Source of the DNA: Pseudomonas koreensis
Lineage (GTDB): Bacteria > Pseudomonadota > Gammaproteobacteria > Pseudomonadales > Pseudomonadaceae
Direction: 5' to 3'
Assembly (NCBI RefSeq): GCF_024169245.1
Contig: NZ_JALJWP010000001.1
Coordinates: forward strand, 2,357,501 to 2,421,500
Length of the DNA stretch: 64,000 bases
The notes under the pieces are model-generated. The model had not been told where the DNA came from and did no database searches. It was given only the letters and a program-made list of their open reading frames with translations. This document shows positions 1 through 64,000 of the stretch, piece after piece (positions within the stretch are counted from its first letter, which is position 1; the number at the start of each line of letters is the position of its first letter). The translations under genes were made by a program, and so were the position numbers.

Positions 1-266
1 ATCAGGCAAAGCACCGTATAAGTGACTTCCATGGTGATGATGAACCAGTAGATCCGGTGATGGATCATGGGCGAGTCAATCACCCGGTACATGATGTTTT
101 CGCTGGCATTGGTAGTGTCCATGCTCAGGATGTGCGCGACGTAAGTGTAGTTGGACTCGTAGTCGGTGAAGTTGTGAATCATTACCAGCAGGCCAAAGAA
201 ACTTATATAAGCCATCAGAATTACTTTGCTGTAACGAATGAGTTTGTCGGTGGTCAGGATATTCAC
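1..266 (-). CDS. DUF2165 family small integral membrane protein (partial, cut by window edge)
   Basis: The reading frame starts at a GTG (264-266) and runs off the left edge of the window, so only about 88 N-terminal residues are visible. A GGAGAG Shine-Dalgarno lies about 10 nt upstream and decides this start; no ATG works in this frame. The translation begins NILTTDKLIRYSKVI and has a first hydrophobic segment at about residues 15-31 and a second beginning near residue 72. This pattern, with the Asn-Phe-Thr-Asp-Tyr stretch between the segments, matches DUF2165 proteins, small predicted inner-membrane proteins of unknown role. The family assignment is from memory of the family, not from a search. 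Confidence 0.75.
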   Translation of the reverse strand, partial: MNILTTDKLIRYSKVILMAYISFFGLLVMIHNFTDYESNYTYVAHILSMDTTNASENIMYRVIDSPMIHHRIYWFIITMEVTYTVLCL

Positions 267-414
267 GGAACTTGCTCTCCATGGCGATCAATCAATAAGT
301 TGATAAGTCGCGAGAGCTTATAGTGCAGTTGCTTGGTCTGGCTTTTTTGTTCGGTTGCAAGTTATGTACGAAGAGTAAGTGAAGCGCCAGCGCAACAGTG
401 CACTGGCGCTCTTT

Positions 415-1389
415 TCAGCCGCGCCAGACTTGCGGATTGACCAGATCCTGCGGACGTTCGCCGAGCAGGGCGCTGCGCAGGTTGGTGAGGGCTCGGTTGG
501 CCATGGCTTCGCGGGTCTCGGTGGTGGCCGAGCCGATGTGCGGCAGGGTGACGGCGTTTTTCAGCTGGAACAGCGGAGATTCGGCCAGCGGTTCTTTTTC
601 GTAGACGTCCAGCCCGGCGCCACGGATGCGGTTGTTTTGCAAGGCTTCGATCAGCGCCGGTTCGTCGACCACCGGGCCGCGCGAGATGTTGACCAGAATG
701 GCACTGGGCTTCATCAGCGCCAGCTCGCGATGGCTGATCAGATGGCGTGTCTTCTCGCTCAACGGTACTACGAGGCAGACGAAATCGGCTTCGGCGAGCA
801 GCTCATCGAGGCTGCGGAACTGCGCGCCGAGTTCTTGTTCCAGTTCAGTCTTGCGGCTGTTGCCGCTGTAGATGATCGGCATGTTGAAGCCGAAGCGACC
901 GCGTCGGGCGACGGCGGCGCCGATGTTGCCCATGCCGACGATGCCGAGGGTCTTGCCGTGCACGTCACTGCCGAACAGCGCGGCGCCGACGCTGGCCTGC
1001 CATTGGCCGGCCTTGGTCCAGGCGTCGAGTTCGGCGACGCGGCGGGCGCTGCTCATGATCAGCGCGAAGGCAAGATCGGCGGTGCTTTCGGTGAGCACGT
1101 CGGGAGTGTTGGTGAGCATGATCCCGCGTTCGTTGAAGTAGTCGAGGTCGTAGTTGTCGTAGCCGACCGAGACGCTTGAAACCACTTCGAGTTTTGTCGC
1201 GGACTCCAGTTGCGCGCGGCCGAGTTTGCGACCGACGCCGATGAGACCGTGGGCGTGGGGCAGGGCTTCGTTGAACTGGGCGTTGATGTCACCGTTCTTT
1301 GAATTTGGGACGATGACGTCGAATTCTTCTTGCAGGCGTTCGATCATGGGCGGGGTGATGCGGCTGAAGGCCAGGACTGTTTTTTTCAT
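415..1389 (-). CDS. ghrB: 2-hydroxyacid dehydrogenase, glyoxylate/hydroxypyruvate reductase B type
   Basis: This is a 324-residue D-isomer-specific 2-hydroxyacid dehydrogenase. Such enzymes reduce glyoxylate, hydroxypyruvate or 2-ketogluconate with NAD(P)H in the cytoplasm. The dinucleotide motif GMGNIG is at residues 152-157. The catalytic triad is visible as Arg237 in NISRGPVVDE, Glu266 in YEKEP and His284 in LPHIGSAT. Length and motifs fit GhrB, also called 2-ketogluconate reductase (TkrA/KguD) in pseudomonads. No 2-ketogluconate genes are nearby, so the substrate is left open. The Shine-Dalgarno in front of the ATG is weak. It is a stand-alone gene with repeats upstream. Confidence 0.88.
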   Translation of the reverse strand: MKKTVLAFSRITPPMIERLQEEFDVIVPNSKNGDINAQFNEALPHAHGLIGVGRKLGRAQLESATKLEVVSSVSVGYDNYDLDYFNERGIMLTNTPDVLTESTADLAFALIMSSARRVAELDAWTKAGQWQASVGAALFGSDVHGKTLGIVGMGNIGAAVARRGRFGFNMPIIYSGNSRKTELEQELGAQFRSLDELLAEADFVCLVVPLSEKTRHLISHRELALMKPSAILVNISRGPVVDEPALIEALQNNRIRGAGLDVYEKEPLAESPLFQLKNAVTLPHIGSATTETREAMANRALTNLRSALLGERPQDLVNPQVWRG

Positions 1390-1504
1390 TGGGTTTGGGC
1401 TCGTCGGGGCTTGATTGCAAGCACGCTAACATTTTCTCGCTCGGGTTGTCTTGGCGGCCTCTGGGCCGGCCATGCCTTGGTTGGTTTGGGTGAATATCCG
1501 TTTT

Positions 1505-1828
1505 TGCGGTGTTGCGGCTGGCGGTTTCGCCCTTACGGCGAGGCACTTTTTCCAGACGCCGAAAAAGTACCCAAAAAGGCTTGCTCCTGCGTTCGGCCCT
1601 CGCAGGCTCGGGTTCCTTCGCTGCGGGATCGATCCGGACGCAGCGGCTCCGGTTTGCTTCGCTGCACCTCCTTCCGCTGTGTCTGGCTGCGCCAGACGGT
1701 CGCTGCGCTCCCACGCCCGGATCAATCCCTCCGCTCAGCCTTCCGAAGTCGCCCGTGGATCAAGATCAACAGCACTGGAGCTAACGCTCATTGTTGAGTG
1801 GGGCGGCTTTGCCGCGGGCAGCTGCGCT
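1505..1828. repeat. Dispersed intergenic repeat of fluorescent pseudomonads
   Basis: This is a stretch of about 320 bp rich in short self-complementary blocks, such as CGCCCTTACGGCG and GTCTGGCTGCGCCAGAC. It is open in several frames but has no start with a ribosome site and no recognisable protein. I recall closely similar sequence scattered between genes in many P. fluorescens-group genomes, so I call it a dispersed non-coding element rather than a gene. The boundaries are approximate. Confidence 0.55.
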
Positions 1829-1842
1829 GCTTTGGTTTTGCT

Positions 1843-2160
1843 TTTGTAGGAGTGAGCCTGCTCGCGAAGGCGGCCTGGCAGCCGACCTGTTTCTTGCGGT
1901 TGTACCCAATCCAACTGCAGGAACAGCCGAAGGCTGCGATCTTTTGCTTTTGCTTTTGCTGTTTTGTGGGAGTGAGCCTGCTCGCGAAGGCGGCCTGACA
2001 GCCGACCTGTTTCTTGCGGTTGTACCCAATCCAACTGTAGGAGCTGCCGAAGGCTGCGATCTTTTGCTTTTGCTTTTGCTGTTTTGTGGGAGCGAGCCTG
2101 CTCGAAAAGGCGGCCTGACAGCCGACCTGTTTCTCGCTGATGTACTCGATTCAAACTGTA
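1843..2160. repeat. Tandem array of a 120-bp composite REP unit
   Basis: The unit starting near 1841 recurs at 1961 and, partly diverged, at 2081, a period of exactly 120 bp. The first two copies differ at only a few positions. Each full unit joins a REP core of one family (gagcctgctcgcgaa) to the core of the second family (gctgccgaaggctgcgatc). This makes two and a half to three copies of a REP composite. It has no protein-coding signals. Confidence 0.85.
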
Positions 2161-2387
2161 GGAGTGAGCCTGCTCGCGATGACGTCCTCATAGCCAACCC
2201 ATCTCTGCCAGATTCACCCTGTCCCTGTGAGAGCTGGCTTGCCAGCGAAGGCGGCCTGGCAGCCGACTCATATCTTGCTGATGTACATGATCCAGAATTG
2301 TGGGAGCGAGCTTGCTCGCGAAAGCGGTTGATCTGACACCTGGAATGTTGAATGCGCCCAAGCCTTCGCGAGCAGGCTCGCTCCCAC
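2160..2387. repeat. REP cluster ending in an inverted REP pair (REPIN)
   Basis: Single REP cores occur near 2163 and 2230. A proper inverted pair follows: GTGGGAGCGAGCTTGCTCGCGAA at about 2300 (written here only as a family motif) and its reverse complement ending at 2387. The pair ends six bases before the stop codon of the DUF6124 gene, so it could fold in that gene's 3' untranslated region. Confidence 0.8.
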
Positions 2388-2391
2388 GGGG

Positions 2392-2766
2392 TCAGCTGTG
2401 TGTCGGGGATTGGTGGATTTCGTAATTATCCAGCACCCGATTCACCGCCAGTTCCGCCAGCATGATTACCTGCTGGATGGCCAATATCGTGTGCCGCTGT
2501 GGGCTGTCGACGTAGGCAGCGATGTCGCTGCTCATGATGCTGGCCGAGGCCAGGGATTCGCAGGCGTGGGCCAGCAGGCTTTCGTTGTCCTGGTCGGGGG
2601 CGACCTGGAACATGGTGCTGGGTCTGTGGCTTTGCTGCGTGCTGGCGGAGGGTTTGAGGTAGTGATCCAGCGCACGCTCGGCGGCGTCGTGGAGTTTTTT
2701 CGAGTCGGGGGATTGGTAGGGTGAGGTGCTTTCGGATTCGGGGGGATTGGGTGTGGGTTTGAACAT
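2392..2766 (-). CDS. DUF6124 (DUF3077-like) small protein
   Basis: This is a 124-residue cytoplasmic protein without a signal peptide. The first 30 residues are rich in Pro and Ser (PTPNPPESESTSPYQSPDSK). They are followed by a likely helical part ending in ILAIQQVIMLAELAVNRVLD. I recognise the layout as that of the Pseudomonas DUF6124/DUF3077 small proteins, whose function is unknown; they often occur in several copies per genome. An AGGA Shine-Dalgarno (2775-2779) precedes the ATG. The gene sits behind an unusually structured 230-bp leader and ends next to a REP pair. Confidence 0.75.
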   Translation of the reverse strand: MFKPTPNPPESESTSPYQSPDSKKLHDAAERALDHYLKPSASTQQSHRPSTMFQVAPDQDNESLLAHACESLASASIMSSDIAAYVDSPQRHTILAIQQVIMLAELAVNRVLDNYEIHQSPTHS

Positions 2767-2774
2767 GGCAAAGA

Positions 2775-2996
2775 TCCTTTTGGATTAATGGAGCTGCCAT
2801 ATTTCGTTTTCCAGGCGAAAGGGGTGGCAGCTGTACGCGGACTGGAAAAACCGGCAAAGGATCAAACCCGGCAGACCCGAAGGTCTCCCACGTACAGCCG
2901 CCATAACTGAATATCGGCGCTGAAAGAGCGCGGCATTATGTCATGTGCTGTGATCCTGCGGGTTTTCCAGACCCGGTCGCTGATTCGTCAGCAACC
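2775..2996 (-). promoter_or_regulatory. Hairpin-rich 5' leader of the DUF6124 gene, candidate structured RNA
   Basis: On the minus strand, upstream of the start codon, these complementary blocks occur: 2988-2996 with 2975-2983 (9 bp, one U-G pair); 2971-2975 with 2959-2963; 2927-2931 with 2917-2921; 2891-2898 with 2830-2837 (8 bp). Also present are 2882-2886 with 2873-2877, closing a C(UUCG)G tetraloop, and 2825-2832 with 2792-2799 (8 bp) plus an inner 2816-2820 with 2802-2806. The last hairpin ends 13 nt before the Shine-Dalgarno. The 8-bp stems share bases 2830-2832, so they compete at their ends. A CATAAT box at about 2937-2942 could be a -10, but I see no convincing -35. Confidence 0.55.
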
Positions 2997-3070
2997 ACCA
3001 AATCCTAGCCAGCGCACTTCCGACGGACAACCTGCAAAACCTGTCGGAAACTTCCTTGTAAACGCGTCCA

Positions 3071-3158
3071 TGTAGGAGCTGTCGTAGGCTGCGATTTTTT
3101 GATTTTTAAACAGCAAGATCAAAAGATCGCAGCCTCGTTGCACTCGTCAGCTCCTACA
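3071..3158. repeat. REPIN (gctgcgatc family)
   Basis: Two inverted REP cores of the family TAGGAGCTGnCGnAGGCTGCG face each other around an A/T-rich centre containing gatcttttgatc-like sequence. The pair lies between the DUF6124 leader and the 3' end of the LysR gene and may act as a transcription terminator for the latter. Confidence 0.85.
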
Positions 3159-3179
3159 CGAAGTCAGCGGTGTTTAAAG

Positions 3180-4148
3180 TCAGGTGGCGACGCGCGCGCC
3201 AGCCAGACTCCCGCTCAATTCATACGCGACCAGTTCCGCCTGATGCGCCGCCAATATCTCCGGCAACGATCCGCGCAAATATTCCACCCAGGTCTTGATC
3301 TTCGCATCCAGGTACTGCCGCGACGGGTAGATCGCATACAGGTTCAGTTCTTGCGAGCGGTAGTTCGGCATGACCCGCACCAGTGTGCCGTTACGCAAAC
3401 CTTCGATGGCGGCGTAGACCGGCAGCACGCCGACGCCCATGCCGCTGGTGATGGCGGTTTTCATGGCGTCGGCGGAGTTCACCAGAAATGGCGAGCTGTT
3501 GATGGTGACCGTTTCCTGGCCGTCCGGGCCGTCGAAGGCCCATTTCTCCAGCGGGATCACCGGGCTGACCAGGCGCAGGCAGGCGTGGTTGAGCAGGTCG
3601 CTGGGTTTCTGTGCGGCGCCGTTGGCTTTCACGTAGGCCGGCGAGGCGCAGACGATGCTGTAGGTGATGCCCAGGCGCTGCGAGACGAAGCCGGAATCGG
3701 GCAGTTCGCTGGCGAGCACGATCGAGACGTCGTAGCCCTCGTCGAGCAGGTCCGGCACGCGGTTGGCCAGGGTCAGGTCGAAGGTTACGTCGGGGTGGGT
3801 CTTGCGGTAGCGGGCGATGGCGTCGATGACGAAGTGCTGGCCGATGCCGGTCATGGTGTGCACTTTCAGCTGGCCGGCCGGGCGCGCGTGGGCGTCGCTG
3901 GCTTCCGCTTCGGCTTCCTCAACGTAGGCGAGGATCTGCTCGCAGCGCAGCAGGTAGCGTTTGCCGGCCTCGGTCAGGGCGATGCGCCGGGTCGTACGGT
4001 TGAGCAGGCGGGTTTGCAGGTGGGCTTCCAGGTTGGAGACCGCGCGCGAGACGTTGGCGGTGGTGGTGTCCAGTTGCACGGCGGCGGCGGTGAAGCTGCC
4101 CGCTTCGGCAACACAACTGAAGGCGCGCATGTTTTGCAAAGTGTCCAT
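3180..4148 (-). CDS. LysR-family transcriptional regulator
   Basis: This is a 322-residue LysR-type regulator. The N-terminal winged helix-turn-helix covers about residues 1-60, with the typical SFTAAAVQL and VSRAVSNLEAHLQTRLL segments followed by TTRRIALTEAG. The rest is the periplasmic-binding-protein-like effector domain. The subgroup resembles the LysR regulators that respond to aromatic acids or stress. It is divergent from the efflux genes starting at 4431 and is the obvious candidate to control them. The divergent gap contains GTTA-4-TAAC at 4225-4236, a possible operator core. The effector is unknown. Confidence 0.9.
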   Translation of the reverse strand: MDTLQNMRAFSCVAEAGSFTAAAVQLDTTTANVSRAVSNLEAHLQTRLLNRTTRRIALTEAGKRYLLRCEQILAYVEEAEAEASDAHARPAGQLKVHTMTGIGQHFVIDAIARYRKTHPDVTFDLTLANRVPDLLDEGYDVSIVLASELPDSGFVSQRLGITYSIVCASPAYVKANGAAQKPSDLLNHACLRLVSPVIPLEKWAFDGPDGQETVTINSSPFLVNSADAMKTAITSGMGVGVLPVYAAIEGLRNGTLVRVMPNYRSQELNLYAIYPSRQYLDAKIKTWVEYLRGSLPEILAAHQAELVAYELSGSLAGARVAT

Positions 4149-4302
4149 GGGGTGCTCTCAAGGGAGATGGCAAATTGTGACACGAAGTTTCGGAGGCTGA
4201 GACCCCCGACCAAGGGATTATCTCGTTAACCGTAACAAAGATTCACAGAAATCCCAGCTTATCGCCGCAGAGGCACCTCCATAGAATTGCGCCGGTCCCT
4301 GG

Positions 4303-4386
4303 GTAGGAGCTGCCGAAGGCTGCGATCTGTTGATTTTGTTTTAAGGGAAGCAAGATCAAAAGATCGCAGCCTTCGGCAGCTCCTAC
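4303..4386. repeat. REPIN (gctgcgatc family)
   Basis: This inverted pair of REP cores is nearly perfect over its outer 35 bases. It lies in the promoter region of the efflux operon, between the LysR gene and the outer-membrane factor. It probably lies upstream of the -35 or in the leader, since only about 45 bp remain before the GTG start. Confidence 0.88.
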
Positions 4387-4430
4387 AGGGACCCCGACCC
4401 GCCTTATCCTCTTCTCAGGAATTCGCAGCT

Positions 4431-5930
4431 GTGCCGCGTCACATCAACAGAGCGCTTTTGCCGCTCAGTGTTCTGGCTTTAACCCTGGCTCTCGGCGGCT
4501 GCATCTCTACCCAAGGCATTGCCCCACACGGCGAGGCGCTGGAGGCCGATTCACTGGCCACTGACGCGGCCATTGCCGAGGCCGCCAAAGACGCCCACTG
4601 GCCCACCGCCCAATGGTGGCAGGCGTTTGGTGATGCGCAACTCAATCGCTGGATCGACCTCGCCGTGCAGGGCAGCCCGAGCATGGCCATGGCCGCCGCG
4701 CGGGTGCGTCAGGCCAAGGCCATGGCCGGTGTTGCCGAAGCGGCTGAGGCGTTGCAGATCAATGGCGAGTCGAGCCTCAAGCGCCACAACTGGCCGACCG
4801 ATCAGTTTTACGGCCCCGGCGAATTGGCCAACACCACCACGTGGGACAACAACGCCGCGCTTGGCTTCAGCTACGCCCTCGACCTCTGGGGCCGCGAGCG
4901 CAATGCCAGCGAGCGGGCGGTGGATCTGGCGCATGTGAGCGTGGCGGAGGCGCGACTGGCGCAGCTGGAACTGCAGAACAACATCGTCCGTGCCTACATC
5001 GAGTTGTCGCTGCATTACGCCCAACGCGACATCGTTGCTGCAACGCTCGAGCAACAACAGCAGATTCTCGATCTGGCGCAGAAACGTCTCAGCGGTGGCA
5101 TTGGTACGCACTTCGAAGTCAGCCAGGCCGAAACGCCGTTGCCGGAAACCCATCGCCAACTCGATGCGCTGGACGAGGAAATCGCTCTGAGCCGCAACCA
5201 GATTGCTGCGTTGGCCGGCAAGGGCCCGGGCGCTGCTGCGCAACTGCAACGGCCGACGCTGTCCCTCGCGGCGCCATTGAAGTTGCCCTCGGCATTGCCC
5301 GCCGAACTGCTCGGCCAGCGCCCGGACGTGGTCGCCAGTCGTTGGCAAGTGGCTGCGCAGGCACGCGGCATCGATGTCGCCCACGGCGGGTTTTACCCCA
5401 ACGTCGATCTGGTCGGCAGCCTCGGCTACATGGCCACCGGCGGTGGGGCGCTGGAGTTTTTGAGCGGCAAGAAACTCAACTACAACGTCGGCCCGGCGAT
5501 CTCGTTGCCGATCTTCGACGGTGGCCGATTGCGCGGCGAATTGGGCGAAGCGGCGGCCGGTTATGACATCGCCGTGGCGCATTACAACCAGACGCTGATC
5601 AACGCGCTGAAGAACATTTCCGATCAGTTGATCCGCCGCGAGTCGATGGACAAGCAGCAGGACTTCGCCGCCGAGTCCGTGGCCGCAGCACAGAAGACCT
5701 ACGACATCGCGATGATCGCCTACCAACGCGGGCTCACCGATTACCTCAATGTGCTGAATGCGCAGACCTTGCTGTTCAAACAGCAGCAAGTGCAGCAGCA
5801 GGTCCAGGCGGCGCGGTTGAGTACGCATGCCGAGCTGGTGACTGCCTTGGGGGGCGGCCTCGGTGCCGGTGATGACGTGCCGACAGCCGAGCAGACCCAA
5901 GCCCCGAAAACCCCGGCGCTGCTGCGTTGA
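4431..5930 (+). CDS. Outer-membrane efflux lipoprotein, NodT/OprM-type (TolC superfamily)
   Basis: The gene encodes 499 residues from a GTG start at 4431, preceded by AGGA about 10 nt upstream; the open frame extends further upstream only through REP sequence. A type II signal peptide ends in the lipobox LALGGC (residues 19-24, lipidated Cys24). Two outer-membrane efflux repeats follow, rich in long amphipathic helices. The characteristic LPAELLGQRPDV segment is present mid-protein. It should form the trimeric outer-membrane duct of the efflux system encoded by the next three genes. The order OMF-FUSC-DUF1656-HlyD suggests one operon, though a REPIN separates this gene from the rest. Confidence 0.92.
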   Translation: MPRHINRALLPLSVLALTLALGGCISTQGIAPHGEALEADSLATDAAIAEAAKDAHWPTAQWWQAFGDAQLNRWIDLAVQGSPSMAMAAARVRQAKAMAGVAEAAEALQINGESSLKRHNWPTDQFYGPGELANTTTWDNNAALGFSYALDLWGRERNASERAVDLAHVSVAEARLAQLELQNNIVRAYIELSLHYAQRDIVAATLEQQQQILDLAQKRLSGGIGTHFEVSQAETPLPETHRQLDALDEEIALSRNQIAALAGKGPGAAAQLQRPTLSLAAPLKLPSALPAELLGQRPDVVASRWQVAAQARGIDVAHGGFYPNVDLVGSLGYMATGGGALEFLSGKKLNYNVGPAISLPIFDGGRLRGELGEAAAGYDIAVAHYNQTLINALKNISDQLIRRESMDKQQDFAAESVAAAQKTYDIAMIAYQRGLTDYLNVLNAQTLLFKQQQVQQQVQAARLSTHAELVTALGGGLGAGDDVPTAEQTQAPKTPALLR

Positions 5931-5944
5931 ACACAGCATCCATT

Positions 5945-6032
5945 GTGGGAGCGAGCCTGCTCGCGAAGAGGGCGTATCAGTCAATGAACATGTTGCGTGA
6001 CACGCCGCTTTCGCGAGCAGGCTCGCTCCCAC
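5945..6032. repeat. REPIN (gagcctgctcgcgaa family)
   Basis: This inverted pair of REP cores has an imperfectly matched centre. It lies in the 139-bp gap between the outer-membrane factor and the FUSC pump genes and could modulate the relative levels of the two proteins. Confidence 0.88.
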
Positions 6033-6069
6033 AGGTTTCGAGTCCGCATTGCATGCCTGAGTATTTTCA

Positions 6070-8262
6070 ATGACCTCCTTGCCCGCACCCCTGCGCTGGC
6101 TGCACTCTCTGGAATGGCGTCGCGGTTTCTTTGACTGGGCACGCAGCGATGGCGTGACCTGGGTGTATATCTTCAAGGTGTTGCTCGCCGCGTTTCTCAC
6201 CCTGTGGCTGGCGATGCGTCTGGAATTGCCGCAGCCGCGCACGGCGATGATCACCGTGTTCATCGTCATGCAGCCGCAGAGCGGCCAGGTGTTCGCCAAG
6301 AGTTTCTATCGCTTCCTCGGCACGCTGGCCGGATCGGCGATGATGGTCACGCTGATCGCTTTGTTTGCGCAGAACACCGAGCTGTTTCTCGGCTCGCTGG
6401 CGATCTGGGTCGGCATCTGCTCGGCCGGTGCCGCCCGTTGCCGCAACTTTCGCGCGTATGGTTTTGTCCTTGCCGGTTACACCGCGGCGATGGTCGGATT
6501 GCCGGCGCTGGCGCATCCCGACGGCGCATTCATGGCCGCGGTGTGGCGGGTGCTGGAGATCTCGCTGGGGATTCTCTGCGCGACGCTGATCAGCGCCGCG
6601 ATTCTGCCGCAGACCGCCAGCGCAGCGATGCGCAACGCCTTGTATCAGCGCTTCGGTGTGTTCGCCCTGTTCGTCACCGACGGCTTGCGCGGGCGCGGCA
6701 AAGCCGAGGCCTTCGAAGCCAGCAACGTGCGCTTCATTGCCGAAGCCGTCGGCCTGGAAGGACTGCGCAGCGTGACCGTGTTCGAAGACCCGCACATGCG
6801 CCGGCGCAACGGTCGCCTCAGTCGTTTGAACAGCGAGTTCATGGGCATCACCACGCGCTTCAACGCCTTGCATCAGTTGCTTGAACGCCTGCGCGGCAAT
6901 GGCGAAGAACATGTCGTGGCGGCAATCAAACCGGGTCTGCAGGATCTCGCCGAAGTGCTAGACGGCTTCAGCGGTCGCGCCCTGACCAGCCCTGACGCGG
7001 CACGTTTGGCCACCGCGCTTTCGATCTACAAGGACGGCTTGCCGACGCGGGTGCGCACCCTGCGCGGGATCTTTCAGGGCACAGGTCCGAGCGAAGCTGA
7101 ACAACTGGATTTTCACACCGCCTACGAATTGCTCTACCGCTTCGTTGACGACTTGCACAGTTATGCCCAGACCCACGCGTCCCTCGCCGATCACCGTCAC
7201 GAACGCGAACGCTGGGACGAACCGTTCACCCCGCAAACCAACTGGTGGGCGGCGGCTGCGTCAGGCATTCGTGCTTCATTCATCTTGATCGTCTTGGGCA
7301 GTTACTGGGTCGCGACCGCGTGGCCGAGCGGCGCGACCATGACCCTGATCGCCGCCGCCACTGTCGGTTTGTCTGCGGCTACACCGAACCCGAAACGCAT
7401 GGCGTTTCAGATGGCCTGCGGGACTTTTCTCGGTGCGCTGGTCGGCTTCGTCGAGATGTTTTTCATCTTCCCGTGGATCGACGGCTTCCCCTTGCTCTGC
7501 GTAATGCTCGCACCGGTGATCGTGCTCGGTTCGTTCCTCGCCTCGCGGCCGCAGTACGCCGGTGTCGGGCTGGGCCTGCTGATTTTTTTCAGCACCGGTT
7601 CGGTGCCGGACAACCTGACGATCTACAACCCCTACACCTTCATCAACGACTACATCGCCATGGTCATGGGCATGCTCGTGTGTGCGGCGGCGGGGGCGAT
7701 TATTCTGCCGCCGAACAGCCGCTGGTTATGGCAGCGCCTGGAGCAGGATCTGCGTGGGCAAGTGGTCTATGCGATCAGCGGCAAACTCAAGGGCCTGGCC
7801 TCGAGTTTCGAGAGCCGCACCCGTGATCTGCTGCATCAGGCGTACGGCCTCGCGACGGGGCAGCCGAAGGTACAAAAGAGTCTGCTGCGCTGGATGTTCG
7901 TGGTGCTCGAAGTCGGTCACGCGATCATCGAGTTGCGCAAGGAGCAGGCGATCCTGCCGGTGCACCCGGCCTATGCCGAATCGCAGCCGTGGCGCCAGGC
8001 AATCCGCGTGATGGGGCGCGCGCTGGTGCGCCTGTTTCTGCAGCCGAACGCGAGCAACCTCGAGCGCGCGCTGGTGGCGGTCGATCACGCGATCAGCCGC
8101 GTCGCCGCCACCGATGAGCCGTTCGCGCCGCACTTCGATACCTCCGCGTTGCGGCGGGTGAAGAGCTATCTGCACTTCATCCGCACCTCGTTGCTCGACC
8201 CGCAATCACCCCTTGCCGAATTCGCTCCCGCCAGGCCTGAAGGACTTGCCCATGCCTCGTGA
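6070..8262 (+). CDS. FUSC-family inner-membrane efflux protein (AaeB/p-hydroxybenzoate efflux type)
   Basis: This is a 730-residue FUSC/AaeB-type transporter. A hydrophobic block of about six membrane helices spans residues 35-190 and a second spans about 390-550, separated and followed by soluble domains; this duplicated layout defines the family. The family exports aromatic carboxylic acids or toxicants using a membrane-fusion partner and an outer-membrane channel, both encoded next door. The ATG at 6070 follows a REPIN; no strong ribosome site is seen. The stop overlaps the start of the DUF1656 gene by 11 bp, showing translational coupling. The substrate cannot be told from sequence. Confidence 0.9.
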   Translation: MTSLPAPLRWLHSLEWRRGFFDWARSDGVTWVYIFKVLLAAFLTLWLAMRLELPQPRTAMITVFIVMQPQSGQVFAKSFYRFLGTLAGSAMMVTLIALFAQNTELFLGSLAIWVGICSAGAARCRNFRAYGFVLAGYTAAMVGLPALAHPDGAFMAAVWRVLEISLGILCATLISAAILPQTASAAMRNALYQRFGVFALFVTDGLRGRGKAEAFEASNVRFIAEAVGLEGLRSVTVFEDPHMRRRNGRLSRLNSEFMGITTRFNALHQLLERLRGNGEEHVVAAIKPGLQDLAEVLDGFSGRALTSPDAARLATALSIYKDGLPTRVRTLRGIFQGTGPSEAEQLDFHTAYELLYRFVDDLHSYAQTHASLADHRHERERWDEPFTPQTNWWAAAASGIRASFILIVLGSYWVATAWPSGATMTLIAAATVGLSAATPNPKRMAFQMACGTFLGALVGFVEMFFIFPWIDGFPLLCVMLAPVIVLGSFLASRPQYAGVGLGLLIFFSTGSVPDNLTIYNPYTFINDYIAMVMGMLVCAAAGAIILPPNSRWLWQRLEQDLRGQVVYAISGKLKGLASSFESRTRDLLHQAYGLATGQPKVQKSLLRWMFVVLEVGHAIIELRKEQAILPVHPAYAESQPWRQAIRVMGRALVRLFLQPNASNLERALVAVDHAISRVAATDEPFAPHFDTSALRRVKSYLHFIRTSLLDPQSPLAEFAPARPEGLAHAS

Positions 8263-8452
8263 AATTGCGTTCCACGGCGTGTACATGCCGACCATGACCC
8301 TGATGTTTTTCGTTGCTGCCGGGTTGGCCTGGGCGCTGGACCGCTTCCTCTCGGGGTTCGACCTGTACCGTTTTTTCTGGCACCCGGCGCTGCTGCGTCT
8401 GAGCCTGTTTACCTGTCTGTTCGGCGCCATGGCGCTGACTGTCTACCGTTGA
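8252..8452 (+). CDS. DUF1656 membrane protein (AaeX-like)
   Basis: This 66-residue protein has two hydrophobic segments (about residues 12-30 and 43-62). It begins MPREIAFHGVYMP, typical of DUF1656/AaeX proteins that accompany FUSC pumps. The ATG at 8252 lies inside the end of the FUSC gene and has AAGGA 8 nt upstream. The role is unknown; it is thought to be an accessory membrane subunit of the efflux complex. Confidence 0.9.
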   Translation: MPREIAFHGVYMPTMTLMFFVAAGLAWALDRFLSGFDLYRFFWHPALLRLSLFTCLFGAMALTVYR

Positions 8453-8462
8453 GAACATCTTG

Positions 8463-9329
8463 ATGAAAAAGTTTTTCAGCCTGCTCGCGACCCTGCTCGT
8501 GCTGGCCCTGGCGCTTTGGATCGGCCGCACGTTGTGGGAGCACTACATGAACACGCCGTGGACTCGCGATGGCCGCGTGCGCGCCGACATCATCAACGTC
8601 GCCGCCGACGTCACTGGCGAAGTGGTCGAGGTGCCGGTGCATGACAATCAACTGGTGAAGAAGGGCGATCTGCTGATGCGCATCGACCCTGAGCACTACC
8701 GCATCGCGGTCAGGCAAGCGCAGTCGCTGGTGGCTTCGCGCAAGTCGACCTGGGAGATGCGCAAGGTCAACGCCCACCGCCGCGCCGACCTCGACAATCT
8801 GGTGATCTCCAAAGAGAACCGCGATGACGCCAGCAACATCGCCGACGCCGCACTCGCCGATTACCAACACGCCCAGGCGCAGCTGGAGGCCGCCGAACTC
8901 AACCTCAAACGTACCGAAGTGCGCGCGGCGGTGGACGGCTACGTGACCAACCTCAATGTGCATCGTGGCGACTATGCACGCATCGGCGAGGCGAAGATGG
9001 CTGTGGTCGACATGAATTCGTTCTGGGTTTACGGCTTCTTCGAAGAAACCAAACTGCCGCATGTGAAAGTCGGTGACAAAGCCGATATGCAATTGATGAG
9101 CGGCGAAGTGCTCAAGGGCCATGTCGAGAGCATTTCCCGCGGCATCTACGACCGCGACAACCCGGAAAGTCGCGAGCTGATTGCTGATGTGAACCCGACG
9201 TTCAACTGGGTGCGCCTGGCGCAGCGCGTGCCGGTGCGCATTCACATTGATGAGGTGCCGGAGGGCGTGTTGCTGGCGGCGGGGATTACTTGCACGGTGG
9301 TGGTGAAGCAGACTGCTGCGAACCTCTGA
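8463..9329 (+). CDS. HlyD-type membrane-fusion protein of the efflux system
   Basis: The protein has 288 residues. An N-terminal membrane anchor (about residues 3-21) is followed by a lipoyl-like half (DVTGEVVEVPVHDNQLVKKG), a short helical hairpin (about residues 80-150) and the second lipoyl half with a beta-barrel domain (VDGYVTNLNVHRGDYA). This matches EmrA/AaeA-like periplasmic adaptors, which join the inner-membrane pump to the outer-membrane channel. The ATG at 8463 is preferred over the TTG three bases earlier. The gene begins 10 bp after DUF1656, in the same operon. Confidence 0.92.
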   Translation: MKKFFSLLATLLVLALALWIGRTLWEHYMNTPWTRDGRVRADIINVAADVTGEVVEVPVHDNQLVKKGDLLMRIDPEHYRIAVRQAQSLVASRKSTWEMRKVNAHRRADLDNLVISKENRDDASNIADAALADYQHAQAQLEAAELNLKRTEVRAAVDGYVTNLNVHRGDYARIGEAKMAVVDMNSFWVYGFFEETKLPHVKVGDKADMQLMSGEVLKGHVESISRGIYDRDNPESRELIADVNPTFNWVRLAQRVPVRIHIDEVPEGVLLAAGITCTVVVKQTAANL

Positions 9330-9344
9330 AAGTCGAGTCGCCTT

Positions 9345-9420
9345 CTTCGCGAGCAGGCTCGCTCCCACAGAGGGCTTCGGTGTGACGCAGAACATGTGTG
9401 GGAGCGAGCTTGCTCGCGAA
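9345..9420. repeat. REPIN (gagcctgctcgcgaa family)
   Basis: This inverted pair of REP cores, oriented tail to tail, lies between the convergent ends of the membrane-fusion gene and the SDR gene. It is a likely bidirectional 3' end structure. Confidence 0.87.
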
Positions 9421-9435
9421 GGGCACGACTCGGTC

Positions 9436-10260
9436 CTAGAGTTTTGCGCGCAAACCGAAGCGCTTCATCAACGTCGATTCCAGCAAACCCTTGGGCAGCA
9501 ACGTCGCCAACAACGGCAATGCGCGGCTGCCATTGCCGATGCGGATCAAGCGTGGCGGTTTGCTCTGCTGCACAGCCTTGAGCACCCCGGCGGCAAACTC
9601 ATTGGCTGGTGTCGGCTTGTCCTGCGACGCCTTGGCCCGCGCGCGAATGCCCTCACGCAGCGGAAACCACGGCGACTGCTCGTTGATCAATTGTTCGGCC
9701 TCGTGCCCGGCGTTTTTGGCAAAACTCGATTGAATCGCCCCGGGCTGGACTTCCATCACGCGAATGCCGAACGGCGCCAGTTCCATGCGCAAGGCATCGC
9801 TCAACGCATGCACCGCCGCTTTTGAAGCGCAGTAGGCGCCGGCGAATGGCGTGACCAGCACACCGGAAACGCTGCCGATATTCACCACCAGGCCCTGGGT
9901 CTGACGCAGCAGCGGAAACAGCGCACGAGTCACGCCGACAATCGAGAACACATTGGTTTCAAACTGGCGCTGCATGGCCGGCACGCCGCCGTCGAGCAAC
10001 GGCCCCATGGCGCCGTAACCGGCGTTGTTGATCAACACATCGAGGCCGCCATGTTGCTGGTGGAGACGCTCGGAGAGTTGCTCCAGCGCGACGCTGTCGT
10101 TGACGTCCAACTGGATGGCATTGAAACCGGCGGCGCTGAGCGCAGCGACGTCTTCGGTTTTGCGCGCACTGGCCCAGACTTCGTAGCCGGCCGCTTTGAA
10201 CGCGTCGGCGAGGGCGCGGCCAATGCCGCTGGAACAACCGGTAATCAACGCAACGGGCAT
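9436..10260 (-). CDS. Short-chain dehydrogenase/reductase (SDR)
   Basis: This is a 274-residue classical SDR. The cofactor motif TGCSSGIG is at residues 7-14, NNAG at 78-81, and the catalytic YxxxK (Tyr143, Lys147) follows serines in NIGSVSG. A basic residue pair after the second strand (SARK) suggests NADP(H). The start chosen is the ATG at 10260 with AAGGA 7 nt upstream; an upstream in-frame ATG at 10278 lacks one. The substrate is unknown. The C-terminal 60 residues resemble lipid- or retinol-type SDRs. Confidence 0.88.
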   Translation of the reverse strand: MPVALITGCSSGIGRALADAFKAAGYEVWASARKTEDVAALSAAGFNAIQLDVNDSVALEQLSERLHQQHGGLDVLINNAGYGAMGPLLDGGVPAMQRQFETNVFSIVGVTRALFPLLRQTQGLVVNIGSVSGVLVTPFAGAYCASKAAVHALSDALRMELAPFGIRVMEVQPGAIQSSFAKNAGHEAEQLINEQSPWFPLREGIRARAKASQDKPTPANEFAAGVLKAVQQSKPPRLIRIGNGSRALPLLATLLPKGLLESTLMKRFGLRAKL

Positions 10261-10295
10261 GGCGCATTCCTTGTGCAAAAAATCAACGGAGGGGA

Positions 10296-10760
10296 TCAGT
10301 CGGAGAAACTACCCTGTAAATGCTCGGCACGGAACTCCAGGGTTTGCGGGCGATAGCCGGGGCGTAGCGGCGGCAGCGGCAGGCAGTCTTCCCAGGTCGC
10401 GCCGGCCTGCAGTTCGCCGGGGCCGCGATAGCGTGGCGCGGTGTATTGATTGTCGGCCAGGTTGACCGTATCGCCCGGCGCATACGCAGCGATGCGCCAA
10501 CGCAGTTCGGTCAGCGGTACATCGTTGCCGTTGTTCATTTTCAATTGCAGCGGACGATCGGCCGGGCATTGTTCGGGAGCGTAGGCAATGCGCAGTTCCA
10601 GGCGCGCCAGTTGCTTGATCTCGCGGTTGTCCAGCCACAGCACCCACATCGCCACGCAGCCCAGGCCGATAACGGCGGCCACCGATACCGGCAAGGCCTT
10701 GGCCGGATAGCGCAGCAGCAGGACGAGCCAGGTGATGACCAGCAAGATGCCGATGAACAT
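10296..10760 (-). CDS. Conserved hypothetical membrane-anchored protein
   Basis: The protein has 154 residues from the ATG at 10760, which has a GGAGCG ribosome site; a longer frame from 10787 does not. Two hydrophobic segments (about residues 1-17 and 22-42) are followed by a soluble domain of about 110 residues. That domain has a beta-rich, immunoglobulin-like look (LQLKMNNGNDVPLTELRW). Pseudomonas relatives carry the name multidrug transporter in some databases, but nothing here supports transport: it is too short and has only two membrane segments. It ends 35 bp before the SDR start and may be co-transcribed with it. Confidence 0.75.
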   Translation of the reverse strand: MFIGILLVITWLVLLLRYPAKALPVSVAAVIGLGCVAMWVLWLDNREIKQLARLELRIAYAPEQCPADRPLQLKMNNGNDVPLTELRWRIAAYAPGDTVNLADNQYTAPRYRGPGELQAGATWEDCLPLPPLRPGYRPQTLEFRAEHLQGSFSD

Positions 10761-10931
10761 GCGTGAACGCTCCGTGGATGAATGCACCCCATCCTACCGA
10801 AGGCTTCGCACAATGGATATTCGTGACAGTCAACAACGCACCGTTGGTCGGGACTGTAATTATTGACAGTTGGCGTCCCGACGCGCCTTTGCTCTGATGG
10901 ACAAAGGGCACGCAGGGAAGGCGAAAGAACC

Positions 10932-13682
10932 ATGGGTATCCACAGCAGAACGCCGATGCTTGCCGTGAACGATCCGCGCGGCTTGGCCATCCTCACGGTC
11001 AATTACTGGCGCAACGACGCCTCCGTGGCAAGCGAGCCCAGGATCGAGCGGACGTGGCGTGACGCTGGCGGGCGTGCGCTCAAACAATGGGATGCCCGAC
11101 TCTGGGCGCTGCAAGCGATTGATCCGCAGGCGCCTGCCAGTCTCACCGCTGTCCATGCCTTGAACGATATCCCGCTGTGCTCGGACAGTACCGATGCGGG
11201 AATCCAGGTCCGGTTGCAGGGTTTGGCTGGGGAGCTGCTGTACAGCTGGGACAACCGCGGCACATGCCGCGATATTGAATACGACGACTCGCTGCGCCCG
11301 CTCGCGATGTTCGAACAGGGCACTGGCGTGCCTCGACGGTGTGCCGAGCGTTTTACCTATGGTCGCCCCGGCGCGGGCGACGCGCTGCGCAATCAGCTCG
11401 GTCAATTGATTCGACACGACGATCCGGCCGGCAGCGTGCTGTTCGAGCAATTCGCAATCACCGGCCAGTGCAACGAAAACATCCGTCACTTCACGCTTGA
11501 ACCGGTTGCCCCGGATTGGCCGCAAGCCTTGGTCGATCGGCAGAAACTGCTCGAACCCGAACCGGGGGCAACCACGCAATGGCGCTATGCCCCGCTGGGA
11601 CCTGTGCTCGCACAGCTCGACGCCGGTGGCCACCGGCAGACGTTCGCACTGACGCTCGACGGTCGGTTACGCGGGGTTGATCTACGGCTCAGGCTTCAGA
11701 CTCAAGACCATCCTGTTGTCAGCGATATTCGCTACAACGCCGAAGGTCAGGTCACCCGGGAACTGGCGGGCAATGGTGTGTTGACCGCACTGAGCTACCG
11801 TCCCGAAGACGGCCGTCTGATTACGCGCCATGCTCAGGATCGGTCGGGCAGCGTATTGCAACACCTGCTGTATGCCTATGACCCGATGGGCAATGTACTG
11901 AGCATTGAAGACCAGGCATTGTCTGTGCGCTGGTTCGCCAATCAGCGCATCGAGCCGGTCAGTCGTTACCGATACGACAGTCTCTACCAATTGATCCATG
12001 CCACTGGCTGGGAGGCCGGCGCTGCCGGTGGTGGACCGACAGCGGTGGCCAATTACACTCAGGACTTTCGCTATGATGCTGGCGGCAATCTGCTCGAGTT
12101 GGTTCACGTTGGCGCCCAAAGTCCCGGGCACCAACTGCAGGCGGCGCGCTACAGCAATCGTTGCCTGCCTTGGCGTAATGGTGAGCCGCCTGATGAGGCA
12201 GAGATCGGCGCAGCATTCGATGCGCGAGGCAATTTGCTGTTGCTGGATCAGGGACGCCAGTTGCGGTGGAATCTGCGTAATCAGCTGGATTCGGTGGTGG
12301 CCGTGCAACGACATTCACGCGCTGATGATTGCGAAAGCTATCTCTACGACGGCGCCGATCGGCGTGTACGCAAAACGAGGTTATCCCTGACCAGCGCACG
12401 CAACCTGCTCGCAGACGTCCGTTACCTGCCGGCGCTGGAGTTGCGCATGGACACCGGCACTCGGCAGAGCCTGCAGGTGATCACCGTGCAGACCGGACTC
12501 AACAGCGTCCGCGTTCTGCACTGGGAAAGCCCGCCACCGACGGGCGTCAACGATGTCTGCCGATACAGTTTCAGCGATCATTTGGGGTCGCTCAGTCTTG
12601 AGCTGGACGCTGATGCGCAGCTGATCAGCCGCGAGCATTTCTATCCGTTCGGTGCGACGGCGTGGGCCGATGAGCCCGAGGTCAGCTACAAGACCGTGCG
12701 CTATTCGGGCAAAGAGCTCGACGCAACCGGGCTTTACTATTATGGGTATCGCTATTACATACCGTGGTTGCAACGGTGGCCGAATCCAGATCCGGCGGGG
12801 GCCGTTGACGGCCATAACCGCTACCGGGCGATGCGCAACAGCCCAGTGGTCTATCGAGACAGTGACGGCCGTGACCCGGATAAGGCGCAACGCGTATCAA
12901 GGGATCGGCGCTATCACGATCTGGCGGATCAAGGACTGGTGAATCCGGTACAGGCTTCGGGCATGCAGCCTGTTCGACGTTTCTTTGAGCATGATCCGAA
13001 CCCCGATGTTCAGGCCTATCGCAACGAAATACCGATAGCCCTGGCTGAACTTGGTGCCAAGGATAACTCGCTGTTCAACACCCATCAGGCGCACGTTATT
13101 GCTGCTGCCCGAACGAATACGGCATCTCCCTCCGGTGCGGTGCTTTATCACTCCGGCGAGCTGGTTTCGTCAGCAATGAGTCAGGTAGTGGGAGAGGAGG
13201 TTACCAGTCGAGTGATGGGACCCTTATCGGTTGCTTTTAACAGCCCTGTGGAAAATCCCGACGTATTGGCTGCCAGACGGGGGGCTGTAGCCAAGGGGTT
13301 CAAGGTCGGTGGGGAGTTGTTGATGCACGCCTCCAATCCTGCCGTACAGCTGCTTGGGGCGGCGAGTGTTGCCATGGGCAAGGTGATGAATATTTCAGAG
13401 GCACAGACGCGTGTTCAACACAAAATGTTAAGCACACCCGTCAATGTGCCGTTGGCAGTTTCTTTAACTACGCCAACTGTAGATTTTCAGTCTTTTAACC
13501 TACCTGTTCCTGCGGGGAATCAAGCCCAGTTCCCGGAGCAGCGCACAGCACCAAGCTCATGGGCGCAAAAACTGATGGCTGCCGCTTTTGCTCCGCCGTT
13601 GGAGGCTGTTCATGCGGTTGATGGCACCACAGCTGAAGATAAATGGATGAACAGACCTCGTCGAAACTCCGCCCTCGGCTAG
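10932..13682 (+). CDS. Orphan TccC-like RHS/YD-repeat toxin with variable C-terminal domain
   Basis: The protein has 916 residues from the ATG at 10932; the frame is open a little further upstream without a better start. The N-terminal part resembles the C component of Tc insecticidal toxins (VNDPRGLAI, then repeated YD motifs such as YAYDPMGNV and YRYDSLYQL). The RHS core at about residues 590-646 (SGKELDATGLYYYGYRYY, then PDPAGAVDGHNRYR and DSDG) is where these proteins form the closed shell and cut themselves with paired aspartates. The last 270 residues (from about 647) are the variable toxin part and match nothing I know. GC falls there. No TcA or TcB gene is nearby and there is no signal peptide. 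Confidence 0.88.
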   Translation: MGIHSRTPMLAVNDPRGLAILTVNYWRNDASVASEPRIERTWRDAGGRALKQWDARLWALQAIDPQAPASLTAVHALNDIPLCSDSTDAGIQVRLQGLAGELLYSWDNRGTCRDIEYDDSLRPLAMFEQGTGVPRRCAERFTYGRPGAGDALRNQLGQLIRHDDPAGSVLFEQFAITGQCNENIRHFTLEPVAPDWPQALVDRQKLLEPEPGATTQWRYAPLGPVLAQLDAGGHRQTFALTLDGRLRGVDLRLRLQTQDHPVVSDIRYNAEGQVTRELAGNGVLTALSYRPEDGRLITRHAQDRSGSVLQHLLYAYDPMGNVLSIEDQALSVRWFANQRIEPVSRYRYDSLYQLIHATGWEAGAAGGGPTAVANYTQDFRYDAGGNLLELVHVGAQSPGHQLQAARYSNRCLPWRNGEPPDEAEIGAAFDARGNLLLLDQGRQLRWNLRNQLDSVVAVQRHSRADDCESYLYDGADRRVRKTRLSLTSARNLLADVRYLPALELRMDTGTRQSLQVITVQTGLNSVRVLHWESPPPTGVNDVCRYSFSDHLGSLSLELDADAQLISREHFYPFGATAWADEPEVSYKTVRYSGKELDATGLYYYGYRYYIPWLQRWPNPDPAGAVDGHNRYRAMRNSPVVYRDSDGRDPDKAQRVSRDRRYHDLADQGLVNPVQASGMQPVRRFFEHDPNPDVQAYRNEIPIALAELGAKDNSLFNTHQAHVIAAARTNTASPSGAVLYHSGELVSSAMSQVVGEEVTSRVMGPLSVAFNSPVENPDVLAARRGAVAKGFKVGGELLMHASNPAVQLLGAASVAMGKVMNISEAQTRVQHKMLSTPVNVPLAVSLTTPTVDFQSFNLPVPAGNQAQFPEQRTAPSSWAQKLMAAAFAPPLEAVHAVDGTTAEDKWMNRPRRNSALG

Positions 13683-13683
13683 A

Positions 13684-13746
13684 TGAAAAAAAAGCCCCCG
13701 CCCAGCCCGCTGCGGATAGGGGACGCAACGGGCTGGACGAGGGCTT
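13684..13746 (-). terminator. Rho-independent terminator of algA
   Basis: Read on the minus strand, a GC-rich inverted repeat (agccctcgtccagcccg pairing with cgggctgggcgggggct) is followed by a run of eight T. It lies 20-80 bp after the algA stop and marks the end of the alginate operon. It also abuts the stop codon of the convergent toxin gene. Confidence 0.9.
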
Positions 13747-13763
13747 CTTGTGTCAGCGGGGGA

Positions 13764-15215
13764 TTACTGCGCGATGGTTTTCACCGACACGCCGCGTTCG
13801 ATCGGGGTGGAGCGGCCGTAGATATCTTCGAAACGCTCGATATCGTCTTCACCCAAGTACGAACCCGACTGGACTTCGATGATTTCCAGCGGGATCTTGC
13901 CCGGGTTGCGCAGGCGATGCACCGAGGCGATCGGGATGTAGGTCGACTGGTTTTCGGTGAGCAGGAACACGTTCTCGTCGCAGGTCACTTCGGCAGTGCC
14001 GCTGACCACGATCCAGTGTTCGGCGCGGTGGTGGTGCATCTGCAGCGACAGGCACGCGCCCGGCTTGACCGAGATGTGCTTGACCTGGAAACGCCCGCCC
14101 ATGTCCACCGAGTCGTACGAGCCCCACGGACGATAGACTTCGCAGTGGTTCTGGGTTTCGCTGCGGCCCTGGGCATTGAGGGTGTTGACCATCTGCTTGA
14201 CGCCCTGGACCTTGTCCTTGTGAGCAATCATCATCGCGTCCTTGGTTTCGACCACGACGATGTTTTCCAGGCCGATTACCGAGACCAGTTTGCCGTTGCC
14301 GTGGATCATGCAGTTCTTGCTGTCCTGAATCACCACGTCGCCCTTGCTGACGTTGCCGTTGGCGTCTTTCTCGTTGACTTCCCACAGCGACGACCAGCAA
14401 CCGACATCGCTCCAGCCGGCGGACAGTGGCACCACGCAGGCGCGCTGGGTTTTTTCCATCACCGAGTAGTCGATGGAGTTGTCCGGGCAGCAGGCGAAGG
14501 TGGCTTCGTCCAGGGTCACGGTGTCGGCGTCCTGCTGGCTGCGCTCAAGGGTCAGCAGGCAAGTGTCGTAGATATCCGGATCATGTTTTTTCAGTTCTTC
14601 GAGGAAGCGGCTGGCGCGGAACAGGAACATGCCGCTGTTCCAGTAGTAACCGCCGGATTCGACGTACTCGGTGGCACGCTTGACGTCCGGTTTTTCGACG
14701 AAGTGCGAGACGCGGCTGACGCCTTCGGGCAGCAGCGAATCAGCGGTGGATTTGATGTAGCCGTAGCCGGTTTCCGGCTTGGTCGCCGGCACACCGAACA
14801 GGACCATTTCGCCGTTTTCCGCCGCGACGGTGGCCAGAGCGAGGGCGCGTTGCAGGGCTTTCTGGTCTTCCAGCACGTGGTCGGCCGGCAGGACCAGCAT
14901 CAGTTCGTCACGGCCTTCATTGACCAGCATCATCGCGGTCAGGGCCACGGCGGGCGAAGTGTTGCGGCCGAACGGTTCCATCAGAATGCGCTGGCATTCC
15001 AGATTGCGTGCAGCCAGTTGCTCGTTGACGATGAAACGGTGTTCCTTGTTGCAGACCACGATCGGCGTGTCCATGCCTTCGAACACCAGGCGTTCGAGGG
15101 TTTGCTGGAACAGGGTGTGTTCGCCGGTCAGGGCGAGGAATTGCTTGGGGAATTGCTTGCGCGAAAGAGGCCACAGACGCGAACCGCTACCACCTGACAA
15201 GATCACCGGAATCAT
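13764..15215 (-). CDS. algA: Bifunctional mannose-6-phosphate isomerase / GDP-mannose pyrophosphorylase
   Basis: AlgA (483 residues) makes mannose-6-phosphate from fructose-6-phosphate, and later GDP-mannose from mannose-1-phosphate and GTP; AlgC does the step between and is encoded elsewhere. The pyrophosphorylase signature GGSGSRLWPLSRKQFPKQF is at residues 8-26. The C-terminal cupin isomerase domain carries the metal-ligand segment QMHHHRAEHW, with HRLRNPGKIPLEIIEVQ downstream. The length equals that of the family. It is the last gene of the alginate operon, 208 bp after algF with a REPIN between, and is followed by a strong terminator. Confidence 0.97.
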   Translation of the reverse strand: MIPVILSGGSGSRLWPLSRKQFPKQFLALTGEHTLFQQTLERLVFEGMDTPIVVCNKEHRFIVNEQLAARNLECQRILMEPFGRNTSPAVALTAMMLVNEGRDELMLVLPADHVLEDQKALQRALALATVAAENGEMVLFGVPATKPETGYGYIKSTADSLLPEGVSRVSHFVEKPDVKRATEYVESGGYYWNSGMFLFRASRFLEELKKHDPDIYDTCLLTLERSQQDADTVTLDEATFACCPDNSIDYSVMEKTQRACVVPLSAGWSDVGCWSSLWEVNEKDANGNVSKGDVVIQDSKNCMIHGNGKLVSVIGLENIVVVETKDAMMIAHKDKVQGVKQMVNTLNAQGRSETQNHCEVYRPWGSYDSVDMGGRFQVKHISVKPGACLSLQMHHHRAEHWIVVSGTAEVTCDENVFLLTENQSTYIPIASVHRLRNPGKIPLEIIEVQSGSYLGEDDIERFEDIYGRSTPIERGVSVKTIAQ

Positions 15216-15310
15216 ATTGTTTACTCCATAAAATCAATTTGGTTAGAGCAACGAACGTTGTGTCGTTTCACTCTTGTTTTTGTCTCGTGTCCGAAGACGC
15301 CGCATCCCTT

Positions 15311-15396
15311 GTAGGAGCTGCCGAAGGCTGCGATCTGTTGATCTTGATCTTCAAAATCAAAAGATCGCAGCCTCGTTTCACTCGACAGCTCCTACA
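15311..15396. repeat. REPIN between algF and algA
   Basis: This inverted REP pair of the gctgcgatc family lies inside the alginate transcript. It can fold into a long hairpin between the acetylation genes and algA. It could stabilise the upstream message or reduce read-through; no T-run makes it a full terminator. Confidence 0.88.
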
Positions 15397-15423
15397 GGGA
15401 TCAGCGTCTCTGCGGGAAAAGGG

Positions 15424-16080
15424 TTAGCGAGTCGACACCGGACGTTTCACCCAGACTGGCGACAGGTTGCTGCCGTTGCCAGTGACGTACAGCACCGCTG
15501 CCTCACCACGCTCCAGCGCGACCGGTTTCATGTCGCCGACTTTCTTGTCGCCTTCGTACAGCGCCAGGCTGACTTTCACCGGGTTGATTTCACGTTCGCC
15601 ACGACCTTTGGCAGCCACGTTCGGCACCACATCGGTCTTGCCGTCGGCGGTTTTCAGGGTCAGCGATTTGTCGCTGAGGTTCTGTACGCGCACCAGGGAT
15701 TTCTGCTTGTTCTTGAACGGTGGTTCTTCGATCAGTTGCGGCGCGCCGGAAGCGTTGTTGACCAGGGTGTAGTAGTGGTCCCCGGCGAGTTTCACCGGCA
15801 GGGTCTGGCTGCCGATCTTGGCGCTGTAGTCGCCGCCCGGCATGAAGCTGAAGTCGCTGCTGGCCAGTGGCGCGATATCGCTCAGGCTGGTGCTGCCGAC
15901 AGTGGCGCTGACTTCAGCGTTGCTGGCGTTGTAGACACGTACGAAGGTCGAGCCTTTCGGCGCGGTCGGGCCGTACAGTGCAGCATCGCCACCGGCGAAG
16001 GCTGGGACGGAAAGCACGCTGAGGCCAGCAACCAGTGCGAAGCTTTTAGCGAGACGACGAGGAGTAGTAGTGAAAGTCAT
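15424..16080 (-). CDS. algF: Alginate O-acetyltransferase accessory protein AlgF
   Basis: AlgF has 218 residues with a cleavable signal peptide (residues 1-29, ending VPAFAGG). It is a small periplasmic two-domain beta-rich protein needed with AlgI and AlgJ for acetylation of mannuronate residues. It is thought to pass acetyl groups or link the membrane and periplasmic parts. Motifs seen include FVRVYNAS and LVRVQNLSDKSLTLK, one in each beta domain. It starts 14 bp after algJ, so the two are coupled. The length is typical. Confidence 0.95.
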   Translation of the reverse strand: MTFTTTPRRLAKSFALVAGLSVLSVPAFAGGDAALYGPTAPKGSTFVRVYNASNAEVSATVGSTSLSDIAPLASSDFSFMPGGDYSAKIGSQTLPVKLAGDHYYTLVNNASGAPQLIEEPPFKNKQKSLVRVQNLSDKSLTLKTADGKTDVVPNVAAKGRGEREINPVKVSLALYEGDKKVGDMKPVALERGEAAVLYVTGNGSNLSPVWVKRPVSTR

Positions 16081-16094
16081 GGTGTACCTCTCTT

Positions 16095-17267
16095 TCAGTT
16101 TTGCGCCCGATCGGGCGTCTCGGATTTAGTGTTGATGGCTACGTTTTGTTGGCGGGCGCCGGCTTGTTTGAGCTCTGCGACCCACTGTGGGTCGGCGTCG
16201 CCGATTTCGTTGTTCACAGGCAGATATCGTTCAGGAAACTCCCAGATCAGCACTTGTGGCGGGCTGTTCTTGAAGTCATCGCTTTTCAGGTAGCTGAGCA
16301 TTGGCAGAATCGGGCCGTGGCCGTCTTCGGCGTAGTTGACGACGTCGCTGTGCAGCGCTTGTTTGAGCGCACCGACGAAGTTCCAGTTGGGGTTGGCGCT
16401 GTAGCTGGTGCCGATCAGTGCCACCGGTACTTCGCTGTTGGCGAACAGGGCGTCGTCACCGGCAGGCTGCTCGGCGGCCACGGTGTTGCGTTTGAGCAGA
16501 GGCTCAGGCGCCGGCATCATGTTTTCGAACAGCGGATCGAGCGGCAGGAACAGACGCAGATCGCCCTTGTGCGTGACCTTCTCTGCTGGCGTGGTGACGA
16601 AGCGCTGTGGCTCGCCGCTCAGCGGGAATTTCTCGGCAATGGTCTTGGCCAGCGTATTGGCTGCGATTTCGGCGCCTTCCGGGGTCCAGTGGGTGTCGGT
16701 GCGCAGGAACACTTGCTGACCATTCTGCTTGGCCTGTTGCAGCGGGCCGAGCAGGTCGGGGGCGAGGATCTTGTCGGCAGCGACACGGGCGTGGAAATCC
16801 TGATACAGATTCTGGTGAATGCTCGAAGGCTTCACTTCACCCAGATGCTCCGGGTACAGACGCACCTTGGCCGGCACGATCGCCATCACCAGCTTCACGC
16901 CTTTCTCTTTCAGGGTCTGGCGCACGCCTTCGACCAGCGCGTAGTTGCCCTGCAGGTTCTGCTCTTCGTTGACGATCGGGTTGAATTCTTCATCGCTGTA
17001 CAACCACTGGTCGCGGCCGAGCACGACGCCCGGACGACCTTCGTTGAACAGTTTGAAATCCAGCGCGGCCCAGAGGTTGGTGCCCAGGCGCTTGATCGGG
17101 AATTCATCGTCGTAGTGGGTTTCCACCGCTTTGGTCCAGCGGCCGTTGAGCACCGTCGCGTCGGCGTTGGTGCTGAAGCCGAAGAAGCTGCGAACCGACC
17201 ACAGACCGAGGACCAACAGCGTCACCAGGAACAGGGTGATGTAGAAGATGCGTAATGAGCGGGTCAT
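16095..17267 (-). CDS. algJ: Alginate O-acetyltransferase AlgJ
   Basis: AlgJ has 390 residues with an N-terminal uncleaved signal anchor (about residues 8-30) and a periplasmic SGNH-like hydrolase domain. The Asp-x-His pair of the catalytic triad is in RTDTHWTPEG and the nucleophile serine in LIGTSYSAN. Family knowledge: AlgJ has acetylesterase activity and takes part in acetate transfer to alginate with AlgI and AlgF. AlgX, encoded further upstream in the operon, is its homologue. The gene lies 10 bp after algI, which indicates tight coupling. Confidence 0.95.
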   Translation of the reverse strand: MTRSLRIFYITLFLVTLLVLGLWSVRSFFGFSTNADATVLNGRWTKAVETHYDDEFPIKRLGTNLWAALDFKLFNEGRPGVVLGRDQWLYSDEEFNPIVNEEQNLQGNYALVEGVRQTLKEKGVKLVMAIVPAKVRLYPEHLGEVKPSSIHQNLYQDFHARVAADKILAPDLLGPLQQAKQNGQQVFLRTDTHWTPEGAEIAANTLAKTIAEKFPLSGEPQRFVTTPAEKVTHKGDLRLFLPLDPLFENMMPAPEPLLKRNTVAAEQPAGDDALFANSEVPVALIGTSYSANPNWNFVGALKQALHSDVVNYAEDGHGPILPMLSYLKSDDFKNSPPQVLIWEFPERYLPVNNEIGDADPQWVAELKQAGARQQNVAINTKSETPDRAQN

Positions 17268-17277
17268 GTCAGATCCC

Positions 17278-18843
17278 TCAGAACTGGAAGTAAAGGAACG
17301 GCGAGAAGCTTTGCGCCGAAAGTTTGAGAATCGAGGCGATGAACAACAGCAGAATCAGCCCGCGCATCACGTAGCGCGACCAGTCCGCGGTCCAGTAGGC
17401 CGGTTGCACCTGGGCTTCGACGCCGACGGTGTAGCCAGGTTCATGGATGCTCGCCGGATTTTCACCAGGCGCTGCCTTGATCATTCCCGGGGTCGCAGTG
17501 GCAGGGCCATCGGCCTCGACGTTGACTGCAGGTTTGGTCTTGGCTGGCGGCTGATTGGTGTACAGATCACGCAGGCCGAAGAACGCCAGGGTCACGTAAG
17601 CCACCACCAGGGTTGCCACTTGCAGACCGGTGAGGCTGGCCTGATTGAGTTCCGACAGCGACCAGTCGCCGAAGCTGAACATTGCACCGTACATGCGCCC
17701 GGCAACGTGCAGGTTCTCGGCACGGAAGATCACCCAGCCCATCACCACCAGCAGGAAGGTCAGTGCCCAGCGGATCGGGTTGAGGCTGCGCGGCGAAGTG
17801 TTCAGACCGAGCATTTTTTCGATCGCCAGCCACATGCCGTGCCAGGCGCCCCAGATGATGTAAGTGATGTTCGCGCCGTGCCACAGACCACCCAGGAGCA
17901 TGGTCAGGAACAGGTTGCGATAGGTCATCAGCGTGCCTTTGCGGTTACCGCCGAGGGTGATGTACAGATAGTCACGCAGCCAGGTCGACAGGCTGATGTG
18001 CCAGCGGCGCCAGAACTCGGTGATCGACTGGCTGATGTACGGCTGCTTGAAGTTTTCCATGAAGCGGAAACCCATCATCAAGCCTAGGCCGATGGCCATG
18101 TCGCTGTAACCGGAAAAGTCGAAATACAGTTGCGCGGTGTACGCCAGCGCACCGAGCCAGGCGTCGCCCGTGGTCGGGTTCTGCAGGGCGAAGCAATGGT
18201 CGGCGACCACGGCGAGGGTGTCGGCGATGAAGACTTTCTTGATGAAACCCTGCATGAACCGCGTGCAGCCCTCGGAGAACTTGTCGAGGGTGTGCGTGCG
18301 ATTGTTGAACTGGTCGGCGAGGTCGCGGAAACGCAGAACCGGGCCGGCAATCAGGTGCGGGAAGATCGCCACGAACGCTGCGAAGTCGATCAGGTTGCGC
18401 GTGGCCGGCGTGTCGCCACGGTACACGTCGATGATGTAGCTGATCGATTCGAAGATGTAGAACGAAATACCGATCGGCAGCAGCACGTGAGTGAGGATGA
18501 ACGGCTCGAGACCGAACGAAGTCATGATTTCGTTAATGCTGTCGACACCGAAGTTGGCGTACTTGAAGTAGCCAAGGATGCACAGGTCGACGGCCACGCC
18601 GAGCAGCAGCCAGCGCTGGGCCGGTTTGGTCCGCACACCGGCGGCACCCACCTTGAGGCCGATCCAGTAGTTCCACAGCGTGACCGCTGCGAACAGCGCG
18701 AGGAAGTCCACCCGCCACCAGGCGTAGAACACGTAGCTGGCGATCAGCAGCAGCAGGTTGCGATAGCGTTGCCCGCTCAAGTAGTACAAGCCGAGAAAGA
18801 TCGGCAAGAACAGAAACAGGAACACGTTGGATGAAAATACCAT
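17278..18843 (-). CDS. algI: Alginate O-acetyltransferase AlgI (MBOAT)
   Basis: AlgI has 521 residues from the ATG at 18843, which has GGAGA 7 nt upstream; the frame reaches 18921 without a ribosome site. It is a membrane-bound O-acyltransferase with about eleven membrane helices. The signature GLWHGANITYIIWGAWHG contains the catalytic histidine that moves acetyl groups across the inner membrane. FWRRWHISLSTWLRDYLYI is the other conserved block. It acts with AlgJ, AlgF and AlgX. A region of about 60 residues near residue 460 is low in complexity and likely a loop. Confidence 0.96.
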   Translation of the reverse strand: MVFSSNVFLFLFLPIFLGLYYLSGQRYRNLLLLIASYVFYAWWRVDFLALFAAVTLWNYWIGLKVGAAGVRTKPAQRWLLLGVAVDLCILGYFKYANFGVDSINEIMTSFGLEPFILTHVLLPIGISFYIFESISYIIDVYRGDTPATRNLIDFAAFVAIFPHLIAGPVLRFRDLADQFNNRTHTLDKFSEGCTRFMQGFIKKVFIADTLAVVADHCFALQNPTTGDAWLGALAYTAQLYFDFSGYSDMAIGLGLMMGFRFMENFKQPYISQSITEFWRRWHISLSTWLRDYLYITLGGNRKGTLMTYRNLFLTMLLGGLWHGANITYIIWGAWHGMWLAIEKMLGLNTSPRSLNPIRWALTFLLVVMGWVIFRAENLHVAGRMYGAMFSFGDWSLSELNQASLTGLQVATLVVAYVTLAFFGLRDLYTNQPPAKTKPAVNVEADGPATATPGMIKAAPGENPASIHEPGYTVGVEAQVQPAYWTADWSRYVMRGLILLLFIASILKLSAQSFSPFLYFQF

Positions 18844-18960
18844 CCCGATCTCTCCATGTTTGAACCAACAGTCAAGGGCCAAAGCCCCCCCAAACCCCCC
18901 GTGGTAGTGGAGGGGTGACACAGTGTTTGCTTGAGGTCTGGGCTGGCCTTCAGACCGCGC

Positions 18961-19111
18961 CCCTCACCCCCCGCCCTCTCCCGGAGGGAGAGGGAGCCTG
19001 ATCTCCATGGTTTTCAAAAATGGAGATCGACTCGGTATTTCAGGTCGGCGGATTTCTCAAAAGCACCTCGGTCAGTCCCCTCTCCCTCCGGGAGAGGGTT
19101 AGGGTGAGGGG
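18961..19111. repeat. Inverted repeat pair of the CCCTCTCCC type between algL and algI
   Basis: Two hairpin units (CCCTCTCCCGGAGGGAGAGG near 18974 and its sister near 19080) are arranged as inverted copies, with outer CCCCTCACCCC and GGGTGAGGGG arms about 150 bp apart. This is a third repeat class, distinct from the two REP families. It fills most of the 285-bp algL-algI gap, the largest spacer inside the alginate operon. Confidence 0.85.
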
Positions 19112-19128
19112 CTTTTGCTTTTCGCCTT

Positions 19129-20253
19129 TCAAGAACCCTTGTTGCCCTTTTCATGCGACGGGTCGTAGACCTTGGTCAGGTCGCCGCCAAGGCGGAAGGT
19201 CTTGAACGGTTGCATGTCGCGTTTCTTCTCGATCACGTCCGGCGCACAGGTGTAGAGCGTGCAGAACGGTTCGAGCCAGGCGAATTTCATGTCCTCTTTC
19301 AAGTCGGTCATGTCCTGCTTTTTGCCGTTCTTTTCTTCGAACTCGTCAGGGTCCTTCACGCCGGCCAACACACGATCACCCAGACGCTTGAGTGCGCCGT
19401 TGTTTTCCTGGCGCAGATCGACCCCGTTGACCTGGGCGAAACTGGCGATCATCGCCAGCGGCGGCAGGGCGTAGTTGTGATAGGCGAGGGCGCGTTGCTG
19501 GCGCTTGAGTTCGTTAGGCAGGAAGCCATCGGCGTCGACTTGATTGACGCCAACCTTGTATTCCTTCACCGCCCAATCAAACAGGTCGCGGCGGTTGGTG
19601 GCGACGGCGGTGGCCATCACCGACCAGGCAGCCCAGTACGAGTGATTGTTGGTTTTTTCCAGCGGCAGGTTGTCCCAGTCGCTGACCACCTGATCGGCCA
19701 TTTTGCTGAACCAGGCTTCGATCAGCTGCGCTTCCTGCTGGTGTTGGGCCAGCGGGTGCGAGTCGGAAAACTTCAGGCGAATGTACGACGAGGCCATGCT
19801 GCCCAGCGCCCATTTGCGCATCGACTTGCCGGTGTGGTTGAAGTCTTTGGACATCAGCGCATCGGCCTTGGCCCACGCGGTCAGCCAGTTGAGCGTGCAT
19901 TCGAGCTGCTCCGGGCGACCGTCACGCATGAACTGCATGACGCGCTTGGCAGTGCCGCGCTCCAGCGTGGTGATGTCTTTGGTGGTGTCGCGAAAGGCTT
20001 TTTCCGACTGCACGTTCAGCGTTGCGCGAGCCTTGTCGGAACCTTCGTATTTGCTGCGAAATTGCAGCGGACCGGTGTACGGCGCCGGCATCGCGTCGCA
20101 GCCGTCGCTGTTGTCGCCGGTCTTGAATTTATCCACCGGGGCGAAGTAGCCCTGCGGTGGACGCAATGGCGCGGCAGCCTGAGTTGCCCCGGCGAACATC
20201 GCCAGGCTCAGGAGTGTCGGTGCCAACAGGTTTTTCAGTTTCGGATTTCGCAT
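19129..20253 (-). CDS. algL: Alginate lyase AlgL
   Basis: AlgL cuts mannuronate-rich alginate in the periplasm by beta-elimination and clears polymer that escapes the export complex. From the ATG at 20253, with GAGGT 7 nt upstream, it has 374 residues and a signal peptide ending ATQAAA. An ATG at 20265 overlapping the algX stop (ATGA) is a possible alternative start. The lyase family 5 hallmark [11 protein letters not shown] with catalytic Asn-His is present, as are [14 protein letters not shown] and [21 protein letters not shown] segments. The next gene, algI, is 285 bp away behind a repeat. Confidence 0.96.
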
Positions 20254-20261
20254 AGCAGACC

Positions 20262-21728
20262 TCATTGCCCGAGCTGCGCGGTCTGTTGACCGACGCCCGG
20301 GAATACGTTGCGTTTGCAGATTTTCGCTTCGACTTTTTGTGGCGCGGCGCCAGGTCCGGCTTCAGGACCCTGGACTTCGACCGCCAGCAGGTTTTGCGAG
20401 GCCCAGTCTTCGTCCGTGCGCAGCTCAAAGGCGAAACGACCGTCGGTGTCGGAGGTTTCCGGTTTCTCGATCTTGATGTCCTCGTGGCGACCGTTCATGT
20501 ACCAGAGGGTGGCTTGCAGGGTTTTCACCGAGGTGTCGGCGAAGCGGATGTCGACCTGATGACTGGCGTTCTGCAGGTTCAGGTTCTTGCTGTTGACCAG
20601 CAGTTCTTGCTTGCTGCCCGGCTTCAGCGTGGTGCTGGCGGACATCTGCGCGTCTTTGCCTTCGCAACCGTTGTCGAGGAGCGCCATCATCTGGCGATAG
20701 ATGGTTTCCTGGTCGAGGCGATACAGCGGCGAGAATTCCCAGATGAGAATCTTCGGCGGGGTCTTCTGGAATTCTTCGCTGCCCAGGTACTGCAGCATCG
20801 AACCTTCGAAACCGCCGCCGGGGAAGGCCACGTTGAGAATGTCGGCGCCGATGGCTTCTTCGAGGAAACCGGCGAAGTTATAGTTCTTGCCGCTGTGCGA
20901 CGTACCGACCAGGGTGATCTGCGGATTGCCGGAATCGCCGAACAGGTCGCCGTCACCGGCCTCGCCTTTCGGCTCGGTGGTGAACTGGTCCATGTACTGG
21001 ATCGCGTAGCTGGTGCCACACAGTTGCCCGGCCATGTTGTGCAGGGTGCCGGTCTTGCCCATGCGCCCGGACTTCTTGGTCTCGAATTCACGCTTGGGAA
21101 TGTCGGCGAAAGCGGGGATCTGCTTGACCTTTTCCGCCACGATTTTTGCCGTGCGCTGAGCGCCGTATGGCGTCCAGTGCTGGTCGCCACGGAAGTAGAA
21201 ATCGTGGGCGGGCAGGGTGTCCGGCAGCGATTCGTTGGTCAGCGGCGACAGGTCCGGCACCACGTAACCCATCTTGGCGAAACGGCCAAGCATGGTCTTG
21301 TAGTTGCCCAGCGCTTTCTCGTAATCGAACGCGGCTTTTTCCTGCGGGTTGAGCTTGTTGCGGTTCACCAGGCCACGGGTCGGCTGGTAGACGATCACCA
21401 GCTCCACGCCTTTGCTCTTGAACGCATCGTGCAACTGCTGCAGACGCTTGTAGCCTGCTGGCGTGGTGTTGAACTCGGTGCGCAGGTCTTCCTGGGTACG
21501 GAACAGCCAGTCGCCCTGAGCCTGTACCAGCGTGGTGAAGTTCTGCTGATAACGCGTGGTGTAGTTCTTCGCATCATGGGCCGCCGGGCACAGGTTGCAG
21601 CACGGCTCGGCGGTGAACTTCGGTGGCGTGACGCTTGCGCCGTCAGCGTCGGCGCGGGCGTTGCCGGCAGCGAGAATGCCGAGGGTCAGGGCCGAGAGGC
21701 TGAGCAGTTTGATCATGTGTGGGTGCAT
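20262..21728 (-). CDS. algX: Alginate O-acetyltransferase AlgX
   Basis: AlgX has 488 residues with a signal peptide (about 1-30) starting at the ATG 21728, which AGGA precedes by 8 nt. The N-terminal SGNH hydrolase-like domain has the Asp-x-His pair in [10 protein letters not shown] and the serine in [12 protein letters not shown]-terminal carbohydrate-binding module follows. It acetylates mannuronate in the periplasm, protecting it from epimerisation and lysis, and is part of the export scaffold with AlgK and AlgE. The stop overlaps a possible algL start. Confidence 0.95.
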
Positions 21729-21739
21729 AAAAATTATCC

Positions 21740-23311
21740 TCAGTCCTGCATTTCGGTCTGGCGTTCGACAGGGTCGATCAGCACGGCTTTCTGCTGGCGC
21801 ACCAGCAAATCGAGAATTTCATCCTGGCGCTCGCCGAGGATGCCGTTGAAGCTGATGCCGCTGGACTTGGTCGGCGCCAGCATCGACACGCGATACAGCT
21901 CGACACTCAGCGGCGAATCGATCGACAGCGGGCCGCTGCCGTTGGCCGCCAGTTCGCCACCGACCACGATCAGCGACACCTGCGCGTCGAACGGGTCGAG
22001 CTTGATGTCACGGTCGGTGTCGGTCAGGTCCTTGATGTGGCCGTAGATACCGGTCAGGCCGTTGGTCATGGCAACGTTTTCGTACAGGCGGATGTTCACG
22101 CTGTTACGAATACGGATGCCGTGACGGGTATTGCTGATGACCTTGTTGCCCCACAGCAGGTTGTCGGCGGACTCGTAGAGCGTGATGCCGTCGGTGTGGT
22201 TCTTGTAGATCTCGTTGTAGGCAATGATGTTGTTGACGCTGTTACGGTCGATCACCAGGCCCGACAACTTGTTGTCGTAACTCTTGTTGTTGAAGATGAA
22301 GCTGTCGTTGACCTCACGGGAAATGATGATCCCGTGCTTCTTCTTCGTGCCGTAAACAGTGTTCTCGGCAATGATCAGACGGTGCGAGCGGTCATGCGGG
22401 TCGATGCCGTAGACGATGTTGTCTTTGTAGGTGTTGCCCTTGACCACGAAGTCGCGGGTTTCGTAGCAGTAGAAGCCGTACCACATGTCCGAGAACTCGG
22501 AGCCGACGATCCAGCCGGTTGGCTCGGGACGTTTGAGAACCTTGGCCATGTTCGGCGTGTACTGGGAAATACTCACCCCGTACGACTTACTGTTGGCGTA
22601 ACCGAAACTGGCCATCTTGCTGTTGACGATGTAGGTCTCGGTGCCGCCCCAGGCGAGCAGGAACGGACGGAATTCCTTCGGCGAACGGAAGGTTGCCGGG
22701 CCGTTGTCCTTCTCGCGCCAGCCGGTGACTTTGGTGTCACGCACGAACAATTTGCCGTCGTTGACCAGGAACGAACCGGCCTCTTGGGACAGGCGCAGTT
22801 CCTGGGTCTGACCGTCGATTTCGAGGATGCCTTTCTCGCCGACCACGATCGGCAATTTGGCCAGGTACACGCCCGGTGAGGTCTCGCTGAAATACTGCTT
22901 GGGCAGTTTTTTCGCCAGATCCTTGAGGTTCATGTAGCCGTCGTCGATGAAGATCGCCTGCGGAATGCCGTGCTGACGCACAACCCATTCGGCCATCTTG
23001 TTATCGCCGCCGATGAAATCCTTAAGCGCGTTTTCCTGCATCATCCGGCGCACGCTGATCTTGCCCGGCTTGCTGCGCACGATCTTCGCGGCAGCGGCTT
23101 CGGCGGTGAAGCCGGACAGGTCGGGCAGTGTCGGCTTGGCCAGTTGCAGCGCCTCGGTCGGCGCGCTGCTGACGGTGTAGGTCTTGGCCTGTTGCAGTTC
23201 CTTGGCCACGGTCGCAGGCTTGGCCGGTTCAACATTGGCGAAGGCGCCGGCGCTGGCCAGCAGCATCGCGCCGGCCAGCAGGCTTAGTGAGCCTGTTCTG
23301 GTGCTGATCAT
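21740..23311 (-). CDS. algG: Mannuronan C5-epimerase AlgG
   Basis: AlgG converts mannuronate to guluronate in the polymer as it crosses the periplasm. From the ATG at 23311, with GGGAG upstream, it has 523 residues; an in-frame ATG at 23338 overlaps the algE stop but lacks a ribosome site. A signal peptide ends near ASAGAFA. The right-handed beta-helix (from about residue 200) has the catalytic motif DPHDRS and repeated turns such as NNKSYDNKLSGLVI and YNEIYKNHTDGI. It is also required structurally to protect alginate from AlgL. Confidence 0.96.
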   Translation of the reverse strand: MISTRTGSLSLLAGAMLLASAGAFANVEPAKPATVAKELQQAKTYTVSSAPTEALQLAKPTLPDLSGFTAEAAAAKIVRSKPGKISVRRMMQENALKDFIGGDNKMAEWVVRQHGIPQAIFIDDGYMNLKDLAKKLPKQYFSETSPGVYLAKLPIVVGEKGILEIDGQTQELRLSQEAGSFLVNDGKLFVRDTKVTGWREKDNGPATFRSPKEFRPFLLAWGGTETYIVNSKMASFGYANSKSYGVSISQYTPNMAKVLKRPEPTGWIVGSEFSDMWYGFYCYETRDFVVKGNTYKDNIVYGIDPHDRSHRLIIAENTVYGTKKKHGIIISREVNDSFIFNNKSYDNKLSGLVIDRNSVNNIIAYNEIYKNHTDGITLYESADNLLWGNKVISNTRHGIRIRNSVNIRLYENVAMTNGLTGIYGHIKDLTDTDRDIKLDPFDAQVSLIVVGGELAANGSGPLSIDSPLSVELYRVSMLAPTKSSGISFNGILGERQDEILDLLVRQQKAVLIDPVERQTEMQD

Positions 23312-23337
23312 GTCGGGCACTCCCTTGGCGGTTTGCA

Positions 23338-24819
23338 TCAGAAGCGCCAGATCACGTCAATGAATGCGCGGTGCATGTAGGAATCAACCTGGCTGCCGTA
23401 GGCGTCGCCCGGTTTGAACACACCGCCACGGAAACGCACCAGTGCCGAAGGCTCGTCGATCGACTGGCTCAACGCCGCCGGCAACAGGCCTTGCTTGAAG
23501 TACTTGGTGACGACCAGGTCCATTTCCTGACCCAGGTCCTTGTTGCCATCTTCAAGCGGCAAGGATGTGCTGGAGAGGATTGCGCCGGTGACGTCGTCGG
23601 TGTTGTTTTCCACCGCGTTGATGCCGTTGCTGCCGACCGGCTTGTTGCCGTCGACACGCCAGAACTTGTGGTAGATCAGGCTGGCGTCGTACTCGTCGTT
23701 GATCATCCACGAACCGAACAGAGTGGCGGTCTGCATGTTGTTCATTTCGCCACGGAACGCTTCGCCGAAACGGTGCACGCGCGAACGGGTACCGGTGTAG
23801 TTGGAGCGGTTGCTCTCCAGACCGTTCTGTTCGTAATCGGCACTGGCGCGGGCGTAGGCACCGCCGACTTGCCACTGCGGATCGAGGCGCAGACGCACGC
23901 CGACATCGGCGGCCCAGCCGCTGATGTCATCGCTGCGCTTGGCTTGTGTCGGGCGCGTGCCGTCGGCGTTCAGCGCGTTGACCGTGTCACGGTCGCCGCT
24001 CATGCCGGTGATGCTGCCCCAGTAGTTGACGGTGTTGGTGTTGCGCCAGTTGTAGGCGTCGCTGTCGGCGGTCAGGCCGATCCAGCTGATGTCGCCGTTC
24101 TGGGTTTTGTCCAGCGAATCACGCGGCACGCCCGGCTCGGCGTAATCGAGTTTGCCGTCATCGTGGGCATGATGACCGCGAATGCCGACCCACTGCCCCG
24201 GTGTCCACTGGTAAGCGGCGTCGGCGTAGGCATGCAGGCGATCCTTGTCTTTCGGTGCCAGCTCTTTCAAGTCGGTGCGGTATTCGCTGAAACGCTCGGC
24301 GACACCGGCATTGGCGCGCAGCAGGGTGGTGTCGAAGGTCCAGTTCAGCGCTTCGATGTTGGTGTCGCGCCATTGGCCGTCGTCATTGCGCAGACGCTGA
24401 CGACCGAACTTGAGGATCTCGCCAGGGTAGGGCGTGAAGCCGCTGTAGCCGACCCAGAACTCGCGCATCGCCAGGTAGTTCTTCTTGGTTTCGCGATCGC
24501 CGCTGTCGGTGGTCTGTGCACCGTCGGACTGCTGCAGGGTGTCGGTCTCGATGATGTCGGTCGAGGTCACGGCCTGACCCATCGCGTAGGCGCTCCACGC
24601 GCCGCTTTCGCCGTAGATCCACGGACGCAGGTCGAGGCCCACGCCGTTGACGTCGCCGCCACCGGCAGTGCCGAGGTCACGGTCGTCTTCGGACTGACCG
24701 GTGAGTTTCACTTCCAGACCGAAGTTCTTGCTTTCAGTCATCGCAGCCAGTGTCGGGCAAGACCAGATCAGCGCGAAGGTGAGGCCAATACCGGCCTTCA
24801 CGAATGGGTTCAGCTTCAT
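23338..24819 (-). CDS. algE: Outer-membrane alginate export porin AlgE
   Basis: AlgE has 493 residues with a signal peptide (about 1-26). It is an 18-stranded beta-barrel that exports negatively charged alginate through a highly positive pore. The protein has alternating amphipathic strands and ends in aromatic Phe (IDVIWRF), the usual outer-membrane insertion signal. The start overlaps the algK stop by 4 bp (ATGA), so the lipoprotein and the porin it helps to localise are translationally coupled. Confidence 0.96.
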
Positions 24820-26315
24820 AGTTTTTCCTCGCCGTCTTCTTCTTGCAGGGCGTGCAGTTGCAGCGTGTTCGAGTTCAGGGCGCCACGGCTGGCCTGTTCC
24901 TGTTGCAACAGGCGGCGGGCTTCGGGCAGGCGCTCGGGCGGCAGTTGCGCCTCAAGGGTCGCTGCCAGTTCATCGGCTTGCGGGGTGTTCTGGGCCTTGG
25001 CCAGTTGGCTGAATACGTAAGCGTTCAGCGGATCAGGCTTGGTGCCCTTGCCTTGGGAGAACAGCTGGGCAATGGCGAAGTCGGCACTGTTCTGGCCGTT
25101 GCGCGCAGCGGTCAGCAAGTGGTCCAGAGCCTTCTGCGGATAGACCTTGCCGAGGTAGCCACGACGGTAGATCTGACCGAGGTAGTAATCGGCGGCGACT
25201 TCGCGGCCCACGGCTTTCTGGAAATGTTCCTCGGCAACCTTCGCGTCAGCCGGAACCATTTTGCCTTCGTAGTAGACCTTGCCCAGCAACAGTTCGGCGC
25301 GCGGCTGGTCGGCGGCGCGGCCATTGTCCAGATACTTCATCATCTGGTCGACGTCGCCCAGTTCGGGGAAGTCGTAAAGCAATTGGGCGAGGGTCACCCA
25401 CGACGCCGGGTAGCCTGGAGCGATCGGTTCGAGCAACGCCTGCGCGGTTTTTTCGTCGGTCTTGCCCAGGGTCGAATCGGCCAGCACACGGGCCACGGAA
25501 TCGACACGCTGCGCGGTGACGGTGCCACGGCTGTAACCGGCCTGCATCTGCTTGATCAGCTCGGCCTGTTGGTCCGCCTGGCCGCGCTTCTGGTAAACGG
25601 TGGCTAGTTCGACGTAGCAGATGTCGGTGGTGTTGAGCGCGGCCTTGCAGATTTTTTCCACGTCATCCAGATGTTGGTCGTAAGTGCCCTGGGTGCGATA
25701 CAGCAGCACCTGCGCCAGACCGGCTTCCGGGTAACCGGACTTGCGCCACTGATCGATCTGCTGCTGAGCGTTGATGTTGGGGAAGCTGTGCGGATATTGC
25801 AGATACAGCATCGCCAGCGGGATCAACGTGTTGCCTTCGCCATTGGCGGCGGCTTTCTTCAGCAGGGTTTCGGCTTCATGGTGTTCGGCTTCGGTCGAGC
25901 CAGGCTTGGCCACCAGCAGGCGACCGAGACGTGCCTGGGCACGCGGCGAAACGCTGGCCGCTGCGCGGTAAGTCGCCTCGGCCTGTTTCATCTGCGCCGG
26001 GTCGCGGCTGTCGACCTGGATATCGGCCAGGCCGACTTGCGCCTCGCTGTAACCCAGATCGGCCAGTTGCTGGTAATTCTGCGCAGCGGTGGCGGTGTCG
26101 CCACGCTTGAGCGCTTCGTTGGCCAGACGCTGATCGGGCAGCCCGGCGCAACCGGCCAGACTCACCGCCAATGCCAGGGCACACACTGTTCCCATGTAGG
26201 AGTGAGCCTGCTCGCGAAGCAGTCGACTCGGTACTTCAGACAGACCGCGCTGGCCCTTTCGCGAGCAGGCTCGCTCCCACAGGGTCGGCGGTGTGTTCAA
26301 GTTATGCGTAGTCAC
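24816..26315 (-). CDS. algK: Alginate biosynthesis TPR/Sel1-repeat lipoprotein AlgK, with REP-derived N-terminal segment
   Basis: AlgK is an outer-membrane lipoprotein of TPR/Sel1 repeats that places AlgE and links it to AlgX and Alg44. The repeats ([25 protein letters not shown] units, given in short) are clear from residue 60 on. A GTG at 26315 has AGGA at the right distance; an ATG at 26321 sits too close to it. But 26196-26281 is a REPIN that stays open in frame. The signal peptide [10 protein letters not shown] therefore lies about 38 residues inside a frame that begins VTTHNLN. Alternatively, translation begins at the ATG 26195 at the REPIN edge (458 residues), which lacks a ribosome site. 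Confidence 0.9.
26196..26281. repeat. REPIN inserted in the 5' coding region of algK
   Basis: An inverted REP pair (gagcctgctcgcgaa family) lies between the algK ribosome site and start region (26313-26330) and its signal peptide. It is open in the algK frame, adding about 29 codons such as [10 protein letters not shown] and RLLREQAHS if translated. Confidence 0.9.
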
Positions 26316-26330
26316 AGGCATGTCCTCGAC

Positions 26331-27500
26331 TTAAAGACCGGCAGCCATGGCTTTGTCGATCAGCCAGTTCAGGTTCGGGCCACGGTCGCTGTTCACTTCC
26401 ACCGGGCGGCCGGCGAGGCTGCTGTCGAGCGGCTCGTCAGGCTGGATCTGCACGCGGATATCGGAGGACAGGTCGGCGCTTTTCAGGCTGGTGCTGCTGA
26501 CGATCTTGCCGGTGCGGGTCTTGTCTTCGCCGGCGATCTGGAAGCTCACAGGCGTACCCGGACGCACGTCGCCGAACTGGCGATAGGAGAAGCGTGCTTC
26601 AACGTTGGCCTGGGTGTTGCGCGGCACCAACTGGAAGATCACGTCGCCCTTGCTCGCGTACTGACCGTCAGCCACCAGTTGCTGGGCCACGGTGCAGTCG
26701 CACGGCGAAGTCAGGGTGCCGGTCATTTGCTTGCCGAACAGTTCTTCAACCTTGGCCGGGGCCAGTTGATCTTCGGCCAGATGACCCTTGAGCACGTCGA
26801 GCATGCTGGTGCTGAAGGTCGCCAGCGGTGCGCCTTTGGCGGCAACGCCGTCGGACTTGACCAGGCTCTGCACGGTGCCGTCGCGCGGCATGGTGATGTT
26901 CATCCCCGGCACGCTGACCAGACCGGCCTGGGCGTGGCTGACGAAGTACATGCCGTACACCGACTTGAAGATGAAACCGGCAGCGACCAGACCAACAGCG
27001 AAAATACCGGCGCTGAAGGTCACGGCTTTCAGACGGCCGAACGGGGTCATGCCGGTGTCATTGGTCTTGTTCTTGCGCGCCTTGGTGAAGTTGTCGCGCT
27101 GCAGGGTCGCCAGCACTTCGCCGATGCTGACGATGTCGCCGGCCAGGTGCGAAGTGATCAGGTGGCGCAGGGTGGAAATGTCCTGCGGCTCGAGGTTCTG
27201 GAACTGGCAGCCGGCGCGGCCGGTGGCGCGATCGAAGGAACGCACCTGCAGTTCAACGTCCATGGCCAGGCCGAGGTTGTCGATGACGAATTGCAGACGT
27301 GCCTTGTACACCTCGCCGATGGTCAGCGGCATCTGCCCGGCGTTGAACGCCAGGCCGCCGGCCGACAGATCGAGGACGCGCGCTTCGAGCGGAGTCCGGT
27401 CAGGGCCGAAGAAACGCAGCTTGGCCGGGATTTTCACGCGAGCGTGCTGGCGCTGGGCTTCGGATTCATGCACTACGTTGACGTTGACGGCGGTATTCAT
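26331..27500 (-). CDS. alg44: Alg44, c-di-GMP-binding alginate polymerisation protein
   Basis: Alg44 has 389 residues. The N-terminal cytoplasmic PilZ domain has the c-di-GMP motif RQHAR (residues 17-21) and DLSAGG (44-49), both complete, so it should bind the messenger. One membrane helix lies near residues 160-180. The periplasmic part is a membrane-fusion-like lipoyl/beta-barrel domain. Binding of c-di-GMP switches on the polymerase Alg8. The gene starts 35 bp after alg8. Confidence 0.96.
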   Translation of the reverse strand: MNTAVNVNVVHESEAQRQHARVKIPAKLRFFGPDRTPLEARVLDLSAGGLAFNAGQMPLTIGEVYKARLQFVIDNLGLAMDVELQVRSFDRATGRAGCQFQNLEPQDISTLRHLITSHLAGDIVSIGEVLATLQRDNFTKARKNKTNDTGMTPFGRLKAVTFSAGIFAVGLVAAGFIFKSVYGMYFVSHAQAGLVSVPGMNITMPRDGTVQSLVKSDGVAAKGAPLATFSTSMLDVLKGHLAEDQLAPAKVEELFGKQMTGTLTSPCDCTVAQQLVADGQYASKGDVIFQLVPRNTQANVEARFSYRQFGDVRPGTPVSFQIAGEDKTRTGKIVSSTSLKSADLSSDIRVQIQPDEPLDSSLAGRPVEVNSDRGPNLNWLIDKAMAAGL

Positions 27501-27535
27501 AGGGGCGATTTCCTTGTTAATTCAATAGGAGCGGG

Positions 27536-29017
27536 TCAGACCATCATCAGCAGCACGGCGACAAAAATGCTGCCGGCGGAGAAGGTCATGGTCCGAGACG
27601 ACCAGGTGTTGAACCAACGTTGAAAGCTGGCGAGATCACGGGTCAGGGATGTGGGCTGGCGAGTCCAGGATTGTTGGTCGAGGCGGAAGAACACGTAGAT
27701 CTTCACCAGGGCGCCAACGATCTGGTTGTAATACAGAATCGCCGGGTAAGCAGGACCGATGCGGTGGCCGGAACACGACAGCAACAGCGTCAGGATCAGG
27801 CGGGTGATACCGATCCACAGCAGGTACACGAGGATGAACGCGGTGCCGTACTTGAAGCTGGCGATCAGTGCGACGGTCAAGCCGAGCAGCGAGGTCCACA
27901 TCGACACGCGCTGGTCGAACAGCACCACCGAGGTGAACGCGCCGAGGCGACGGATACCCAGACCGAGTGCGCGCGAGTTCTGGCGCAGGTTGTTGCCGTA
28001 CCAGCGGAACATCAGCTTGCGGCTGGCCTTGATAAAGCTCTTTTCCGGCGGGTGCTCAACGGTGTTGATCGCGGCGTCCGGCACGTAGAAGGTGTCGTAA
28101 CCCAGACGCATCAGGCTGAACCAGCTCGATTTGTCGTCACCGGTAAGGAACTTGAAACGCCCCAGACGCCAGTGTTGCAGCGAGTCGCTTTCAACGTCGG
28201 CGATGAATTCCGGATTGGTCACCACGGAGGCTTTGAACACCGACATCCGACCGGTCATGGTCAGCACGCGCTTGGACAGGGCCATCGAGCACATGTTGAT
28301 GTGGCGCTGGGCGAAACGCAGCTTGTGCCATTCGCTCATGATGTAGCCGCCGCGCACTTCGCAGAACTCGTTGGTGGTCAGGCCGCCGACATTGCCGAAC
28401 AGCTGGAACCACGGCACGGTCTTGCGCACGACGCCTTCGCCGAGCACGGTGTCGCCGTCGATCACGGCCACCACGGCACGGTCGTCCGGCAGGTGACGGG
28501 AGATCGCGCGGAAACCGAACGCCAGACCATCGCGCTTGCCGGTACCGGGAATGCGTACGAAGTCGAGCTTGACTCGCTCCGGCGGATTCATCCGCGCCCA
28601 CAGCGCCTTGACCAGCAGCTCGTCGGACATTTCCACGATCGAGCAGACAATGGTGGTCGGCAGTTCGCAGTCGATGGCTTCGCGGATCACCGAGCTGTAG
28701 ACCTGCGCTGTGGTCAGCGCGTCAATACGAAAGCTGGTGACCATCAGAAACACATGCGACGGATCGGCCGCTTTACCCAGCTTGCGTACTTTGCGACGCA
28801 GGTGCGGGTAAACGATGTAGAGAAAAATCATGCCGCGCACAAAGTGCGTTGCACCCATCGAGTAGCGCCAGATACCCACGGCGCCAATCAGGAAAATGAA
28901 GTCCTTCGACTCGGAGTCGAATGTGGACGTGGGCAGCATCAAGGCCAGGCCCATCAGCAGACTGAGATAAAAAAGCCAGCCGGCTGATTGCAGAAAAAAA
29001 TGTTTGAGCTTGGTCAT
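27536..29017 (-). CDS. alg8: Alginate polymerase, family 2 glycosyltransferase Alg8
   Basis: Alg8 polymerises GDP-mannuronate at the inner membrane. From the ATG at 29017 it has 493 residues, matching the family; an ATG at 29026 adds three residues. Two membrane helices at the N terminus and at least three at the C terminus flank the GT2 domain. The domain has DGDT (near residue 187), the acceptor-side ADVESD, TGDD and the membrane-proximal [15 protein letters not shown], equivalent to QxxRW. It needs Alg44 and c-di-GMP. It lies 84 bp after algD, separated by a stable hairpin. Confidence 0.96.
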
Positions 29018-29041
29018 AACCGTCATCCGAAGGTGATGGAG

Positions 29042-29083
29042 GCTTCAAGCCGCAAGCGTGTTGCTTTGCTTGCGGCCTGAAGC
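29042..29083 (-). repeat. Stable hairpin between algD and alg8
   Basis: GCTTCA (29042-29047) and GCCGCAAG (29049-29056) pair with CTTGCGGC (29069-29076) and TGAAGC (29078-29083). This leaves one mismatched pair and a 12-nt loop. There is no T-run. It lies in the 84-bp spacer and could protect algD mRNA or lower alg8 expression relative to algD. It resembles dispersed GCTTCAAGC-type repeats of pseudomonads. Confidence 0.8.
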
Positions 29084-29101
29084 TTGAGGCTTGCTGCAGC
29101 C

Positions 29102-30418
29102 TTACCAGCAAATGCCTTCGGTGCGGCTACCGGCGCTGGTGGCCTTGGACATGAAGCCCACCAGGTCGATGACTTGCTTGCCCTGTGGTGCTTCCTGGGC
29201 CAGCGCACGGAATTTCTCGTCGCGGTTGCCGAGGATGATCACGTCGGAGTTGTCGATGACCGAGTCGAAGTCGGAGTTGAGCAGGGACGACACATGCGGA
29301 ATCTTCGATTCGATGTAGTCCTTGTTCGCACCGTGGACACGGGCGTACTCGACGTTGCTGTCGTAGATGCTCAGGTCGTAACCCTTGCCGATCAGCATTT
29401 CCGCCAGTTCGACCAGCGGGCTTTCGCGCAGGTCGTCGGTGCCGGCCTTGAAGCTCAGACCGAGCAGGGCGACTTTGCGTTTTTCATGGCTTTCAACGAT
29501 GTCGAAAGCGTTCTGCACTTGCGATTCGTTACTGCGCATCAGCGAGTTGAGCAGCGGTGCTTCGACGTCCAGGGAACCGGCGCGGTAGGTCAGCGCACGT
29601 ACGTCTTTGGGCAGGCACGAGCCGCCGAAGGCGAAGCCCGGACGCATGTAGTACTGGGACAGGTTCAGAGTCTTGTCCTGGCAGACCACTTCCATCACTT
29701 CACGACCATCGACGCCGACGGCTTTGGCGATGTTGCCGATCTCGTTGGCGAAGGTCACTTTGGTCGCGTGCCAGACGTTGCAGGTGTACTTGATCATCTC
29801 GGCAACGGCGATGTCCTTGCGGATGATCGGTGCGTCGAGTTCTTCGTACAGCGATTGCAGAACGTCGCCCGAGGCGGTATCGAACTCGCCGATAACGGTC
29901 ATCGGTGGCTGATCGTAGTCAGCGATGGCGGTGGATTCGCGGAGGAATTCCGGGTTGACCGCAACGCCGAAATCGACGCCGGCTTTCTTGCCCGAGCAGT
30001 CTTCCAGAATCGGGATGACCACGTTGGCCACGGTGCCTGGCAACACGGTGCTGCGCACGACGATGGTGTGGCGGGTGGTTTTTTCACGCAGGACAAAACC
30101 GATCTCGCGGCAAACGGCCTCGATGTAGTTCAGTTCCAGGTCGCCGTTCTTTTTGCTTGGCGTGCCGACGCAGATCATCGACAGGTCGGTATCACGAATC
30201 GCCTCGGCGAAGTTGGTCGTGCCGCGCAGACGACCGGTCTGGATACCCTGTTGCAGCAGTTCGCCCAGGCCCGGTTCAACAATCGGCGATTTGCCGGCGT
30301 TAATCATGTCGATCTTGTCTTTGGCAACGTCGACGCCAACTACGTCATGGCCCCGTGCAGACAGGCAACCGGCACATACTGCGCCAACGTAACCCAAACC
30401 AAATATGCTGATGCGCAT
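29102..30418 (-). CDS. algD: GDP-mannose 6-dehydrogenase AlgD
   Basis: AlgD (438 residues) oxidises GDP-mannose twice with NAD+ to GDP-mannuronate, the committed and limiting step of alginate synthesis. The N-terminal Rossmann motif IFGLGYVGAVCAG is at residues 4-16. The catalytic cysteine is in FGGSCLPKD, and GLSFKAGTDDLRESP marks the UDP/GDP-binding C-terminal domain. It is the first gene of the operon. Upstream lie 800 bp of regulatory DNA, as expected for a promoter controlled by distant sites for several regulators. Confidence 0.97.
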   Translation of the reverse strand: MRISIFGLGYVGAVCAGCLSARGHDVVGVDVAKDKIDMINAGKSPIVEPGLGELLQQGIQTGRLRGTTNFAEAIRDTDLSMICVGTPSKKNGDLELNYIEAVCREIGFVLREKTTRHTIVVRSTVLPGTVANVVIPILEDCSGKKAGVDFGVAVNPEFLRESTAIADYDQPPMTVIGEFDTASGDVLQSLYEELDAPIIRKDIAVAEMIKYTCNVWHATKVTFANEIGNIAKAVGVDGREVMEVVCQDKTLNLSQYYMRPGFAFGGSCLPKDVRALTYRAGSLDVEAPLLNSLMRSNESQVQNAFDIVESHEKRKVALLGLSFKAGTDDLRESPLVELAEMLIGKGYDLSIYDSNVEYARVHGANKDYIESKIPHVSSLLNSDFDSVIDNSDVIILGNRDEKFRALAQEAPQGKQVIDLVGFMSKATSAGSRTEGICW

Positions 30419-31227
30419 CGCAATTACCTCTGTATATATCAGGCCTTAGAAGGCCGGAGTTAATGGTGTTCAGCGGTCACTAGTGCACTCGGAAGTGCGG
30501 CTTACAGGCGCCACAATGCCGTGTGCAGGCATACAAAGTTCCGAGTGTCTAATAAGTGCACTCAAGAAGTGCGCAACTAGGCCTTGTTGTTATGACTTGC
30601 CCTGTTATGCAGCCGATCTTCCGTGCGGGAAGACTCTAGTGCAGTCGTGTAGCCTGCTCGACGTCCGGTAGGGAGCCGGTAAATCAAGCAGTTAGGTGCT
30701 CAGGCGAGCACGTTTATAGGGGCGCGGCCTTGGCCTTTGTAGGGGATATTAATGGTGCGTATCTCCTGTCCTTCGATTGTTTTGAGACTCGTTAGTCACT
30801 CAGGCAAGTTGTTGTGACAACTTGGTTACATGGCTATCTGCTCTGCGTAAGTTATCTCGTACAAACTCGGCGAGAATCGTTACCGGTGGTATGAGCAACG
30901 CATTTGGACATAGTTCCAGCCCGCTCATCGTGCCGGTCGAAATTTTTTGAAATATTGATGAAGATGGCACTGGGTGCAAATTGATAGCACTAACCATTTC
31001 GCCCTTTACTGATCGGGGTGAAACCGGGGTCGATAGTTTTGTGCCACTACCGGTAAAAAATTTAAGTGCCACTACTGAAAAAAAACTTCAGTGTCGAGTG
31101 AAACTAAAATTAGAAAACAGGGTGTGGTTTTATTGGCGCCATGAAATTGGCGATATGTAGCGAGGGGATTTTGACTTCGGGCGGACTGCACGACTCATCG
31201 TGAAAAGAGTCGTGCAAAGGGCATGCT
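30419..31227 (-). promoter_or_regulatory. algD upstream regulatory region
   Basis: This gene-free 809-bp stretch is lower in GC than its neighbours. Seen directly: the palindrome AGTGCACT at 30482-30489 and 30555-30562, 73 bp apart, each next to GCACTTC on the minus strand; GTGCCACTAC in direct repeat at 31041-31050 and 31066-31075, 25 bp apart; and GGCCTTCTAAGGCC at about 30442-30455. GAACTT on the minus strand (30536-30541) resembles the -35 of an AlgT/sigma-22 promoter, but no matching -10 is seen at 16-17 bp. In P. aeruginosa this region binds AlgR, AlgB and AmrZ; which of these applies here I cannot tell. Confidence 0.6.
31188..31215. terminator. Inverted repeat after yaaA
   Basis: GCACGACTC (31188-31196) and GAGTCGTGC (31207-31215) form a perfect 9-bp stem with a 10-nt loop just after the yaaA stop. 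No T-run follows on the minus strand, so it is a weak terminator or an mRNA 3' end stabiliser. Confidence 0.6.
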
Positions 31228-32007
31228 TTATTCCGGGGCGTGGTCGCGCAAAAACACCAGATTGTCGGGTTTCGAATGCTCGGCGCTGTAGCGATAACCC
31301 TGCACATCGAATTGCTTGAGCTGAGCCGGATCGTTGATGCGTTCCTGAATCACAAAACGACTCATCAGGCCGCGCGCTTTCTTCGCGTAGAAACTGATGA
31401 TCTTGTACTGGCCGTTCTTCTGATCCTTGAACTCGGTGTTGATGATCCGCGCGTTCAAGGCGCTGCGCTTGACCGCGGAAAAGTATTCGTTGGATGCAAG
31501 GTTGAGCAGCACGTCATCGCCCTGATCGGCCAGCGCTTCGTTCAGCCATTCGCTGATGCGCGTGCCCCAGAACGCGTACAGATCCTTGCCACGGGCGTTG
31601 GCCAGTTTGGTGCCCATCTCCAGGCGATAGGGTTGCATCAGGTCCAGCGGGCGCAGCAGGCCGTAAAGGCCGGAGAGCATGCGCAGGTGCTTCTGCGCGT
31701 AATCGAATTGCGCCTCGCTGAATGACTGCGCGTCGAGGCCGGTGTAAACATCACCCTTGAATGCAAGCAGGGCCTGCTTGGCGTTCTCTGGTGTGAAGGC
31801 CGGCGTCCAGCTGCTGAAACGCGCGGCATTGAGGCCACCGATCTTGTCGGACACGTGCATCAACTCGCTGATCTGCGCCGGGCTCAGCTCGCGCAGTTGC
31901 TGGATCAATTCCTGCGAATGGTCGAGGTACTGCGGCTGGGTAAAGCGCTGGGTCGCCGGCGGTGTTTCGTAGTCGAGGGTCTTGGCGGGGGAAATCACCA
32001 TCAGCAT
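31228..32007 (-). CDS. yaaA: Peroxide stress protein YaaA (DUF328)
   Basis: YaaA has 259 residues. It begins [16 protein letters not shown], the family hallmark, and has the other conserved blocks [32 protein letters not shown] and [13 protein letters not shown]. In E. coli it lowers free iron during peroxide stress and has a DNA-binding fold; the biochemical role is not settled. It is cytoplasmic and a single gene, transcribed towards the algD control region. The length is typical. Confidence 0.95.
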
Positions 32008-32107
32008 GAAGTCGTCTCCTTTGATCGTGGGGGCGATTCTAGGGGGTTGTCCTTGTTGACTCCAGCTATGAGCGTGATAGGTGATCGACGGCCGAGCGCA
32101 TTCCCCT

Positions 32108-32195
32108 GTAGGAGTGAGCCTGCTCGCGATTGCGGTCTGACATTCAGCATTGTCGTGACTGTTCTATCGCTATCGCGAGCAGGCTCACTCCTACA
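32108..32195. repeat. REPIN (gagcctgctcgcgat family)
   Basis: This inverted REP pair lies in the divergent gap between yaaA and the polysaccharide deacetylase-like gene. About 50 bp remain between it and the next start. Confidence 0.87.
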
Positions 32196-32257
32196 GGGAT
32201 CAGCGTCGTGGCTTATCAGCTATAGTGCCGCGCGGGTTTTGTTACGGAGACATCCCT

Positions 32258-33382
32258 TTGCGCATTGTTCTTTTATTTACCGCGTGGCTGCTGAGCTTCG
32301 CGGCCGTGGCGGCGCCCGGCGATGCGGCGACGCTGGATCGCACGACCTGGCCGGAGCAACTGAGCAATCCGACCCTGTTCGATGTTGCGTCGCGGGCGGA
32401 AATCCTCATGTTCGCTCGCGGCCTGCTCGGCACCGAGTCCATCGACGAAGCGGCACTGGCCCAGCGCCTGGGTCTGCGCACGGTCAATATCGATGCGGTC
32501 AACCAGTTGCGCCAGCGCCTCTGGCAGCGTCTGCTCGCCAGCTACAATCACGCCCAGCAAAGCTGCGATCAGGACGCCTCGTTCTGCTTCCTCGTCGAAG
32601 ACTTGCCGACCCTGCGCGAGCAGGCGGCCAAGTTCGTGGTCAGCGACGACAGCTATTACACCAAGTGGGCCGAGCCGAGCCGGATCTTCCATTTGCAGTA
32701 CCTCGACGAGCTGATGCGCAAGGCCGCGCTGTCACCGCAAACCAGTAATGAATTCGATCGTTTCGGCGACTACGAACGTAACGGCGAAGACATGCACGAC
32801 CGGCTGTTTCTGCTGACCTTCGACAGCGCCGCCAACGTGCAACCGGACAACACCGACTGGCTGACCGAGTACCTGCGCAAGTCCAATCTGAGCGCAACGT
32901 TCTTTGTTCTGGGCAAGGATATTCAGGCGCGACTCGCGGGCCGTTCGGTCAGCAGCCTGCAGGCAAGCTTTTCCCGGCAGTGCGTGGGCGTGCAGGGTTG
33001 GGAATTCCGCTCCCACAGCCATTGGCAGGACTGGCAGGATTCGGTGCGGCGCAGCGCTGATCTGGTGAAGAACAAGTTGCCGGAAAACTACGTGCCGCTG
33101 TTCCGTCCGCCGGATGGCCAGCGCCGCAGTGACGCGCAAGGTTTTTTCAATAGCCAGGGCCTGCAAGTAGCGCTGTGGGACATTGATGCTCAGGACGGCG
33201 CCGGCAAGCTCAAGGGCCCGGCAAGCGCGCAGCGGGTGCTGACCCTGATGCTGCTGTGGCGTCACGGGGTGATCAATTTCAACATGAAACAGGATGCGGT
33301 GAAGACGTCGCTGCCGTGGCTGATCACCCAGACTGCGCAGAGCGGCATCGGCTGGGAAGACTGTCAGGACGCGTTTCGTTGA
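32258..33382 (+). CDS. Exported polysaccharide deacetylase-like (NodB-fold) protein with altered motifs
   Basis: From the TTG at 32258, with GGAG 8 nt upstream, the protein has 374 residues and a signal peptide (RIVLLFTAWLLSFAAVAA). The first half is helical. The second half has the NodB homology layout: LLTFDSAAN, SATFFVLGKD, EFRSHSHWQDW, PLFRPPDGQ, WDIDAQD. The usual metal-binding TFDDGP is TFDSAA here, and the HSxxH motif is not intact, so classic deacetylase activity is doubtful. Periplasmic location is likely. It is a single gene followed by a long hairpin. Confidence 0.75.
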   Translation: MRIVLLFTAWLLSFAAVAAPGDAATLDRTTWPEQLSNPTLFDVASRAEILMFARGLLGTESIDEAALAQRLGLRTVNIDAVNQLRQRLWQRLLASYNHAQQSCDQDASFCFLVEDLPTLREQAAKFVVSDDSYYTKWAEPSRIFHLQYLDELMRKAALSPQTSNEFDRFGDYERNGEDMHDRLFLLTFDSAANVQPDNTDWLTEYLRKSNLSATFFVLGKDIQARLAGRSVSSLQASFSRQCVGVQGWEFRSHSHWQDWQDSVRRSADLVKNKLPENYVPLFRPPDGQRRSDAQGFFNSQGLQVALWDIDAQDGAGKLKGPASAQRVLTLMLLWRHGVINFNMKQDAVKTSLPWLITQTAQSGIGWEDCQDAFR

Positions 33383-33391
33383 GAAATGAGA

Positions 33392-33494
33392 AAAAGCCCG
33401 GAAACATTGGACTTGGGGTGATTTTCAGGAGGAATTCGCTGCAGGCGGACTTCCGACTTTAGCGGGGTACGGGGAGTCCGCCAAGGGCTTTTCG
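33392..33494 (+). terminator. Nested hairpin terminator after the deacetylase-like gene
   Basis: AAAAGCCC (33392-33399) pairs with GGGCTTTT (33485-33492), and inside it GGCGGACT (33444-33451) pairs with AGTCCGCC (33475-33482). The distance is large for a simple terminator, about 85 nt of enclosed sequence, so a structured RNA is not excluded. The rest of the gap up to 33720 shows no clear signals. Confidence 0.5.
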
Positions 33495-33720
33495 TCACTC
33501 TGCAAAATAAACTTAAAAAAACCGTCAAAGAGCTTTTTTATGTCATCGGTTTTGGAGTATTACGAAGACAGACCGCCGAAACCTGCAACACAGGTGGCGT
33601 CTTCCCAGACTCCTATTGTGTGCAGTTCATCCAGGCCCTCGTGGATGAATTCGGCAGTCACCTCGAGGCGCAGCACTGTCAAGGTATTGCGTCGAATGGC
33701 TCCCACATAGGTGACCGAGT

Positions 33721-35115
33721 ATGGATGATCACGGACGCAGCCCTTCCTCCAACCAGCCAATCCTGTATGTACTCGATACCAACGTATTGATTCACGATCC
33801 AAATGCCCTGCTGAATTTCGAAGAACACCACGTCGCCATCCCGATGACCGTGCTGGAAGAGCTGGACAAGCTCAAAAGCGGCCATCACAGCGTAGCCGCC
33901 GAATGCCGCCAGGCAATCCGCCTGATCGACAAGACCCTGGGCGATGCGTCCCCCGAAGACGTCGAGCTGGGCGTGCCGATCCAGCGTGGCAAGGGCGGGC
34001 CGAAGGGCTTGCTGTCAATTCTGATGAGCAAGCAGGCCGAGTCGAACCTGATTCTGCCCGAGCACCTGAACGACAACAAAATCATCAACCAGTTGATCGA
34101 TCTGCACACCCGTGACCCGCAGAAGCCAGTGGTGCTGGTCACCAAAGACATCAACATGCGCCTCAAGGCGCGCGCCTGTGGCATCGACGCCGAGGACTAC
34201 AGCACCGACCAGTTGGTCGATGACGTGTCCCTGCTGCCCAACGGCTACCACAACATGACCGGCTCGTTCTGGGACCGCGTGAGCAAGGTCGAAACCCGTC
34301 AGGACCACGGCCGCACCTGGCATCAGGTGCAACTGATCGACAACCTGCCGGCGGTGCACATCAACGAGTTCATCATCGACGAGCAGGGCTTTGTCGGCTG
34401 GATCAAGGAAATCCAGGAAGACAGACTGCTGATCCTCGACCTGCATCAGGAACCGCTGCTGCATCAGGAGGCCTGGGGCCTGAAGCCGCGCGACATCTAT
34501 CAGAGTCTGGCGCTGTACGCGTTGCTTGATCCGGACATTCATCTGGTTAACCTGTCCGGCGCTGCCGGGTCCGGTAAAACCATTCTGGCGCTGGCCGCTG
34601 CGATCGAGCAGACCATGGTCAGCAAGCGTTATCGCCGCATCATCGCCACCCGCAGCGTGCAGGGTCTGGACCAGGAAATCGGCTTCCTGCCCGGCACCGA
34701 AGCGGAAAAAATGGAGCCTTGGCTGGGCGCCATCACCGACAACCTCGAAGCCTTGCACATGGATGACGAAAACACCCATGGCAGCGTCGATTACATCCTC
34801 AGTAAAGTGCCGTTGCAGTTCAAATCGCTCAACTACATTCGTGGTCGCAGCTTCCAGCAGAGCCTGATCCTGATCGACGAATGCCAGAACCTCACGCCGC
34901 ACCAGATGAAGACCATCATCACCCGTGCCGGCGCCGGTTCCAAAGTGGTGTGCCTGGGCAACCTGGCACAGATCGATACCCCTTACCTGTCCGCGACCAG
35001 CTCCGGGCTGACCTACCTGACCGAACGCTTCAAGGATTTCCCCAACGGTGTGCACATCACCCTGCAAGGGGTGCCTCGCTCGATCCTGGCCGAATACGCC
35101 GAATCGCATTTGTAA
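33721..35115 (+). CDS. PhoH-family protein with N-terminal PIN domain (PhoH2 type)
   Basis: The protein has 464 residues. The N-terminal PIN nuclease domain (about 14-150) begins ILYVLDTNVLIHDP, with acidic metal-binding residues conserved. The C-terminal PhoH ATPase domain has Walker A GAAGSGKT (residues 280-287) and Walker B LILIDECQNL (near 381-390). PhoH2 proteins are RNA helicase/RNase proteins in the families studied; in Proteobacteria the function is poorly known. The ATG at 33721 has no strong ribosome site. It is a single gene with a strong terminator. Confidence 0.92.
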   Translation: MDDHGRSPSSNQPILYVLDTNVLIHDPNALLNFEEHHVAIPMTVLEELDKLKSGHHSVAAECRQAIRLIDKTLGDASPEDVELGVPIQRGKGGPKGLLSILMSKQAESNLILPEHLNDNKIINQLIDLHTRDPQKPVVLVTKDINMRLKARACGIDAEDYSTDQLVDDVSLLPNGYHNMTGSFWDRVSKVETRQDHGRTWHQVQLIDNLPAVHINEFIIDEQGFVGWIKEIQEDRLLILDLHQEPLLHQEAWGLKPRDIYQSLALYALLDPDIHLVNLSGAAGSGKTILALAAAIEQTMVSKRYRRIIATRSVQGLDQEIGFLPGTEAEKMEPWLGAITDNLEALHMDDENTHGSVDYILSKVPLQFKSLNYIRGRSFQQSLILIDECQNLTPHQMKTIITRAGAGSKVVCLGNLAQIDTPYLSATSSGLTYLTERFKDFPNGVHITLQGVPRSILAEYAESHL

Positions 35116-35129
35116 CCCTTCCCACAAGA

Positions 35130-35160
35130 CCGGGCGGCCCTTAAAGCCGCCCGGTTTTTT
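35130..35160 (+). terminator. Rho-independent terminator of the PhoH gene
   Basis: CCGGGCGGC (35130-35138) pairs with GCCGCCCGG (35146-35154), with a 7-nt loop and six T after it, 15 bp after the stop codon. Confidence 0.95.
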
Positions 35161-35181
35161 ATGCCTTACGCAGATCCCAAT

Positions 35182-35267
35182 GTAGGAGCTGCCGAAGGCT
35201 GCGATCTTTTGATCTTGTTTTTTTAAAAATCAAAGTCAAAAGATCGCAGCCTTCGGCAGCTCCTACA
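35182..35267. repeat. REPIN (gctgcgatc family)
   Basis: This nearly perfect inverted REP pair with an A/T-rich centre lies between the PhoH terminator and moaC. Confidence 0.9.
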
Positions 35268-35344
35268 CCAAGAACGCCATATTCGTGCGTGCGGATATCT
35301 GACCCACAGGTTTACAATCCACGCTCCTGATCAGGAGTAATCCC

Positions 35345-35818
35345 GTGCTGACTCATCTCGATTCCCAAGGTCGCGCCAACATGGTCGACGTCACTGAAAA
35401 AGCCGTGACGTTCCGTGAGGCGACGGCTCAAGCGCTGGTGCGCATGCTCCCCGAAACCCTGCAGATGATTGTCAGCGGTGGTCATCCCAAGGGCGACGTA
35501 TTCGCTGTGGCGCGCATCGCCGGGATCCAGGCGGCGAAGAAAACCAGCGATCTCATTCCGCTGTGCCATCCGCTGATGCTGACGGGCGTCAAAGTCGAAC
35601 TCAGCGCCGAAGGCGAAGACAGCGTACGCATCGTCGCCCGCTGCAAGCTGTCCGGGCAGACCGGCGTAGAGATGGAAGCGCTGACCGCCGCCAGCGTCGC
35701 CGCCCTGACCATCTACGACATGTGCAAAGCCGTCGATCGAGGCATGACTATCGAAAGCGTGCGTCTGCTGGAAAAAGTCGGCGGCAAGAGCGGCCACTTC
35801 CAGGCGGAGCAGCCATGA
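35345..35818 (+). CDS. moaC: Cyclic pyranopterin monophosphate synthase MoaC
   Basis: MoaC has 157 residues from a GTG start. It completes the first step of molybdenum-cofactor synthesis, closing the pyranopterin ring after MoaA. The family blocks are [29 protein letters not shown] and [11 protein letters not shown], with the catalytic Lys in the last third (DMCKAVDR). It overlaps moaD by 4 bp (ATGA), and moaE follows, so moaCDE form one operon. The length equals that of the family. Confidence 0.97.
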
Positions 35819-36057
35819 ACCTGACCGTGAAGTTTTTTGCCCGTTACCGTGAAGCGCTTGGCGTGGATTCGGTAACGGTTGAAGGTGATTTTGCCACCGT
35901 CGATGACGTACGCGCACTGCTCGCGCAACGTGACGGCGCCGAGGTGTTGAGCGAGCAGAATCTGATGTGCGCGCGCAACGAGGATCTTTGCCAGCTCGAC
36001 GAGCCCGTGGTCGATGGCGACGAAGTGGCGTTTTTTCCGACCGTGACCGGAGGCTGA
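35815..36057 (+). CDS. moaD: Molybdopterin synthase small subunit MoaD
   Basis: MoaD has 80 residues of ubiquitin-like fold and begins [16 protein letters not shown]. It ends in the obligatory Gly-Gly (VTGG), which is thiocarboxylated to carry sulfur for molybdopterin. The start is the ATG overlapping the moaC stop. The moaE ATG follows two bases after the stop, which indicates translation coupling within the heterotetramer genes. Confidence 0.96.
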
Positions 36058-36059
36058 AC

Positions 36060-36512
36060 ATGGCGATTCGCGTGCAGGCCATGCCGTTCGATCCAGGCAG
36101 TGAAGTGAATGCGATGCACGCGGCCAATGTTGGCGTTGGCGCGGTGGTGAGCTTTGTCGGTTATGTGCGCGACTTCAATGATGGTCTCGACGTGGCGGGA
36201 ATGTTCCTGGAGCACTATCCGGGCATGACCGAAAAAGCCCTCGGCAAGATCGCTGTCGAAGCCGAGCAGCGCTGGCCGCTGCTGAAGCTGGAAGTGCTGC
36301 ACCGCATCGGCGCGCTGGAGCCGGGCGAGCCGATCGTCTTCGTCGGCGCTGCCAGCGCCCACCGCCAGGCCGCGTTCGATGCCTGCGCCTTCGTCATGGA
36401 CTACCTGAAAACCCGCGCGCCGTTCTGGAAGAAAGAAAACACCAGCGATGGACCGCGTTGGGTCGAAGGGCGCGACAGTGATCATGCTGCCGCCGATCGC
36501 TGGAAGAAGTAA
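36060..36512 (+). CDS. moaE: Molybdopterin synthase catalytic subunit MoaE
   Basis: MoaE has 150 residues. It adds two sulfurs from MoaD to the pyranopterin. The conserved parts are GAVVSFVGYVRD, LEHYPGMTEKAL, SAHRQAAFDACAFVMDYLKTRAP (given in part) and PFWKKE with the catalytic lysines. A REPIN follows the gene, with no other terminator. Confidence 0.97.
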   Translation: MAIRVQAMPFDPGSEVNAMHAANVGVGAVVSFVGYVRDFNDGLDVAGMFLEHYPGMTEKALGKIAVEAEQRWPLLKLEVLHRIGALEPGEPIVFVGAASAHRQAAFDACAFVMDYLKTRAPFWKKENTSDGPRWVEGRDSDHAAADRWKK

Positions 36513-36537
36513 GTGCTGTAGTGTCTTCAAATCCGCT

Positions 36538-36602
36538 ATCGCGAGCAGGCTCACTCCTACAGGGGACCGCATTCCAAATGTAGGAGTGAGCCTGCTCGCG
36601 AT
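36538..36602. repeat. REPIN (gagcctgctcgcgat family), short spacer
   Basis: Two inverted REP cores with only about 20 bp between them lie after moaE. They may serve as its 3' end. Confidence 0.87.
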
Positions 36603-36651
36603 GACGCCTTCTGCATTACCCAAAATCTCGCTGACACATCGCTAAGGCCAA

Positions 36652-36680
36652 TTGACGATTTGTACCTGAGAGTCCAGTAT
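36652..36680 (+). promoter_or_regulatory. Possible sigma-70 promoter of the amino-acid binding-protein gene
   Basis: TTGACG (36652-36657) and CAGTAT (36675-36680) are 17 bp apart, giving a leader of about 80 nt before the ATG at 36769. The -35 is good and the -10 is fair. Confidence 0.5.
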
Positions 36681-36768
36681 GGATTTCCAAGTACAAAAAC
36701 AGCTTCTGTCTTGCCGCTTATTAGCTGCTCTTCTTGCCAAACCAACAACAACCCGCGAGAGAACGAAC

Positions 36769-37545
36769 ATGAAGAAACTCCCCCTGATCACCGGCCTTGT
36801 CCTCAGCCTGCTGGCCTGTTCCAGCACCTTCGCCGCCGAGAAAACCCTGCGTATCGGCATCGAAGCGGCTTACCCGCCGTTCGCATCGAAAACCGACAAA
36901 GGTGAAATCGTCGGTTTCGACTACGAAATCGGCAATGCCCTGTGCGCGCAGATGAAGGTCAAGTGCGTGTGGGTCGAAGGCGAGTTCGATGGGCTGATTC
37001 CTTCGCTGAAAGTGAAGAAGATCGACATGGCGCTGTCGTCGATGACCATCAATGAAGATCGCAAGAAGTCAGTGGATTTCAGCCACAAGTATTACTTCAC
37101 GTCCTCGCGCCTGGTGATGAAGGAAGGCGCCAGCGTCGATGATCAGTACGCCAGCCTCAAAGGCAAGAATGTTGGTGTGCAGCGTGCGACCACCACTGAT
37201 CGTTTCGCCACCGAGGTGTTCGAACCCAAAGCCATCAACGTCAAGCGCTACAGCAACAACGAAGAAATCTACATGGACCTGGCGGCGGGGCGCCTCGATG
37301 CGATTTTCGCCGATACCATTCCGCTCAATGACTTCCTGTCAATGCCGCGTGGCAAGGGTTATGCGTTTGTCGGGCCGGAGTTGAAAGATCCCAAATATGT
37401 TGGCGAGGGCGCGGGGATTGCGGTGCGCAAGGGTAATGCCGAGCTGGTCAGCCAGTTGAACAGCGCCATCGACGGGATTCGCGCGAGTGGCGAGTATCAG
37501 AAGATTTCCGAGAAGTATTTCCAGACCGACATCTACGGTGACTGA
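36769..37545 (+). CDS. ABC transporter periplasmic binding protein for basic amino acids
   Basis: The protein has 258 residues with a signal peptide (about 1-23, ending STFAA). It is a family 3 solute-binding protein of the lysine/arginine/ornithine type ([45 protein letters not shown]). The ATG at 36769 has GAGAG upstream. It lies beside the dauBAR genes, as the equivalent gene does in P. aeruginosa (PA3865 next to PA3862-3864), so it probably binds arginine, perhaps the D form. No permease or ATPase gene is adjacent; it must share them with another system. Confidence 0.9.
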
Positions 37546-37548
37546 TAG

Positions 37549-37627
37549 AAAAGATCGCAGCCTTCGGCAGCTCCTACATGGGAATGCGTTCTCCTGTAGG
37601 AGCTGCCGAAGGCTGCGATCTTTTGAT
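37549..37627. repeat. REPIN (gctgcgatc family)
   Basis: This inverted REP pair lies between the convergent ends of the binding-protein gene and dauR and is the only candidate 3' end structure for both. Confidence 0.9.
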
Positions 37628-37629
37628 TT

Positions 37630-38256
37630 TCAGCCCTTCAATTCCTTCAAATGCTTGTACACCGTTGCCCGCCCCATGTTCAGCACATTGGCCACGTAGT
37701 TCGAGGCGCTCTTGCCCTTGAACGCGCCCTCGGCGTGCAGCGCCAGCACCAGTTCGCGTTTGTGATCACGGGTCAGCAGATTCAGGCTCAACTGCCGCTC
37801 GCGCAGCCACGCGTGGAGGAAGGTGTTGATGCGTTCCTGCCAGTCATCACGGAACAGTGAGTCGGGCTGCGGAATCAGTTTGCTCGGCGAGAGAAACAGG
37901 TCCAGCGCCGCTTTGGCGTTCTCGAACAGGGAAATATTCAGATTGATGCACAGCACTGCGAGCGGTCGATCTTCACTGTCGCGCAGCACAGTGCTCAGGC
38001 TGCGAATCTTCTGACCGTCCCAGTTGAGCTTTTCGTACGGGCCGATGTTCCTGTCGCTGACATCGTCACTGAGCATGTCATCCAGCGACGAGTCGTCGCC
38101 GATCTCACGCTTGGACAGGTTGTTGGCGATGTAGTCGACCTTCTGCGTGCGCAGGTCGTGCAGCACCACTTCGGCATGGGGAAAGAACAGCGTGGCGATG
38201 GCGTCGGCAATGGCGCGGAAGTTATCCAGCGCCGGGTCGAATTCGGGGGCGGTCAT
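37630..38256 (-). CDS. dauR: DauR, YheO-type PAS/helix-turn-helix regulator of D-arginine catabolism
   Basis: The protein has 208 residues. The N-terminal YheO-like PAS domain (about 15-125) includes HDLRTQKVDYIANNLSKREIG and AVLCINLNIS. The C-terminal helix-turn-helix has KGKSASNYVANVLNMGRATVYKHL. Family knowledge: in P. aeruginosa DauR represses dauBAR and D-arginine relieves it. The gene order dauB-dauA-dauR here is the same. It starts 91 bp after dauA. A perfect inverted repeat at the dauB promoter is its probable site. Confidence 0.9.
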   Translation of the reverse strand: MTAPEFDPALDNFRAIADAIATLFFPHAEVVLHDLRTQKVDYIANNLSKREIGDDSSLDDMLSDDVSDRNIGPYEKLNWDGQKIRSLSTVLRDSEDRPLAVLCINLNISLFENAKAALDLFLSPSKLIPQPDSLFRDDWQERINTFLHAWLRERQLSLNLLTRDHKRELVLALHAEGAFKGKSASNYVANVLNMGRATVYKHLKELKG

Positions 38257-38347
38257 GACAGTGGAGCTCCAGGCAGCGTCAGCGCCCCTTGTGCCGGGGC
38301 GCTGCGAGTGTGCCGCAATCTTTTCAGTGAGTCATCCGCAGGCGCGC

Positions 38348-39606
<1,259 letters not shown>

Positions 39607-39610
<4 letters not shown>

Positions 39611-40560
39611 AAGGGATTTGTGGTGAGGTGATAAACGGCATTGGCCAAGGCAATGTCTTCCAGACCCAAACCGATCGAGCGGAAAAACACATGCCGCTGG
39701 TAATCGGGCCTCGGTACTTTGTCGCTGAGCAGATCCGCCAGGTCGCCCACAATCGATTCCTTGTGCCATCCATGCTGTTCGGCGGCAATCAACATCTCAC
39801 CCGCCGACCCCGGCGTGGTCAGACGATAGTCGCAGAACACCTGCATGTCGTTGAGACTCTGCGGTGGCACCTCGTGGGCGCGTGGGGCGTTGGTGCTGAT
39901 CGAGGTGATCAGGGCCGGTTTGCTCAATGCTGCGGGATCAATGACCGGGCCGGCGGATGAGGTGCAGAGCATGATCACGTCGGCTTCCGCGATGGCGGTC
40001 TTGCAGTTGTCGGCAATCTTCAGTGACGGCGCGATGGCCTTCAACACGGCTTGTGTTTCGGCATCTTCCTTGAGCGATGGCGAATACAGACTAATGCTCT
40101 GCCAGTCGCGCAACGATTTGACGTAGTGCAGGTGCGCCTGAGCGACCTTGCCGCTGCCGATGATCGCCAGTCGTTGCGCATTCAACGGCGCGAGAGCGTC
40201 AACCGCTACAGCCGTGGTCGCGGCGGTGCGGGCGGTGGTCAGCTCACCGGCATCGCAGAGCAGCAGCGGCTGGCCGGTTTTCATCGACATCAATAGTGTC
40301 CAGGCCGTCACCAGTGCGCCCTGCTCGCGAACGATGTACGGCGAGGTTTTCATGCCGTATACGCCGTCCTTGGCCAGCACGCCCAGATAATTGATGAAAT
40401 CGCCGGCACCTTGCGGAAACTCCACCAATTGCTGAGCTGGCTGCACGGCGTTACCGCAGGCGAGATCGCGAAACAGCTGGCGCAGGATCTGCGGCACATC
40501 GATTCGGGCCAGCAGTTCACGGGCGTGGGCTTGATCGATCACATACGGCGTACTGGACAT
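39607..40560 (-). CDS. dauB: NAD(P)H-dependent anabolic L-arginine dehydrogenase DauB (ornithine cyclodeaminase family)
   Basis: The protein has 317 residues from the ATG at 40560 and belongs to the ornithine cyclodeaminase/mu-crystallin family. The Rossmann motif LAIIGSGKVAQAH is near residue 135. YGMKTSPYIV and CDAGELTTARTAATTAVAVD are family blocks. In P. aeruginosa DauB reductively aminates 2-ketoarginine from DauA to L-arginine, so the pair racemises D- to L-arginine. It is the first gene of dauBAR. Its promoter carries a palindromic operator. Confidence 0.9.
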
Positions 40561-40569
40561 TTCGCGCTC

Positions 40570-40618
40570 CAAAACTAAACTTATTTTTCCATTATGGACT
40601 TTTAGTTTTGTTGGGCAA
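40570..40618 (-). promoter_or_regulatory. dauB promoter with perfect 10-bp inverted repeat (probable DauR operator)
   Basis: On the minus strand a -35 TTGCCC (40613-40618) and a -10 CATAAT (40591-40596) are 16 bp apart. CAAAACTAAA (40570-40579) and its exact complement TTTAGTTTTG (40601-40610) flank the -10, with centres 31 bp apart, about three helix turns. The site would block polymerase. The assignment to DauR is by context. Confidence 0.7.
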
Positions 40619-40629
40619 CCTTCAGGCAT

Positions 40630-40665
40630 AAAAAAAGCGCAGTCCGTTTCCGGCTGCGCTTTTTC
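40630..40665 (-). terminator. Rho-independent terminator of rhlB (bidirectional)
   Basis: AAAAAGCGCAG pairs with CTGCGCTTTTT around an 11-nt loop, with T-runs on both strands. It lies just after the rhlB stop and before the dauB promoter. Confidence 0.92.
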
Positions 40666-40677
40666 ATTTCTTGCGCT

Positions 40678-42156
40678 TTACTGCGGGCGCTTGCGCTCAA
40701 CTGCGCGCAGCAGATGCGTCGGCGGCGTTTCGCAGCTGATCTTGCGACCGAGCTTTTCTTCGATGGACGGCAACTGATAGGAGTCGTCCTCACCGGCGAA
40801 GCTGATCGATACACCGTCCGCGCCCGCGCGACCGGTACGGCCGATGCGGTGCACGTAGTCGTCCGGCACTTCCGGCAGGGTGAAATTGATCACGTGGCTG
40901 ATGCCGTCGATATGAATACCGCGACCGGCGACATCGGTGGCCACCAGCACACGAATCTTGCCTTCGCGGAAACCTTCCAGGGTCTTGATGCGCTTGTGCT
41001 GCGGCACGTCGCCGGACAACTGCGCGGCGTTGATGCCATCACGCACCAGGCGCTCTTCGATACGGCGCACTTCGTCCTTGCGGTTGGCAAAGACGATGAC
41101 CCGCTCCCAACCGTTGTCGTTGACCAGGTTGTAGAGCAGTTTGTATTTGTCGGCTGCGGCCACGGCGTAGATGTGCTGCTCGACGTTTTCATTGGCGACG
41201 TTGGTAATTTCGATTTCGACAATGGCCGGGTCGGTGGTCCATTGCTTGGCGAGATTCATTACGTCTTCGGTGAAGGTCGCGGAGAACAGCAAGGTCTGGC
41301 GCTCGGACTTCGGCGGTGTCTGGCGAATGATCTGCCGAACCTGCGGGATGAAACCCATGTCGAGCATGCGGTCGGCTTCGTCCAGCACCATCACTTCGAC
41401 CATGTCCAGGTGCACGTCGCCGCGCTGGTTGAAGTCGAGCAAGCGGCCCGGTGTCGCAACGAGAATGTCGCAATGGCGCGCTTCGAGGTGCTTGAGCTGT
41501 TTGTCGAAGTCCATGCCACCGACGAACGTCATCACGTTGAGGCCGGTGTACTTGGTCAGGTCGGCGGCGTCCTTGGCGATCTGCACCACCAGCTCGCGGG
41601 TCGGCGCGATGATCAGTGCGCGCGGTTCGCCCATGTAGCGCTCTTTCGGCGGCGGCGTCTGCAGCAATTGGGTGATGATCGAGATCAGGAACGCGGCGGT
41701 CTTGCCGGTGCCGGTCTGCGCGCGGCCGATGGCGTCTTTGCCGGCGAGGGTGAAGCCCAGCACCTGCGCCTGGATCGGCGTGCAATACGGAAAGCCCAGG
41801 TCCTGAATGGCGTGCATCAGTTCCGGAGCAAGCTTGAAATCGTGAAAGCGGGTTTTGCCTTCCTGTGGCTCGACGACGAAGTCTTCGAGTTTCCATGGAA
41901 TTACCGGTGCCTTGGGCTTCGGTTCGCGACGCGGTCTGGCCGGTTTCGGCGCTTCGCTGCGCGCAGGCTCGACGGCAATTGGCGCGGCCGTAGCGGGTTT
42001 TTCTTCTGGCTTCGGTGTGGCTGCGGGAGCGGGGCGGTCGGCCTGCGGGGCATCGGTGCGATGACCGGGGGCGTGCGACGGCGCGCTGGAAACTGGCGCG
42101 AGCTGCTCAGCCTCGCTTTTACCGAACATCTTCTTGAGTGCTTTGAGCACGGTCAT
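40678..42156 (-). CDS. rhlB: DEAD-box ATP-dependent RNA helicase RhlB
   Basis: The protein has 492 residues. The first 85 form a Pro/Ala/Lys-rich, probably disordered tail ([25 protein letters not shown]). The core follows: Q-motif region, AQTGTGKT (motif I), [22 protein letters not shown] ([10 protein letters not shown]), SATF, and [13 protein letters not shown] (motif VI). RhlB unwinds RNA, notably in the degradosome. The neighbour dauB and this order agree with P. aeruginosa PA3861-3862. The C terminus is short, without an RNA-binding tail. Confidence 0.92.
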
Positions 42157-42252
42157 CTCATCAATTGGTTAAGGAATGTACGCCGGCCAGTGTAATGCAA
42201 GAATTGGGCGCGGCGTAGTAGGAGGGATCAAAGGGCAGGGATTGGTCGCCAA

Positions 42253-42936
<684 letters not shown>

Positions 42937-43044
42937 TCATTGAGTGCGTGATTGAAGTGCGCGCCCGGTTGATCCGTTAACAAGATGTCGCAAGGTTACA
43001 AGTTTAGCTATTGACGTGTCGCGCAATCACTTTGGCAAGCGGTG

Positions 43045-43060
43045 TGGTACGGCCTTTGCT
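43045..43060 (+). promoter_or_regulatory. Sigma-54 promoter of aapJQMP
   Basis: TGGTACGGCCTTTGCT fits the -24/-12 consensus TGGCACG-4-TTGCW with one mismatch, and the TGG to GC spacing is exactly 10 bp. It gives a start near 43072 and a leader of about 300 nt before aapJ. The rest of the gap (42910-43377) has no gene. Confidence 0.8.
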
Positions 43061-43377
43061 ATGGAGGATTCCGTACGAAGCGTCCTACGCGTGTCGGTAA
43101 CACTATCAGTCTACGTCGCGCGATGGGACAGCAACGAATCCGGTGATGGATGTTCGCCAATGGCCGCTACGGGCTTAGCGAACGTGAAAGGGCTACAGCC
43201 CGTTCGGCCGATTGGTGAGAAGTGAGTGATCCATGATGTGGATTTTCTCCTACTAGACTCATAGCGAAGGTCTTACGTCGGTTGACCCCAAAAAAAGCCA
43301 ACACGGGTCAACAACGCCTCAAAAGGGTGCGACAGGGCTCAAGCTCCGACACAACAAGAGCAAAACTGGAGGTTTGA

Positions 43378-44409
43378 ATGAAGATGTTGAAATCCACTCT
43401 GGCGGTCGTGACTGCTGCAGCAGTACTCGGCGTCAGCGGGTTCGCTCAGGCGGGTGCAACCCTGGATGCGGTACAGAAAAAAGGTTTCGTGCAGTGTGGC
43501 GTGAGCGACGGTCTGCCGGGCTTCTCGGTACCGGATGCGACCGGCAAGATCCTCGGCATCGACGCCGACGTCTGCCGCGCTGTGGCCGCAGCCGTTTTCG
43601 GCGATGCCAGCAAGGTCAAGTTCAGCCAGTTGAACGCCAAGGAGCGCTTCACCGCGCTGCAATCGGGCGAGATCGACATCCTGTCGCGCAACACCACCAT
43701 GACCAGCTCCCGTGACGCGGGCATGGGCCTGAAATTCCCGGGCTTCATCACCTACTACGACGGCATCGGCTTTCTGGTGAACAACAAGCTGGGCGTGAAA
43801 AGTGCCAAAGAGCTCGACGGCGCTACCATCTGCATCCAGGCCGGTACCACCACCGAGCTGAACGTTTCCGACTACTTCCGTGGCAACGGTCTGAAATACA
43901 CCCCGATCACCTTCGACACCTCCGATGAAAGCGCCAAGTCGCTGGAATCCGGTCGTTGCGACGTGCTGACCTCCGACAAGTCCCAGCTGTTCGCCCAGCG
44001 CAGCAAGCTGGCCTCGCCTAAGGACTACGTAGTTCTGCCGGAGACCATTTCCAAAGAACCACTGGGTCCGGTCGTGCGTAACGGCGACGACGAGTGGCTG
44101 GCCATCGTGCGTTGGGTTGGCTACGCGCTGCTCAATGCCGAAGAAGCCGGCATCACTTCGAAGAACGTCGAAGCTGAAGCCAAGTCGACCAAGAACCCGG
44201 ACGTGGCCCGTATGCTCGGCGCTGACGGCGAATACGGCAAAGACCTGAAACTGCCGAAAGACTGGGTTGTGCAGATCGTCAAGCAAGTCGGCAACTACGG
44301 TGAAATCTTCGAGAAAAACCTCGGCAAGAGCACTCCGCTGGAAATCGACCGTGGCCTGAACGCCCTGTGGAACAACGGCGGCATTCAGTACGCACCACCA
44401 GTGCGCTAA
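43378..44409 (+). CDS. aapJ: General L-amino acid ABC transporter, periplasmic binding protein AapJ
   Basis: The protein has 343 residues with a signal peptide (about 1-23, ending GFAQA). It is longer than usual family 3 binding proteins, as is typical of AapJ. Conserved parts are KKGFVQCGVSDGLPGFS, GIDADVCRAVAAAVFG and LSRNTTMTSSRDAGMG. It binds many L-amino acids and hands them to AapQ/AapM. The ATG at 43378 has GGAGG upstream. It is the first gene of the operon and is followed by a strong hairpin that may stabilise its mRNA. Confidence 0.95.
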   Translation: MKMLKSTLAVVTAAAVLGVSGFAQAGATLDAVQKKGFVQCGVSDGLPGFSVPDATGKILGIDADVCRAVAAAVFGDASKVKFSQLNAKERFTALQSGEIDILSRNTTMTSSRDAGMGLKFPGFITYYDGIGFLVNNKLGVKSAKELDGATICIQAGTTTELNVSDYFRGNGLKYTPITFDTSDESAKSLESGRCDVLTSDKSQLFAQRSKLASPKDYVVLPETISKEPLGPVVRNGDDEWLAIVRWVGYALLNAEEAGITSKNVEAEAKSTKNPDVARMLGADGEYGKDLKLPKDWVVQIVKQVGNYGEIFEKNLGKSTPLEIDRGLNALWNNGGIQYAPPVR

Positions 44410-44417
44410 TGGTTCTA

Positions 44418-44444
44418 TCGCCCGGCGGGCCAACCGCCGGGCGA
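44418..44444 (+). promoter_or_regulatory. Intercistronic hairpin between aapJ and aapQ
   Basis: TCGCCCGGCGG (44418-44428) pairs perfectly with CCGCCGGGCGA (44434-44444) around a 5-nt loop, 9 bp after the aapJ stop. A short T-rich tail follows. It probably gives more binding protein than permease by partial termination or 3' protection. Confidence 0.85.
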
Positions 44445-44474
44445 TGTTCTGTTCCATTTCTTTCGGGGCACTTC

Positions 44475-45656
44475 ATGCAAAATTCTATCGGCGCACCAAA
44501 GCAGAGGCTCAGCCTCAGCGATCCACGAGTGCGTGCGTGGCTATTCCAGATCATCACGGTTGTGGCGGTGGTCTCGCTTGGCTGGTACCTGTTCGACAAT
44601 ACGCAAACCAACCTTCAGCACCGGGGCATCACCTCCGGTTTCAGCTTTCTGGAGCGCAGTGCCGGGTTCGGCATCGCTCAACACCTGATCGACTACACCG
44701 AAGCGGACAGCTACGCGCGGGTGTTTGTCATCGGCCTGCTCAACACCCTCCTGGTGACCTTTATCGGCGTGATTCTGGCGACGATCCTCGGTTTCATCGT
44801 CGGCGTGGCGCGGCTGTCGCAGAACTGGATCATCGCCAAACTGGCGACGGTGTATGTGGAAGTGTTCCGCAACATTCCGCCACTGCTGCAGATCCTGTTC
44901 TGGTACTTCGCGGTGTTCCTGACCATGCCGGGACCGCGCAACAGCCACAACTTCGGCGACACCTTCTTCGTCAGCAGCCGTGGCCTGAACATGCCGGCCG
45001 CACTGGCTGCGGACGGCTTCTGGGCGTTCGTGATCAGCATCGTGCTGGCGATCGGCGGCATCGTGCTGATGTGCCGCTGGGCCAACAAGCGCTTCGAAGA
45101 AACCGGCGTACCGTTCCACAAGTTCTGGACTGGCCTGGCGATTCTGTTGGTGATCCCGACCCTGTGCGCGCTGATCTTCGGCGCTCCGCTGCACTGGGAG
45201 TTGCCTGAGCTCAAGGGCTTCAACTTTGTCGGCGGCTGGGTGCTGATCCCGGAACTGCTGGCCTTGACCCTCGCACTCACGGTGTACACCGCAGCGTTCA
45301 TCGCCGAGATCGTGCGTTCCGGGATCAAGTCGGTCAGCCATGGCCAGACCGAAGCGGCGCGCTCCCTCGGCCTGCGCAACGGCCCGACCCTGCGCAAGGT
45401 GATCATCCCGCAAGCCCTGCGCGTGATCATTCCACCGCTGACCAGCCAATACCTCAACCTGGCGAAAAACTCTTCGCTGGCCGCCGGTATCGGTTATCCG
45501 GAGATGGTGTCGCTGTTCGCTGGCACCGTGCTCAACCAGACCGGGCAGGCCATCGAAGTGATTGCCATCACCATGAGCGTGTACCTGGCGATCAGTATCA
45601 GCATTTCCCTGCTGATGAACTGGTACAACAAGCGCATTGCGCTGATCGAGCGGTAA
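44475..45656 (+). CDS. aapQ: General L-amino acid ABC transporter permease AapQ
   Basis: AapQ has 393 residues from the ATG at 44475. It has about eight membrane helices. The inner-membrane-component motif EAARSLGLRNGPTLRKVIIPQALRVIIPP (cited in part: EAARSLGLRNG) near residue 295 contacts the ATPase. It is larger than simple permeases because of a central insertion, as in Rhizobium AapQ. It forms a heterodimer with AapM. The downstream gene starts 10 bp later. Confidence 0.95.
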   Translation: MQNSIGAPKQRLSLSDPRVRAWLFQIITVVAVVSLGWYLFDNTQTNLQHRGITSGFSFLERSAGFGIAQHLIDYTEADSYARVFVIGLLNTLLVTFIGVILATILGFIVGVARLSQNWIIAKLATVYVEVFRNIPPLLQILFWYFAVFLTMPGPRNSHNFGDTFFVSSRGLNMPAALAADGFWAFVISIVLAIGGIVLMCRWANKRFEETGVPFHKFWTGLAILLVIPTLCALIFGAPLHWELPELKGFNFVGGWVLIPELLALTLALTVYTAAFIAEIVRSGIKSVSHGQTEAARSLGLRNGPTLRKVIIPQALRVIIPPLTSQYLNLAKNSSLAAGIGYPEMVSLFAGTVLNQTGQAIEVIAITMSVYLAISISISLLMNWYNKRIALIER

Positions 45657-45666
45657 GGAAAAGCGC

Positions 45667-46761
45667 ATGAGCACTCATACTTTCAAACCCGACATGCCTC
45701 CACCCAACAGCAGCATCGGCGTGGTGGCGTGGATGCGCGCGAACATGTTCTCCAGCTGGCTCAACACCCTGCTGACGCTGTTTGCGTTCTACTTGATTTA
45801 TCTCGTGGTACCTCCGATCCTCAGTTGGGCCATCGTCGATGCCAACTGGGTTGGCACCACCCGCGCCGACTGCACCAAGGAAGGCGCCTGCTGGGTGTTT
45901 ATTCAGCAGCGGTTCGGCCAGTTCATGTACGGCTACTACCCGACCGAACTACGCTGGCGCGTCGACCTGACCGTGTGGCTGGCGGTCATCGGCGCAGCAC
46001 CGCTGTTCATCTCGCGCATGCCGCGTAAAGCGGTCTATGGCCTGAGCTTCCTGGTGCTGTACCCGATCATCGCCTTCACCTTGTTGCACGGCGGGTTCGG
46101 TCTGACCACCGTACCGACCAGCCAGTGGGGCGGGCTGATGCTGACCCTGGTGATTGCCACGGTTGGTATCGCCGGAGCGCTGCCGCTGGGCATCGTGCTG
46201 GCGCTGGGACGGCGTTCGAACATGCCGGCGATTCGTGTGGTCTGCGTGACGTTCATCGAGTTCTGGCGCGGCGTGCCGTTGATCACGGTGTTGTTCATGT
46301 CCTCGGTGATGCTGCCGCTGTTCCTGCCCGAAGGCATGAACTTCGACAAACTGCTGCGGGCGCTGATTGGCGTGATCCTGTTCCAGTCGGCCTACGTCGC
46401 CGAAGTGGTGCGCGGCGGTCTGCAAGCGATTCCCAAAGGGCAGTACGAAGCGGCTGCGGCGATGGGCCTCGGTTACTGGCGTTCGATGGGCCTGGTGATT
46501 CTGCCGCAAGCCCTGAAGCTGGTGATTCCGGGCATCGTCAACACGTTCATTGCGCTGTTCAAGGACACCAGCCTGGTGATCATCATCGGCCTGTTCGACC
46601 TGCTCAACAGCGTCAAGCAAGCCGCCGCCGACCCGAAATGGCTGGGCATGGCCACTGAAGGCTACGTGTTCGCCGCCCTGGTGTTCTGGATTTTCTGTTT
46701 TGGTATGTCGCGCTATTCCATGCATCTGGAACGCAAGCTCGACACTGGCCACAAGCGTTAG
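45667..46761 (+). CDS. aapM: General L-amino acid ABC transporter permease AapM
   Basis: AapM has 364 residues with an N-terminal cytosolic lead of about 30 residues and several membrane helices. The permease signature EAAAAMGLGYWRSMGLVILPQ (cited as EAAAAMGLGYW) is near residue 258. Family members pair with AapQ to move amino acids in both directions in rhizobia. It is tightly spaced between aapQ (10 bp) and aapP (13 bp). Confidence 0.95.
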   Translation: MSTHTFKPDMPPPNSSIGVVAWMRANMFSSWLNTLLTLFAFYLIYLVVPPILSWAIVDANWVGTTRADCTKEGACWVFIQQRFGQFMYGYYPTELRWRVDLTVWLAVIGAAPLFISRMPRKAVYGLSFLVLYPIIAFTLLHGGFGLTTVPTSQWGGLMLTLVIATVGIAGALPLGIVLALGRRSNMPAIRVVCVTFIEFWRGVPLITVLFMSSVMLPLFLPEGMNFDKLLRALIGVILFQSAYVAEVVRGGLQAIPKGQYEAAAAMGLGYWRSMGLVILPQALKLVIPGIVNTFIALFKDTSLVIIIGLFDLLNSVKQAAADPKWLGMATEGYVFAALVFWIFCFGMSRYSMHLERKLDTGHKR

Positions 46762-46774
46762 GAGTTCTCTGTAA

Positions 46775-47539
46775 ATGAGCGAAGCAATCAAAAAGCCTGT
46801 GGATCCGGAAGGCATCATCCAGATGCAGGGCGTGAACAAGTGGTACGGCCAGTTTCACGTACTCAAAGACATCAATCTCAACGTCAGGCAGGGCGAGCGC
46901 ATCGTGCTGTGCGGCCCGTCGGGTTCCGGTAAATCCACCACGATTCGTTGCCTGAATCGTCTGGAAGAACACCAGCAGGGCCGCATCGTCGTCGATGGCG
47001 TGGAACTGACCAACGACCTCAAGCAGATCGAAGCGATCCGCCGCGAAGTCGGCATGGTGTTCCAGCACTTCAACCTGTTCCCGCACCTGACCATATTGCA
47101 GAACTGCACCCTGGCGCCGATGTGGGTGCGCAAGATGCCCAAGCGCAAGGCCGAGGAAATCGCCATGCATTACCTGGAGCGCGTACGCATTCCGGAGCAG
47201 GCGCACAAGTATCCGGGGCAACTGTCCGGCGGTCAGCAACAGCGTGTGGCGATCGCCCGCGCCCTGTGCATGAAGCCGAAAATCATGCTGTTCGACGAAC
47301 CGACTTCAGCACTCGATCCGGAAATGGTCAAAGAGGTTCTCGACACCATGATCGGCCTGGCCGAAGACGGCATGACCATGCTCTGCGTAACCCACGAAAT
47401 GGGCTTCGCCCGCACCGTGGCCAACCGCGTGATCTTCATGGACAAGGGCGAGATCGTTGAACAGGCGGCGCCGAACGACTTCTTCGATAACCCGCAGAAT
47501 GATCGGACCAAGTTGTTCTTGAGTCAGATTTTGCATTGA
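46775..47539 (+). CDS. aapP: Amino-acid ABC transporter ATP-binding protein AapP
   Basis: AapP has 254 residues and powers the transporter. Walker A is GPSGSGKST (near residue 47), the signature [15 protein letters not shown] is near 150, Walker B is [13 protein letters not shown], and the switch His is in VTHEMGFA. It is the last gene of aapJQMP, followed by a terminator. The Q-loop is at [12 protein letters not shown]. Confidence 0.97.
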
Positions 47540-47554
47540 TGGCGGATGTATAAA

Positions 47555-47587
47555 ACCAACCCGGCCATGTGTCGGGTTGGTTGTTTT
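47555..47587 (+). terminator. Rho-independent terminator of aapP
   Basis: ACCAACCCG (47555-47563) pairs with CGGGTTGGT (47573-47581) around a 9-nt loop and is followed by TGTTTT. It lies 16 bp after the stop. Confidence 0.88.
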
Positions 47588-47593
47588 GGGAGG

Positions 47594-48079
47594 TCAGGAA
47601 GCGGTTAGAGATTGGCGCGTTAAGTGCTCGGTGAACGTAAATGCTCCTCTCAAATCAGCGCCTTCTGCCAAGACTCTGGCATCTGCCAGCAAGTCTGGGT
47701 AGCGGTCCAGCAGACGCATGAGCAGTACCAACGCCTTCGGCGGTAGTACCTCGCCGCGTTCGTAACGTGAAAATGCATTGTGTCCACCGCCGGACAGCAA
47801 TTGCACCGTTTCCTTTTGTGTCAGATGCAGTTTCCGGCGAATTTTTTTCAATTCGTTGCCGATCATTCTTCTGCTGGCGATAACGAGCTCATCGCATGCG
47901 TCCGAGTAGCGCTGCCCGCACACCTCATCGAGTTCGACTTCTCCGCACTTCAGGCACTCCCAACCTGACAGGTCCTCAACTCGGCGCTCCATTCCCTTTA
48001 CGCTCACCGTTTCGCCTCGACCTTCGAAATGCACCATTCCTTCAGAGGCACCGCAACTGAAGCACTGTTGCGTATTCAT
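47594..48079 (-). CDS. mqsA: MqsA-type antitoxin and regulator of the MqsRA system
   Basis: The antitoxin has 161 residues. The N-terminal zinc domain has two CxxC pairs (CFSCG, CLKCG) and binds the toxin. The C-terminal Xre-type helix-turn-helix (LHLTQKETVQLLSGGGHNAFSRYERGE, cited in part: LSGGGHNAFSRYERG) binds the operator. It is about 30 residues longer than E. coli MqsA because of a C-terminal tail. It overlaps mqsR by 4 bp (ATGA). By family knowledge it represses its own operon. Confidence 0.93.
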   Translation of the reverse strand: MNTQQCFSCGASEGMVHFEGRGETVSVKGMERRVEDLSGWECLKCGEVELDEVCGQRYSDACDELVIASRRMIGNELKKIRRKLHLTQKETVQLLSGGGHNAFSRYERGEVLPPKALVLLMRLLDRYPDLLADARVLAEGADLRGAFTFTEHLTRQSLTAS

Positions 48080-48387
48080 GATTTGTTCTCCTTGAAGGAG
48101 ATCACGGGCGGGCGTCTGTAATTGTGATATGACACCTTTATGTAAATCTCCAGACCATGTGAATTGATGTGATAGACGTCCTGCCAGATATGGTGGTTGT
48201 CATAGGTAGTCATCGACTTGTAGAGCATGTTGCGCTGCAGCATGAAGACGACTTCCTGCATGTCTGCAAGTGTCAGCTCCATCTCGGAACCGGTTTTCCT
48301 TGCTGAGTGTGTAAATGCCCTCCAGCCTAGTCTCCTGACTTCCGCCTTGATCACCGCCAAGTCGTAATGGGGTGTGTTCTTTTCCAT
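48076..48387 (-). CDS. mqsR: MqsR-type toxin, mRNA interferase
   Basis: The toxin has 103 residues and begins MEKNTPHYDL. The family hallmark YKSMTTYDNHHIWQDVYH is near residues 58-75 and SFKENKS is at the end. E. coli MqsR cuts mRNA at GCU sites; the same RelE-like fold is expected here. The toxin comes first and the antitoxin second, as usual in this family. The promoter carries a 19-bp palindrome. Confidence 0.93.
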   Translation of the reverse strand: MEKNTPHYDLAVIKAEVRRLGWRAFTHSARKTGSEMELTLADMQEVVFMLQRNMLYKSMTTYDNHHIWQDVYHINSHGLEIYIKVSYHNYRRPPVISFKENKS

Positions 48388-48412
48388 AAGAAGCCAAAAC
48401 CCTGTCCCTGAA

Positions 48413-48431
48413 ATTACCCTTAAAGGGTAAT
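48413..48431. promoter_or_regulatory. Palindromic operator of mqsRA
   Basis: ATTACCCTTAAAGGGTAAT is a perfect 9+1+9 palindrome, 26 bp before the mqsR ATG. It lies between a possible -35 TTGGTC and -10 TAATTT on the minus strand. It is similar in form to the TAACCT...AGGTTA palindromes bound by E. coli MqsA. Confidence 0.85.
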
Positions 48432-48521
48432 TTTGACCAATCGAAAATGCCGCGCCATGTGTCTCCGATTGACCCTAGGTGGTTGCCGTCCTACATGGGT
48501 CTGACTAACATGTCGGAAAAT

Positions 48522-48540
48522 TCATCCTATGATTGGATGA
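48522..48540. promoter_or_regulatory. Possible operator of the GntR regulator
   Basis: TCATCC (48522-48527) and GGATGA (48535-48540) form an inverted repeat with a 7-nt spacer, 14 bp before the regulator's start. The position suits self-repression. Confidence 0.5.
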
Positions 48541-48553
48541 AAAGGTGAGGCTC

Positions 48554-49213
48554 ATGTCCGAAATTTTCCCCTTGATCAAGCGATCCTTGGTCGATCAGGC
48601 GCTGGACCAACTGCGTCAGCGCATCAACAGCGGTGCGTGGCAGGTCGGAGAGCGGCTACCGACGGAGCCTGAGCTGTGCGCCGAGCTGGGCATCAGCCGC
48701 AACACGGTGCGCGAAGCGATGCGCGTTCTGGCGTTTTCCGGGCTGATCGAAATTCGTCAGGGCGACGGCAGTTATCTGCGTGCAGTGGTTGATCCGCTGG
48801 ATACGCTGAAGGCGTTGTCCCGCTGTTCCCTGGAGCAGGCCCGGGAAACCCGGCACATCCTTGAAGTCGAGGCCATCGGCCTGGCGGCGTTGCGCCGTAC
48901 CGATGAGGATCTGGCGGCACTGCGCGAAGCGCTCGGTACCAGTGGCAGTCACTACCACGGCGATCTCGACACCTACATCGCCTGCGATCTGGTGTTCCAT
49001 CGGCGTCTGGTCGACGCCGCGCATAACCCGACCCTCAGCGAGCTGTATCGCTATTTCTCCAGCATCGTCGGCGCGCAATTGCGCCAGACCCTGAATATCT
49101 CCCCGCGCCGCCAGGAAGTGTTCGACTTGCATATCGACTTGCTCGATGCGGTCGAGCAACGCGACCCGGAACGGGCCAAAGCCTTGTCGAGGCAGTTGAT
49201 CAATGAACCTTGA
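48554..49213 (+). CDS. GntR-family regulator of the FadR/FCD type
   Basis: The regulator has 219 residues from the ATG at 48554, which has GAGG upstream. The winged helix (about 8-75) includes ERLPTEPELCAELGISRNTVREAMR (cited in part: ELGISRNTVREAMR). The C-terminal FCD domain has metal-ligand His/Asp positions (CDLVFHRRLVDAAHNPTL, FDLHIDLLDA). It is predicted to sense an organic acid or amide. It overlaps the transporter gene that follows by 11 bp, so it very likely controls that transporter. Confidence 0.92.
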   Translation: MSEIFPLIKRSLVDQALDQLRQRINSGAWQVGERLPTEPELCAELGISRNTVREAMRVLAFSGLIEIRQGDGSYLRAVVDPLDTLKALSRCSLEQARETRHILEVEAIGLAALRRTDEDLAALREALGTSGSHYHGDLDTYIACDLVFHRRLVDAAHNPTLSELYRYFSSIVGAQLRQTLNISPRRQEVFDLHIDLLDAVEQRDPERAKALSRQLINEP

Positions 49214-50507
49214 AACCGAGAAAACCATGTCCCGCACTGAGTTATCCACAGCGTCGAAACGCACCCCCGAGCTGGATGAGTTGCTGATCGATGCCGAGGC
49301 TGATGACGAGCAGGTGCAGCAAAGCCATCCGTTGGTAAAACGCCCGTGGCTGTTGCTGCTCGGGCTGATTCTGGTGGCATTGAACCTGCGTCCGGCGTTG
49401 TCAAGCATGGCGCCGCTGCTTAGCGAGGTCTCTAGAAGTCTCGGACTGTCTGCGGCACAGGCGGGCTTGCTGACCACGTTGCCGGTGCTGTGCCTGGGCC
49501 TGTTCGCGCCGCTGGCGCCGATCCTGGCGCGACGTTTCGGCGCTGAACGGGTGGTGCTGGGGATTCTGCTGACGCTGGCCGGCGGGATTATCCTGCGCAG
49601 CAATTTCGGTGAGATCGGCTTGTTCGCCGGCAGCGTCCTCGGCGGTGCCAGTATCGGTATCGTTGGCGTGCTGCTGCCGGGCATCGTCAAACGCGACTTC
49701 GCCAAACACGCCGGGACCATGACCGGCGTCTACACCATGGCCCTGTGTCTGGGCGCGGCGATGGCGGCGGGTTCGACCGTGCCGCTGAGTGAACACTTCG
49801 GCAACAGTTGGGCGATGGGCCTGGGCTTCTGGGTGATTCCAGCATTGGTGGCGGCGGTTTTCTGGCTGCCACAAGTCGGCTCCAAACATGGCGCACACAA
49901 CGTCGCCTATCGCGTGCGCGGCTTGCTGCGTGACCCGCTGGCCTGGCAGGTGACCTTGTACATGGGCCTGCAATCGTCGCTGGCCTACATCGTCTTCGGC
50001 TGGTTGCCGTCGATCCTCATCGGGCGCGGGCTGACACCGACGCAGGCAGGATTGGTGCTGTCCGGTTCGGTGATCATTCAACTGGCCAGTTCGCTGGCCG
50101 CGCCATGGCTGGCGACCCGTGGCAAGGATCAGCGTCTGGCGATCGTGGTAGTCATGGCGCTGACCCTGGCCGGCCTGTTCGGCTGCCTCTATGCACCGAT
50201 CGAAGGTCTGTGGGGCTGGGCGATTCTGCTCGGGCTGGGGCAGGGCGGAACGTTCAGTCTGGCATTGACGCTGATCGTGCTGCGTTCGCGCGATGCCCAT
50301 GTCGCGGCGAACCTGTCGAGCATGTCCCAGGGCTTTGGCTACACGCTGGCGTCGATGGGGCCGTTCGCCGTGGGCGTGGTGCATGACTGGACCGGCGGCT
50401 GGAATGCGCTGGGCTGGATCTTCGGCATTATCGGCGCCGGTGCGATCCTGGCCGGGCTGGGTGCCGGGCGGGCATTGTATGTGCAGGTGCAAAGCGAGAA
50501 GATCTGA
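49203..50507 (+). CDS. CynX/NimT-family MFS transporter
   Basis: The protein has 434 residues with twelve predicted membrane helices after a hydrophilic lead of about 45 residues. The family hallmark LNLRPALSSMAPLL is near residues 60-73. Relatives carry cyanate (CynX) or 2-nitroimidazole (NimT/YeaN), and in pairs with FadR-type regulators. The ATG at 49203 overlaps the end of the GntR gene and has GAGG upstream; an ATG at 49227 is possible. No cyanase gene is seen, so the substrate is unknown. Confidence 0.88.
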   Translation: MNLETEKTMSRTELSTASKRTPELDELLIDAEADDEQVQQSHPLVKRPWLLLLGLILVALNLRPALSSMAPLLSEVSRSLGLSAAQAGLLTTLPVLCLGLFAPLAPILARRFGAERVVLGILLTLAGGIILRSNFGEIGLFAGSVLGGASIGIVGVLLPGIVKRDFAKHAGTMTGVYTMALCLGAAMAAGSTVPLSEHFGNSWAMGLGFWVIPALVAAVFWLPQVGSKHGAHNVAYRVRGLLRDPLAWQVTLYMGLQSSLAYIVFGWLPSILIGRGLTPTQAGLVLSGSVIIQLASSLAAPWLATRGKDQRLAIVVVMALTLAGLFGCLYAPIEGLWGWAILLGLGQGGTFSLALTLIVLRSRDAHVAANLSSMSQGFGYTLASMGPFAVGVVHDWTGGWNALGWIFGIIGAGAILAGLGAGRALYVQVQSEKI

Positions 50508-50524
50508 ATGCACTGGTTGCAAAT

Positions 50525-50612
50525 GTGGGAGCGAGCCTGCTCGCGAAAGGGTGTTTCGATCAACATAGATGTTGAATGTTGAATTGCCTTCGCGAGCAGG
50601 CTCGCTCCCACA
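50525..50612. repeat. REPIN (gagcctgctcgcgaa family)
   Basis: This inverted REP pair after the transporter gene ends 85 bp before the start of the SnoaL-like gene. Confidence 0.88.
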
Positions 50613-50696
50613 AGGGTTTTGCGTATTGCCGATAGTGTTTCTTCGCGCGGCGGATTATGGTGCTGGCAATCTGTACCTATTTCTTTGGAGATTGCC

Positions 50697-51167
50697 TTGA
50701 GCGAAGCCCACAGCGCCCTGATCAACCGCTTCTACCAAGCCTTTCAGCGCCTTGACGCAGAAGCCATGGCCGCCTGCTACACCGACGATGTGGTGTTCAG
50801 CGACCCGGCCTTCGGCGAGCTGCACGGGCGCGATGCCGGCGACATGTGGCGCATGCTCACCACCCGCGCCAAAGACTTCTCGTTAACCTTCGACAACGTC
50901 CGCGCCGATGAGCGCACCGGTGGCGCGCATTGGGTGGCGACTTACCTGTTCAGCCAGACCGGCAACGTCGTGGTCAACGATATCCAGGCGCGCTTCGTGT
51001 TCCGGGATGGCAAGATCTGCGAGCACCACGATCACTTCGATCTGTGGCGCTGGTCACGTCAAGCTTTGGGTTTCAAAGGCCTGCTGCTGGGCTGGACGCC
51101 GTTGGTACGCAACGCCGTGCGGGCGCAGGCGCGCAAGGGACTGAAGGCATTTCAGGCCGGGCGCTGA
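50697..51167 (+). CDS. SnoaL-like / nuclear transport factor 2-fold protein
   Basis: The protein has 156 residues from a TTG at 50697, which has TTTGGAG 7 nt upstream. The alpha+beta cone fold is indicated by [40 protein letters not shown], and [20 protein letters not shown] (cited in parts). The conserved HHDHFD suggests a small-ligand pocket. The family includes ketosteroid isomerase-like and polyketide cyclase-like enzymes; the real activity cannot be told. There is an additional C-terminal amphipathic segment. Confidence 0.82.
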
Positions 51168-51207
51168 TAAGATCGCCGCCTGTTTTCCTACACGTTCATA
51201 TCCCGAA

Positions 51208-51510
51208 GTGACCAGCCTAAGCGAAAAATCCGTCGACGCTGCCGAACCAGTGTGCAAATCCTGGTTCGTTTACCTCGTGCGTGCTGCCAATGGCTCGTTG
51301 TACTGCGGGATCAGCGACGACCCGGTGCGGCGTTTCGCCAAGCACCAGAGCGGCAAGGGGGCGCGGTTCTTTCTCTCCAGCCCGGCGATGGCGTTGGTCT
51401 ACACCGAATTGTGCCGCGACAAAAGCGATGCTTTGCGCCAGGAACGGCTGATCAAGAAGCTGCGCAAGAGCGCCAAGGAATGCCTCGTCGCGTCTTATCA
51501 ATCTGACTGA
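51208..51510 (+). CDS. GIY-YIG domain protein (YhbQ/UPF0213-like)
   Basis: The protein has 100 residues from a GTG at 51208 with a weak ribosome site. A GIY-YIG nuclease fold is seen as [19 protein letters not shown] (residues 20-38) with [17 protein letters not shown], including the conserved Arg and, near the middle, the Glu in [15 protein letters not shown]. Small proteins of this UPF0213 type occur in many bacteria and their cellular role is unclear; DNA repair has been suggested. Confidence 0.88.
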
Positions 51511-51594
51511 TTGGTTCCCATCAGGCAGATCTGTAGGCCTGTCAGGTAATGCACGCTAAGCTGCGGATTCACTTTTCCAGCGGCGGAGCCGAGC

Positions 51595-52530
51595 ATGTCC
51601 GAGTTGATTCTGCACCATTACCCGACCTCTCCATTTGCCGAAAAGGCCCGCCTGCTGCTGGGTTTCAAAGGCCTGTCCTGGCGTTCGGTGCATATCTCGC
51701 CGGTGATGCCCAAGCCTGATCTGACCGCCCTGACCGGTGGCTACCGCAAGACGCCGGTGCTGCAGATTGGCGCAGACATTTATTGCGACACCGCACTGAT
51801 CGCTCGACGCCTGGAACAGGAAAAAGCCCTGCCGGCGTTCTTCCCCGAAGGCCAGGAGATGACCAGCGCCAGTTTTGCTGCGTGGGCCGACTCGGTGGTG
51901 TTTCAACACGCGGTGAGCCTCGTATTCCAGCCGGAGTCGGTGGCCGTGCGTTTCGGCAAATTGCCGCCGGAAGCGATCAAGGCGTTTCTCGCCGATCGTG
52001 CCGGTTTGTTCAGCGGCGGCAGCGCCACGCGTCTGTCCGCCGAGCAGGCCAAGCATCAGTGGCCGACGATCATGGCGCGGCTGGAGCAGCAGTTGCAGCG
52101 CGAGCAGGGTGACTTCCTGTTTGGCGAACCATCGATTGCCGACTTCGCCCTGGCCCATCCGCTATGGTTCCTCAAGGCGACCCACGTGACGGCGCCGCTG
52201 GTGGATGAGTATCCGGCGGTTGCGGCGTGGCTGGGTCGGGTGATGGGGCTCGGCCATGGGGCGGCAAGCGAGATGTCTTCCGCCGAGGCATTAGAGGTAG
52301 CGCGTAACGCGACGCCAGCTGTATTGCCGGATGAGCAGTTCGTTGATCCGAACGGGTTCCAAGCGGGGCAGCAAGTGGCGATTGCAGCGACGGATTACGG
52401 GGTTGATCCGGTGCTGGGTGAGTTGCTGTTTGCTGGCAGTGAAGAGCTGATCATTCGCCGTGAAGACGAACGTGGCGGCGTGGTGCATGTGCACTTTCCA
52501 CGCTTCGGCTTCCGCATCGAAGCGCGCTAA
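51595..52530 (+). CDS. Glutathione S-transferase-like protein
   Basis: The protein has 311 residues. The N-terminal thioredoxin-fold domain (about 1-80) has LHHYPTSPFAEKARLLLG, with Ser in the likely catalytic place, and RKTPVLQIG with the cis-proline. The helical C-terminal GST domain runs to about residue 210. Some 90 residues remain beyond the usual GST length, and they look like a separate beta-rich domain (DEQFVDPNGFQAGQQVAIAATDYGVDPVLGEL, cited in part: QVAIAATDYGVDPVLGEL). The function is unknown. Confidence 0.88.
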   Translation: MSELILHHYPTSPFAEKARLLLGFKGLSWRSVHISPVMPKPDLTALTGGYRKTPVLQIGADIYCDTALIARRLEQEKALPAFFPEGQEMTSASFAAWADSVVFQHAVSLVFQPESVAVRFGKLPPEAIKAFLADRAGLFSGGSATRLSAEQAKHQWPTIMARLEQQLQREQGDFLFGEPSIADFALAHPLWFLKATHVTAPLVDEYPAVAAWLGRVMGLGHGAASEMSSAEALEVARNATPAVLPDEQFVDPNGFQAGQQVAIAATDYGVDPVLGELLFAGSEELIIRREDERGGVVHVHFPRFGFRIEAR

Positions 52531-52535
52531 AAGCA

Positions 52536-52607
52536 AAAGATCGCAGCCTTCGGCAGCTCCTACACCGATCTCATGTAGGAGCCGCCGAAGGCTGCGATCT
52601 TTTGATC
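52536..52607. repeat. REPIN (gctgcgatc family), short spacer
   Basis: This inverted pair lies between convergent genes, six bases after the GST stop and seven before the glutaredoxin stop on the other strand. Confidence 0.9.
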
Positions 52608-52613
52608 CTGATT

Positions 52614-52964
52614 TTATTTCAGGGCTGCGAGGATTTCGTCAGGATCGAACCCGCGAATCAACGTGCCGTTCACATCGATCAGCGGAATGCCGCGTCCACC
52701 CAATGCCTCGTACGCCTTGCGCGCATCGGCATCCTTCTCGATATCAAACTCCTTGAACGGTATGCCCTTGCTGTCGAGAAAGCGTTTGGTCTGCTTGCAG
52801 TAGCCGCACCAGTCGGTGGCGTAGAGCACGACATTGGCCTGCGCCTGCGTCTGCTGCGAGAGCATCTGCGAGGGATTGAACACGCGCTCGATCTTGCCCC
52901 AGTTCTGATAGACCACGACCACCAGCAGCACCAGGGCGACCTTTTTCAGCACATTGCCGAGCAT
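52614..52964 (-). CDS. Membrane-anchored glutaredoxin-like protein
   Basis: The protein has 116 residues. An N-terminal hydrophobic anchor (about 7-19) is followed by a glutaredoxin domain with active-site CGYC (residues 53-56), the GIPLIDVNG cis-proline loop and GFDPDEI near the end. It probably faces the periplasm or sits on the membrane. It starts at the last base of yejK (1-bp overlap), so the two are co-transcribed. Confidence 0.9.
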   Translation of the reverse strand: MLGNVLKKVALVLLVVVVYQNWGKIERVFNPSQMLSQQTQAQANVVLYATDWCGYCKQTKRFLDSKGIPFKEFDIEKDADARKAYEALGGRGIPLIDVNGTLIRGFDPDEILAALK

Positions 52965-53968
52965 CAGTTACGCCGCTTCAACTGATCGGTGAGCGAAGTC
53001 GGCAGGCCTTTGATGATCAGGGTGCCGTTCTCTTCGTCGTATTCGATCTTCGAACCCAGCAGGTGCGCTTCGAAGCTGATCGACAGGCCTTCGGCGCGGC
53101 CGGTGAAGCGGCGAAATTGATTGAGGGTGCGCTTGTCTGCCGGAATCTCTGGCGACAGGCCATAGTCCTTGTTGCGGATGTGATCGTAGAAGGCTTTCGG
53201 GCGTTCTTCGTCGATCAGCTCCGACAGCTCCTCAAGGCCCATCGGTTCGCCAAGTTTGGCCTGGCTGCTGGCGTAATCGACCAGGGTCTTGGTTTTCTCG
53301 CGGGCCGAGTCTTCCGGCAGGTCTTCGCTCTCGACAAAGTCACTGAAGGCCTTGAGCAGCGTGCGCGTTTCGCCGGGGCCGTCTACGCCTTCCTGGCAGC
53401 CGATGAAGTCGCGGAAATACTCCGAGACCTTCTTGCCGTTCTTGCCCTTGATGAACGAGATGTACTGTTTGGATTGCTTGTTGTTCTGCCATTCGGAAAC
53501 GTTGATCCGCGCTGCCAGATGTAATTGGCCAAGGTCCAGATGGCGCGAAGGCGTTACGTCGAGCTCGTCGGTTACCGCCACACCTTCGCTGTGGTGCAGC
53601 AGGGCGATGGCCAGGTAGTCAGTCATGCCTTGCTGGTAGTGGGCGAACAGCACGTGGCCACCCACCGACAGGTTGGATTCTTCCATCAGCTTCTGCAGAT
53701 GCTCGACGGCGACTTTGCTGAATGCGGTGAAGTCACGCCCACCTTCCATGTACTCCTTCAGCCAGCCGCTGAAGGGGAACGCGCCGGATTCCGGATGGAA
53801 CAGGCCCCAGGCTTTGCCCTGTTTGGCGTTGTAGCTTTCATTGAGGTCGGCAAGCATGTTTTCGATGGCGGCGGACTCGGCCAGTTCAGAGTCACGGGCG
53901 TGCAGAACTGCGGGCGTGCCGTCGGGTTTTTTGTCGATCAGGTGGACGATGCAATGACGGATCGGCAT
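52964..53968 (-). CDS. yejK: Nucleoid-associated protein YejK (NdpA)
   Basis: The protein has 334 residues and begins [20 protein letters not shown]. Further blocks are [35 protein letters not shown] and [22 protein letters not shown] (cited in part: [17 protein letters not shown]). It binds the nucleoid and in E. coli interacts with topoisomerase IV and gyrase. The length is typical. It is divergent from the HU gene, another nucleoid protein, with a 395-bp gap that has no clear promoter I can assign. Confidence 0.94.
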
Positions 53969-54363
53969 GGGCTTCTCGGCTGTTGGAAGGGAGGAAGGCA
54001 GGCTCCCCCGAAAAAGCGCTCAGTGTACCGCAACCACTGGTTTTGGCGCGGGTTGCACGGCAAAACCGGGGCGCGCGCCCGGCCTTATGCGATTTTTTAC
54101 CGATTTAGCGCAATAAAGCTGACCAAATGGGTAGCTAGAGGCGGATATTTCCTTGTCGCTGTGCTAGTTTTGCGCGGTCTTACGCGAAGTCACTGCGTTA
54201 AGCGTGCATTCAGCATTTGTCAGGTCGAACCAAACCCTGATTTCGGCATCTATAACCCGACTCGTCGTGGTAATCGCCGAGGGTGCCAGATCCAGAAGAT
54301 CGGGCTCGATGGCTGACACTGCACTCTGCAATCCATATGAATTTGATAGGGAAGGAACACTAC

Positions 54364-54645
54364 ATGGCTCTTACTAAAGACCAACTGATCGCCGACATCG
54401 CTGAAGCTATCGACGCGCCGAAAACCACCGCGCGTAACGCTCTGGACCAACTGGGCCAAATCGTTGCCGATCAGCTGGAAAACGGCGGCGAAATCACCTT
54501 GCCAGGTATCGGCAAGCTGAAAGTGACCGAGCGTCCTGCCCGCACTGGCCGTAACCCTTCGACCGGCGCTGCCATCGAAATCCCTGCCAAGAAAGTGATC
54601 AAGCTGGTTGTGGCCAAAGGCCTGACCGACGCTGTGAACAAGTAA
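54364..54645 (+). CDS. HU-family DNA-binding protein (HupN-like)
   Basis: The protein has 93 residues and begins MALTKDQLIADIAEAIDAP, with GAAGGA in front. The HU/IHF signature GIGKLKVTERPARTGRNPSTG, cited here as KVTERPARTGRNPSTG, has the DNA-intercalating proline and the beta-arms. It is a homodimeric architectural protein. The position beside yejK and valS agrees with P. putida hupN, from memory, rather than hupA or hupB. A strong terminator follows. Confidence 0.93.
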   Translation: MALTKDQLIADIAEAIDAPKTTARNALDQLGQIVADQLENGGEITLPGIGKLKVTERPARTGRNPSTGAAIEIPAKKVIKLVVAKGLTDAVNK

Positions 54646-54656
54646 GACGCAGCGAT

Positions 54657-54697
54657 AAAAAAACCGTGCTTCGGAGTGATCCGGGGCACGGTTTTTT
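54657..54697 (+). terminator. Rho-independent terminator of the HU gene
   Basis: AAAAAAACCGTGC pairs with GCACGGTTTTTTT around a loop of about 15 nt. It lies 12 bp after the stop codon, with seven T. Confidence 0.95.
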
Positions 54698-54733
54698 TGT
54701 GTCTGCGATTTGACGGTCAAGTCGCGGGCAAAT

Positions 54734-54821
54734 GTGGGAGCGAGCCTGCTCGCGAAAGCGGTGGGTCAGTCGATATTAAAGTTGACTGACAGGCCGCTTT
54801 CGCGAGCAGGCTCGCTCCCAC
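54734..54821. repeat. REPIN (gagcctgctcgcgaa family)
   Basis: This inverted REP pair, extended by matched inner arms (aaagcgg...ccgcttt), lies between the HU terminator and the 3' end of rlmF. Confidence 0.9.
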
Positions 54822-54838
54822 AGGGGGAATCCGCTGTG

Positions 54839-55858
54839 CTAGCGCACCCAGCGCTCGCGCCGCCAGATCTGCTGCTCGGACTTGGTCTGGAAGGTCCAGG
54901 CGACAAAGCGGCTCTGCTTCTGCCCCTGCGACATCTCCACCACCTGGCTCTCCAGCACACCGGCCTTCTTCAGCGCGGTTTCAATGGCCGGCAGGTTCGA
55001 AGCTTTCGACACCAGCGTGCTGAACCACAACACCTTGTGCTGGAAGTTCGCACTCTCGGCAATCAGCTGCGTCACAAAGCGCGCTTCTCCGCCTTCACAC
55101 CACAGCTCCGCCGATTGCCCGCCGAAGTTCAGCACCGGCAGTTTGCGTTTCGGATCAGCCTTGCCCAGAGCGCGCCACTTGCGCTCGCTGCCCTTGGTCG
55201 CTTCTTCCATCGAAGCGTGGAACGGTGGGTTGCACATGGTCAGGTCGAAGCGCTCGCCCGGCTCCAGTAAGCCGATGAGGATGTGCTTGCGGTTTTCCTG
55301 CTGGCGCAGCTGGATCACCTTGCTCAGATCGTTGGACTGCACGATGGCTCGCGCCGCCGCCACGGCTGTCGGGTCGATCTCCGAGCCGAGGAAGTGCCAG
55401 CGGTATTCGCTGTTGCCGATCAGCGGATAAACGCAGTTGGCACCCATGCCGATGTCCAGCACGTTAACGATCGCGCCGCGCGGCACCTTGCCGTCGTTCA
55501 TGCTCGCCAGCAGATCCGCAAGAAAGTGAACGTAATCGGCACGCCCCGGAACCGGAGGGCAAAGATAGTCTGCCGGGATGTCCCAATGCTGAATGCCATA
55601 AAACGATTTGAGTAGCGCCCGGTTGAACACGCGCACCGCATCGGGACTGGCGAAGTCGATGCTTTCCTTGCCATACGGGTTGGTGATCACAAACCTGGCC
55701 AGTTCCGGCGTGGTCTTGATCAGCGCCGGGAAGTCGTAGCGACCCTGATGGCGATTGCGCGGGTGCAGGCTGGCCTTTTCACGCGGCTCAACGGCTTTGG
55801 CCGGGGTCGCGGAGTCAGGCTTCCTGCGCGCAGGTTTGGGTGTGCGGGGGGCGTTCAT
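54839..55858 (-). CDS. rlmF: 23S rRNA (adenine-1618-N6)-methyltransferase RlmF
   Basis: RlmF has 339 residues from the ATG at 55858; the frame extends to 56008 without support. A basic, Pro-rich lead (about 30 residues) is followed by [17 protein letters not shown]. The SAM-binding part is [17 protein letters not shown] and the catalytic motif is CNPPFHAS. It adds a methyl group to A1618 of 23S rRNA. It is a single gene, transcribed away from the small orphan gene at 56073. Confidence 0.95.
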
Positions 55859-56072
55859 GGGCGTGGTCGATTCGGGTATGGCTGAAAGTGGCGGGTATTG
55901 TCCCACATCTAAACGGTACCCGAGTAAACGAGTGAAAAAGGTATAACTATCGCACCTGTTGATTCCAAATCGGTCTTGGATACCTGTCATATATGACAGT
56001 AGGCGCACTTGTGGAATGCGGCTTTACTGGCAGCATCTTCTCCAGCCGGAGATTCTTCAGGGAGTGATTGAG

Positions 56073-56492
56073 ATGATTCAACTAAGTAAAGCGACCTTTC
56101 CAAGTGCCAACCCGCCAGGAATTATCAATTGTGGAAGTGATCCGAGTCCCGTTAAAGGCATTCTCGTTGATATCAAAATTCCTCCGGAAGTGATGGTGGG
56201 CGACATAGTTGCCCTTACATCTCAAGCCTGTTCAGATGTCAACGGCACGGAGCCCATTGCAGGGACGAGAGCCACTTTCACCCAATCCGTAAAACAGGGC
56301 ACGGAAAAACTACAATTCAACGTTGAACCTTACGAAACATTGATCAAACCAATCCTTGGCCATGCCCAGGGGAACGGGTCGCTGCTTGTGAGCTATGTCG
56401 TAACACGAGATAAGTCTGTTATCGGTACCTCACCACTGTCATTCGTCATTGTCGGCCTCATGCTACCCAATGGCGAATCATGCCCGGAGTAA
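56073..56492 (+). CDS. Hypothetical protein, unrecognised, beta-rich
   Basis: The protein has 139 residues from the ATG at 56073 with GGGAG about 8 nt upstream. It has no signal peptide and no membrane segment. The sequence alternates in beta-strand fashion (VKGILVDIKIPPEVMVGDIVAL, cited in part: ILVDIKIPPEVMVGDIV; LLVSYVVTRDKSVIGTSPL), like a single immunoglobulin-like domain of the kind repeated in some large Pseudomonas surface proteins. Base composition is lower in GC than its neighbours, which suggests transfer. I do not know its function. Confidence 0.65.
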   Translation: MIQLSKATFPSANPPGIINCGSDPSPVKGILVDIKIPPEVMVGDIVALTSQACSDVNGTEPIAGTRATFTQSVKQGTEKLQFNVEPYETLIKPILGHAQGNGSLLVSYVVTRDKSVIGTSPLSFVIVGLMLPNGESCPE

Positions 56493-56504
56493 TACACCTG
56501 TCAT

Positions 56505-56536
56505 AAAAAAGGGAGGCCATTGGCCTCCCTTTTTTA
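56505..56536. terminator. Bidirectional terminator between the orphan gene and valS
   Basis: AAAAAAGGGAGGCC pairs with GGCCTCCCTTTTTT around a tetranucleotide. Both strands end in T-runs; it serves the convergent genes on either side. Confidence 0.96.
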
Positions 56537-56549
56537 TTGCGGTTTGCCC

Positions 56550-59396
56550 TTACAGACTGGCAATCCGCGCATGCTGCTCGGCCAGTTTGCCCAGGGCCTG
56601 TTCGGCCTCGGCCAGTTTGGCGCGTTCCTTCTCGATGACTTCGGCCGGGGCCTTGTCAACGAAACCGGCGTTGGACAGCTTGCCGCCAACCCGCTGGACT
56701 TCGCCCTGCAGGCGCAGGATTTCCTTGTCCAGACGCGCCAGTTCCGCGCCCTTGTCGATCAGGCCGGCCATCGGCACCAGCACTTCCATCTCGCCGACCA
56801 GTGCGGTGGCGGACAGCGGTGCTTCTTCGCCAGCGGCGAGTACGGTGATCGATTCCAGGCGCGCCAGCTTCTTGAGCAGCGCTTCGTTCTCGGTCAGGCG
56901 GCGCTGGTCGTCAGCGCTGACGTTCTTCAGGAAAATCGGCAATGGCTTGCCCGGGCCGATGTTCATCTCGCCACGAATGTTGCGCGTGCCGAGCATCAGT
57001 TCCTTGAGCCATTCGATGTCGTTTTCCGCCGCCGGATCGATGCGCTCTTCGTTGGCCACCGGCCAAGGCTGCAGCATGATCGTCTTGCCCTGAATACCGG
57101 CCAGCGGCGCGATGCGCTGCCAGATTTCTTCAGTGATGAACGGCATGAACGGGTGCGCCAGACGCAGTGCTACTTCCAGCACGCGAACCAGCGTGCGACG
57201 GGTGCCACGCTGACGTTCGACCGGCGCATTCTCGTCCCACAGCACGGGCTTGGACAGTTCCAGGTACCAATCGCAGTACTGGTTCCAGATGAACTCGTAC
57301 AGCGCTTGCGCGGCGAGGTCGAAACGGAACTGATCCAGTTGGCGGGTCACCTCGGCTTCGGTGCGTTGCAGTTGCGAGATGATCCAGCGATCAGCCAGTG
57401 ACAGCTCGTACGCTTCACCGTTCTGGCCGCAGTCTTCGCCCTTGTCCAGAACATAGCGCGCGGCATTCCAGATCTTGTTGCAGAAGTTGCGATAGCCTTC
57501 GACGCGGCCCATGTCGAACTTGATATCGCGACCGGTGGACGCCAGCGAGCAGAAAGTGAAGCGCAGGGCATCGGTGCCATAGCTTTCGATGCCGTTGGCG
57601 AATTCTTCGCGGGTGGCTTTCTCGATCTTCTTCGCCAGTTTCGGTTGCATCAGGCCCGAGGTGCGCTTCTGCACCAGGGTTTCCAGGTCGATGCCGTCGA
57701 TGATATCCAGCGGGTCCAGGACATTGCCCTTGGACTTGGACATCTTCTGGCCCTGGCCGTCGCGCACCAGACCGTGTACGTACACAGTCTTGAACGGAAC
57801 CTGCGGCGTGCCGTCTTCGTTCTTCATCAGGTGCATGGTCATCATGATCATCCGGGCAACCCAGAAGAAGATGATGTCGAAACCGGTGACCAGCACGTCG
57901 GTGGAGTGGAATTTTTTCAGGAACTCGGTCTGCTCAGGCCAGCCCAGGGTCGAGAATGTCCACAGGCCGGAGCTGAACCAGGTGTCGAGGACGTCGTTGT
58001 CCTGTTGCAGCGCAACGTCCGGGCCGAGGTTGTGCTTGGCACGCACTTCGGCTTCGTCGCGGCCGACGTAGACCTTGCCCGACTCGTCGTACCAGGCCGG
58101 AATCCGGTGGCCCCACCACAGCTGACGGCTGATGCACCAGTCCTGGATGTCACGCATCCACGAGAAGTACATGTTTTCGTACTGCTTGGGCACGAACTGG
58201 ATGCGCCCGTCTTCAACGGCAGCAATCGCCGGCTCGGCCAAAGGCTTGGTCGACACGTACCACTGGTCAGTCAGCCACGGCTCGATGACGGTGCCGGAGC
58301 GGTCGCCTTTTGGCGTTTTCAGGTTGTGATCATTGACGCTCACCAGCAGGCCGGCAGCGTCGAACGCGGCGACGATCTGTTTGCGCGCTTCGAAACGCTC
58401 CAGGCCAGCGAACTCGGCCGGAATCTTGCCGTCGATGCTTTCGTTGAGCGTGCCGTCAAGGTTGAACACCTGCGCGGCAGGCAGCACGTTGGCGTTCTTG
58501 TCGAAGATGTTCAGCAGCGGCAGGTTGTGGCGCTTGCCGACTTCGTAGTCGTTGAAATCGTGGGCCGGGGTGATTTTCACGCAGCCGGTGCCGAATTCAG
58601 GGTCGCAATAATCGTCGGCGATGATCGGGATGCGGCGGCCAACCAAGGGCAGCTCGACGAATTTGCCGATCAGCGCTTTGTAGCGCTCGTCGTTCGGGTT
58701 AACCGCGACGGCGGAGTCGCCGAGCATGGTTTCCGGACGGGTGGTGGCAACGATCAGGAAATCATCGCCCTCGGCGGTTTTTACGCCGTCGGCCAATGGG
58801 TATTTCAGGTTCCACAGGAAACCTTTCTCTTCGTGGTTTTCCACTTCGAGGTCGGAAATCGCCGTGTGCAGTTTGGTGTCCCAGTTGACCAGGCGCTTGC
58901 CGCGGTAGATCAGGCCGTCTTCATGCAGACGCACGAAAGCCTCTTTAACCGCTTCCGAGAGGCCGTCGTCCATGGTGAAGCGCTCGCGGCTCCAGTCGAC
59001 GGACGAGCCGAGGCGACGGATCTGCCGGCTGATGTTGCCGCCGGACTGATCTTTCCACTCCCAGACTTTCTCGAGGAATTTCTCGCGACCCAGATCGTGA
59101 CGATTCTGGCCCTGGGCTTCGAGTTGGCGCTCCACCAGCATCTGCGTAGCGATACCGGCGTGGTCGGTGCCCGGTTGCCACAGGGTGTCGCGACCTTGCA
59201 TGCGGCGGAAACGGATCAACGCGTCCATGATCGCGTTGTTGAAGCCGTGACCCATGTGCAGGCTGCCGGTGACGTTCGGCGGCGGGATCATGATGGTGTA
59301 GGACTCGCCCGCGCCTTGCGGGGCGAAGTAGTTCTCGGACTCCCAGGTCTTGTACCAGGAAGTTTCAATGGCGTGCGGCTGGTAGGTCTTATCCAT
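56550..59396 (-). CDS. valS: Valyl-tRNA synthetase
   Basis: ValRS has 948 residues. The HIGH motif is in [16 protein letters not shown] (near residue 45) and KMSKS in [16 protein letters not shown] (near residue 555). The editing domain lies between ([29 protein letters not shown], cited in part: [12 protein letters not shown]). The anticodon-binding part and the C-terminal coiled coil (about 885-945, ending EQHARIASL) are complete. It is cytoplasmic and essential. In pseudomonads pepA-holC-valS are clustered, as here. Confidence 0.98.
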
Positions 59397-59496
59397 GCGC
59401 GGCGGGACCCTATTGGCATTTATTCAGGAAAAGCCGGGAAGTATAGCGGGGCATGGTGCCGAGGGCGAGCGGGGGAGGTCTGGCGGAGATCTAAAT

Positions 59497-59577
59497 GTAG
59501 GAGCTGCCGAAGGCTGCGATCTTTTGATCTTGTCTTTAAAAAAAGGTCAAAAGATCGCAGCCTGCGGCAGCTCCTAC
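59497..59577. repeat. REPIN (gctgcgatc family)
   Basis: This inverted REP pair lies between the valS start and the end of the conserved hypothetical gene. It probably lies in the 5' region of valS or marks the 3' end of the unit upstream. Confidence 0.9.
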
Positions 59578-59587
59578 ACGGGGTGCG

Positions 59588-59977
59588 TTATTCGTACTGG
59601 CTGAGCAGCCGCTCCATCCGCGCATCCAGGCGACGTTTGATTTCGGTTTCGATGTGCGGGGCGAAATCGTCGATCACGTCTTGCATGATCAATTGCGCGG
59701 CGACGCGCAGTTCGCTGTCCAGATGCAGCAAGGCGTCCGGGCCTTTGTCGATTGGCGCGACTGCCTGGGCTGGCGGGGTCGGCACTGGCGGCGGCTCGAC
59801 AGCTGCCGGCTGGTTGCCGACGGAATCGAACAGCATCGGAATCTGTTCCTGTTCGCTGTCATCGACCGTATCGGTCAAGAGCGGCGGTTGCAGGTTGTCA
59901 TCGCCGAGCAACTGGCGGATCGATTCAAGATCATCCAACAGGTGTGCGGATTTCTGTTGCGGTTTCGGAGTGTCCAT
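59588..59977 (-). CDS. Conserved hypothetical protein next to holC
   Basis: The protein has 129 residues and is cytoplasmic. An N-terminal acidic region (LLDDLESIRQLLGDD) and a Pro-rich middle (VEPPPVPTPP) are followed by a helical C terminus (LDSELRVAAQLIMQDVIDDF, then EIKRRLDARMERLLSQY). It lies 8 bp after holC, so the two are co-transcribed, and database names sometimes link it to polymerase III chi only through position. I know no function. Confidence 0.78.
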   Translation of the reverse strand: MDTPKPQQKSAHLLDDLESIRQLLGDDNLQPPLLTDTVDDSEQEQIPMLFDSVGNQPAAVEPPPVPTPPAQAVAPIDKGPDALLHLDSELRVAAQLIMQDVIDDFAPHIETEIKRRLDARMERLLSQYE

Positions 59978-59985
59978 TGGAATGC

Positions 59986-60414
59986 TCAGAGTCGCTGTAA
60001 ACGGTGGTCTTGCAGAGAATAGCCCTGTTCGCGATAGAAGCGGAAACTCTCCCGCGCCGCCGCTCGGATGGTCGGGTCTTCCACCACCACTTCCGCCACT
60101 CGGGCGAACTTGCTGGCGAAGGCCGGGACTTTCAGGTCGAGATTGACCAGCAGATCCTTATGCTCGCCGCAGTCGCCCCCGAGTCCCAGCACGATCAAGC
60201 CGTCCGGTTCGCTGTCGGCAGGGCCGTGGGGCACGAAGCTTTCGCCCTTGAAGGCCCACAGGCGCGCATCGAGATCGTCCCGCTGGCTCGCATCGCTGCA
60301 GTGCAGGTAGATGCGATGGCCCATGCGCCAGGCTTTCTCGGTGAGCTTGCAGGCAAAATCCAGGCGCGCCGAAGGATCGGCGCTAGGCAGGATGTAGAAG
60401 TCGACTTTGGTCAT
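59986..60414 (-). CDS. holC: DNA polymerase III chi subunit
   Basis: HolC has 142 residues from the ATG at 60414. It begins KVDFYILP and has AWRMGHRIYLHC and the WAFKGESFVPHG block, which are chi hallmarks. Chi joins psi in the clamp loader and binds SSB. The start at 60414 has GGAA close by; the open frame extends to 60453 without a site. It lies 57 bp after pepA. The pepA-holC-valS order is usual in gamma-proteobacteria. Confidence 0.94.
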   Translation of the reverse strand: MTKVDFYILPSADPSARLDFACKLTEKAWRMGHRIYLHCSDASQRDDLDARLWAFKGESFVPHGPADSEPDGLIVLGLGGDCGEHKDLLVNLDLKVPAFASKFARVAEVVVEDPTIRAAARESFRFYREQGYSLQDHRLQRL

Positions 60415-60471
60415 TGCGGTTCCAGAGCAGCGAGCGGCGTCGCCATGAAGCAACGCCGCCCCTCAGCAGGT

Positions 60472-62257
<1,786 letters not shown>

Positions 62258-63379
62258 TTGATCGTCTTCCGTTATCTGTCCCGCGAAGTCCTGTTGACCC
62301 TCAGCGCCGTAAGTGCCGTGCTGCTGGTCATCATCATGAGCGGTCGCTTCATCAAATACCTGGCGCAGGCTGCGGCCGGTCAGCTCGATCCGGGCTCGCT
62401 GTTCCTGATCATGGGCTTTCGTCTGCCGGGGTTCCTGCAACTGATTCTGCCGCTGGGCCTGTTCCTCGGGATCCTGCTGGCCTACGGTCGCCTGTACCTC
62501 GAAAGCGAAATGACCGTGCTCTCGGCCACCGGCATGAGTCAGCAGAAGCTGTTTCGCATGACCCTGTTTCCGGCGACGCTGGTGGCACTGGTGGTGGCGT
62601 GGCTCAGCCTCGGTCTGGCTCCGCAGGGCGCCAACCAGTTTCAGCTGTTGCTGAACAAGCAGGACGCGCTGACCGAGTTCGATACCCTCGAACCGGGCCG
62701 CTTCCAGGCATTGCGTGACGGCACGCGGGTGACCTATACCGAAACCCTGAGCGACGACCGCGTCAATCTCGGCAGCGTGTTCATCTCGCAGAAGAACCTC
62801 GGCGCCGATAAAAAGGATCGCGGTATTTCCGTGCTGGTTGCCGAATCGGGCCGTCAGGAAATTCGCCCCGACGGCAATCGCTACCTGATCCTCGATAACG
62901 GTTACCGCTATGACGGCAGCCCGGGTCAGGCCGACTATCGTGCCATTCATTACGAAACCTACGGCGTGCTGCTGCCCAAGCCGGACGTCAGCGAAGAAGT
63001 CACCGACCGTGACGCGATGCCGACCTCGTCCCTGTGGGGCAGTGATGACATCCGTTCGAAAACCGAACTGCAATGGCGCATGTCCCTGCCGTTGCTGGTG
63101 TTCATCGTGACCCTGATGGCGGTGCCGCTGTCGCGGGTGAATCCGCGTCAGGGGCGTTTCCTCAAGCTACTGCCGGCGATTCTTCTTTATATGGCTTACC
63201 TGACCATCCTGATTGCCGCCCGCGGCGCCCTCGAAAAAGGCAAGATCCCGCCGGCCCTTGGGCTGTGGTGGGTGCACGCGATCTTCCTGCTCATCGGCCT
63301 CGGCCTGCTCTATTGGGAGCCGATGCGCCTGAAGCTGGCCAGCCGTCGCAGCGCCGCGCTGGAGGTGGCCCGTGGTTAA
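62258..63379 (+). CDS. lptF: LPS export ABC transporter permease LptF
   Basis: LptF has 373 residues from a TTG start (62258), with GGAG 7 nt upstream; a GTG nine bases earlier would read through the ribosome site. It begins IVFRYLSREVLLTLSAVSAV. Three membrane helices near each end surround a periplasmic beta-jellyroll (about 130-265). With LptG and LptB2 it extracts LPS from the inner membrane. The stop overlaps the lptG start by 8 bp. Confidence 0.96.
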   Translation: MIVFRYLSREVLLTLSAVSAVLLVIIMSGRFIKYLAQAAAGQLDPGSLFLIMGFRLPGFLQLILPLGLFLGILLAYGRLYLESEMTVLSATGMSQQKLFRMTLFPATLVALVVAWLSLGLAPQGANQFQLLLNKQDALTEFDTLEPGRFQALRDGTRVTYTETLSDDRVNLGSVFISQKNLGADKKDRGISVLVAESGRQEIRPDGNRYLILDNGYRYDGSPGQADYRAIHYETYGVLLPKPDVSEEVTDRDAMPTSSLWGSDDIRSKTELQWRMSLPLLVFIVTLMAVPLSRVNPRQGRFLKLLPAILLYMAYLTILIAARGALEKGKIPPALGLWWVHAIFLLIGLGLLYWEPMRLKLASRRSAALEVARG

Positions 63380-64000
63380 ACTCGACCGCTACATCGGCAG
63401 CAGCGTGTTCATGGCGATCATCGCTGTACTGGCGATCATCCTCGGTTTGGCGACGCTGTTTGCCTTCATCGATGAAATGGGCGACGTCAGCGACACCTAC
63501 ACTCTGGTCGATGTGCTCAGTTTCGTATTGCTGACTGCACCGCGCCGCCTCTATGAAATGCTGCCGATGGCCGCTTTGATCGGCTGCCTGATCGGTCTCG
63601 GCAGTCTGGCCAGCAGCAGTGAACTGACCGTCATGCGTGCTGCTGGTGTGTCGATCGGCCGTATCGTCTGGGCTGTCATGAAGCCGATGCTGGTGCTGAT
63701 GCTCGCCGGTGTGCTCATCGGCGAATACGTCGCTCCAGCCACCGAGAGTATGGCTCAGGCCAATCGCTCGCTGGCCCAGGGCAGCGGCGATGCGCAAAGC
63801 GCCAAGCACGGTATGTGGCACCGTCAGGGTGAAGAATTCATCCATATCAACGCCGTGCAGCCGAACGGTCTCTTGTATGGCGTGACGCGTTATCACTTCG
63901 ACAAGGAGCGCCATCTGCTCAGCTCCAGCTTCGCCAAAAAGGCCGAGTTCGACGGCAGCAAGTGGCAGCTTACCGACGTTGCCACCACGCTGTTCAAGGA
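63372..64000 (+). CDS. lptG: LPS export ABC transporter permease LptG (partial, cut by window edge)
   Basis: The visible 209 residues of LptG start at a GTG (63372) with GGAGGTGGCCC directly upstream, inside the end of lptF. The sequence begins VKLDRYIGSSVFMAIIAVLAII. RRLYEMLPMAALIGCLIGLG and SSSELTVMRAAGVS are family blocks. The periplasmic domain is cut by the window end. It is the partner of LptF in the LptB2FG exporter. Confidence 0.96.
   Translation, partial: MVKLDRYIGSSVFMAIIAVLAIILGLATLFAFIDEMGDVSDTYTLVDVLSFVLLTAPRRLYEMLPMAALIGCLIGLGSLASSSELTVMRAAGVSIGRIVWAVMKPMLVLMLAGVLIGEYVAPATESMAQANRSLAQGSGDAQSAKHGMWHRQGEEFIHINAVQPNGLLYGVTRYHFDKERHLLSSSFAKKAEFDGSKWQLTDVATTLFK

Follow-up and report, generated by a model that had tools for sequence, protein, structure and literature searches.

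In type I toxin-antitoxin systems an antisense RNA holds down a small neighbouring protein, and paralogous pairs are kept apart. The antisense RNA C4 was first found in phage P1. In this phage it represses icd and ant, the Icd protein being the one that stops cell division (PMC8198154). In the P1 record, the operator and promoters are followed by a1, b1, C4, a2, b2 and icd. We keep the P1 usage, i.e. a' denotes the C4 strand after hairpin 2 and b' the loop of hairpin 2. Release of C4 by RNase P is known from the work on P1 and A. baumannii as told in PMC5320573, and the latter species also has a many-copy family of C4-like RNAs in one bacterium that is already in print (PMC5320573). C4, the c4-a1b1 motif and their occurrence in Proteobacteria have likewise been published (PMC2864571).

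Here, we address the leader of a DUF6124 gene in Pseudomonas koreensis. The window, i.e. the whole stretch of DNA that was analyzed, comprises 64,000 nucleotides and belongs to a genome of 5.97 Mb in one contig (subsequently designated own genome). The leader very probably represents a C4 antisense-RNA module that controls this chromosomal gene. At the level of sequence, the module is established by family membership, architecture, covariation, private complementarity and change that is coordinated between species.

The leader of the DUF6124 gene belongs to the C4 family

A scan with 4227 Rfam families yielded a single match above cut-off in the window, which is a complete RF01695 at 2908-2820 on the minus strand. 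A permissive scan added RF03163 (35.8 of 46.7 bits) and an overlapping weak match to isrK (22.9 of 50 bits). By family membership, the leader RNA is therefore a C4 antisense RNA, a known kind. The following features were assigned:

3002-3030, minus strand: promoter-like site TTGTCC - 17 nt - TAGGAT, with a start near 2995 predicted from sequence only
2955-3008, minus strand: c4-a1b1 target leader (RF03163), complete, 35.8 bits, curated cut-off 46.7
2995-2976 and 2975-2959, minus strand: two extra hairpins
2970-2963, minus strand: target a1, CTGGAAAA, 8 nt complementary to a'
2957-2951, minus strand: target b1, AGGATCA, 7 nt complementary to b'
2820-2908, minus strand: C4 antisense RNA (RF01695), 74 bits, cut-off 45, model positions 1-87 of 87
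2830-2837/2891-2898, minus strand: GCTGTACG/CGTACAGC, part of the C4 closing stem
2874-2885, minus strand: C4 hairpin 1, GACC-UUCG-GGUC
2856-2866, minus strand: antisense loop b' (TTTGATCCTTT) of C4 hairpin 2, complementary to b2 over 8 nt and to b1 over 7 nt
2842-2850, minus strand: antisense strand a' (TTTTTCCAG) of C4, complementary over 8 nt to a1 and over 8 nt to a2
2802-2820, minus strand: hairpin TTTCG/CGAAA with target a2 in the loop
2814-2807, minus strand: target a2, CTGGAAAA, a second copy of the a1 letters
2792-2799/2825-2832, minus strand: 8-bp pair AGCTGCCA/TGGCAGCT enclosing the TTTCG/CGAAA hairpin
2792-2799, minus strand: TGGCAGCT, alternative partner of the C4 3' strand (2825-2832), replacing the closing stem
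2773-2780, minus strand: target b2, AAAGGATC, which includes the Shine-Dalgarno sequence AGGA
2392-2766, minus strand: DUF6124 gene, 124 aa, the presumed target (PF19619, 78.9 bits, cut-off 27)

The promoter-like site is thus followed by a1, b1, C4, a2, b2 with the Shine-Dalgarno sequence, and the start codon at 2766. Within this arrangement, the ribosome-site sequence AAAGGATC (2780-2773) is complementary to GATCCTTT of the b' loop (2863-2856), and both copies of CTGGAAAA (2814-2807 and 2970-2963) are complementary to TTTTCCAG of a' (2849-2842). Applied to P1 as a control, the same procedure recovered the annotated sites, with 8 nt at b2 and 7 nt at a2. These key pairs, b' with b2 and a' with a1 and a2, were missing from the list of complementary pairs in a first-pass annotation of this DNA. 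The pairs it did list are present on the minus strand in front of the DUF6124 gene, and its two 8-bp stems do overlap, with 2830-2832 as common bases. It had also held that REPs do not explain the leader, which we can confirm. Behind the DUF6124 gene, at 1843-2390, a REP-like element (gagcctgctcgcgaaggcggcctg and relatives) was recognized by eye in several copies, most of which are arranged in tandem.

The promoter-like site at 3030-3002 scored 8/12, a value that 1/50 shuffles reached at the window locus, and it is absent from the consensus-scan listing. When promoters were scored across the 31 own-genome loci described below, only 2/31 had at most 1/50 shuffles reaching the score. Support for a promoter at the window locus is therefore weak. 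An inverted repeat, TTCCGAC..GTCGGAA, with arms at 3018-3024 and 3043-3049, flanks the -35-like hexamer and possibly represents an operator. Its position is that of the C1 operator in P1, and both arms are seemingly altered in the relative L079.

The leader is strongly structured. The 230-nt leader folds with -94.9 kcal/mol compared to a mean of -70.6 for shuffled sequences (z -5.13; 0/200 shuffles), and the 89-nt C4 alone with -44.4 kcal/mol (z -5.25; 0/200 shuffles). The three-stem C4 fold is present with covarying stems in the 31 own-genome copies: 89.8% of the cells are paired and 12/27 pairs are changed on both sides, giving 75 both-side-changed cells versus 20.0 in shuffles. Sliding the partner columns by 1-3 positions lowered the paired cells to 30-48%. 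Hairpin 2 was poorly aligned in this test (58.6% paired). With regard to possible processing by RNase P, all 31 copies have G-G where the closing stem begins. The hairpin-2 loop is among the most variable parts of C4.

The first-pass annotation implied an undescribed riboswitch or protein-binding leader, and this degree of structure would suit such an element. However, the C4 match is complete, the parts follow a P1-like order, and the hairpin-2 loop, where a conserved pocket would be expected, is one of the parts that vary most. We regard this reading as extremely improbable, and with the Rfam match to C4 an undescribed riboswitch was set aside. What stands from that annotation is a structured, conserved leader RNA of the DUF6124 gene, whose stems are retained in front of related genes and show covariation there. 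Its novelty falls with the Rfam match, since the leader consists of C4, above cut-off, and the c4-a1b1 leader.

Weak matches to isrK overlie the a1b1 leader in the window (2995-2923) and at L011, L016, L020, L024, L029, L033, L035 and L039 (22.9-34.6 bits, cut-off 50). In B. cenocepacia one transcript holds both C4 and isrK (PMC4603805). By these matches, isrK may be an a1b1-type leader.

Most C4 copies of the genome precede a DUF6124 gene

The own genome contains 31 C4 matches, all above cut-off. The gene after C4 belongs to DUF6124 in 28/31 cases and to DUF3077 in one (L014), while two C4s (L036, L040) precede small frames of neither family. Upstream of C4, c4-a1b1 was detected at 30/31 loci at E <= 0.01 (the exception being L040); it exceeds the curated cut-off at 12/31, the window copy lying below. 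Conversely, 29 of the 33 DUF6124 matches in the genome fall within the 28 C4-preceded genes. The remaining four have no above-cut-off C4 directly upstream: the second gene of a tandem pair (4950136), L041 beside PrrF, L042, whose C4 is degraded (27.7 bits), and L043.

Several of these loci deserve mention. At L037 (G000:C1:1334804-1334993) the gene following C4 looks broken, as its DUF6124 match is divided between two frames. L042 (G000:C1:1554943), in which a diverged DUF6124 gene accompanies the degraded C4 and an a1b1 match of 30.6 bits, is perhaps a decaying cassette. The gene at L041 (G000:C1:5083469-5083657), which adjoins the PrrF sRNA and lacks C4, matches DUF6124 with 68.5 bits and also DUF3077 with 33.3 bits, which suggests that the two families are related. 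Five pairs of C4-DUF6124 units (L044, L045, L046, L048, L049), spaced by 4.4-6.5 kb, each flank a frame of 1066-1593 aa, and within two of these pairs both units have the same b' loop. The large frame of L044 contains DUF4011, helicase and MTES_1575 nuclease domains and that of L049 RCC1 repeats; the one of L046 has no Pfam match.

Antisense and target sequences are largely private to each locus

Complementarity was scored as the longest Watson-Crick run of b' with the region 17-62 nt after C4 and of a' with the first 22 nt after C4. In the own genome, runs of at least 7 nt at both sites were found for 19/31 self pairs and for 0/926 non-self pairs; at least 6 nt at both sites were reached by 25/31 self and 15/926 non-self pairs. 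When the two runs were summed, the own target was strictly best at 26 of the 31 loci and best or tied at 30. In a permutation test over the 31 loci, with the loop/strand split failing for L014, the observed mean at each of the four target sites was reached by 0/10000 permutations. Plain duplex energy was rejected as a specificity score: it ranked the own target first at 6/31 loci downstream and 23/31 upstream, and the mean self duplex energy exceeded all 10000 permutations on both sides. Since GC-rich pairs elsewhere dominate the energy ranks, longest Watson-Crick runs in fixed target regions were used.

The same held for a larger collection of own-genome, named and other loci, for 147/149 of which loop and strand could be parsed. 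In these 147 loci, b' matched over at least 7 nt in 98 self pairs versus 3.2% of the non-self pairs, and a' in 126 versus 4.0%. As many as 29 distinct b' loops occur over the 31 own-genome loci. The upstream b1 is looser, matching b' over at least 7 nt at 12/31 loci, and at five loci (L014, L032, L036, L037, L038) the b2 match extends over just 4-5 nt. Among the 25/31 genes whose start was found by pattern, 23 pairs are at least 93% alike over 350 nt, and 21 of these differ in b'. We found no faster change of the code within than between genomes (same loop in 3/47 pairs within and 27/242 between; Fisher p 0.44). Taken together, the codes are largely private to each locus. As nearly every copy has a different a'/b' pair, most C4s should silence their own gene only.

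Coordinated change of the antisense loop and the ribosome-site region in relatives

A search with the window leader provided 30 loci for comparison, the window's own included. Of these, 22 share neighbouring DNA; both the choice of this set, which contains the window copy, and the sorting into four code groups were done by hand. The a' strand and both of its targets are unchanged in 30/30 alignment rows, and b' falls into four groups. In the first group, GATCCTTT is combined with AAAGGATC at the ribosome site. In the second group, L070 and L076 combine TGAGTTGA with TCAACTCA and L066 combines TGGCAAGTTGA with TCAACTTGCCA, in each case just upstream of the ribosome site. Two of eight loci with the second code (L069, L075) match their own ribosome-site region over 5 nt; the loop/strand split failed for L061 and L064 in this comparison.

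Overall, b' matched its own ribosome-site region over at least 7 nt at 27/30 loci, compared with 6/434 combinations with other codes. In the shared-neighbour set the numbers were 20/22 and 1/264, respectively. The b1 copy follows b' more loosely (mean 6.50 for own and 4.02 for other codes). The joint change of b' and the ribosome-site region is the strongest evidence we have, and it points to a pairing that is in use.

This joint change also bears on a different explanation, in which the leader acts in cis as a switch with two exclusive folds chosen by a signal. One fold would contain the C4 closing stem and the other the a1b1-C4 pairing plus the 2792-2799/2825-2832 stem, and release of C4 would be unneeded. 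Indeed, the lowest-energy fold of the 230 nt has a1b1 paired with C4 and contains this stem. However, over the 31 loci the alternative stem is weakly locus-specific (103/10000 permutations, with runs of at least 7 nt at 7/31 loci) when compared to the antisense/target matches (0/10000), and a cis switch leaves the joint change of b' and the ribosome site unexplained. We consider it unlikely that such a switch accounts for the leader, and the two mechanisms can operate together. The first-pass annotation had seen competing stems that behave as switch elements do. Mutually exclusive pairings exist and the whole leader takes the alternative in its lowest-energy fold, but the overlapping repeats, being mostly C4 arms and antisense/target pairs, are no sign of a ligand switch. 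For the antisense mechanism, which we prefer, the pairing of a1b1 with C4 in this fold suggests that the uncut precursor may hold C4 inactive.

Distribution of C4 and DUF6124 in other genomes

Of 99 Pseudomonas genomes, the own genome being one of them, 92 have C4, 78 have DUF6124 and 76 have DUF3077. All 78 DUF6124-bearing genomes have C4, and the seven genomes without C4 lack both families. The count of C4 correlates with that of DUF6124 plus DUF3077 (Spearman 0.94, kinship ignored). Eight of the 99 genomes contain at least 39 C4s, and weak copies were possibly missed in these counts. Three genomes (G003, G009, G051) have at least 5 C4s, yet DUF6124/DUF3077 genes amounting to less than half that number. 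In a sample of 398 genomes of the phylum, DUF6124 occurred in 7 (six of them Pseudomonas; one of the 7 below cut-off) and C4 in 62.

We also picked DUF6124 loci by protein alone, taking the best 80 of 522 by similarity from named Pseudomonas genomes, and searched them with a C4 model built from the own-genome copies. In 79/80, C4 was found 27-69 nt upstream of the gene and on its strand; L169 lacks it, and at L188 it is weak (30.1 bits). On contigs filed as viral, 19 of 23 DUF6124 loci have C4 directly upstream as counted by hand, 11 of which share one score and are probably one sequence. Upstream DNA is missing at L122, and L120, L123 and L132 differ. The viral-filed genes (L121, L124-L131, L133-L142) often lie near a contig end, and one adjoins a chemotaxis-receptor frame; in EU982300.1 (52-405) a DUF6124 relative adjoins the repressor gene prtR. 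The viral-filed loci probably represent host DNA that borders prophages or tailocins. In phage records we found one DUF6124 gene, at the end of the record, and in plasmid records none.

A set of 40 C4 loci from other Pseudomonas and other genera was examined as well, of which 39 fit the own-genome model (L099, found by Rfam, did not). A b' match of at least 7 nt was present in 31/39. These loci precede other small frames and, as judged by eye, also antirepressor-like proteins (L092, L093, L096). As the module stands before varied frames, it is a general one, with DUF6124 as one of its cargoes. A frame type of 52-57 aa (..ALxALxADSSLSxRLxRYNxxMxxAR..) lies behind C4 at L106, L107, L110, L111, L113, L115, L117 and L118 and is apparently another cargo in other Pseudomonas.

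C4-like DNA was also detected in 3 plasmid records and in 4 records of phages, 3 of which are named as Pseudomonas phages. These records would fit a C4 whose main targets are incoming phages or other elements that carry C4-controlled genes, with DUF6124 as a passenger, and the authors of the A. baumannii study weighed an anti-phage role (PMC5320573). Nevertheless, each C4 matches the gene next to it, and the DUF6124 gene is nearly always there, with C4 upstream of 79/80 genes chosen by protein. We therefore judge a mainly defensive function to be quite improbable.

The DUF6124 protein

The DUF6124 protein of the window has 1877 relatives at E <= 0.001. Its predicted structure comprises one helix and a helical hairpin (mean pLDDT 75, pTM 0.47). 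The fold search gave no PDB match at E <= 0.001, the sequence matched solved chains with a best E of 0.26, and PHROGs gave no match. Similarity to P1 Icd was not detected (probability 0.1%). The next same-strand gene behind DUF6124 is a 324-aa frame at 1389-415, 1 kb away, and an antirepressor gene immediately following the window gene was not observed. With DUF6124 unlike Icd and this frame at 1 kb, a P1-type c4-icd-ant immunity operon was ruled out.

Discussion

We propose that a single transcript would start near 2995 and run through a1b1, C4, a2b2 and the DUF6124 gene. C4 would fold within it and would probably be excised by RNase P, as in phage P1; until then, the precursor may keep it inactive. 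On a transcript of this kind, the freed a' would pair with a2 and the freed b' with b2 at the ribosome site, thereby blocking translation of DUF6124, as in P1. Any signal that releases the gene, and the role of DUF6124 itself, would be conjectural additions to this model.

If each C4 acts on the gene directly behind it, a target is suggested for many-copy bacterial C4 RNAs, and the uncharacterised DUF6124 and DUF3077 families gain a likely regulator. Moreover, the 31 parallel antisense/target pairs with 29 loops in one genome provide a natural set on the minimum length of a private RNA code. A bolder and rather doubtful extension is that a Pseudomonas chromosome may carry dozens of mutually 'heteroimmune' C4 cassettes, in which every C4 would recognise its own code alone, with about 29 codes per genome serving as an identity system and DUF6124/DUF3077 as effector. 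The effector would be made only on arrival of a copy with an unmatched code or on loss of its C4. If true, a phage immunity device would have been turned into a chromosomal self/non-self or addiction system.

In the literature searched, as far as it was accessible and with most subscription journals outside its scope, we found no link between C4 and DUF6124. DUF6124 is named nowhere in this literature, and DUF3077 solely in work on furfural tolerance. To that extent, the near-constant pairing of C4 with DUF6124 in Pseudomonas and the adjacent gene as matching target are new, and so are codes that are largely private and change in a coordinated manner.

The module resembles C4 of P1 and P7 (RF01695; c4-icd-ant) in fold, in the order a1-b1-C4-a2-b2-gene, in antisense matches of 7-8 nt and in the position of b2 just before a small gene. 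Unlike in P1 and P7, the Pseudomonas C4s are chromosomal, with 31 copies and 29 different b' loops, and the cargo is DUF6124, which is not Icd-like and, in the window, is not directly followed by a visible antirepressor gene. The c4-a1b1 motif tabulated in PMC2864571 (RF03163) is shared by 30/31 own-genome C4s at E <= 0.01, whereas 12/31 copies, and not that of the window, reach its curated cut-off. The group 1 C4-like sRNAs of A. baumannii are similar in being many per genome, in their variable antisense loop and in the apparent processing reported for them (PMC5320573). The available part of that report names no target genes, whereas in the present case the target that matches is the adjacent gene; unlike in group 1 as presented there, the variable loop finds its match at the ribosome site. 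Finally, the likeness to type I toxin-antitoxin systems concerns the way of working only, i.e. the proposed control of a small neighbouring protein by an antisense RNA, while C4 lies on the same strand as its target and would come from the same transcript.
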